NCBI RefSeq assembly: GCF_030539665.1
Contig: NZ_JAUNXR010000007.1
Coordinates: forward strand, 1-33,463
From: Methanobrevibacter sp.
GTDB lineage: Archaea; Methanobacteriota; Methanobacteria; Methanobacteriales; Methanobacteriaceae
Direction of reading: 5' to 3'
DNA length: 33,463 bases
Notes under the pieces: model-generated
The model's database searches: none
What the model saw: the letters and a program-made list of their open reading frames with translations, nothing else
Told to the model about the DNA's origin: nothing
Shown: piece after piece, positions 1 to 33,463 of the stretch
Layout: every line of letters begins with the position of its first letter
Numbering within the stretch: the stretch's first letter is position 1
Position numbers and translations under genes: made by a program

Positions 1-68
1 TTGATGACATCATCGAATGCACTGGCTTGAGTGAATCCAGACTTTCCGAACTGAAGAAGACAATATGA
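1..68 (+). CDS. C-terminal tail of an Rpn/PD-(D/E)XK family protein (cut by window edge)
   Basis: Reading from base 3 gives 21 codons, beginning DDIIECTGLSES, then TGA at 66-68. The same 21 residues end the next gene copy; the two DNA stretches differ at only three bases, all third codon positions near the stop. The sequence resembles the extreme C-terminus of Rpn-family recombination-promoting nucleases (PDDEXK 'transposase' family), where a lysine/glutamate-rich helix leads into an aliphatic 'TGLS..E...L' segment. The catalytic part would lie left of the window, so whether the gene is intact cannot be judged. The family call rests only on this tail and its neighbour. Confidence 0.55.
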   Translation, partial: DDIIECTGLSESRLSELKKTI

Positions 69-105
69 TATTTTTTTAGAATCTAAAGTGATTGGGAGAT
101 TTGGA

Positions 106-315
106 ATGGAACTAACAATAACAAAACGCGTAAACCAAATATTCAAAGAAGAAGGATATAAAGAAGGATATGAAAAAGGGGAAGAAAAAGGAGAAGTAAA
201 GAAGAGTGAAGAAATAGCCAAAAATATGTTGATTAAAGATTTTGATCTTGATGACATCATCGAATGCACTGGCTTGAGTGAATCCAGACTTTCCGAACTG
301 AAAAAAACCATATAA
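106..315 (+). CDS. Orphan Rpn-type C-terminal domain (about 69 aa), tandem copy
   Basis: Small protein with a highly charged segment (repeated EEGY/KEGYEKGEEKGE) followed by the tail DLDDIIECTGLSES...KKTI. This matches only the C-terminal part of Rpn/PDDEXK nucleases; no nuclease core is present. A longer reading starts at GTG 88, but ATG 106 has a GGGAG element 7 bases upstream and is preferred. The last 21 codons are almost identical in DNA to the tail ending at 68, so this is a tandem duplication of a gene end. In bacterial Rpn systems the C-terminal part can be made separately from an internal start and inhibits the full toxin; this copy could be such a free-standing inhibitor (inference) or just a duplication remnant. 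Three copies in decreasing quality favour decay. Confidence 0.55.
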   Translation: MELTITKRVNQIFKEEGYKEGYEKGEEKGEVKKSEEIAKNMLIKDFDLDDIIECTGLSESRLSELKKTI

Positions 316-334
316 CACTTTTATATCCAAAATT

Positions 335-513
335 ATTGGGAAATTCGCAATATCAAAAATGCCTAAAGCACATATTCAAACAAGGAAAATATAAAAGAAG
401 AATAATGAAATAGCACCAAAATGTTAATCGATAATGTTAATTTTGATATAATCATCAAATATGCTGTTTTAACTGAATCCAGACTTTTCTGAATTAAAAA
501 AAAAACAATATAA
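335..513 (+). pseudogene. Third, decayed copy of the Rpn tail
   Basis: From attggg at 335 the DNA can be followed against the 88-315 unit: the ATATTCAAA segment, a shortened lysine/glutamate run, an AAAATGTTAATCGAT stretch, then a tail encoding degenerate 'DIIIKYAVLTESRLF'. The charged middle is shortened, an in-frame TAG interrupts it, and the tail has an early TGA followed by an A-run and TAA at 511-513. It cannot make the protein. With the two preceding tails this gives three tandem units of falling quality. Confidence 0.7.
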
Positions 514-525
514 TTAGTAAGTTTT

Positions 526-556
526 CCAACACTTCAAATGTTGGACAATTTTTTTC
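526..556 (+). terminator. Hairpin plus T-run after the Rpn-tail series
   Basis: Perfect 6-bp stem CCAACA (526-531) with TGTTGG (539-544), 7-base loop, followed by ACAA and seven T at 549-555. It sits just after the third tail copy and points rightward, as expected for the terminator of the ancestral gene. Confidence 0.6.
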
Positions 557-1105
557 TTATGTGGAGGCTTGGACAAAATTATAAATTTCATTAAAAACGT
601 ATTTACTTTTTCATGAAAAAATTTCAAATAAAACATTCTGATTAACTTATTTGGTATTTTTGTAATACTTGAAATATTCAAAAAATAATTTTGACCACCT
701 CTCTGAAGGAGTAAAAATTAATTATAAGGCGCATTTTTATTCAAATCTATTTTAATACTAATAGGATGTTGTATACATTAATCCTGTTCCATACAACCAT
801 CATCAAATTATTTCAAACTTTTTTAAATTATAGTTCCTTACCAAATTTTTATAACAAATTAATTCTATCAGTAACTGGAAGAAAAATATGGAATAAGGAA
901 ACATGACAAAATTTTACAAACTCATAAAACAAGAAACAAGATAAATCATTCATAAATTAGATGGAAATTTTTTGGCAATTCACTATAAAACTTTCACTAT
1001 ATTGTAAAAAAAAGTAAAATCTTGGGAAAAAACGTTTTATTAAATCCAAAAATGGAATTATGTCTGATTTTCCCAAAAAAATGAATATAGAAATAATTGA
1101 TGGAT
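557..1105. other. AT-rich stretch without genes; right part belongs to the segmental duplication
   Basis: No supported coding region. Bases 764-801 can form an imperfect hairpin (GATGTTGTAT against ATACAACCATC with one bulge). From about 828 the sequence is recognisably the same as that from about 19305 (shared landmark TATAGTTCCTTA, then ACATGACAAAAT, then GATTTAAAAATGCCTTAAGCAG), so this is the 3' flank of the duplicated HEPN module. Confidence 0.6.
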
Positions 1106-1456
1106 TTAAAAATGCCTTAAGCAGAAATTGGCCATGTAAAATGAAGGCAGAATATTATTCTCTTTTGCAAAATCCTCCATTCTACAATATATGTCATGCC
1201 TTAAGGATTTTCTAAGACAATAGTCAAAATCTGGAATTTTTATAATAAACCATGGAAGATATGCGCCATCCCAGAAAGGCTCATATTCCACATGCAGTCC
1301 CCCAAATTCGTGAATTATTCCTTCTAAAAAGTTTTTCAGTTGATCAACACCTTCTTTTATGTAAATTTTCCACTCATCAAGCAGACTTTCAACATTGAAC
1401 TGATTAAATTTTGTGTAATCCTCCAATGGATTCTCCAGCCTTCTAGTTTCCACCAT
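1106..1456 (-). CDS. Unknown 116-aa partner of HEPN-like gene, left copy
   Basis: Intact 116-residue acidic protein I do not recognise; no signal peptide or membrane segment. It has a central aromatic stretch (EPFWDGAYLPWF) and ends FCLRHF. Start ATG at 1456 has GGAGG seven bases upstream and overlaps the stop of the HEPN-like gene by one base (TAATG), so translation is probably coupled. The paralog at 19642-19992 is nearly the same except for a variable patch around residues 80-96 (CLRKSLRHDIYCRMED here, RVRQDLWYEVYHKMEG there). The two-gene coupled layout resembles toxin-antitoxin pairs, in which this would be the partner or antitoxin (inference). Here the upstream gene is frameshifted while this one stays open. 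Confidence 0.7.
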   Translation of the reverse strand: MVETRRLENPLEDYTKFNQFNVESLLDEWKIYIKEGVDQLKNFLEGIIHEFGGLHVEYEPFWDGAYLPWFIIKIPDFDYCLRKSLRHDIYCRMEDFAKENNILPSFYMANFCLRHF

Positions 1457-1913
1457 TATATTTCCTCCCTGAATTTTAAATTTTCAAATATTTCCATTCC
1501 TTGACCTATGATTTCATCGACGTCATTGTAAGTTATGTTGCCGTATAAATTATAGTCGGCATCCTTTCTCATTGCAAACATGTTCTTTAAATAAGCCGAC
1601 ATATCCTGAAAAACTTCTCTTTGAGTTGGAGGAACCATCTTTGCAACGTCCCATAATCCTTCATAAACTATTCTATGCTCGCTCTTATTGCTCTTGTTCA
1701 TCATCCTTCTTGAATCAATGTCAAAAACCCTTGTTTTAATGCAGTATTTTACATCCAGCCACTCTTTAGCATGATTGAAGCAGGCATAATAAACCCTGTT
1801 AATGACAGTCCTATAAATGCACTGGACACTTATTTTATCAACTTCAAATCTCCAGCATCCAACATAAGCTCTCCCAAAAAGAAGAACTGATTAAAATTAA
1901 AATAAGATTTCAT
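1456..1913 (-). pseudogene. HEPN-like gene, left copy, frameshifted
   Basis: Aligned with the intact copy (19992-20450), this gene starts at ATG 1913 (MKSYFNFNQFFF) and lacks one base near 1842-1844: the + strand reads ATCAACTTCAAATC where the intact copy reads ATCAACTCTCAAATC. After the loss the frame reads DLKLIK and hits TAA. The rest stays open, with an internal ATG at 1704 that could give an 82-residue C-terminal fragment beginning MMNKSNKSEH. Retained HEPN features include the NRVYYACFNHAKEWL helix and MRKDADY. A patch after MVPP (TQREVFQDMSAY) differs strongly from the intact copy. Either the gene is dead, or the C-terminal fragment has a remaining role; a sequencing error is the third possibility. 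Confidence 0.8.
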
Positions 1914-2311
1914 AATATAACTCTCCTCTTTGAAAAGGCCTCATTTTTATGATTGCATATAAACACTCGCATTCACCATCCATATCGAATAAAAATCTGC
2001 AGCGCTACAAGTAAGGAATACTATATGCAACTTCATATTAAATGATTTCGCAAGTACACAAATATGGATTTGTTAAAAAACATATAAAAACATTTTTGCC
2101 ACTTTCAAACAAAAACAATACTTTAAAAGCAAGTAAATATTTCCATATCAAAACAATTTTCAAAATCGAAATTATTAGTTTGATCAATAGCCCTGAAAGC
2201 ACAATATTGCTTCCATTAGGAAAAAATGCCTTAAAATCAAAGAAAATCTATTTAAGGCCATAAAAACAAGTATAACATGGCAAATGCCAATTAAGAAATT
2301 TCATTAAACAA

Positions 2312-2343
2312 TAAAAATCATCCTATATGAATTATAGGATGAT
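2312..2343 (-). terminator. Terminator of the bile salt hydrolase gene
   Basis: Perfect 11-bp inverted repeat ATCATCCTATA (2317-2327) and TATAGGATGAT (2333-2343) with a 5-base loop. On the minus strand it lies 10 bases after the stop codon and runs into TTTTTATTG, the usual hairpin plus T-tract form. Confidence 0.75.
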
Positions 2344-2353
2344 CAAATTAATA

Positions 2354-3325
2354 TTATAACTCTTCTGTTTTTAATTTTTCAAATACCAATTCGGAACCAT
2401 CCAAATCTTGTTTTAAGAGCTCCATTTTATTGATACTAAAATTTTCATAGGTTTTGTAATAATAGATGCATTTGTCAAGATTCATGCAGGAACTGTATAT
2501 TGTATATTCGTACAGTTCAGGGTCGCGAATGAATGTGCATCCTTTTGGCTGCTCTACGGAACCTAGAATATGGTAGAACTGGTTTACAGCACTTACCTCA
2601 TCGTCTTTAGCGACTGAATTGCTACGTACAAACACTCCTTTTACGAATCTGGACATTGAAGAGTAATCTCCAGGCAATCCTAAACCACCCATTCCTCTGC
2701 TGTAGAGGAAACTTTTGAAGTCCTTGTCGAAAATGTTTTCTGGCTGTTTGTTTGAGATTTTCAAGTAGTTGTTAAGGTTGAATGTTTGCAATTCAAATCC
2801 TGGAGCGTTTGTTAGGATACCTACATCGTTATCGAATACTTCAACGCCGTTTTCGGTTGCTTCCACAACGATTGCTTTTCCTGTCTTATCTGCAAGCATC
2901 CAGTGCATTGCTGAAGCAGGCAATTTTGGGTTGATGCTTTCGTTGGTGATGTTGACTTCCTCCATGAGCTTTTTAGCTTCAGCCAAGGTATCACAGCTTC
3001 CTAAAACATATGGTATGAACTCAAACTGTGCAAGGTTGGTTTTGCCGTCAATGATTTCGTCGTTGTATACTGCATAGTTTTCAAAGTTCAACCCAGCCAT
3101 TCCTAAACCTTTTTCGTTTACTGCATCGTAGAACAATGGATATTGTTTCAATACTCCAGCTGCAATGCCTGTAATTGCATTATGGGTTTCCAAATCATCC
3201 ATATGATTGAATTTCAAAACGTAGTTTCTAGGAACAACTGCAATCTCTTCGTCATATGATATTTCATAGTCAAAGTTACGGCCAAAATAATGGCATTTTG
3301 AATTATAATTTGCTGCTGTGCACAT
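2354..3325 (-). CDS. bsh: Conjugated bile salt hydrolase (choloylglycine hydrolase), Ntn hydrolase
   Basis: Cytoplasmic amidase that splits glycine- or taurine-conjugated bile acids (EC 3.5.1.24); penicillin V acylases are relatives. The 323-residue length is normal. The protein begins MCTAANYN, so removing Met1 frees the nucleophile Cys2. Other active-site residues fit: Arg16 and Asp19 in GRNFDY, Asn80 in AGLNF, Asn173 in ILTNAPGF, Arg226 in SMSRFVK. No signal peptide. The start has GAGGT at 3333-3337, seven bases upstream. It is divergent from a TDT-family membrane protein, 67 bases away. Bile salt hydrolase is characteristic of gut microbes, including Methanobrevibacter, where it protects against bile. 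Specificity for bile salts over penicillin V cannot be read from sequence by eye. Confidence 0.92.
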   Translation of the reverse strand: MCTAANYNSKCHYFGRNFDYEISYDEEIAVVPRNYVLKFNHMDDLETHNAITGIAAGVLKQYPLFYDAVNEKGLGMAGLNFENYAVYNDEIIDGKTNLAQFEFIPYVLGSCDTLAEAKKLMEEVNITNESINPKLPASAMHWMLADKTGKAIVVEATENGVEVFDNDVGILTNAPGFELQTFNLNNYLKISNKQPENIFDKDFKSFLYSRGMGGLGLPGDYSSMSRFVKGVFVRSNSVAKDDEVSAVNQFYHILGSVEQPKGCTFIRDPELYEYTIYSSCMNLDKCIYYYKTYENFSINKMELLKQDLDGSELVFEKLKTEEL

Positions 3326-3392
3326 ATTTATTACCTCAAATTTAAATTAACATATAAAGTATTTAAATGTTGCTACAGACAAAGATAGAAGT
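3326..3392. promoter_or_regulatory. Shared divergent promoter region, bsh / TDT transporter
   Basis: The whole 67-base gap must hold both promoters. It is nearly pure A/T, with TATA-like elements ATTTAAAT (3361-3368, suited to the rightward gene, about 28 bases before its ATG) and AATTTAAATT (about 3339-3348) or CTTTATATG (minus strand, 3351-3359) for bsh. The bsh ribosome binding site lies at 3333-3337. The rightward gene has no clear SD and is probably leaderless. Confidence 0.5.
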
Positions 3393-4301
3393 ATGAATTT
3401 GGCTAGAGCAAAACTGATTCCTTTGCCTATCTGTGGAATCATATTGTCGTTTTTCGGACTTGGAATGTTCTTTAAGGACATTACACCATTGGGCTTTGGG
3501 ATTTTTACATCTGTCGGATTGCTTTTGATTGCGATGCTGTTTTTGAAAGTTTTCCTATTTAGAAAGGAAACGTTGAAGGATCTTGAAAGCCCGATAATTC
3601 TTGGAACTTCAGGCACCCTTCCGATGGCCGTGATGATGCTTGCTGTGTTTTTAAAGGACTTTTCATTTGAGCTGGGACTTGCGGTCTGGTTTCTGGCGTT
3701 TCTGGTTCATGTTGTTCTAATCGCATATTTCACAAAGGAGCACATACTGAACTTTGAAATGGAGCTAGTCTATACAAACTACTTTGTGGTTTTTATCGGA
3801 ATTGGTATGGGGGCGATTACAGGTGCCGGATTCAATCTTGATGTGCTGGTTGACGGAATATTCATTTTCAGCTTTGTTTCAATGGTTGTGCTGTTGGTTC
3901 TGGTTTCATACAGGTACTTCAAGGTTCCCATTGAGGACCATACATTCAAGCCACTTGTCTGCATCTACGCAGCACCATTTAGCTTAATTCTATGTGCATT
4001 TATTCAAACAACTTTAACTAAAAGTATGGATTTTATCATAGCATTGTACATTTTAAGCATAGTATTCTATATATTCGGACTGATTAAGGCAATGGAATAT
4101 ATACGATTGCCGTTCTTTCCAACATTTGCTGCATTTACATTCCCATTCGTAATAAGTGCAACAGCAACAAAACAGGTAAATAATCTTGTGAACGTTGATC
4201 TTGGAATTCTGTTATTGGTTCAGATAGCGATTGCAATAGCCATAGTGGCCTATGTCCTTGCCCAATATATCTATTTCATAATTACCGCACCATACAGCTA
4301 A
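3393..4301 (+). CDS. TDT/SLAC1-family membrane transporter (TehA-like)
   Basis: Very hydrophobic 302-residue protein with about nine to ten membrane segments. It starts MNLARAKLIPLPICGIILSF and has a conserved-looking late segment FFPTFAAFTFPFVIS; both resemble the tellurite-resistance/dicarboxylate transporter family, which includes SLAC1/TehA anion channels and malate or sulfite exporters. The substrate cannot be told from sequence. It diverges from bsh across 67 bases, so the two may be co-regulated. Link to bile or to organic-acid export is inference. The start is the first ATG after a TATA-like ATTTAAAT, spacing about 28, which suits a leaderless mRNA. Confidence 0.75.
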   Translation: MNLARAKLIPLPICGIILSFFGLGMFFKDITPLGFGIFTSVGLLLIAMLFLKVFLFRKETLKDLESPIILGTSGTLPMAVMMLAVFLKDFSFELGLAVWFLAFLVHVVLIAYFTKEHILNFEMELVYTNYFVVFIGIGMGAITGAGFNLDVLVDGIFIFSFVSMVVLLVLVSYRYFKVPIEDHTFKPLVCIYAAPFSLILCAFIQTTLTKSMDFIIALYILSIVFYIFGLIKAMEYIRLPFFPTFAAFTFPFVISATATKQVNNLVNVDLGILLLVQIAIAIAIVAYVLAQYIYFIITAPYS

Positions 4302-4363
4302 AAATTTAAAGACAATTTTTCTAAAGAAAGGCAATAATTTGGTGATTTAAAAAAAAATAGTTT

Positions 4364-4579
4364 CTACTTTTCCCTGAGTTTTGTGAGAATCGAATATCTT
4401 GTATCCTCAAAAAGCTCCTGAGCCTCGCCGTAGTCCGAGACACGATTTATTATACCAACCATCTGATGAACATAAACCGAAAAGTCATGATAATCTTCAA
4501 GAGTAGCTACATTCAGCTCCTCCAACGTGCATAATCTTCCCCAATTTCTGTTTAAACCTTCCAAAAGCTCTAGATACAT
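4364..4579 (-). CDS. Small acidic protein of unknown function, last gene of pseudo-Fic operon
   Basis: 71 residues (MYLELLEGLNRNWGR...), helical-looking, rich in Glu and Leu, no cysteine ligands or membrane segment. I do not recognise the family. It is a real gene: ATG 4579 follows the strong site AAGGAGGTC six bases upstream, and that site is inside the end of the preceding gene, which it overlaps by 10 bases. Tight coupling suggests it works with, or in fixed ratio to, the 365-residue protein. Confidence 0.75.
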   Translation of the reverse strand: MYLELLEGLNRNWGRLCTLEELNVATLEDYHDFSVYVHQMVGIINRVSDYGEAQELFEDTRYSILTKLREK

Positions 4580-5667
4580 TCAATGACCTCCTTATCAATT
4601 TCATTATAAAATTCATTAAGGTCCCTGAAATGGTCGAAAATTATACTGTGGAACGTGTCTACAATAAAATCAAACTCAAGATTGTCCTTGTATACTGACA
4701 ATTTTTCTACAATAACATCTTTTGAAGGATTATTGAAATCAGTTGAAATTTCCCTTATTTTCCAAGCCAGCTGTCCTAAATCACAATTTGAGTAGACATG
4801 TATTTCATCTGTAAAATCATAGCAGTATGACACAACAACCTCGATGCCTACAGATAATCCATCTATTTTTTCAGCGTTTTCCACAAGAGTCCCTATGATT
4901 TTTGAACCTACAATAGATTCAAGTCTTACCTTAAGATGCTCCGACTTTCCGGATTTGATGAACTTTACAGTGACAATATCCGGGTTGTTTTGGTCCCTGA
5001 ACTTATCCAGAAAACGCAAATTCCTGATTTCTGCATATTCATCATCTTCCAGGCATTCCCTGTCGATGTGCTTTATTATTTCATCATCCAAATCCCTTTT
5101 TGTAAGGATGGGATTTTCATGGTTTTCATCGCTCAACAGCTCAAAAAGTATGCCTTCCTCATGGTCTATGAAACTATACAGTAGAATTTCCCTATCATAT
5201 ATGCCATATTTTTGAGCAAAATCCGGGTCTTCCAATGTTACTATGGCCTGGTCAAACTTTCTGAAATCCTGATTTCTAATCATTTTAAGTGAATCGTTTC
5301 CGATTTCATCCAGATATTTCTTTAAGGCAAAATCAAGTGTTTGGCTGTTTATTTCATCCAAGCTGAGGAGTTTCTTCTCAAGACCTTTGATTTCCTCGTC
5401 AGTTATTTTGAGCTTTGGCAAAACGTTTTCGATAAATGAATTGATCTTGTATTGCTCAATGTTCAACTCTTCCTTTTGGTTTGTCTGACGTGAAAGGCTG
5501 TTGCAAATCAATTTAAGGCATCTTTTGTTTATGTTTCTTGGTTTTAGAATGCCTATTTCCAGGTCGTTGTAGATCTTGTCTATTATTTTTATTGATTCTT
5601 CGGCTGACAGATTGACTGATTCTGTGTTTTTTATAATTTTTTCATATACTTCATCGTAGTCATACAT
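4570..5667 (-). CDS. Unknown 365-aa acidic protein, middle gene of pseudo-Fic operon
   Basis: Soluble, acidic, no signal peptide or membrane segment. The N-terminal 125 residues look helical. Around residues 220-295 is a beta-rich segment (VTVKFIKSGKSEHLKVRLE, then GSKIIGTLVENA, then GLSVGIEVVVS) that recalls the 'expose/limit/transfer' barrel of DUF2314-like proteins; that likeness is weak and from memory. The C-terminus again looks helical. Its ATG follows directly on the stop of the Fic-like gene, and its end overlaps the 71-residue gene, so all three are surely one transcript. Function unknown; as target or effector of the regulator next to it, it is the most interesting member of the operon. 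Confidence 0.75.
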   Translation of the reverse strand: MYDYDEVYEKIIKNTESVNLSAEESIKIIDKIYNDLEIGILKPRNINKRCLKLICNSLSRQTNQKEELNIEQYKINSFIENVLPKLKITDEEIKGLEKKLLSLDEINSQTLDFALKKYLDEIGNDSLKMIRNQDFRKFDQAIVTLEDPDFAQKYGIYDREILLYSFIDHEEGILFELLSDENHENPILTKRDLDDEIIKHIDRECLEDDEYAEIRNLRFLDKFRDQNNPDIVTVKFIKSGKSEHLKVRLESIVGSKIIGTLVENAEKIDGLSVGIEVVVSYCYDFTDEIHVYSNCDLGQLAWKIREISTDFNNPSKDVIVEKLSVYKDNLEFDFIVDTFHSIIFDHFRDLNEFYNEIDKEVIECI

Positions 5668-6537
5668 TTAAACCACTGCTTTCAGTTTGTAATGTATACT
5701 TCGACCCTTACCCTCCCTTTCTATAAGATTCTTTTCCAATAGCTTATCTAAATAGGAATGGGCTGTTTTTGAAGAAATATTGAGTATTTCCTGAACGTGT
5801 CTGTTTTGTATACATTCGTTTTCCTCTAAATAATCCAAAATCATAATTTCCTTTTCAGATAAATCAAAATCACTTTCCAAAGATATTACTTCTTTTTTCA
5901 GATGTTCCATGCTTTTGGACAATATTTCCGTGAAGAATTCCAACCATACTGTCAAGTCATAGTTCAGCAGGTCTATGTAAGCCAGCTTGTTCATGTAGAA
6001 GAACTCGTTCAGGTCCAAAAACTGGTTTGGGTCTATTTCCTTAAAGCTGAGAAGATAGCTGGTTATTGCATTTATTGTCTTTCCGTTCATGTGCCTGAAT
6101 GGAGACATCCTGTTCAGGACATATTGGGCAATTCCAATAATGATAACGTCTGGATATTCTTTATTGTACAGTATGTTGTCAATAAGAAATTCCATGTTTG
6201 CCATGTCAGCTTCAAATGTGAATTCCTCGTCAAAGATTCCGTTTGTTAGCTGGTTGTTGAAAATAATAAGGAGGTTTGGATACAGCTCATCATGGTTTTT
6301 GAAGCTGTTCAGTAGGTTTATGTAGTTCTTAACTTCCTTTTTGCTTTTGAAATCCTTGTGGTTCAGGTTTTCATCTTCAAGTTTGCATCCGAAATATGCT
6401 GAATTAATTATGGCTTTATCCTTTAGATATTGCTGGTCTTCTGTTTTCAAGTCGGCTTTGTTTATTATCTGCCTGTTTTTCTCTATTTCCAGAAGATTTT
6501 TCACAATTTCGTTGGTGTAGCTAAAATTAATTTCCAT
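5668..6537 (-). CDS. Degenerate Fic-fold protein with C-terminal winged helix-turn-helix (likely regulator)
   Basis: 289 residues from ATG 6537; a GTG at 6546 is possible. The N-terminal 200 residues follow Fic architecture, but the motif HPFxxGNGRT reads SPFRHMNGKT at 145-154: the catalytic His is Ser, the Asp/Gly pair is His-Met and the Arg is Lys. The inhibitory-helix motif (usually S..IEG) reads NSAYFGC near 45-51, with Phe in place of Glu. Both the AMPylation residue and its inhibitor are therefore gone. Residues 226-286 form a winged HTH (LSEKEIMILDYLEEN, SSKTAHSYLDKLLEKNLIEREG). Fic-wHTH proteins are common in archaea; this one is probably a DNA-binding pseudo-enzyme controlling its own operon (inference). 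First gene of three, each adjoining or overlapping the next. Confidence 0.75.
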   Translation of the reverse strand: MEINFSYTNEIVKNLLEIEKNRQIINKADLKTEDQQYLKDKAIINSAYFGCKLEDENLNHKDFKSKKEVKNYINLLNSFKNHDELYPNLLIIFNNQLTNGIFDEEFTFEADMANMEFLIDNILYNKEYPDVIIIGIAQYVLNRMSPFRHMNGKTINAITSYLLSFKEIDPNQFLDLNEFFYMNKLAYIDLLNYDLTVWLEFFTEILSKSMEHLKKEVISLESDFDLSEKEIMILDYLEENECIQNRHVQEILNISSKTAHSYLDKLLEKNLIEREGKGRSIHYKLKAVV

Positions 6538-6587
6538 AAATATCACATTGAAACTTAATATCTTTACTTATAGGTTAATTTAATAGC

Positions 6588-6596
6588 TATATAAAC
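6588..6596 (-). promoter_or_regulatory. TATA box of the pseudo-Fic operon
   Basis: Minus strand TTTATATAG. A start site about 25 bases on (about 6565) would leave a leader of some 28 bases before ATG 6537. No SD is seen. Confidence 0.5.
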
Positions 6597-6829
6597 GATA
6601 TTCGAGAGCGTTTGAAAACTAATATCCCCTTTCTGGATTGTTCTTTAGATCTACACCGCGAGATTTGTTCGTGAGGTTACAAATAACATTTATAATATAT
6701 AAATGGAAAAAATAGTATTGTCAAACCAAAAAACCATTTAAAATGATTTTAAGGGCAAACAAGCATATGATATTAGTTTAAACCTCATTATTAAAAAAGT
6801 TTATGAAACATTAGAACCAACAGTAATAT
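6597..6829. other. Intergenic region with a GC-richer patch and the promoter of the DUF3795 gene
   Basis: No gene of useful length. Bases 6601-6680 are clearly less AT-rich than the other gaps and include ACCGCGA (6655-6661) that can pair with TCGTGAGGT with a two-base bulge, so a small structured RNA is possible but unsupported otherwise. At 6800-6807 TTTATGAA is a TATA-like box about 27 bases before ATG 6830. Confidence 0.4.
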
Positions 6830-7228
6830 ATGAAAATGCCTGAAGAGATTGACGTTGAGCTTTTTGCACCATGTGGAATCAACTGTATAAGCTGTGAGAA
6901 ATTCCAGAACCCCTGTGTAGGATGCCTGAAGGGCGATGGGGGAAAGACAAAGGCAGCACTCAAATGCAAGATAAAGGCCTGCCTTGACAAAAAGAAAGTA
7001 AAGTACTGCGGAAGATGTTCCGAATTTCCATGTACACTAATAAAAAAACATTCTAAAAAGTCACAGAAGAGATATGGTCTGAACACCCAGGAAAGCGCAA
7101 AGAGAATTCAGTTTACAGGCATTAACAAGATAAACATCCAGGACCATGAAAGATGGAGATGCCCTGACTGTGGAGGAATAATACACTTCCAGACAAAAAG
7201 CTGCTCCGAATGCGGCAGAAAAAATTAA
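6830..7228 (+). CDS. DUF3795 cysteine-rich protein with C-terminal zinc ribbon
   Basis: 132 residues. Starts FAPCGINCISC...CVGCLKGDG, then CKIKACLDKKKVKYCGRCSEFPC, the DUF3795 arrangement of paired cysteines, probably binding a metal or Fe-S cluster. A separate C-terminal ribbon CPDCGG...CSECG adds a likely zinc site. Cytoplasmic. The function of DUF3795 proteins is not established; they are frequent in anaerobes. The ATG at 6830 lies the right distance from a TATA box for a leaderless mRNA; ATG 6836 is an alternative. It converges on the metal ATPase operon and ends beside that operon's terminator. Confidence 0.75.
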   Translation: MKMPEEIDVELFAPCGINCISCEKFQNPCVGCLKGDGGKTKAALKCKIKACLDKKKVKYCGRCSEFPCTLIKKHSKKSQKRYGLNTQESAKRIQFTGINKINIQDHERWRCPDCGGIIHFQTKSCSECGRKN

Positions 7229-7258
7229 AAAAAAGGAGTTTGATGAAAATCAACTCCT
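7226..7258 (-). terminator. Terminator of the metal ATPase operon
   Basis: On the minus strand AGGAGTTGAT pairs with ATCAAACTCCT (one bulged base) around a four-base TTTC loop, followed by a run of eight T. It begins five bases after the ATPase stop and overlaps the last codon of the convergent DUF3795 gene. Confidence 0.75.
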
Positions 7259-7262
7259 GCTT

Positions 7263-9416
7263 TCAGGCTTCAGCAATTTCATTTTTAGCTATATCGGCAA
7301 TCAGGCTTACCTTGTCCTCATCCTCAACCTCTCCCTTTAAAACTGATTTTGTGCTTAATGCACTTAAGGCCATGGTTGAGAAGTTATGGATATAAGAGGA
7401 CATTGACGGAGGCATCAGACCAAACATTCCCAGAACGATCAGGCTTCCGTTGATTCCGATAATCCTGCGGTAATTGCTGTTAATCTTATCAAGCATTCCC
7501 GCACTTAATTTTCTTAATGTAATCAAGTCAAAAAGATTATCTGACAGCAGGGAAATATCGGACACTTCCCTGGCTATATCCGATGAATGCATCATAGAAA
7601 CTGAAACATCTGCAACGGCCAATGCTGGCGAATCGTTAATGCCGTCGCCAACCATTATTACTGTTTTTCCATCTCCTTGCAATTCTTCAATAATGCTGGC
7701 CTTGTCCTCAGGCAATACCTGTGACTTGTATTGGGTTATTCCCAATCTTTTTGCAGTGCTTCTAGCGGCATTTTCACTATCTCCAGTAAGCATTATGACA
7801 TTTTCAATACCTAGATTCTTAAGTTCTGAAATTACGTGTTCGGCTTCCTCGCGAACTGGATCATCAATGCAGATTATGCCTTCTAACTTTCCATCAATTC
7901 CCAAGTAAACAATAGAATGGTCTTCAATTTTTTCCCGGATAACGGACTCCTGTTCACTTGTGAACTTTATGTTTTCATCATCAAAAAGGAAGTGCTTGCT
8001 TCCGATTACTGCGCGTTTTTCCTTATAGGTAGTTGCAATTCCATGGGCCACTATGTATTCCACTTCACTGTGTTCCTCCTCATGATGTAAATTTTCCATT
8101 TCTGCCTGCTTTACGATGGCCTTTGCAATGCTGTGTGCAAAATGCTCCTCTATGCAGGCGGAAATTTTTAAAATCTCATCACGGGAGTAGCTGCCCATTG
8201 AAATTACGTCTACGACTTGGGGAGTTGCATTGGTCAATGTTCCTGTCTTGTCGAAAACGATAGTATCGGCGGTTGCATATTTCTCTAAAAATTTTCCTCC
8301 CTTTATCATCATCCTATATTCGTTGGCTTCTTTCATTGCAGACAGGATTGATAGTGGGGTGGTTAATTTAATTGCACATGAAAAGTCAACCATCAGTACC
8401 GAGAGGGCTTTTGTGGTGTCTCCGGTGAACAGATAGGTTAAAAAGGTTGTAAAAAAACTATATGGAACAATTGAATCGGCCAGTTTTTCAGCCTTGCTTT
8501 GGGCATCGGCTTTCAAATCTTCGGAATTTTCGATTAGATGGATGATTTTATTTAAACGAGTTTCATTGTTAATAGAATAAACTTGGATTATGAGGTTGCC
8601 TTCTTCGATTACAGTCCCTGCGTGAACCGTCATTCCTTGATTCTTATAAACCGCCAATGGTTCTCCAGTCATTGTTGATTCATTAACCATCGCTTCACCG
8701 GAGACAACTTTTCCGTCAACGGGAATTATATCGCCCATGTAAATTTTTACATTGTCTCCTTTTCGGATATCTTCAATTGGGCATGATATTTCATTACCTT
8801 CATCTGTAACCAACCATACTGTGGATATGTTTAGTGATAAGCTATTTTTAAGAGTATCCTTTGTTTTTTGAATTGTATACTCTTCGAGAAGGTCTGAAAT
8901 TGACAATAAAAACATCATTGAGCTAGCTGAACTATATTCCTTTTTTAAAAGTGAACCAGATACCGCCGATGCGTCAAGAAGATCAACGTCAACTGCGAAG
9001 CTGGTCAGGCTGTCAATACCTTTCATTATAAATCCTATGGATTTGTATAGAGTTATTGCATTTTTTATGGGAACTGGTAGAAAAATCTGCATTATAGCTC
9101 TTCTAAAAATCTTTTTGGAGAGTTTCAATAGGAATTGGTTTGACAGGTCTTTTAACTGTTGTTTTGAATTTGGTTTTTCATCTTTTAAATCATTTATGGA
9201 TATGTTATTCAAAATTTGAAGTATTTTGCTTTTGTCTTTTGGATGGTGATAATGTATTAGAATACTGCCATTTCTATGGGAGGTCACTGCCTCGTTTATG
9301 AAGTCATATTCTAAAAGCAATGATGAAATACCGTAGCCTTCGGTTTTTGTAAATGCGTTTCTTCCAGACCTTACCCTTAATCGGGTTCCATTATCATACA
9401 CAATCTGATACTTCAT
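7263..9416 (-). CDS. P1B-type heavy-metal ATPase, CtpC-like with non-classical SCAIK motif
   Basis: 717-residue membrane pump that exports a transition metal at the cost of ATP. Residues 1-72 look like a heavy-metal-associated fold without the CxxC metal site. The actuator has TGEP (250-253), the phosphorylation site is FDKTGTLT with Asp389, and the hinge is GDGINDS (590-596). The intramembrane CPx motif is replaced by SCAIK at 346-350, and the usual HP of the nucleotide domain is HS (428-429). A His/Glu cluster HHEEEH (444-449) lies in that domain. The SCA-type motif and the small one-TM partner recall mycobacterial CtpC (reported as Mn or Zn exporter). Operators upstream are of DtxR type, pointing to Mn or Fe. 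Substrate unproven. It follows its partner gene by 12 bases. Confidence 0.88.
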   Translation of the reverse strand: MKYQIVYDNGTRLRVRSGRNAFTKTEGYGISSLLLEYDFINEAVTSHRNGSILIHYHHPKDKSKILQILNNISINDLKDEKPNSKQQLKDLSNQFLLKLSKKIFRRAIMQIFLPVPIKNAITLYKSIGFIMKGIDSLTSFAVDVDLLDASAVSGSLLKKEYSSASSMMFLLSISDLLEEYTIQKTKDTLKNSLSLNISTVWLVTDEGNEISCPIEDIRKGDNVKIYMGDIIPVDGKVVSGEAMVNESTMTGEPLAVYKNQGMTVHAGTVIEEGNLIIQVYSINNETRLNKIIHLIENSEDLKADAQSKAEKLADSIVPYSFFTTFLTYLFTGDTTKALSVLMVDFSCAIKLTTPLSILSAMKEANEYRMMIKGGKFLEKYATADTIVFDKTGTLTNATPQVVDVISMGSYSRDEILKISACIEEHFAHSIAKAIVKQAEMENLHHEEEHSEVEYIVAHGIATTYKEKRAVIGSKHFLFDDENIKFTSEQESVIREKIEDHSIVYLGIDGKLEGIICIDDPVREEAEHVISELKNLGIENVIMLTGDSENAARSTAKRLGITQYKSQVLPEDKASIIEELQGDGKTVIMVGDGINDSPALAVADVSVSMMHSSDIAREVSDISLLSDNLFDLITLRKLSAGMLDKINSNYRRIIGINGSLIVLGMFGLMPPSMSSYIHNFSTMALSALSTKSVLKGEVEDEDKVSLIADIAKNEIAEA

Positions 9417-9428
9417 TGTAGTACCTTC

Positions 9429-9698
9429 TTATCCGTCGATTTCAACTTCGTTTACATAGATTTCTTCTTTTTTCAGTCTTTCTGCGTCTTCAACCATGTC
9501 TTCGGCATCGTCTTTCATGTTTTGGAAGCGTTCTTCAGCTTCTTTTTTTGTTTCCAAAACCTTTGCCATTGCTCTGGTTCCGGTTTTCTTAACGGTTTCT
9601 GATTTCAATAGCTGTTTTCCGATTATTGCCGTGGCTATTCCTCCGGCAAATATCAGAAGTTCTTTGTGTTCATACAATTCATGCAAATGTTCTTTCAT
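9429..9698 (-). CDS. Small one-TM protein, DUF6110/DUF1490-like partner of the metal ATPase
   Basis: 89 residues from ATG 9698 (a GTG at 9707 is the other option; GTGA lies just before the ATG). Layout: His-rich cytoplasmic start (EHLHELYEHKE), one hydrophobic helix (LLIFAGGIATAIIG), the conserved-looking KQLLKSETVKK, and a charged coiled-coil tail with EDMVEDAE. This is the layout of DUF6110 proteins and of mycobacterial PacL1 (DUF1490), which sits beside CtpC and scaffolds the pump in membrane patches. I infer the same role. First gene of a two-gene operon under the tandem palindromes. Confidence 0.65.
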   Translation of the reverse strand: MKEHLHELYEHKELLIFAGGIATAIIGKQLLKSETVKKTGTRAMAKVLETKKEAEERFQNMKDDAEDMVEDAERLKKEEIYVNEVEIDG

Positions 9699-9712
9699 TT
9701 TCTTCACTCTTT

Positions 9713-9750
9713 TTTAGGTTTACCTAAATAATTTTTAGGTATACCTAAAT
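9713..9750 (-). promoter_or_regulatory. Two tandem palindromic operators (DtxR/MntR-type)
   Basis: TTTAGGTTTACCTAAA (9713-9728) and TTTAGGTATACCTAAA (9734-9749, extending one base pair further each side). Their centres are 21 bases apart, two helical turns, so two dimers would sit on the same DNA face. They lie between the TATA box and the start codon and cover the expected start site, the position for repression. The half-site TTAGGT is that of DtxR/IdeR/SirR metal-dependent repressors; the regulator gene is not in this window. Confidence 0.75.
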
Positions 9751-9762
9751 TTAGAATTCACC

Positions 9763-9772
9763 TTATATAAAT
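9763..9772 (-). promoter_or_regulatory. TATA box of the metal ATPase operon
   Basis: Minus strand ATTTATATAA. A start 25 bases downstream falls near 9742, inside the second palindrome. Confidence 0.6.
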
Positions 9773-9851
9773 GTTTCCAATTGAAAAAACTATAAGAGAT
9801 ACAAGATCAATAAAAATAAAATAACAAGAAAAATAAGGAAGGTTCAGCAAG

Positions 9852-10799
9852 ATGAATATATTGATAGACGGTTCCGGAGCCATTGGAATAGGATTGGGAT
9901 GCTCCATGCTTGATTCAGGATATGACGTATCATTCTATGCCAGCGAAAGGACTGCAAAGGCTATGGAAAATGGAATTTCAAGAATAGGATTGTTCAAGCA
10001 ACTGGAATTTGCTCCTGATATGTATGAAGTCTATACAAAATACGAGGATATTCCGGACAATCAATTTGATTACATTTTCGTTGCAAGCAAGACAATAGCC
10101 AATGAGGACATTAGTCTTAAATTGCATGAAAATGCAAGAATATTGAAGGATGACTACAGGATAGTTATCTTCCAGAACGGTTTTGGAAACGACGAGTACT
10201 ACCTGAAATATTTCCCAAAGGAAAAGGTGTTCTGCGCCCGTGTCATTACAGGATTTTCAAGACCTGAACGTAACGTCAGCGAGGTCACAGTCTATACCGA
10301 ACCTATACTTTTGGGATCCCTTCAGGGAGAGGACCCCGGGGAACTTGAAAACATAGCACAGGCAATTACCGATTCAGGAATAAAATGTGAAATATCCTAC
10401 GATCTGGACAAGTATCTCTGGGCGAAGATGCTTTACAACTGTGCATTGAACCCATTGGGAGCTATTCTGGGAGTTAACTACGGCAAGCTTACTGAAAACG
10501 AGTATTCCAAAAGCATCATGAACAGAGTAATAGCTGAAATATTTGATGTTATTGATGCCGCCGGCTATGAGACATTGTGGAAAAGTCCTGAGGAATACGA
10601 GAAGGTTTTCTATTCCAAGCTTGTTCCCGATACCTACAACCATTATTCCTCAACCTATCAGGACATATCCAAGAAAAACAAGACTGAAATCGATAACCTG
10701 ACAGGAAAGGTAATAGCCATTGGGGATAAATACGGTATCAACGTTGACGTTAACAGAACATTGTACAATATGATAAAGAGCATTGAAAGCGATTATTAG
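9852..10799 (+). CDS. panE: 2-dehydropantoate 2-reductase (ketopantoate reductase), ApbA/PanE family
   Basis: Reduces ketopantoate to pantoate with a nicotinamide cofactor, a step of coenzyme A synthesis. The 315-residue protein has the N-terminal Rossmann motif DGSGAIG (6-12), then a helical C-terminal domain. Likely catalytic Lys192 with Asn196 (WAKMLYNCALNPLGAI) and Glu279 in the family signature SSTYQDI...KTEID. The second Gly of GxGxxG is present, although the segment begins DG rather than GAG. An AAGGAAGG element precedes the ATG. Cytoplasmic, single gene; its stop interlocks with that of the convergent zinc-ribbon gene. Some archaeal relatives act on other keto acids, so substrate is probable rather than sure. 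Confidence 0.85.
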   Translation: MNILIDGSGAIGIGLGCSMLDSGYDVSFYASERTAKAMENGISRIGLFKQLEFAPDMYEVYTKYEDIPDNQFDYIFVASKTIANEDISLKLHENARILKDDYRIVIFQNGFGNDEYYLKYFPKEKVFCARVITGFSRPERNVSEVTVYTEPILLGSLQGEDPGELENIAQAITDSGIKCEISYDLDKYLWAKMLYNCALNPLGAILGVNYGKLTENEYSKSIMNRVIAEIFDVIDAAGYETLWKSPEEYEKVFYSKLVPDTYNHYSSTYQDISKKNKTEIDNLTGKVIAIGDKYGINVDVNRTLYNMIKSIESDY

Positions 10800-11044
10800 C
10801 AGGATCTGTTAAGATTCTCCAATAGCTCTATTATTCTTGTGTTCTGCTCTATCAATATGTCTATTTTTGATTTGTCGCTGTTTGAAAGGTCTTTTCTTTC
10901 CCTGTTTCCATGCAGTTTTATATTTGATTCCTTAAATATTGAAAGTTCATCTATTGATCTGTTTCTTATCAGATGGGTTCCGCATTCTGTGCAGAAGTGG
11001 GCATTGTCTCCATAGAATTCTGTTTCGCATTTTGGGCATATCAT
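10796..11044 (-). CDS. Small zinc-ribbon protein
   Basis: 82 residues from ATG 11044. The N-terminus MICPKCETEFYGDNAHFCTECG is a four-cysteine zinc ribbon; the rest is charged and ends in a probable coiled coil (SKIDILIEQNTRIIELLENL). No membrane segment, unlike the ribbons at 14243 and 14459. A GTG at 11053 would extend it by three codons, but GGACGTG six bases before the ATG acts as the ribosome binding site. The stop TAA overlaps the stop of the convergent reductase by four bases (TTAG). Function unknown; a protein- or nucleic-acid-binding adaptor is a guess. Confidence 0.75.
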   Translation of the reverse strand: MICPKCETEFYGDNAHFCTECGTHLIRNRSIDELSIFKESNIKLHGNRERKDLSNSDKSKIDILIEQNTRIIELLENLNRSC

Positions 11045-11115
11045 ATTTTTCACGTCCTTACATATAAGTTATACACAAGTTATACTATAACATGAAGAGT
11101 ATATAAATGTTGTGT

Positions 11116-11493
11116 TTAATTTATGGCTTCCAAATCCCCGCATTCAAAGACATAGTGGTCATCGCTGGGATTGACAATAAGGCCTGAAAAGTCACAGTCA
11201 TCAAAATAGATTGACATTATGTCCCTGCCGGTTGCGATATCCGCATCCAAGGAATCATCACCGATTGAATCCATACCTGCGCATAAGGACTTATAATCAC
11301 TGAAAACAGGTACGAAGAAATCGCCTTCATTTTCCTGAGAAATCAGAACCATAAGTTCACCGTTGTCTGTCAAAATGATGTAAAGTTCGTTTTCAAAGAT
11401 TTCATTATTAAGCTCATTTACCAATTCCTCAGAATCGTCAAATTCCAGTTGATTCAATAGATTTCCAATATTGCTCTCTTTAATGCTATTCAT
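11116..11493 (-). CDS. SseB-like N-terminal domain protein (paralog 1)
   Basis: 125 residues from ATG 11493, which has a perfect GGTGAT site four bases upstream; ATG 11505 is less likely. Very acidic. The core shows the SseB signature seen in five other genes here: FFVPVFSDYKSL, then a helical spacer, then FSGLIVNPSDDHYVF. SseB domains are soluble alpha/beta folds of unsettled role (bacterial SseB affects serine sensitivity). No signal peptide, no cysteine cluster. It stands alone, codirectional with the zinc-ribbon gene 70 bases on. Function in methanogens is unknown. Confidence 0.7.
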   Translation of the reverse strand: MNSIKESNIGNLLNQLEFDDSEELVNELNNEIFENELYIILTDNGELMVLISQENEGDFFVPVFSDYKSLCAGMDSIGDDSLDADIATGRDIMSIYFDDCDFSGLIVNPSDDHYVFECGDLEAIN

Positions 11494-11670
11494 ATCTATC
11501 ACCATTTTAATAATGAAGCATTTTTATTTATAAAGCTAACTAAATGTACTATAGGAACAATTGAAAAAATAGAATCAATATAAACTGTATAGAAATTAAT
11601 TGAAATAAGAATATAAAAATAAAATAAGTTGTGAAAATATATAAATAAAATGAACAATAAACCAAATAGC

Positions 11671-11692
11671 TATGTGAAAATAGTTTCACATA
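11671..11692. repeat. Perfect 9-bp inverted repeat
   Basis: TATGTGAAA, four-base spacer ATAG, TTTCACATA. No T-run adjoins it on either strand, so it is either an operator-like site or the outer part of an RNA hairpin. It lies about 60 bases beyond the nadV stop, in the gap between nadV and the SseB-like gene. Confidence 0.5.
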
Positions 11693-11720
11693 CGAACGAT
11701 TTTTTCAACCATTTATTAAT

Positions 11721-11754
11721 TAAAAAAGTAGAAAAATGAATATTTTTTCTACTT
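11721..11754 (-). terminator. Terminator of the nadV gene
   Basis: On the minus strand AAGTAGAAAAA pairs perfectly (11 bp) with TTTTTCTACTT around a 7-base loop and runs into TTTTAATTAA. The stem starts within the stop codon. Confidence 0.7.
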
Positions 11755-13161
11755 AATAACTAACATAGCTTTCTGTTCTTTTTCTGATGTCTTCAAAGGT
11801 ATCTTCAATTAGAAGCTCTCCGTTTCTAAAGACTTCCCTTAGGTAGTCGTCACCACAAGCGTCAATAGGCACTGTCCTGAAAACATTTCCATTGCTGACC
11901 AGTTTGAATCTTCCAGTCTTTGACTTTTTGCTGGTGTCCAACGGGTTCTTGAAAATGTCCACCCATTGGCCGTTCCTTTCTTGAGCTGAACACTTGAATG
12001 CATTTCTTTGTGTGTCACGTGTTGTGGAAGTGTGAAGTCCGCCGCCCATACCAAAGACTATGTTTTCAGCTGCCCATCCGTTGGTTTTAAGGGAGAAAAG
12101 AATGTCACGAATCTTGTGATAGTCAAGTCCGTCTCCCCAGAGAACACGATGTTGTCCTTGAACACCTTATACCCTTCACCTGTTTTTACAGTGTTGAATC
12201 CCTTTTCCAGAATGTTGAAGCAGTCAAGGGTTGTTGAGACAGGCTCTCCGCTGTCAGGCCTGAATACTATCTTGTTGATTGGATTTTTAGCTAAAAAGTC
12301 CTTGATGGCTCCGTTCAGTTTGCCGTCAGGCATACTTGACTGTGTAAGGAAGTTCCTGTAGTCATAGCTATCGATAACCATTGAAAGTATGCCGTCCCTT
12401 GCATGGTCGATTACATTAATGACCTGGTCGAATTCTCCTTTCTGGCCCTGTGAAGTCATTACGCTGTGTTCTGTTGCCTGAACTGAAAATCCATAAACGT
12501 TGGAGTCGTTGTAGTAATTGTCAGGGATTGAAAGTCCAGGAATGGTGTCGGTTCCCTTGAAGCTTAGCAAATGGGCTGCACCACATAGCATGGAAGCGTC
12601 TACACTTGGAGATCCCCTGAATCCGAAGTCATGGAGCATGAATTCAAGGTTGGTCTTGTCAGAGCCTGTAACGTCAAGGTAAAAATTGCATAGCTTTTTG
12701 ACCTCTGCAGAAAGTGTAGCCACTGTTGAGGGATACCATACCTGAAGAAGCAATGATTCAAGATAGTTTGTAAGCCAGAAACATCTCTTGTCGGTGTTTT
12801 CGACTGTCATGAGAACGTTTCCAACATTTACAGGTGTTCCTTCAGCCACTGCCCTGATTGAAATCGGAAGTCTGCCATCCAGATTTTCTGCAATGTATGC
12901 CCAGTCGTCGTAGTTGAAGATTCCTTCCCCAATATGTGTCTCTATTAGCCTGTTTGCCTCATCTACCTTTTCCATAGTTACAACGTTTCCTTCAAGATAC
13001 TTCTTGATTGTGTACTGAAGTCCGAAAAAGATTGTCTTGTTGAACTCAGAACCTATCCTGCTTTCCAGATATGAGTATACCTTCTCAGTATTTTCAGGAT
13101 AGAAATAGTGGTGTGTTACCTTGTAACTGTCGGTAAGTAGACAGATATTATTTTCAATCAT
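11753..13161 (-). pseudogene. nadV: Nicotinamide phosphoribosyltransferase, single frameshift
   Basis: Makes nicotinamide mononucleotide from nicotinamide and PRPP (NAD salvage). From ATG 13161 the frame is open through Asp205 (KGTDT), catalytic His232 (QATEHS) and Arg301/Asp303 (RPDSGEP), then leaves frame at 12140-12143 and stops at 12058. The correct frame resumes at once: dropping one TC from TTCTCTGG restores FWGDGLDYHKI, and reading then continues through GWAAENIVFGMGGGL, AFKCSA and the C-terminus to 11753. Reconstructed length is about 468 residues, normal for the family. A TATA box (13183-13192) about 27 bases before the ATG suggests a leaderless mRNA. Everything but one dinucleotide is intact, so the lesion is recent, an assembly error, or a recoding or phase-variable site. 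Confidence 0.9.
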
Positions 13162-13182
13162 ATACAATGATATTGTTATTAA

Positions 13183-13192
13183 GATATATAAA
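13183..13192 (-). promoter_or_regulatory. TATA box of nadV
   Basis: Minus strand TTTATATATC, centred about 27 bases before ATG 13161; transcription should begin at or beside the start codon. Confidence 0.55.
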
Positions 13193-13347
13193 CATTATGA
13201 TGAAAAATGTTTTGCATTAAATAAAATCATTTAATTTAGATAAAAAATGAACAGTTTATAAAAAATATTTTGAAAACTGGATATTCATACAATAAACATA
13301 AACTATATTTAAAATAAGAATATTAAATTTAAAACAAGGTGAGATTT

Positions 13348-13806
13348 ATGTCAAAAGTAGAAAACACAGAACTATTGAAATTGATTGACGAGTTTATAGA
13401 AATAGATGAACAGGAAAACAAGGACATGGACAAGCTAGCGGAAATCGGACACCAACTAGACCACACAGTTCTTGAATGCGAACTTATAGCTATCGTAAAC
13501 AATGAAGACAGAGAATTCAACGAAATCCTAAGACTGATAGTAGAAGACGAAAACGACAGCTACTTCATACCAGCATACACAGATGTCGAGGAAGCCAAAA
13601 AGGGAATCGAGGCTTTAGGCCTTAATGAAGACCAATGGACCTACGAGTTCGAAGCAATGACCGGACTTGACATACTGGACATTGGAATAGAAGACGAGAA
13701 ATTCGTAGGAATAGTAATCAACCCATATGACACCGACTTCATATTCCCAAAGGAAGACATAATAAATGCTGCAATATGCAATCAAGAGCACGAGAGTTGT
13801 GATTAA
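13348..13806 (+). CDS. SseB-like protein (paralog 2)
   Basis: 152 residues from ATG 13348, preceded by AAGGTGA five bases upstream; a GTG at 13339 lies inside that site and is rejected. The N-terminal 50 residues are a charged helix (EFIEIDEQENKDMDKLAEI). The core has YFIPAYTDVEEAKKG and FVGIVINPYDTDFIFP, the same two anchors as the other SseB-like proteins here. A TATA-like CTATATTTAAA is at 13303-13313. Stop and next start overlap as TAATG, so it is coupled to paralog 3. Unknown function. Confidence 0.72.
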   Translation: MSKVENTELLKLIDEFIEIDEQENKDMDKLAEIGHQLDHTVLECELIAIVNNEDREFNEILRLIVEDENDSYFIPAYTDVEEAKKGIEALGLNEDQWTYEFEAMTGLDILDIGIEDEKFVGIVINPYDTDFIFPKEDIINAAICNQEHESCD

Positions 13807-14246
13807 TGAAGCTGGAAGACTATGAGACATACAAGAAGGACAAGACAAAGTCTTCAAAAAGTAGACTGAAGGATCTTATAGACACATATGCGGAAATCAA
13901 TAGAAAGTTAAACAACGAATCCTCAATCGAACTGAATGTCTTTAAAAACAACATCCGTGAAACATACCAGAAGGAAGTCTATTTCACACTAATCGACGAG
14001 ATAGAAAAGCCTGTAAGATTCAATGTTGATGAGAAGTCAAAGGAATACTTCATTCCAATATTCACCGACATTGATGAATATGGGGAAGGTTCAAGAAAGA
14101 TATCCAAGCTCTTTCTAGACAAGCTTGACTTGAAGATGCTGACTCCTGAAGACATCAGAAAAATAGCAAGTGAAGACGAGAACTTCCAGGGAGTAATCAT
14201 AAATCCCCACAGTCAAAACTTTTCAGTTGATTTGAAAAACATTTAG
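13806..14246 (+). CDS. SseB-like protein (paralog 3)
   Basis: 146 residues. N-terminal charged helix (YETYKKDKTKSSKSR), then the SseB-like core: YFTLIDE, KEYFIPIFTDIDEYGEG, and NFQGVIINPHSQNFSV. Translationally coupled to paralog 2 by a TAATG overlap, which suggests the two act together or form a heteromer. Its stop interlocks with that of the convergent zinc-ribbon/TM gene (TTAG, four bases), so no terminator lies between them. Confidence 0.72.
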   Translation: MKLEDYETYKKDKTKSSKSRLKDLIDTYAEINRKLNNESSIELNVFKNNIRETYQKEVYFTLIDEIEKPVRFNVDEKSKEYFIPIFTDIDEYGEGSRKISKLFLDKLDLKMLTPEDIRKIASEDENFQGVIINPHSQNFSVDLKNI

Positions 14247-14443
14247 AACAGAAGAAATGTCAAATAAGCCCCGGAAACAACAATCAAAATTACCAAGATG
14301 ATAATTATCATGTCCTTTGTGTTAAATGAGAAGCGAGACTTGTCATCGTCATTGATGAAATCATAGCCACATTTAACGCAAAACCTGCTTTTGTCCTTTA
14401 GTTTGTTTCCACATTTGGGGCAATATTTAGACATTTGAATCAT
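14243..14443 (-). CDS. Zinc-ribbon protein with one C-terminal membrane helix
   Basis: 66 residues: MSKYCPKCGNKL...RFCVKCGYDF is a zinc ribbon, then a short polar linker and one hydrophobic helix (MIIIILVILIVVSGAY) at the C-terminus. ATG 14434 is an alternative start; neither has a clear SD. It follows the next gene by 15 bases and is probably cotranscribed with it. The ribbon would face the cytoplasm. Such ribbon-plus-anchor proteins are common in methanogens, without a known role. Confidence 0.7.
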   Translation of the reverse strand: MIQMSKYCPKCGNKLKDKSRFCVKCGYDFINDDDKSRFSFNTKDMIIIILVILIVVSGAYLTFLLF

Positions 14444-14458
14444 TACTTCTTATTTTTT

Positions 14459-15013
14459 TTATTTATTTAACCATTTGTAGTCTGCTGTTGTTACGACTTC
14501 ACCTTGGGAATCTGTAATTTCAATTACGCAGTTCTTGATTGTAACGTTTTTTGGAGTGCCTTCAGCCATATAGATATCCATATGATTGTCATCTATATAT
14601 TTGTAGTCCAATGATTCAGTATCTGTCATTACAACTGTTCCGTCCTCATCATACCATGTTGCCTTTGCAAAATAGCTGTTTGCTTCCTTTGGAGCGTTGG
14701 TTAAGGTAAATGATATTGAATAAACGTTCTCTCCTGATGAGACATACTGATTCTGGTCAATGTTAAGTATCTTTTCGTTTCCTGATTGAACACCTCCAAA
14801 GCCTGCGTTGTTCAATCCAATAGCTATGACTGCTACAATAGCTATTATTGCAATTCCTAAAAATAGGTTTCTTTTGTTTAGAAGGTCGTCGAAACTTTTC
14901 TTGGAAGCCTTATTGCTGGAAGTTTCCTTGCCTGCCTCAGGGTTAGGCTCTCCGCATTTTCTGCAAAATTTATAATCGTCTACATTTTCGGATCCGCATT
15001 TGGGACATTTCAT
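14459..15013 (-). CDS. Zinc-ribbon membrane protein with external beta-rich domain
   Basis: 184 residues: N-terminal ribbon MKCPKCGSEN...FCRKCGEPN, a Ser/Lys-rich linker, one membrane helix (about 48-66, GIAIIAIVAVIAIG), and an outer domain of about 110 residues with alternating beta pattern (YSISFTLTN, YFAKATWYDEDGTVVM, VIEITDSQGEVV). The outer part looks like an Ig-like or FxLYD-type fold (inference). ATG 15013 has AGAGGTG eight bases upstream. Operon with the small ribbon/TM gene downstream. It could sense outside conditions across the membrane; nothing here proves it. Confidence 0.72.
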   Translation of the reverse strand: MKCPKCGSENVDDYKFCRKCGEPNPEAGKETSSNKASKKSFDDLLNKRNLFLGIAIIAIVAVIAIGLNNAGFGGVQSGNEKILNIDQNQYVSSGENVYSISFTLTNAPKEANSYFAKATWYDEDGTVVMTDTESLDYKYIDDNHMDIYMAEGTPKNVTIKNCVIEITDSQGEVVTTADYKWLNK

Positions 15014-15141
15014 GGATTTACACCTCTGCTATTATTTTTGGATGATTAGTTATAAATACTTATTTTGTACATTTAAAATGAATAAATTTATATAATACTA
15101 AATATATATTGTGTATAAAGTATATTTAATTATGTGATAAA

Positions 15142-15588
15142 ATGGAGTATAATGATAGTAACTTGAAGGATGAAATAATAAAAAACAGCAAACTGAAGAC
15201 ATGCATAAACAAGTATGATGAACTGCTTGAAACCTACGGCTCAGAACTCAACAACATAAAGAACAACATAAACGAAGCCCTATTCAACGAATACCTGATA
15301 ACAATAAAATCCAGAATAAACAAGCAGACCAGCATAGTCAGAATAGTGCAGAAAGACAACAGAAATAGCTATTTCATCCCAATATTTACAGATGAATTCG
15401 AATACATAAAAGGAATAGAAACATTTGAATTTGAAGAGGAGATAATCGACGAACCATACATCACAACAATACATGAATTCATAGACATTGCAAAAAACGA
15501 CCCGAACCTTAAAGGACTCATAGTAAACCCCCACAACCAGGATTTCGCAATAGACATGGACTCAGTTCTTGAATATGATGAGAAATAA
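15142..15588 (+). CDS. SseB-like protein (paralog 4)
   Basis: 148 residues, charged helical N-terminus, then ITIKSRINK, NSYFIPIFTDEFEYIKG and NLKGLIVNPHNQDFAID. Most similar by eye to paralog 3. GTGAT lies just upstream of the ATG. Forty bases before paralog 5 in the same direction, probably one transcript. Confidence 0.72.
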   Translation: MEYNDSNLKDEIIKNSKLKTCINKYDELLETYGSELNNIKNNINEALFNEYLITIKSRINKQTSIVRIVQKDNRNSYFIPIFTDEFEYIKGIETFEFEEEIIDEPYITTIHEFIDIAKNDPNLKGLIVNPHNQDFAIDMDSVLEYDEK

Positions 15589-15628
15589 TTAATAAACATA
15601 AGTCACTAATAATTAAAGTAGTGATTAT

Positions 15629-15949
15629 ATGGAAATAAACAATGAAGAATTTAAAGAAATACAGTTATTTTGTCCAACATATCCAATAGGAGAGGATATG
15701 AACTTTGTAGCCTTCGGAGATGAAAACGATTTTAAAATCCCAGTATTTACAAACCATGAAAGCTATAAGGAAGGATACAAATACCTAAAACTAGATGAAC
15801 AGGAACAGGAATACAACCTGTACACAACCAAAATGAACTTCTTTATCCAGCTAGCTGCAAACGATCCTGGATTTACCGGACTGATTGTAAACCTTCCGGA
15901 AGACAAGATGATTCTCGATAAAGAGAAACTTTTGAGTTTTATAGACTAA
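15629..15949 (+). CDS. SseB-like protein (paralog 5, short)
   Basis: 106 residues; lacks the charged N-terminal helix of the other paralogs and begins directly with the core: FKIPVFTNHESYKEG, then FTGLIVNLPEDKMIL. The usual NP is NL. GTGAT precedes the ATG. It ends before a hairpin shared with the convergent helicase gene. Confidence 0.68.
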   Translation: MEINNEEFKEIQLFCPTYPIGEDMNFVAFGDENDFKIPVFTNHESYKEGYKYLKLDEQEQEYNLYTTKMNFFIQLAANDPGFTGLIVNLPEDKMILDKEKLLSFID

Positions 15950-15990
15950 AAAAAGGTTTTTTAAATAGCTAGCCTGAAAAACTAGCTATT
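15950..15990. terminator. Bidirectional hairpin between SseB-like and helicase genes
   Basis: AATAGCTAG (15964-15972) pairs with CTAGCTATT (15982-15990), nine perfect base pairs. On the minus strand the stem includes the helicase stop codon and leads to TTTAAAAAACCTTTTTTT. On the plus strand it follows the SseB-like stop by 15 bases, with a weaker T content. Confidence 0.55.
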
Positions 15991-18900
15991 GCAAATAAAC
16001 TTGAAATCACAGTCGTTGCACTTATATGTAACGTTCCTGTCGAACTCCTCGCTTTTTATTTTTGAAACGTTTTCCTTGGTTTTGCTTATGTACTCGGCTA
16101 TTTCATCATCTGAAATGTCCACAACAACCAAGTCCCCAGATTCCACAAAGTAGACTCCTGCCCTTCTGACGTTTTCATACTTGGAATCAAGATTCAATGC
16201 ATAGAGATAAAGTTTTAGCTGGTCCTTATAGTACTCTATTTTTTCCGGATTTTCAAGCATTGTGTTCTTATAGTCAATAATGGTTATTTCACCATCCTTT
16301 TCATAGATCAAGTCAATGCTTCCAATGATGTTGTGGCCCTTTTCAATTATGCTGAAACCGTATTCTGACTCAAGAAGCTTCACGTCACCAATATTATCAT
16401 AGAAGCCATAAATGCTGTCCCTGAACTTTTCAAAGGATTCATTGTCCTTTTGAATGTTTGATGTGCTGTTGAAGATTTCCTCGATTATGGAATCTATTTC
16501 CTCCTTTCCAACATCGGGCTTTTCGATTTTTTTAAGGTTTATCTTGTTGAAGGCATTGTGAATGGCGCTTCCAAGACGTATCCTGTCGTTTTCAGAGACC
16601 TTGAACTTCCAGTCATAGAGAAGATGGTATTTGAACGGACAGTCCTCGTAGGTCTTTAGACTTGTGTAACTTGCATTCAGAACCTCCAAGTCGCTTTTAG
16701 CATAGACTGACTCGCATTTCCTAACGGCATCATAATCCAAGGGAATAATATGGCCATTGGCTGTCAGGTCCTCAAACAATGGATGAACATCACTCAAAAA
16801 TGAGAAGTAGGCCACATCCTGGGCACGTGTAATGGCCACATATAGAATCCTAAGCTCCTCCAGGTCATGATAATACTCATCGGGCTTTTCCAGATTTGCC
16901 TTATACTCCAAACAGTCATTTGGAGTGTAGTATGTGTATCCAGGGAAAATATAATCCTTCTGGGAAGGGTCCTCGAATTTCTTTGGAAACTTATCCAACT
17001 TGATTGACGGGATTATGACAATCGGAAACTCCAGACCCTTGGATTTGTGGATTGTCATTATCTGAACTCCGTCATCAGCGCTTGCAGGATTGGAATCCCA
17101 TTTATCGACATTTGACTGGAGGAATCTGAAGTAACCAACAATATCCGTATTGTCCATGACGTTTTCAAAGTTATAGATTGACTCGCTGATTACTGAGAAA
17201 TCATTTAGGGATTTTGAATTGTTGACTTTGAACAATCCTGTAAGCTCCATAATATCGTAGAATATGTCAAGAACGGTCTTGTCCTCACTGTTTTTATCCA
17301 CAAATTTTATGAGCCCATCAATGTCTTCTAAAAAGTTATCCGCACCTATTTGACTTCTAAGATAATCCAGCTTGTCCACCAAACCCAAATCCACCAGTTC
17401 ATTGTTCTTAAGGGCCAACTCACCTACATAATCAAGCTTGGAATTGCAATATTCCACATCCCCTTCCTTTTTGAACTTTTGTTTCATTCTCTCAAGATTA
17501 TTTGATATAATCATTCCAACGTTTCTGGATACAATGGCTTTAAGGTCTTCAAGCTTACGGAAGAATTCCCTGTCTTCATCATTTTCAATCATTGTCAAAT
17601 CGATTTTTGGAGCTGGAACCTTTTCGAAAAGCTCCTCCAGCATTTCATCGGTTCTGTTTTTCCCGAAAGCGCTTTTGTCATTGAATATTGCTGAGAATTT
17701 TTTGATTGTTGTTTTTTTGCCGACTTCCCTCTTATAGATTTCCTTTATTGTTTCAAGGGCTTTCTCCTCATATTCGTCCTGAATGGTTTTAAGCATCCCG
17801 ACTGTTTCATCGGACAATTCCCATAATGTGGGTTCGAATGTCTCTCCTGTAAATGCCCTTAGGTTAAGCCAGTCCTTCTCCCATTTGGTCAGATGATATG
17901 GCTTGAATGGCTCCGGAAGAACATAATGAAGCAGGGTGATGAAAGACCTTACGTCGTCACTTTCAAAAAGGTTTGAGAAATTCTTGATTTCATATGGAAT
18001 TTCCTCATCCTCAAACAGTTCTGTCAGATTTTTAGGGGTTTGGCCCTTAAGGGATCTAAATAGGATAGCTATGTCGGAATAATTCTCTATCTTGTTGTTC
18101 TCCTTAAGGTTTTTGATGAATTCCACTATATTGTATGCCTCTTCAACGTTATCCTCGCTTACTGTGTAGTAATTGTTGCTGTCAAATTCACGGTTGTAGG
18201 TCATGTTCTTTTGGGAACCTTCCCCACGCCTGTCCTTAATGAACTCCTCAGTAAGGTTGACGACATTTGCAGTAGAGCGGTAATTAACGTCAAGAGATAT
18301 TACATGACCGTTGTAGTTGTTAACCAACTCTTCAAAATAATCAAAGAGCGCTCCCCTAAATCCATAAATGCTCTGGTCAACATCTCCCACAACGGTGAAG
18401 CTGTCTGCAGACTGCAGAAGAATCTCAAAAATATAATACTGTACAGGATTGGTATCCTGAAACTCGTCAATCAGAATGTTCTTGTAGTCTGTATCTGGAT
18501 GCTTTTCCAAAAACTCCAAAGTCTTGATCTGCAGGGTATCGTAATCAACAAGATAGTTCTTATCCAGCAGATTAAGGTATTTCTGATAGGCTTTAGCTAT
18601 CTGGAGATATCTTGAATTGTGCCATGAATCCTTGAACTCCTCATTGTTTACAACTTCCTTGTAGGGAAAACCTTCAAATGAATTCTTTCTAACGAAATCT
18701 ATATATTCCCTGGATACTGGCCTGTTTGAGGAGATATAATTCACCAGCTTATCGCTGTCAACCTTGAAAGTTGAATATTCGCCAAACTTATCAATAACAT
18801 CACTAATGGAACTGTTGGAAATGTAGGATTCGTTTTTAAAACCTAAATAAGGCTTATGCTTCTGTATAAAAAGAGTCTTTTTCTGTGCATAGTCATCGTC

Positions 18901-19248
18901 CAGGATTTCATATGCAAAATTGTCATATTTCTTAAGCAGATCATGACAGAAACCATGGATAGTTGAAATCTGCATCTTGTTGATGGTTTCAACATCAATG
19001 TCTTCAGCAAGACGGCTTTTAAGCTCTTCGGTAGCTTTTCTTGTAAATGTGATTACAAGCAATGATTCTGGAGCTACTTTCTTTTCATTGAGCAGGAACT
19101 TGACCCTTTCCGTAAGCACACGAGTCTTTCCTGAGCCTGGGCCTGCCTCGATTATTAGAGGATCCTTGCCGTCATAGGTTACGGCCTTCTGCTGATTTTC
19201 ATTTAAGCTGAATTTCCTTTCCTGAGTTTCATTTGAAGTTATTGGCAT
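15982..19248 (-). CDS. UvrD/PcrA-type DNA helicase fused to AddB-like Fe-S PD-(D/E)XK nuclease
   Basis: 1088 residues from ATG 19248 (MPITSNETQE), the natural start for a UvrD fold; an in-frame extension to 19392 runs into the duplicated flank and is rejected. Helicase motifs in order: Walker A AGPGSGKT (35-42), DEFQDTNP, VGDVDQSIYGFRGA, TIHKSKGLEFP, LYVAITRAQD. The C-terminal 250 residues form a RecB-family nuclease: GSAIHNAF, GSIDLIYEKDG...IIDYKN, QLKLYLYAL. A lone Cys (EDCPFKY) plus CNDCDFKFIC (C-x2-C-x5-C) match the AddB/Cas4 4Fe-4S pattern. A one-chain AddA-like machine for double-strand-break end resection or foreign DNA degradation is likely. It stands alone; a TATA-like AATATTATA lies about 25 bases upstream. 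Confidence 0.88.
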   Translation of the reverse strand: MPITSNETQERKFSLNENQQKAVTYDGKDPLIIEAGPGSGKTRVLTERVKFLLNEKKVAPESLLVITFTRKATEELKSRLAEDIDVETINKMQISTIHGFCHDLLKKYDNFAYEILDDDYAQKKTLFIQKHKPYLGFKNESYISNSSISDVIDKFGEYSTFKVDSDKLVNYISSNRPVSREYIDFVRKNSFEGFPYKEVVNNEEFKDSWHNSRYLQIAKAYQKYLNLLDKNYLVDYDTLQIKTLEFLEKHPDTDYKNILIDEFQDTNPVQYYIFEILLQSADSFTVVGDVDQSIYGFRGALFDYFEELVNNYNGHVISLDVNYRSTANVVNLTEEFIKDRRGEGSQKNMTYNREFDSNNYYTVSEDNVEEAYNIVEFIKNLKENNKIENYSDIAILFRSLKGQTPKNLTELFEDEEIPYEIKNFSNLFESDDVRSFITLLHYVLPEPFKPYHLTKWEKDWLNLRAFTGETFEPTLWELSDETVGMLKTIQDEYEEKALETIKEIYKREVGKKTTIKKFSAIFNDKSAFGKNRTDEMLEELFEKVPAPKIDLTMIENDEDREFFRKLEDLKAIVSRNVGMIISNNLERMKQKFKKEGDVEYCNSKLDYVGELALKNNELVDLGLVDKLDYLRSQIGADNFLEDIDGLIKFVDKNSEDKTVLDIFYDIMELTGLFKVNNSKSLNDFSVISESIYNFENVMDNTDIVGYFRFLQSNVDKWDSNPASADDGVQIMTIHKSKGLEFPIVIIPSIKLDKFPKKFEDPSQKDYIFPGYTYYTPNDCLEYKANLEKPDEYYHDLEELRILYVAITRAQDVAYFSFLSDVHPLFEDLTANGHIIPLDYDAVRKCESVYAKSDLEVLNASYTSLKTYEDCPFKYHLLYDWKFKVSENDRIRLGSAIHNAFNKINLKKIEKPDVGKEEIDSIIEEIFNSTSNIQKDNESFEKFRDSIYGFYDNIGDVKLLESEYGFSIIEKGHNIIGSIDLIYEKDGEITIIDYKNTMLENPEKIEYYKDQLKLYLYALNLDSKYENVRRAGVYFVESGDLVVVDISDDEIAEYISKTKENVSKIKSEEFDRNVTYKCNDCDFKFICNS

Positions 19249-19641
19249 GGTAAAAGTTATGTCTAAACTATAATATTTATGTTGCCATATAATAGGAAAA
19301 AATAGTTTATAGTTCCTTAGCAAATTTTTATAACTAATTAAGACCATCAGGTTAGCTGGAAGAAAAAATATAAAATAACTGAAACATGACAAAATAGAGT
19401 AAAAAAATCATTTAAGGTAAATGAAAACATTATTGATGCGAAAACAAAAAAAATCTTGATACTCTCCTAAAAATATGCTAGAACCCTTGAAAATGCTAAC
19501 TAAGTGATTAGGACCACATCAAGAACTATAAAACTTTCTCCAGATTGTAAAAAAAAGAAAAATATGGGGAAAAATGTTTTATGAAACTCAAAATTGAATT
19601 ATTATTGATTTCCCAAAAAAATATGATGAAAATTGATAGAT
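19249..19641. other. Gap between helicase and HEPN partner gene; 3' flank of right duplicated copy
   Basis: No gene. It holds the helicase promoter at its left edge (minus strand AATATTATAG near 19270). From about 19305 it matches 828-1105, so the duplication endpoint lies only about 60 bases from the helicase start. Confidence 0.6.
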
Positions 19642-19992
19642 TTAAAAATGCCTTAAGCAGAAATTTGCCATATAAAATGAAGGCAGAATGTTATTCTCTT
19701 TTGCAAAACCCTCCATTTTATGATAAACCTCATACCAAAGATCTTGTCTAACCCTATAATCAAAATCAGGAATTTTTATAACAAACCATGGAAGATATGC
19801 ACCATCCCAGAAAGGCTCATATTCCACATGCAGACCTCCGAATTCGTGAATGATTCCTTCTAAAAAGTTTTTAAGTTGAGCAACTCCTTCTTTTATGTAA
19901 ATTTTCCACTCATCAAGTAGACTTTCAACATTGAACTGATTGAATTTTGTGTAATCCTCCAACGGATTCTCCAGTTTCCTAATTTTCTCCAT
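19642..19992 (-). CDS. Unknown 116-aa partner of HEPN-like gene, right copy
   Basis: Intact paralog of the 1106-1456 gene. Two adjacent ATG codons occur (19995 and 19992); alignment with the left copy and the seven-base distance from GGAGG favour 19992, giving 116 residues and a one-base overlap with the HEPN stop (TGATG). The first 78 and last 21 residues are almost the same as in the left copy, but the stretch RVRQDLWYEVYHKMEG (about 80-96) is different. Family not recognised. Coupled to the intact HEPN-like gene; likely antitoxin or co-factor by position only. Confidence 0.72.
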   Translation of the reverse strand: MEKIRKLENPLEDYTKFNQFNVESLLDEWKIYIKEGVAQLKNFLEGIIHEFGGLHVEYEPFWDGAYLPWFVIKIPDFDYRVRQDLWYEVYHKMEGFAKENNILPSFYMANFCLRHF

Positions 19993-20450
19993 CATATTTC
20001 CTCCCTGAATTTTAAATTTTCAAATATCTTCATTCCCTTTGAAATAACTTCATTAACGTCATTTAATGTTATGTTTCCACATAAATTGTAGTCTGCATCC
20101 TTTCTCATTACAAACATATTCTTTAAAATGGATGATAACTCGCGAAACAATAAACTGCGATTTGGTGGAACCATCTTTGCAACGTCCCATAATCCTTCAT
20201 AAACTATTCTATGCTCGCTCTTATTTTTCTTGTTAATCATCCTTCTTGAATCAATGTCAAAGACCCTTGTTTTAATACCATATTTTACATCTAGCCACTC
20301 CTTGGCATGATTGAAGCAGGCATAATAAATCCTGTTAATGACAGTTCTATAAATGCACTGAAAACTTATTTCATCAACTCTCAAATCTCCAGCATCCAAC
20401 ATAACCTCTCCTAAAAAGAAGAACTGATTAAAATCAAAATAAGATTTCAT
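19992..20450 (-). CDS. HEPN-like protein, right copy (intact)
   Basis: 152 residues, all helical in appearance. The motif YRTVINRIYYACFNHAKEWL matches the 'R..YYA.F..A' helix typical of HEPN proteins, and MRKDADYNL resembles the R..ADY end of the fourth helix. The strict R-x4-6-H ribonuclease motif is not obvious; the closest pair is Arg and His in NRIYYACFNH, seven apart. HEPN proteins are often RNase toxins paired with a small partner. The gene is coupled to the 116-residue partner. Compared with the frameshifted left copy it differs mainly in a patch after MVPP (NRSLLFRELSSI). Fold call is moderate; toxin role is inference. Confidence 0.65.
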   Translation of the reverse strand: MKSYFDFNQFFFLGEVMLDAGDLRVDEISFQCIYRTVINRIYYACFNHAKEWLDVKYGIKTRVFDIDSRRMINKKNKSEHRIVYEGLWDVAKMVPPNRSLLFRELSSILKNMFVMRKDADYNLCGNITLNDVNEVISKGMKIFENLKFREEI

Positions 20451-20904
20451 AATAGAACTCTCCTTGGAAAGGCCTCATTTTTATGATTACTTATAAACAC
20501 TCACATTCACCATTTCATTGAATAAAACTGCAGCACTACAGGTAGAGAATACTATATGCAACTTCATATTAAATGATTCTGCAAGTGCATAAACATGCAT
20601 TTGTTAAAAAACATATAAAAACATTTCTGCCACTCTCAAACAAAAACAATACTTTACAAACAAGTAAATATTTCCATATCCAAACAATTCCCAAAAAATC
20701 GCTATAACAACCAAATGCCACCATAAAATATTAATATTCCAGTACCGTAGCAGAGAAAAACAATTATATTATTCACAACATTAGGGAAAATAAGTTAAAT
20801 CCAATTCATTTGAGGCCGAACCTTATGTAGTACAATTCAGAATCCGGATTCAAGTCCAGATAAAAAACCCCCATCTAATTTATGAATGATTTTGCCATAG
20901 GTAT
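20451..20904. other. Intergenic region: HEPN promoter, duplicated 5' flank, unique stretch
   Basis: The part up to about 20702 matches the left copy's upstream flank. From 20703 it is unique, with a 12-base palindrome GAATCCGGATTC at 20840-20851 and no gene. Confidence 0.5.
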
Positions 20905-21168
20905 TCAATAGCTGGATTCTATTATGAAATCCATCAATGTCTTGATATCCTCCGGAACGTTGCGCTCCTCTACATCGAATCCTACCTTATTCCTTTGATT
21001 AAGGTATTCTTGAGCAGCAGTTCTGCTCATGAATTTAATGTCTTCAAAATTCATGACAACCTTTTCTGCATTTCCTTTTTCAAGGGCGTTAAATAAATCT
21101 TCAATCTTGTTTCTTGATCCCAAATCCTCATTAATTTCCTTTTGCAATAATATTTCCTTTACTTCCAT
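20905..21168 (-). CDS. STAS-like protein (DUF4325-type)
   Basis: 87 residues, soluble. The sequence KVVMNFEDIKFMSRTAAQEYL followed by an acidic turn and NVPEDIKTLMDFI fits a short STAS-like fold of the DUF4325 kind, in which a strand ends in 'DF..i.f.s...a.ef'. A strong GGGGTGAT site precedes the ATG by three to four bases. It follows the HIRAN gene by 40 bases on the same strand, so an operon with HIRAN and J-domain genes is likely. STAS-like proteins usually act as regulatory or binding modules; role unknown here. Confidence 0.6.
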   Translation of the reverse strand: MEVKEILLQKEINEDLGSRNKIEDLFNALEKGNAEKVVMNFEDIKFMSRTAAQEYLNQRNKVGFDVEERNVPEDIKTLMDFIIESSY

Positions 21169-21208
21169 TATATCACCCCATTTTTAAAACAAACCTTCAA
21201 AAAAGACA

Positions 21209-21598
21209 TTATTCCTTGAGAAAGATGTCCACCATGATGTCAACGCTGTCATAGTCACCATGCCCGATTGTGTTTATCCTGCCGTAGAGCATCTTTCCAC
21301 TGTCCATGAGATTTGACAGTATTGTGTTGTGCTTTCTTGGAACGTAGCCTATTTTTTTGCCCTTATGAAGCATCATAATAGCTTTTTTGTCGTGCTCGTT
21401 GTTGGCTTCCCTCATGAGGCGCACGTCATTTCCCTCTTCCAGCTCGTCCACTATCGAATCCTCGAATATGTAGTAATAGCTGCCTGCAACATAAACCCTT
21501 ATCAGGAATATGTCCTCAAGAAGGGATGCTATCTTTCCGCTGTTGTGAATCAGCTTGATGGTTGTGGCCATTTCTGAGTCTACCTTCTGTAGGGACAT
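21209..21598 (-). CDS. HIRAN-domain protein
   Basis: 129 residues made almost entirely of one HIRAN domain: RVYVAGSYYY, LEEGNDVRLMREANNEHDKKAI, and KKIGYVPRKHNTILSNLMDSGK. HIRAN domains bind the 3' ends of single-stranded or damaged DNA in HLTF-like proteins and also occur alone in prokaryotes. Its ATG follows immediately on the TAG of the J-domain gene with no gap, so the two are coupled. DNA binding is the expected activity; the biological role is unknown. Confidence 0.82.
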   Translation of the reverse strand: MSLQKVDSEMATTIKLIHNSGKIASLLEDIFLIRVYVAGSYYYIFEDSIVDELEEGNDVRLMREANNEHDKKAIMMLHKGKKIGYVPRKHNTILSNLMDSGKMLYGRINTIGHGDYDSVDIMVDIFLKE

Positions 21599-22357
21599 CT
21601 ATTCACTCTCCAGTTCCATCTCTTCCACACGGGTTTCGTAATATTCGATTTCTTCCTTGTATCTGCTTATGAGGTCCTTCAGGGAGTTTGTGTATTCTTC
21701 AATAGCTGACTCGTCCTCAAGGAGATCTATCTTGTTGTAGGGATATTCTTCCTTGTATTTTTCTATCTTTTCCTTGATTTTGTCTATCCTTTCCTGATAA
21801 TAGCTTTCGTCAAGCTCATCCTGCATTTCGTCGTCGTCTATTATGGAGTATATCATCCTTATGGTTTCGATGTCTCCACTTTTGAATGCGATGGTTGCCT
21901 GATTGAACAGTGTCTTTTCATGGTCTGAAACGTCGTCATTCAAATCTGGATGTAGGGCCATGATTATCCTTCTGAAGTTTGACTTCAGCTCCCTTGTCTC
22001 TTCCGCTGTAAGGAATACTGTTTCCCCTTTGAATGAGTTTTCAAACTCCTTCTGCTGAGCCTTGAGGCTCTCCTCATATTGTTCAAAGAGGATTTCAAGC
22101 TGGAAGTTGATTTCATTCATGTTTACGTCTTCCCCATGGTTCATCTTGGATTGTATCATCTGAACCTTCTTTCTTATCTTGTTTAGCTCTATTTCAAGCC
22201 TGTAGACCTCTATTTCAAGAAAGCCGAAAAGGGAAATGTATTTCTGTTCTATCCTTGGACCTATGTGATTTACCAATTCCTCATATTCAAAAAGAAGCGT
22301 TGACAGCTGGTCCTTAAACTGGGAATTGTCTGTCTTAACCGGAACATTAATTGTCAT
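21599..22357 (-). CDS. J-domain protein with flanking coiled coils
   Basis: About 252 residues from ATG 22357 (GTG 22360 also possible; transcription should start near 22362, so the mRNA is leaderless). Residues 45-110 form a long charged coiled coil. A compact J-domain follows: ELKSNFRRIIMALHPDLNDD with the HPD motif at about 136-138, then a helix FNQATIAFKSGDIETIRMIY. The C-terminal 65 residues are again coiled coil. J-domains recruit and stimulate Hsp70; this is not DnaJ itself, as the Gly/Phe and zinc regions are missing. First gene of the J/HIRAN/STAS-like operon. Confidence 0.8.
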   Translation of the reverse strand: MTINVPVKTDNSQFKDQLSTLLFEYEELVNHIGPRIEQKYISLFGFLEIEVYRLEIELNKIRKKVQMIQSKMNHGEDVNMNEINFQLEILFEQYEESLKAQQKEFENSFKGETVFLTAEETRELKSNFRRIIMALHPDLNDDVSDHEKTLFNQATIAFKSGDIETIRMIYSIIDDDEMQDELDESYYQERIDKIKEKIEKYKEEYPYNKIDLLEDESAIEEYTNSLKDLISRYKEEIEYYETRVEEMELESE

Positions 22358-22384
22358 CACCTAATATAATATTCACGTTCAAGG

Positions 22385-22393
22385 TATATAAAA
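22385..22393 (-). promoter_or_regulatory. TATA box of the J-domain operon
   Basis: Minus strand TTTTATATA, centred about 27 bases before the expected start at about 22362. Confidence 0.55.
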
Positions 22394-22472
22394 TGTGTGT
22401 AAACAATTATGAGAAACTATTTTTTAACAAACAAACATATTATTAGATAACTAACTAATAACTAGGTGTTTT

Positions 22473-24227
22473 ATGAACAAGAAGATTGCAGCATTAATGA
22501 TAATTTCCCTGTTTCTAATCTCAGCATGTTCATCTGCATTTGCTGAAGAGGATGAAGACAGGAACTACTATATTGGACCCATAGACCTGTTTATAGACGT
22601 AATGGACAATGGGCTTTTGAAAATAACAGAATCCTACAACTATACATTTAAGGGAGAATACCATGGAGTTTACAGAGACATTCCCTTAAAGGAAGGGGAA
22701 AAAATCGAAAACTTGAAAGTGAAAACCAAAGGAGCATATTCAAAGGTAACTACAGAGCAGGAAGACAATGTGTATAAGATAACAGTCTATCTGTACTCAG
22801 ATTCCAAAATGACCAAGCCAATAAGGGACACTGACGTCATTGTAAACTATACATACGATTTCAAGAACACCATAACAAAGTACAATGACATTGCAGAGCT
22901 GAACTACCAGCCTTGGGGAGGAGCATGGGAAAAGTCAGCGTTTGCACTGACAGCCCACATAACATTCCCAACAGACGAAAAAATCCAGTACTGGATAAAT
23001 CCGTTGGATGCTGAGACAAACCAGAGCTGGAACGGAAGCACACTGACAATATATTCACCATACGTGGATTCCGACAGCTATCTGGAATTCAGAGGAATCA
23101 TACCGTTGAATGAATTTAAAGATCCTGTCTATGTCAAAAAGGTTAATGAGGACGGAAAGGAAAAGATTATCAATGACCAGAATGACTATGTTAACAAGAT
23201 GAACTTTAAAAACACTGTTATCAACATCTACCCCCTAATTCTGGCCATTAGCCTGATTTGTCCAGTGATAATCTATCTGAAATACGGCAGGGAGCCTAAG
23301 GTCAGCTATGATGCTCCATATGAACGCGAATTGCCCGATGCATCAAAATCACCGTTATTTGTAGATGCAATGTTCTCTACAAAAACCGATACAGGACAGG
23401 TCAGCGACAATGGAATCCAGGCCACAATAATGAAGCTGATAAATGACAATGTGATTGAAATTGTGGATGCTGAAAAGAAAAACATGAGATTGCGCTTGCC
23501 TGAAAAATACGATAATCTTGACAAGTACGAACAGGCAATAATTAGAGACCTCCTGATGCCATATGCAAGAGACAATATCGTTGATTTCAAGGAAATGAAG
23601 AAGACATTCCTATATAAGGAAAACGCTGAAAAATTCAATAAAAGCTTGAAGGCATTTAAGGGAGACTTTTATGAGAATGAAATAATGCCTGTCATTAATG
23701 ACTACTTTGACAATGGGGGAAGCGTCCTCTTCAGGATTTACTGCGGAATATTGGCACTATTGGGATTCATTGGAATGATATATGCAATCATACAATCAGA
23801 TCCACCAATGAACCTGTTTTTAGGAGGAATCCTGTTCTTCATTTTGGGATGTGTACTTTTTGCAGTGCCTAACAGGATTCCTGGAAGATGGACAGAGGAA
23901 GGAATGACTGAATACAAGCAATGGAAAGCGTTTAAAAAATTCTTGAAGGACTTTTCATTAATGAAGGAACACCCTCCAGAGTCTGTTGAAATATGGAACG
24001 ATTATCTGATATATGCAACAGCCCTTGGAAATGCAAAGGCAGTGAACAAGGCCATGAAATCAGTAGCTACTGTTACTGAACATGACTATGGAAATCTATA
24101 CAGATACAGTTCATTCGACGGACCTGCACTGTTCACAAGTGTTGTTCAGACAAGTAACAGTACAGTAAGCGGAGGCCACGGCGGTGTCGGCGGCGGTTCC
24201 GGTGGTGGAGGTGGAGGTGCATTCTAG
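22473..24227 (+). CDS. DUF2207 membrane protein with signal peptide and Gly-rich tail
   Basis: 584 residues. A signal peptide (MNKKIAALMIISLFLISACSS...AFA) leads into an extracytoplasmic domain (27-250) with DUF2207 features: IDVMDNGLLKITESYNY and YHGVYRDIP. Then comes one membrane helix (about 253-270), a cytoplasmic region of about 150 residues, two further helices (about 420-460), and a tail ending in a long Gly-rich run before AF. AGGTG lies four bases before the ATG. DUF2207 proteins are widespread surface proteins without a defined role. Divergent from the J-domain operon, 112 bases away. Confidence 0.85.
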   Translation: MNKKIAALMIISLFLISACSSAFAEEDEDRNYYIGPIDLFIDVMDNGLLKITESYNYTFKGEYHGVYRDIPLKEGEKIENLKVKTKGAYSKVTTEQEDNVYKITVYLYSDSKMTKPIRDTDVIVNYTYDFKNTITKYNDIAELNYQPWGGAWEKSAFALTAHITFPTDEKIQYWINPLDAETNQSWNGSTLTIYSPYVDSDSYLEFRGIIPLNEFKDPVYVKKVNEDGKEKIINDQNDYVNKMNFKNTVINIYPLILAISLICPVIIYLKYGREPKVSYDAPYERELPDASKSPLFVDAMFSTKTDTGQVSDNGIQATIMKLINDNVIEIVDAEKKNMRLRLPEKYDNLDKYEQAIIRDLLMPYARDNIVDFKEMKKTFLYKENAEKFNKSLKAFKGDFYENEIMPVINDYFDNGGSVLFRIYCGILALLGFIGMIYAIIQSDPPMNLFLGGILFFILGCVLFAVPNRIPGRWTEEGMTEYKQWKAFKKFLKDFSLMKEHPPESVEIWNDYLIYATALGNAKAVNKAMKSVATVTEHDYGNLYRYSSFDGPALFTSVVQTSNSTVSGGHGGVGGGSGGGGGGAF

Positions 24228-24385
24228 CACTTCCCATTTCATTTTTTTATAGATGAACAGTGAAATAATAAAACAAGTAAATCATTAAACACCAAAATTA
24301 AAAATACAGCGATTTGAAAAATAGCTATGAACAATATAACAACAAATCAGATAAAAAACTGAACAATAAAAAAAAGAACAAGAGC

Positions 24386-24640
24386 CTATTGTGACTCTTC
24401 AACATTTTCGTCCTCTTCAACAACATCATTGTTATAATACTTGTATCTGTAGGACATCTTATAACCCTTATTAACTCTTCTAACAGGTTTTTTCTTGAAT
24501 TTAAAGTTTGGCCTTTCCTTAGGCTTGTTATGTTTTTTAATATGTGAACCAGACATTATGTTCTTTTCATGTCTGGTATGAGGAGCCTTATACATATTTT
24601 TCCTTAAAAGCCTCCTCCTATGACTCATTACTTTCAACAT
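24386..24640 (-). CDS. Small very basic protein, unknown
   Basis: 84 residues, rich in Lys, Arg and His for the first 65 (MSHRRRLLRKN..., KKKPVRRVNKGYK), with an acidic tail (EEDENVEESQ). No cysteine, no membrane segment. The composition suggests RNA, ribosome or DNA binding, not more. ATG 24628 (MSHRRR) is a possible alternative start. Second gene after a 59-residue protein, 12 bases away, so cotranscribed. Confidence 0.6.
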   Translation of the reverse strand: MLKVMSHRRRLLRKNMYKAPHTRHEKNIMSGSHIKKHNKPKERPNFKFKKKPVRRVNKGYKMSYRYKYYNNDVVEEDENVEESQ

Positions 24641-24652
24641 TTTAAATTCAAC

Positions 24653-24832
24653 CTATTGACGAGCAGCAGACTTATCTAAGGTAGCTTGAATTTCATCAAT
24701 CCTGTCAACTACCACTTTAATAGCTTGTTCACCTTGACGAGTTGGATTGATACCCTGTTCCACAAGCAAAGCGTCCCTAATATCTCTTAACCTATCAATT
24801 GAATCGATTTTCATAATAGTACTATAAAACAT
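24653..24832 (-). CDS. 59-aa conserved-looking small protein with perfect SD
   Basis: Starts MFYSTIMKIDSIDRL and ends DKSAARQ, then TAG at 24653-24655. The ATG at 24832 is eight bases after AAGGAGGAT, the strongest ribosome binding site of the window. The protein is a soluble helical mix (IKVVVDRIDEIQATL) with ordinary codon use. I do not recognise it. A TATA-like TTTTATATAATA lies near 24875-24886 on the minus strand. It heads a two-gene operon with the basic protein downstream. Confidence 0.7.
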   Translation of the reverse strand: MFYSTIMKIDSIDRLRDIRDALLVEQGINPTRQGEQAIKVVVDRIDEIQATLDKSAARQ

Positions 24833-25155
24833 TGGAAAAATCCTCCTTATTAATATATATTTATAATTTGAGTATTATATAAAAATTTCTAGTACTTCCC
24901 AACCCATGAATCAAATATTAGATTACACGTCTTTATTTGAATACAATTTTTAATTTTCATATGAATTTTATTATCTTAAATAACTATTTAGAATTGACTT
25001 AAATTTAAAATAAATTTTGATACTATAATAATATATTCAATAAACAAAAATAAATCAAGATCACATTTAAGCCATCAAATATCCGTTCCTTTCTTATAAA
25101 AATTATGAACAAGCTATTTAAACAATGAAAGCTAATTCAAAAAAGGTGATGAAAA
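24833..25155. promoter_or_regulatory. Divergent intergenic region, small-protein operon / msrAB
   Basis: 323 AT-rich bases holding both promoters: minus strand TTTTATATAATA (about 24875-24886) for the small-protein operon and, for msrAB, AT-rich candidates such as AGCTATTTAAAC (25113-25124). No other gene or clear hairpin was found. Confidence 0.4.
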
Positions 25156-26055
25156 ATGATTGAAACAATATATTTTGCAGGAGGATGCTTTTGGGGTGTC
25201 GAAGGATATTTCCAAAGAATTCCTGGAGTTGTAAAAACAGAAGTGGGCTATGCAAATGGAGAAACTGAAAATCCTACATATGAAGAGGTATGCTACAGAA
25301 ACACAGGACACAGTGAAGCTGTGAAAGTTGATTATGATGAAGATAAGATTCTTTTAATCGAACTTTTGAACAAATACTATCAAATTATTGACCCTTACTC
25401 ATTGAATAAGCAAGGAAATGATATTGGAACCCAATATAGAACAGGAATATATACATCCAACGATACACAAATGAAGATTGCTAAAAATTTTCTAAACAAG
25501 AAACAGCAGAAGACAGACAGGAAAATCCAGATAGAAGTGAAGCCAATAAAAAACTTCTGCAGGGCAGAGGAATATCATCAAAACTATCTGGAAAAAAATC
25601 CAAATGGCTACTGCCACATAAACCTAAATGAAGCGAACCAATATTCAAAAAGTCATTTGACCCCAATACAATACGAAGTAACCCAAAACAATGGAACCGA
25701 ACTTCCAAACACTGGAAAATACAATGACTTTGACAATCCAGGATTGTATGTGGACATAGTAAGTGGAGAACCGCTATTCCTTTCAACAGACAAGTTTCAA
25801 TCAAATTGCGGATGGCCTGCATTCAGCAAACCAGTCGAAAAGCTAAATGAAAAAATAGACACCAGTGCCGGAATGATAAGAACAGAAGTTCGAAGCAGAA
25901 AGGCAGATTCCCATTTGGGCCATGTATTTAACGACGGCCCTGGAGGATCCACCAGATACTGCATAAATTCGGCAGCACTGAAATTCATTCCATATGACCA
26001 GCTTGAAAAAGAAGGATATGGAAAATATAAAAAAATATTAGCTAGTAATTTTTAG
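25156..26055 (+). CDS. msrAB: MsrA-MsrB fusion, peptide methionine sulfoxide reductase
   Basis: Repairs both stereoisomers of methionine sulfoxide in proteins. 299 residues. MsrA comes first, with [11 protein letters not shown] and catalytic Cys11; MsrB follows from about 165, with [24 protein letters not shown] and [11 protein letters not shown], catalytic Cys269. The zinc-binding CxxC pairs of many MsrB proteins are absent, as in other fused forms. A perfect GGTGAT site stands before the ATG. The gene converges on and overlaps rubrerythrin by 14 bases; both deal with oxidative stress, which suits a strict anaerobe. Confidence 0.93.
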
Positions 26056-26590
26056 CCCTAATCTCAAAGAATGCTTGGGAATAACCGCAAACAGGACACA
26101 TTTGAGGAGCTTCTTTTCCTTTAAATGTGAATCCACAGTTTTCACAGATCCATTCTTCCTCTTCATTTTTGGAAAAGACCTGATCTTCTTTAATGTTTTC
26201 TAAAAGTTTAATATAACGCTCTTCATGCATCGCTTCAATGTTAGCCATCATCCTGAATTTTGCAGCCAAAATATCAAAGCCCTCTTCAGCGGCATCTTCT
26301 GCAAAACCCTTATACATATGGGTCCATTCATGGTTTTCACAGGCAATTGAATCTTCAAGATTATCAACAGTGCTTGGAAGCTCACCACCATTGAGGAATT
26401 GAGTCCAGATCAATGCATGCTGTCTTTCATTGAAAGAAGCTTCCCTGAAAATCTCAGCTATCTGATTGTAACCATCAGCTTCTGCCTTATCAGCATATAA
26501 TTCATACTTAACACGTGCACCAGATTCACCGGCGATTGCTGCCTTTAGGTTTTTTTCTGTTTTTGTACCTTTTAATTTCTCATCAACCAT
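26042..26590 (-). CDS. rbr: Rubrerythrin
   Basis: Non-haem di-iron peroxidase that reduces hydrogen peroxide in anaerobes. 182 residues. The four-helix N-terminal domain carries the iron-binding Glu and His residues ([35 protein letters not shown]). A C-terminal rubredoxin-like knuckle has CENCG and CPVCG. AGAGGT precedes the ATG by eight bases; a TATA-like GTTATATAC lies near 26637-26645. Convergent with and overlapping msrAB by 14 bases. Confidence 0.93.
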
Positions 26591-26721
26591 AAATTTAACC
26601 TCTGCAAATTTATTAAAAGATTATTTTATCGGAACATGTATATAACCGTTTTTACGATTAAATCAAAATCCCAACAAAGCCTAAACAAGATTTTTATAGA
26701 ATCCGAAACAAAATTCAATAC

Positions 26722-27114
26722 ATGGAAATAGAAGACATAAAAAATCCGAACATGAAAAGTCAGATTCAGATGGCATACCTCCATGGGGAAAACAACAACC
26801 AGGAAGCAATAGAAAAGGTAAACAAAACCATAATTGAACTTATAGAAACCTCACCACTGATAACAGTAACCGAAAATGATGAACATGTAAAGATACCCTA
26901 CGGAAACGATGGAGAATTCATAATACCGATCTTTACAGACAAGCAAGAACTGGAAAAAGGACTGGAATACTTTAGATTAAATGAAATGTCTGAAAACAAG
27001 GTTCCGAAAATAGTTGAAATCGACTACTTTAAAAAAATAAGGGATAATCCTAATTTCTTAGGACTATTAATAAATATTGCAACAGTTAGCTATATAATAA
27101 GCCTAAACTATTAA
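26722..27114 (+). CDS. SseB-like protein (paralog 6, diverged C-terminus)
   Basis: 130 residues. The core EFIIPIFTDKQELEKG and NFLGLLINIATVSYI match the two SseB-like anchors, but the NP of the second is NI. TTTTTATAG (26690-26698) is about 28 bases before the ATG, which suits a leaderless mRNA. Lies 10 kb from the other five, and its stop interlocks with that of the convergent Mrp gene (TTAA, four bases). Confidence 0.65.
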   Translation: MEIEDIKNPNMKSQIQMAYLHGENNNQEAIEKVNKTIIELIETSPLITVTENDEHVKIPYGNDGEFIIPIFTDKQELEKGLEYFRLNEMSENKVPKIVEIDYFKKIRDNPNFLGLLINIATVSYIISLNY

Positions 27115-27977
27115 TCTTTTTCATCAAGGAAATCCTTTTCGATTTCACTTGCAATAAACATGAACTTTTCGCCGATTTCAGAATTAGCGTTAAGATTAAC
27201 GATAGCCTTACCGAGATTTGCAGAATCAGCCACTCTAGGAGTTAAAGGAACATCACCTAAAAATTCAATGCCCATTTCCTCTGCAAATTCAGCTCCCTGA
27301 TTTTCACCAAACATTTTAACAGGCTCATCACAGTGAGGACAGGTGAAGTAAGCCATATTCTCAACCAAGCCGATGTTTTTAATGTTAAGCATCTTGACCA
27401 TATTCACACACTTTACAACATCATCCTGAGACACGTCGTTAGGGGTTGTTACCATAACAACAGCATCAATGCCAGGAATTGTTTGTAAAACGGTTAAAGG
27501 CTCATCCCCGGTTCCAGGAGGGTTGTCAATAATGAGAACATCAAGATTTCCCCAATTTACATCAGCTATTAGCTGCTTAATGGTACCGGTTTTCTGAGGT
27601 CCTCTCCATATGATAGGCTGGGATTTGTCTTCCAATAGAAATGCCATAGACATTACGTCCACACCTGATTCGGATTTGACAGGAACCATTAGCCCCTCAT
27701 CGTCAATGCTTACGTAATAACCCTCAACACCAAGCATTTTAGGAATATTTGGTCCGTGAATATCCGCATCCAAAATACCTGTTTTATAACCCTTTTTGTT
27801 AAAAGCTTCTGCAAGATTAGCAGCTACGGTAGATTTACCTACTCCTCCCTTACCACTCATTACTGCAATTTTATATTTGATATTGCTAAGATGTTTTGAA
27901 ATTTTAAGCTCTTGTTCAATCATTTGTTTTTGTTGTTCCGGAGTCATTTGACCCCCATGACCATGACCATGCGCCAT
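27111..27977 (-). CDS. Mrp/NBP35-type Fe-S cluster carrier ATPase
   Basis: Cytoplasmic P-loop ATPase that carries Fe-S clusters to target proteins. About 288 residues from ATG 27977 (MAHGHGHGG); ATG 27986 would add three residues. P-loop SGKGGVGKST (41-50) is the deviant Walker A of the MinD/Mrp group; ADIHGPNIPKMLG and DNPPGTGDEPL follow. The cluster-binding CPHC sits in AYFTCPHCDEPVKMFG. The N-terminus has alternating His and Gly, which may bind metal. GGAG lies upstream. Essential-type gene in methanogens, which depend on many Fe-S enzymes. Confidence 0.92.
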   Translation of the reverse strand: MAHGHGHGGQMTPEQQKQMIEQELKISKHLSNIKYKIAVMSGKGGVGKSTVAANLAEAFNKKGYKTGILDADIHGPNIPKMLGVEGYYVSIDDEGLMVPVKSESGVDVMSMAFLLEDKSQPIIWRGPQKTGTIKQLIADVNWGNLDVLIIDNPPGTGDEPLTVLQTIPGIDAVVMVTTPNDVSQDDVVKCVNMVKMLNIKNIGLVENMAYFTCPHCDEPVKMFGENQGAEFAEEMGIEFLGDVPLTPRVADSANLGKAIVNLNANSEIGEKFMFIASEIEKDFLDEKD

Positions 27978-28207
27978 TAATATCATCTCTCCTTATTTTA
28001 ATAACAAATAGAATATTAAGTTTATATTATATAAATATTTATCATTTTACCAATTACTTATCTCCCATCCCCAACAGGACAAGTAAATATTTAACCGCTG
28101 AAAAATATAAATTTTTCCAAAACCGGCACTGCACATTTTATTTTATATAAAAAACATATATGTAATAAGCTAAAAAATAGCCATAAATATTGATGAGGGT
28201 TTTTCTA

Positions 28208-29191
28208 ATGAAATGGAAAATAGGGGATGTGGAAATTGACAATCAGGTGATTTTAGCACCAATGTCCGGACTATGTACTCCATCATTTAGACACATCATT
28301 AAATCCATGGGCTGCGGGTTGATTGGAACCCAAATGATCTCCACAGAGGCGATAAAATATGGAGGCGGAAGAACCGATGAGCTATTGTACATGACAGACT
28401 ATGAAAGACCGATTTCAATACAGCTTTTTGGATCTGACCCAAATTCATTTAGGATAGGCGCAGAATATGTATATGACCATGTGAAACCTGACATTATTGA
28501 CATTAATATGGGATGTCCGGTTAAGAAAGTGGCTATAAGGTCCAAATCAGGCAGTGCACTACTTAAAAATCCAAAAAAAGTCCATGACATAGTGAAAGCC
28601 GTTGTTGATACGGTTGACATTCCAGTAACGGTGAAAATTAGAAGCGGATGGGATGAAAATAGCATCAATGCTGTAGAAATTGGCAGGATTGTGGAAAACG
28701 CCGGTGCATCAGCTATTGCTGTTCATCCACGTACCAGAGATCAAGGATACTCTGGAAAAGCCGATTGGTCCATAATCAAGGATGTCAAAGAGGAATTGTC
28801 CATACCTGTTATAGGCAATGGCGATGTTAAATCATGTTATGATGCTAAAAGAATGATAGATGAAACAAAATGCGATGCTGTAATGATTGGAAGGGGTGTC
28901 CTTGGAAATCCATGGCTGATTAAAGAGTGCATTAACTATCTTGATGAAGGCATTGAACCTGAAAAAATAAGCATTGAAGAGAAAATTAGTGTAATCAAAA
29001 GACATGTGGAATTGTTCCTAAATGATAATGATGAAGATATAGCAATGCGCAGAATGAGAAATCCGGTTTCCAATTATCTTAAATACTTTCCGAAAAACCA
29101 TGATATCCTAGAAAAGCTCTTTAAAATAAATACCAAGGATGAACTCTTTAAATTATTAGATGACTACTATACTGATTTAAACCACGATTAA
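28208..29191 (+). CDS. dus: tRNA-dihydrouridine synthase
   Basis: FMN-dependent TIM-barrel enzyme that reduces uridine in tRNA. 327 residues from ATG 28208 (MKWKIGDVEI...), which has GAGGGT upstream; ATG 28193 is within that leader and less likely. Conserved elements: LAPMSG near the start, catalytic Cys103 in INMGCPVKKV, KSGSALLKNP, TVKIRSGWD, VHPRTRDQGYSG and MIGRGVLGNPW. Single gene. The 27987-28207 gap to its left holds the promoters of this gene and of the divergent Mrp gene. Confidence 0.93.
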   Translation: MKWKIGDVEIDNQVILAPMSGLCTPSFRHIIKSMGCGLIGTQMISTEAIKYGGGRTDELLYMTDYERPISIQLFGSDPNSFRIGAEYVYDHVKPDIIDINMGCPVKKVAIRSKSGSALLKNPKKVHDIVKAVVDTVDIPVTVKIRSGWDENSINAVEIGRIVENAGASAIAVHPRTRDQGYSGKADWSIIKDVKEELSIPVIGNGDVKSCYDAKRMIDETKCDAVMIGRGVLGNPWLIKECINYLDEGIEPEKISIEEKISVIKRHVELFLNDNDEDIAMRRMRNPVSNYLKYFPKNHDILEKLFKINTKDELFKLLDDYYTDLNHD

Positions 29192-29379
29192 GAATGGTTA
29201 AATGAATTAATTTATAAAAAATAGATTCCTCCAAATTTAAAAAAAAAAGACAGGAAGGATAAAGCTATTCTAAAGAAATTCTTATGGAGGTTCTATTAAT
29301 CTTATTATGCAATTTTTATTATCACACCATTTAATAATTTTTAAATTACAAATCTATAAATATCATAGAATATGAAGAA
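29192..29379. other. Gap after dus; no gene seen
   Basis: Contains an A-run (29239-29249) and AT-rich filler. On the minus strand it continues beyond the DUF3800 remnant without a usable frame; it may hold the decayed C-terminal part of that gene. Confidence 0.4.
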
Positions 29380-29806
29380 TTAATTATAAACATGTTTTAA
29401 ACATAGTATTAATTCAACTATGTCTTTTTCTTTTGTTTTAGATTTATCAACATAAATTTCTGATTTTTCATTGATAGGAATAATTTGAGCCAAATAGGAA
29501 CCAATACATTATATAAATGATTTTTATTAGTATATTGTATTTTATATAGGTTTTCTTTATTAAATACTAATGCAAATGTAGTATAGTTGGGATTGTTTAT
29601 CTGTTTAATAATATATTTTTTTATACTGTCAGGAGTTTTATACCCTTTAATCTCATTAATATGTTTGTAATCTTTTTTGAAACGACGATGTGATTTGTTA
29701 ATTATTTTTAAGATATTTTAGTATCGTTTGTTGAGATACCTCCAATAACAAAATATTTTGAAGATTTTCCTAAATCTCCACTTTCATCTATATAGTAATA
29801 CTTCAT
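29380..29806 (-). pseudogene. DUF3800 gene remnant with two frameshifts
   Basis: From ATG 29806 the minus strand reads MKYYYIDESGDLGKSS then KYFVIGGIST, the N-terminal signature of DUF3800 proteins (RNase H-like fold, often in defence islands). The frame ends at a TAA around 29714 and continues one base over as LKIINKSHRRFKKDYKH...TTFALVF. A second shift near 29490 leads to IIPINEKSEIYVDKSKTKEK, which keeps the family's second Asp motif, then stops at 29380. About 142 residues are recoverable, against 200 or more in intact relatives, so the C-terminus is lost too. Not functional. Confidence 0.75.
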
Positions 29807-29989
29807 ATACATAAATGTATTATTCATAAATATAAATGTTATTTGTCTTTTTGATTTTGTGATTATTTTAATCCAGAGTTGTAGTCAATGACATGCAATT
29901 ACAAATACTAATCCAAATTTACCAGTTTTAAAGCAATATTGCAACATAATACATTAAATATATTATCTATATATTACAAAATTTTACAT

Positions 29990-32401
29990 ATGAAGCTAAA
30001 ACCATTATTTATTCTACTTTTGATTATAGTTTCAGTCCTTTGCATTTCGTCTGCAAGTGCGGAAGCAATCGATTTGGATTATAATGATACAGGGAGTTTG
30101 GAAGCCCCTGTTATTGGCGATAACGATTTGAACGAAAATAAAAACGATGTTAGAATTCCAACTGAAACTCCTGGAATCTACACAAATGACCTGACAAAGC
30201 ATTTCAGAAACGAATCACAGTTCGAGGTAAAGGTTATAGGTGAAGACGGATATCCTGTAGGTGAAGGAGCGTTGGTCGATTTCACAATCAAGAAGGTCAC
30301 ATACTCATTGCCAACAGATGAAAAGGGCATTGCAACCCTTCCGATTAACCTGATTCCAGGAACATATGAAATCACCGCAAAATACGGAAGCTACGTGAAA
30401 ACAAACAAGGTCAACGTGCTGCCTCCAATCGTAACCAATGATCTTGTAACATATTACAAGGGCAACGAGCCATTTTCAGCCACAATTCTTGGAAACGACG
30501 GCAAGCCAATATCCACAGCAGCCCGAGTTGATTTCGTTATAAAGGAAAAGACTTACACCAGATACACCTCAAATGGCGTTGCAAGCCTTCCTATAGGATT
30601 GCATATTGGAAACTGGAAGATAACCGTTAAATACGGCAAGTACAGCGTGACAAACAACATAATAATCAAGAACCCTATTGTGACAGCCAACCTTGTAAAG
30701 GACTTCAGGGACTCAAGGGGTTTTGAAGCCACAATCCATTCTACATCCAACAAGACTGTGGGAGAAGGAAAGGCAGTAAAATTCACCATTGGAAAAACCA
30801 CATATACAAGATATACCGATGAAAACGGAACAGCTACCCTTCCAATCGGATTGAAAACAGGAACCTGGCAGATAACCACCAATTACGCGGATTTAAGCGT
30901 GTCAAACACAATCAAGGTATTGCCATACGTTTCAACACAGGACATTGTGAAGTATTACAACAATGAACCGTCAACCTTCGATGTTTTCGTTGGAGGTGCA
31001 GACGGAACCCCATCAGCAGGAATTAAGGTAACCATAGTTGCAAATGGAGTGACATATTCAAAAACTACAGATAAAAATGGTTTAGCAACAATTCCGATTA
31101 ATTTCAAGCTTGGAAATTATACAATAACCACCAAATGCGGTGAAAAAACACTCACAAACAATCTTGAAATACGTCCAACAGTACTGACCGATGACAGGAC
31201 AATGTATCACAAGTGCAACCAATCATTCATGGCAACAGCTCTCGACAGCAACGGAAATCCTGTAGGGGAAGGTGAAAAAGTAGATTTCATCATTGGAAAA
31301 TCCACATACACAAGATATACCGATAAAAACGGAACAGCAAGCATTCAGATAGGACTTAACCCAGGAAACTGGCAGATAACCACCGTCTACAACAAATGTT
31401 CCATTGCAAACAGAATCATTGTCCTTTCAAGACTCAGTCCAGTTGAAGGAAACGTTGAAACAACATATGGAACCCCTAAGGAATTCCAGGTAAAGCTTGT
31501 GGACAGTACAGGAAAGCCCTTTGCAAATCAGAACGTAACATTCAATGTAAGCGGAATCGAAATCATAAACCAGACCGACGATGATGGAATTGCCACAATC
31601 GGACTGAACCTTACAGCAGGAAACTATGTAATCGAGTATAGTGCTGACGGCATTACAAACAAAAACACATACACAGTCAAAAACTTTATAACCCTCAAGG
31701 CATTCAAGTGGGGCTCCAAAGGAGACGTTACCAAAAACAAAGTGCTCATGAACAATATCAAGAGAACACCGTTAATAAATCAGATTATTGAGGCTGCAAA
31801 AATAGGAACACCATTCTTAACCATAAAAGGAGGAGAGGGAGATCCTATTTTCATAACTGCAGGAACCCATGGAAACGAATTGCCTTCACAGGTAGCGATT
31901 CTAAAGTTGATTACATCATTAGAGACCACTCCAGTGACCGGAACTGTATACATTATACCATTCCTCTGTCCAAAGATAACAGAACTTAATATAAGACGTT
32001 TCAATGGAGATGATTTGAACAGGGTTGCCCACATCACCAATAAAGTATCCAATCGTGTGCTGACTGTTATGATACAGTTGAACTGTACTTACTATGCTGA
32101 TTTTCATTCAACACAATCTCCAGGAATTCCAGGTAAGGATGTCATCATGGGATGCGCTTCACCGACAGACACAACTGATATGGTAAAATCTATTGCCAAT
32201 ATGTCCGGCGTAGGCACAATCATCTATAAGGAAGCTGGAGATCCGTATTATGGAGCTATTCAGGACCATGCAAACATGGCAGGAATACCTTCAATTACAT
32301 GTGAAGTCGTATCTGTTCCAGGATCTTTAGATAAAAATAGTGATGTAAAGTCATTAAAACAGATGAATGCCTATTTAAAATATACAGGCATGATTGCATA
32401 A
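29990..32401 (+). CDS. Secreted multi-repeat protein with C-terminal zinc deacylase/carboxypeptidase-like domain
   Basis: 803 residues from ATG 29990, which directly starts a signal peptide (MKLKPLFILLLIIVS...SASA); an upstream in-frame start would spoil it. Six Ig-like repeats of about 84 residues follow (about 65-570), each with a pattern like 'DL...F.a.i...G.pv.eG..V.F.I...tYtr.Td.nGtAtLpIGL..G.W.IT'. The last 230 residues resemble the succinylglutamate desuccinylase/aspartoacylase branch of M14-type zinc enzymes: GTHGNE (His and Glu ligands), DDLNR, DFHST (third ligand) and a late CEVV glutamate. Outside the cell it may cut a peptide or acyl-amino-acid, perhaps in pseudomurein (inference). 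TCTATATATT lies about 20 bases before the ATG. Confidence 0.82.
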   Translation: MKLKPLFILLLIIVSVLCISSASAEAIDLDYNDTGSLEAPVIGDNDLNENKNDVRIPTETPGIYTNDLTKHFRNESQFEVKVIGEDGYPVGEGALVDFTIKKVTYSLPTDEKGIATLPINLIPGTYEITAKYGSYVKTNKVNVLPPIVTNDLVTYYKGNEPFSATILGNDGKPISTAARVDFVIKEKTYTRYTSNGVASLPIGLHIGNWKITVKYGKYSVTNNIIIKNPIVTANLVKDFRDSRGFEATIHSTSNKTVGEGKAVKFTIGKTTYTRYTDENGTATLPIGLKTGTWQITTNYADLSVSNTIKVLPYVSTQDIVKYYNNEPSTFDVFVGGADGTPSAGIKVTIVANGVTYSKTTDKNGLATIPINFKLGNYTITTKCGEKTLTNNLEIRPTVLTDDRTMYHKCNQSFMATALDSNGNPVGEGEKVDFIIGKSTYTRYTDKNGTASIQIGLNPGNWQITTVYNKCSIANRIIVLSRLSPVEGNVETTYGTPKEFQVKLVDSTGKPFANQNVTFNVSGIEIINQTDDDGIATIGLNLTAGNYVIEYSADGITNKNTYTVKNFITLKAFKWGSKGDVTKNKVLMNNIKRTPLINQIIEAAKIGTPFLTIKGGEGDPIFITAGTHGNELPSQVAILKLITSLETTPVTGTVYIIPFLCPKITELNIRRFNGDDLNRVAHITNKVSNRVLTVMIQLNCTYYADFHSTQSPGIPGKDVIMGCASPTDTTDMVKSIANMSGVGTIIYKEAGDPYYGAIQDHANMAGIPSITCEVVSVPGSLDKNSDVKSLKQMNAYLKYTGMIA

Positions 32402-32428
32402 GGGAAATAATCCCTTACTCTTTTTTTT
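32399..32428 (+). terminator. Terminator of the multi-repeat protein gene
   Basis: TAAGGGA (32399-32405) pairs with TCCCTTA (32411-32417), loop of five, then eight T at 32421-32428. The stem begins with the stop codon itself. Confidence 0.75.
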
Positions 32429-32619
32429 ATTTGATATATTGAATTGTCTAAAGTATTAAAAAAATATTTAATACAATAGACAAAAAGTGATTTCAATTTA
32501 TTTAGAGAAAATAGCCTTAATTAAAAAATAAAGGCAAATAAATATTGTTTTTTAAAATTAATAAGTTTTTTGTGGTTTTTGAAGTCAATACTTCTAAAAG
32601 AAATAATAAAAAAAAGAAA

Positions 32620-33162
32620 TTATGAATATAAGGTGGAAACGCTGCCAGGCAACTCTCCAGTCTTTTCATAATTGGTTAAAATTTTAATGCATAAGTTTTC
32701 CATCATTGTAGGAGAAATGTCAGGAACACCTGGCTGATTTATACCAACAAAATTAGGAACCTGACCATGCTGTTCAATCCAGATAGAGAAACGGTTGCTC
32801 ATATCAACATATTGCTTTTCTGAAATCGGTTGAGCAAAATCATCACCACTTGGATGAGGAGCATCATTGTAAATGCCAACAACGAAAGTACCCTGATCAC
32901 TTCCAGTAGTACCGATAACTGAAACTGATTTAGTAAGAATATACAAAATCTGAGCCCTACTTAAAGAAACACCATTATATTGAATACCATTGTCAGATCC
33001 AGTACTTTGAATATCATTCACAATTTGAGAATAATCTGAAACTTTGAATGTTACTACATTTTGATTGTTGTCAGAGTAAGCAAAACTTGCTCCTGCAAAC
33101 ACTACCACAGCAAGTACCATCAATACTATGCCAAACATTAATTTTGAATTTTTAAAATACAT
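32620..33162 (-). CDS. Secreted pseudomurein-binding repeat protein
   Basis: 180 residues from ATG 33162 (ATG 33165 adds one Met; AGGTG is five bases before 33162). Signal peptide LMFGIVLMVLAVVVFAGASFA. Two regions fit pseudomurein-binding repeats: VSLSRAQILYILTKSV and MSNRFSIWIEQHGQVPNFV, the latter followed by SPTMMENLCIKILTNYEKTGELPGSV, with the family's 'n.....g..Pn.v' and '...y.l.k.l..y...G.lP..v' rhythm. It probably sits in the pseudomurein wall. No enzyme domain is visible, so it is a wall-binding or wall-organising protein. Its presence is the clearest lineage marker of the window. Confidence 0.8.
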   Translation of the reverse strand: MYFKNSKLMFGIVLMVLAVVVFAGASFAYSDNNQNVVTFKVSDYSQIVNDIQSTGSDNGIQYNGVSLSRAQILYILTKSVSVIGTTGSDQGTFVVGIYNDAPHPSGDDFAQPISEKQYVDMSNRFSIWIEQHGQVPNFVGINQPGVPDISPTMMENLCIKILTNYEKTGELPGSVSTLYS

Positions 33163-33463
33163 CATAACACCTAATTAATAATATTTTAATTCATAATCAT
33201 TATTATAATTATTCCAAAAATGAATTCAATACCAATAAACATTTCGTTAAACCTATGTATCACGAACTAGAAAAAATAATGAAAAAATAAAACTGTCAAA
33301 AATAGTAAAAAAATAGTAATACATATGGATGATACTATTAAAAAATAGCAATTTCTACAAAAATAGAATTTTGATAAAAAAATAGCAAGTAATAAACGAA
33401 AAATCAATAAAACAAGTAAAGTAATTAAAGAGAATATGAGCTCGCAGCGAAATGAAATTCCCA
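33163..33463. other. Right-end intergenic stretch; no gene seen
   Basis: AT-rich. Bases near 33166-33210 hold the promoter of the pseudomurein-binding gene (TATA-like ATTATAATAA). The remainder shows no open frame, hairpin or repeat unit that I can support. Confidence 0.4.

Follow-up and report, generated by a model that had tools for sequence, protein, structure and literature searches.

On the minus strand of a 33,463-nucleotide stretch of Methanobrevibacter sp. DNA (hereafter, the window), three genes encoding a J-like coiled-coil protein, a HIRAN protein and a small STAS-like protein follow one another, which raises the question of whether they work as a unit and, if so, what such a unit might do. 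The J-like gene (21599..22357, 252 aa) runs from an ATG at 22357 to a TAG at 21599-21601 and carries the codons of its HPD motif at 21944-21952 (residues 136-138). No base separates its stop codon from the start codon (21598-21596) of the HIRAN gene (21209..21598, 129 aa), whose own stop lies at 21209. After a gap of 40 bases, with GGGGTGAT ahead of its ATG, comes the DUF4325 STAS-like gene (20905..21168, 87 aa), which adjoins HIRAN and which we judge to lie outside the module. An archaeal TATA box, TTTATATA, is located at 22392-22385, also on the minus strand and 28 bases before the J ATG; it is the sole such box within 20905-22400, with none between the three genes, and 14 TATA-type boxes are observed across the window, against 3.6 expected. 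The 28-base spacing suggests that the leader of the J transcript may be very short or absent, and co-transcription of all three genes is plausible. In these respects, the coordinates agree with a first-pass annotation of the locus, which had described the abutting J and HIRAN genes, a STAS-like gene 40 bases on with its own SD sequence, and one TATA box ahead of all three.

A gene pair and its neighbor

The association of J and HIRAN recurs far beyond the window. A pattern scan of 84,980 species genomes (genome_contigs) yielded 80 J loci, drawn from Bacillota, Bacteroidota, Fusobacteriota, Spirochaetota, Synergistota, Chloroflexota, Verrucomicrobiota, Armatimonadota, Actinomycetota, Chlorobiota and, in one genome, Thermoplasmata. 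An ORF search with unfiltered overlaps placed HIRAN downstream of J and on the same strand in 77 of the 80, nearly always adjacent (one gene is inserted in 3/77) and with gaps mostly of -26 to +45 bases; the three loci without a HIRAN call comprise one contig end (L145) and two from which HIRAN is absent (L191, L211). A profile search made without the HPD pattern in 200 genomes of one bacterial family recovered seven J loci, with HIRAN in 7/7, while among the other Methanobacteriaceae J loci fetched, HIRAN stands directly behind J in 24/29, one of the five HIRAN-less loci being truncated by a contig end. The two genes lie end to end or share a few bases, as is typical of coupled translation, and the pairwise distances of the two proteins are correlated (r = 0.83 for 79 pairs; the best of 2000 permutations gave 0.23). 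The proposal that these genes belong together is upheld by these counts and this correlation, and J and HIRAN almost certainly constitute a functional unit.

J-HIRAN is, then, a co-inherited two-gene module of known domains, in a combination for which we found no description. The first-pass annotation knew of no described system with the trio, and a literature search that did not extend to the founding HIRAN paper (Iyer 2006) likewise found no published account of the pair, its matches for HIRAN with DnaJ or J domain being unrelated to it. The loci in many bacterial phyla rule out an archaeal peculiarity. A candidate natural fusion of the two genes (a Rosetta stone) in L210 was rejected, as it consists of overlapping frames and an ambiguous base.

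The window STAS-like protein has, taken alone, no convincing family match, and 23 of its 26 relatives match PF14213 (DUF4325, “STAS-like”). Searched against about 130 other J-family loci, the STAS-like profile found no member, and across 139 Methanobacteriaceae genomes, J and STAS-like matches share a locus only in the window. The relatives lie on other contigs than J, mostly after a 200-280-aa gene that we call GHKL-like on the strength of one weak HATPase_c match and the look of the genes, and no STAS-like gene accompanies J in the near relatives G037, G042 and G044. The window copy thus belongs to the same family as the STAS-like members of DUF4325/GHKL gene pairs but has no GHKL neighbor, the gene directly upstream of it being HIRAN. 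Hence, despite the common strand, the 40-base gap and the single TATA box, the trio as a unit is, as far as conservation goes, rejected by the absence of the third gene from all other J loci examined, and its proposed role as the regulator of a three-gene operon, given where its relatives reside, is left with next to no probability. The expectation that the genes would be conserved together held for J and HIRAN and failed for the three; the STAS-like gene very probably lies outside the module, and its place behind HIRAN is that of a chance neighbor. As an observation in its own right, many Methanobacteriaceae have a GHKL-like gene directly followed by a DUF4325 STAS-like gene (L033-L061), and this archaeal pair looks like an anti-sigma/antagonist switch.

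Other genes offered no third conserved partner: a gene of 266 aa that matches no known family lies between J and HIRAN in L165, L166 and L181, and a family of 206-211 aa follows HIRAN in five Bacillota. Elsewhere in the window, a cassette of two genes (about 117 aa and 150 aa), neither with a Pfam family above cut-off, occurs twice on the minus strand, 18 kb apart (1106-1704 and 19642-20450). Six paralogous small proteins (11116-11505, 13339-13806, 13806-14246, 15142-15588, 15629-15949 and 26722-27114) represent a local expansion, and multiple members of the same family also lie close to J in L083 and L085. A nicotinamide phosphoribosyltransferase-like gene (11753-13167, minus strand) seems, by eye, to have been broken by a frameshift, so that it occupies two ORFs that differ in frame. 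A UvrD/PcrA-like helicase of up to 1136 aa is encoded at 15982-19392 (minus strand), and a relative (L087:9900-11677) lies a few genes from J-HIRAN.

The J-like and HIRAN proteins

The window J protein matches Pfam DnaJ at E 0.0014, weaker than Pfam's own cut-off. At the level of the family, profile comparisons make the relation to J domains clear: 63 of 65 members match DnaJ at E <= 0.01 (best 3.3e-8), the family profile finds solved DnaJ J-domains at 5e-7, and the archaeal J profile picks up canonical DnaJ in many genomes, including that of the window. This similarity is confined to helices II-III around HPD. Neither the canonical helix I (YxxLGV) nor helix IV is recognizable, leaving the window protein short of the complete four-helix J fold (I-IV), and its AlphaFold2 model, wholly helical with long coiled-coil helices (mean pLDDT 92.9), has as a whole no significant Foldseek match in the PDB, J domains included. 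We have therefore filed the protein as J-like. It resembles the class C J-domain (DnaJ/Hsp40) co-chaperones in its HPD loop between a basic helix II and helix III, in a profile that finds DnaJ J-domains, and in the presence of DnaK and DnaJ in the same genome; unlike them, it carries its J part inside a long coiled coil, with helices I and IV unrecognizable and the whole fold unmatched.

As the pattern used for the genome_contigs and viral scans includes LHPDL, HPD conservation among loci found with it would be circular, and our claim draws only on loci found otherwise. Among these, HPD is kept in 47 of the 49 that are readable, so that the motif, whose loss from most homologs the first-pass annotation had named as telling against its proposal, is conserved. 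The two exceptions read HPS and belong to archaeal loci of closely related genomes (L083 and L085), in which the HIRAN gene is absent beside J; in L081 and L082, HIRAN has been lost at the J locus and HPD is retained. Ahead of HPD, helix II is basic (positions with K in 60/65 members and R/K in 58/65). Two further J genes deserve mention. In genus g9 (L122-L135), a 306-317-aa HPD-bearing J paralogue without HIRAN occurs in fixed synteny in 14 genomes. In the Thermoplasmata genome G167 (L208 / L258), the J gene has one in-frame TAG, which could mark a broken copy, reflect an assembly error, or be read as an amino acid.

These features bear on whether the protein engages Hsp70 at all. HPD could have a purely structural part in a coiled-coil protein that has ceased to cooperate with Hsp70, as might befit a J-likeness limited to helices II-III, with no canonical helix I and an unmatched fold, in a family that also holds two residues beyond the J part, P206 and Y40, invariant. 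HPD together with a basic helix II is, however, the Hsp70-contacting signature, HPD is invariant in the family down to ~20% identity, and its loss is seen in copies without HIRAN, which makes this explanation quite improbable. As for the Hsp70 itself, DnaK is encoded beside DnaJ in the window's genome (G000) and is present in 31 of 32 genomes of the family (the exception is fragmented) and in 20/20 bacterial genomes; being found with or without the pair, it discriminates nothing. No dedicated Hsp70 was seen beside the pair among its neighbors, and the second, divergent Hsp70 that several bacterial genomes encode away from the pair is a lead at most.

The HIRAN protein, whose 129 aa form a single domain, matches Pfam PF08797 at E 8.3e-18 (64.5 bits, against a curated cut-off of 24.7). 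Its model (pLDDT 84.5) matches the bacterial lp_0118 structure (PDB 3k2y) at a Foldseek E of 5e-8 and human HLTF HIRAN at 2.7e-6, with TM scores of up to 0.89 and about 0.6-0.66, respectively. In HLTF, Y72 and Y93 sandwich a DNA dinucleotide and border its cavity (PMC4666394). By our own alignment, on which all residue equivalences depend, these positions carry an aromatic residue or His in 58/58 and 56/58 HIRAN members, and R63, N67 and D70 are invariant, N67/D70 corresponding to HLTF N91/D94. The family thus keeps the pocket positions with which HLTF holds the 3' end of single-stranded DNA, as would suit the DNA-end binder that the first-pass annotation had made of it. Inspection of the alignment revealed no clear counterpart of HLTF F142, reported as important for duplex binding (PMC8262856), and single-stranded ends would therefore be favored. 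Fold and pocket positions are shared with the HIRAN of the HLTF/Rad5 N-terminus and of lp_0118; unlike the HLTF/Rad5 domain, the window HIRAN stands alone behind a J gene, with no helicase fusion, and its family adds a signature, LMDxGK.

HIRAN also resembles OB folds such as SmpB (PMC11090510), which the model of the window protein matches weakly. If HIRAN bound protein or RNA, the pair would be an ordinary specialized co-chaperone in protein or RNA quality control, to which both that weak match and the frequent position of the Methanobrevibacter pair ahead of rpl15e (with gaps of 89-319 bases in most) lend some color. Against this stand the conserved 3'-end pocket positions, the far worse score of the SmpB structure for the HIRAN model (0.16, versus 5e-8 for 3k2y), and the restriction of the rpl15e linkage to one lineage, and we consider such a role unlikely.

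Prokaryotic HIRAN domains in small gene clusters have precedents. The Hip-kinase systems HipI/HipN and HipL carry HIRAN (PMC8262856), and HIRAN-HipA-diDNase clusters have been described (PMC11706625); the pair differs from these in that the partner is a J-like protein, and neither a Hip kinase nor a HipS-like domain appeared among the top families listed for 86 immediate neighbors. The PADLOC candidate PDC-M03B is matched by all 58 HIRAN members, though the matches span only the HIRAN part of a longer model. Separately, another Methanobrevibacter HIRAN family, with several copies per genome, places a C-terminal HIRAN after a TPR region and an apparent zinc ribbon (L253, L254:387-1277 and L256), and in L254, an apparent C5 DNA methyltransferase adjoins the TPR-HIRAN gene.

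Genomic surroundings of the pair

A DNA-damage or anti-invader role is possible for the pair, and its surroundings speak to the latter in both directions. In an anti-invader system, the pair would sense the DNA ends of phages or plasmids and either act via Hsp70 or divert Hsp70 from phage replication. The pair is patchy, being present in 7/200 genomes of one bacterial family, 1/150 Thermoplasmata and roughly a third of Methanobrevibacter, and the J tree, in which deep support is weak, places the archaea in two groups among Bacillota; this placement suggests that J-HIRAN may have spread laterally. The 86 immediate bacterial neighbors include three Fic proteins, one McrC-type protein, one C5 DNA methylase and a Tn916-type integrase, whereas 86 genes drawn at random from 20 of these genomes returned only four generic PADLOC families, in a comparison that is small and not per protein. 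The defense-type neighbors, in a sample too small to define a defense system, hint at variable islands. Two termite Methanobrevibacter loci have, by eye, two DUF262-like genes each, and one of them, L086, also has a McrC-like gene and a transposase.

Several observations weigh on the other side. No neighbor beyond HIRAN is conserved in bacteria, and most Methanobrevibacter pairs lie in housekeeping synteny; in 14 Methanobacteriaceae loci, a DUF3795-like gene and rpl15e (both named by eye) share the region with the pair. Two queries found no J-HIRAN match in phage and plasmid collections, and among 2.9 million viral contigs, the LHPDL-containing J pattern matched just 3. Taken with the limits of the PADLOC comparison, these leave an anti-invader system a possibility that we would not favor. 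Apart from this, five bacterial loci (L163:7242-8738, L158, L175, L178 and L196), two of which are near-identical, have genes for Y-family (impB/mucB/samB) DNA polymerases no more than a few kb from J-HIRAN.

A candidate co-chaperone at DNA ends

A pair that combines an HPD loop with a HIRAN pocket, in genomes where DnaK is near-universal, is best read as a DNA-3'-end-directed Hsp70 co-chaperone, a reading that we put forward tentatively and with somewhat less than even confidence. In this model, the J and HIRAN proteins would bind each other, and HIRAN would anchor the complex at the 3' ends of DNA or at stalled forks. There, the J protein would trigger ATP hydrolysis by DnaK, which could then remodel proteins stuck at the DNA end. 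Several findings count against the co-chaperone. The J similarity covers only helices II-III, and the whole J fold is unmatched. HPD occurs without HIRAN, both in the g9 paralogue of 14 genomes and in L081 and L082. HLTF F142 has no clear counterpart, and the presence of DnaK is uninformative.

More tentatively still, J-HIRAN may be a widespread prokaryotic system that has spread between domains of life and recruits Hsp70 to 3' ends or stalled forks. If so, two small proteins would couple a chaperone machine directly to DNA-end recognition in prokaryotes, in a two-gene unit simple enough for reconstitution. The hosts of the pair also include Streptococcus and Macrococcus, Gram-positive bacteria more readily handled than methanogens, and with it, the poorly understood stand-alone HIRAN proteins of prokaryotes would gain a defined partner to test.
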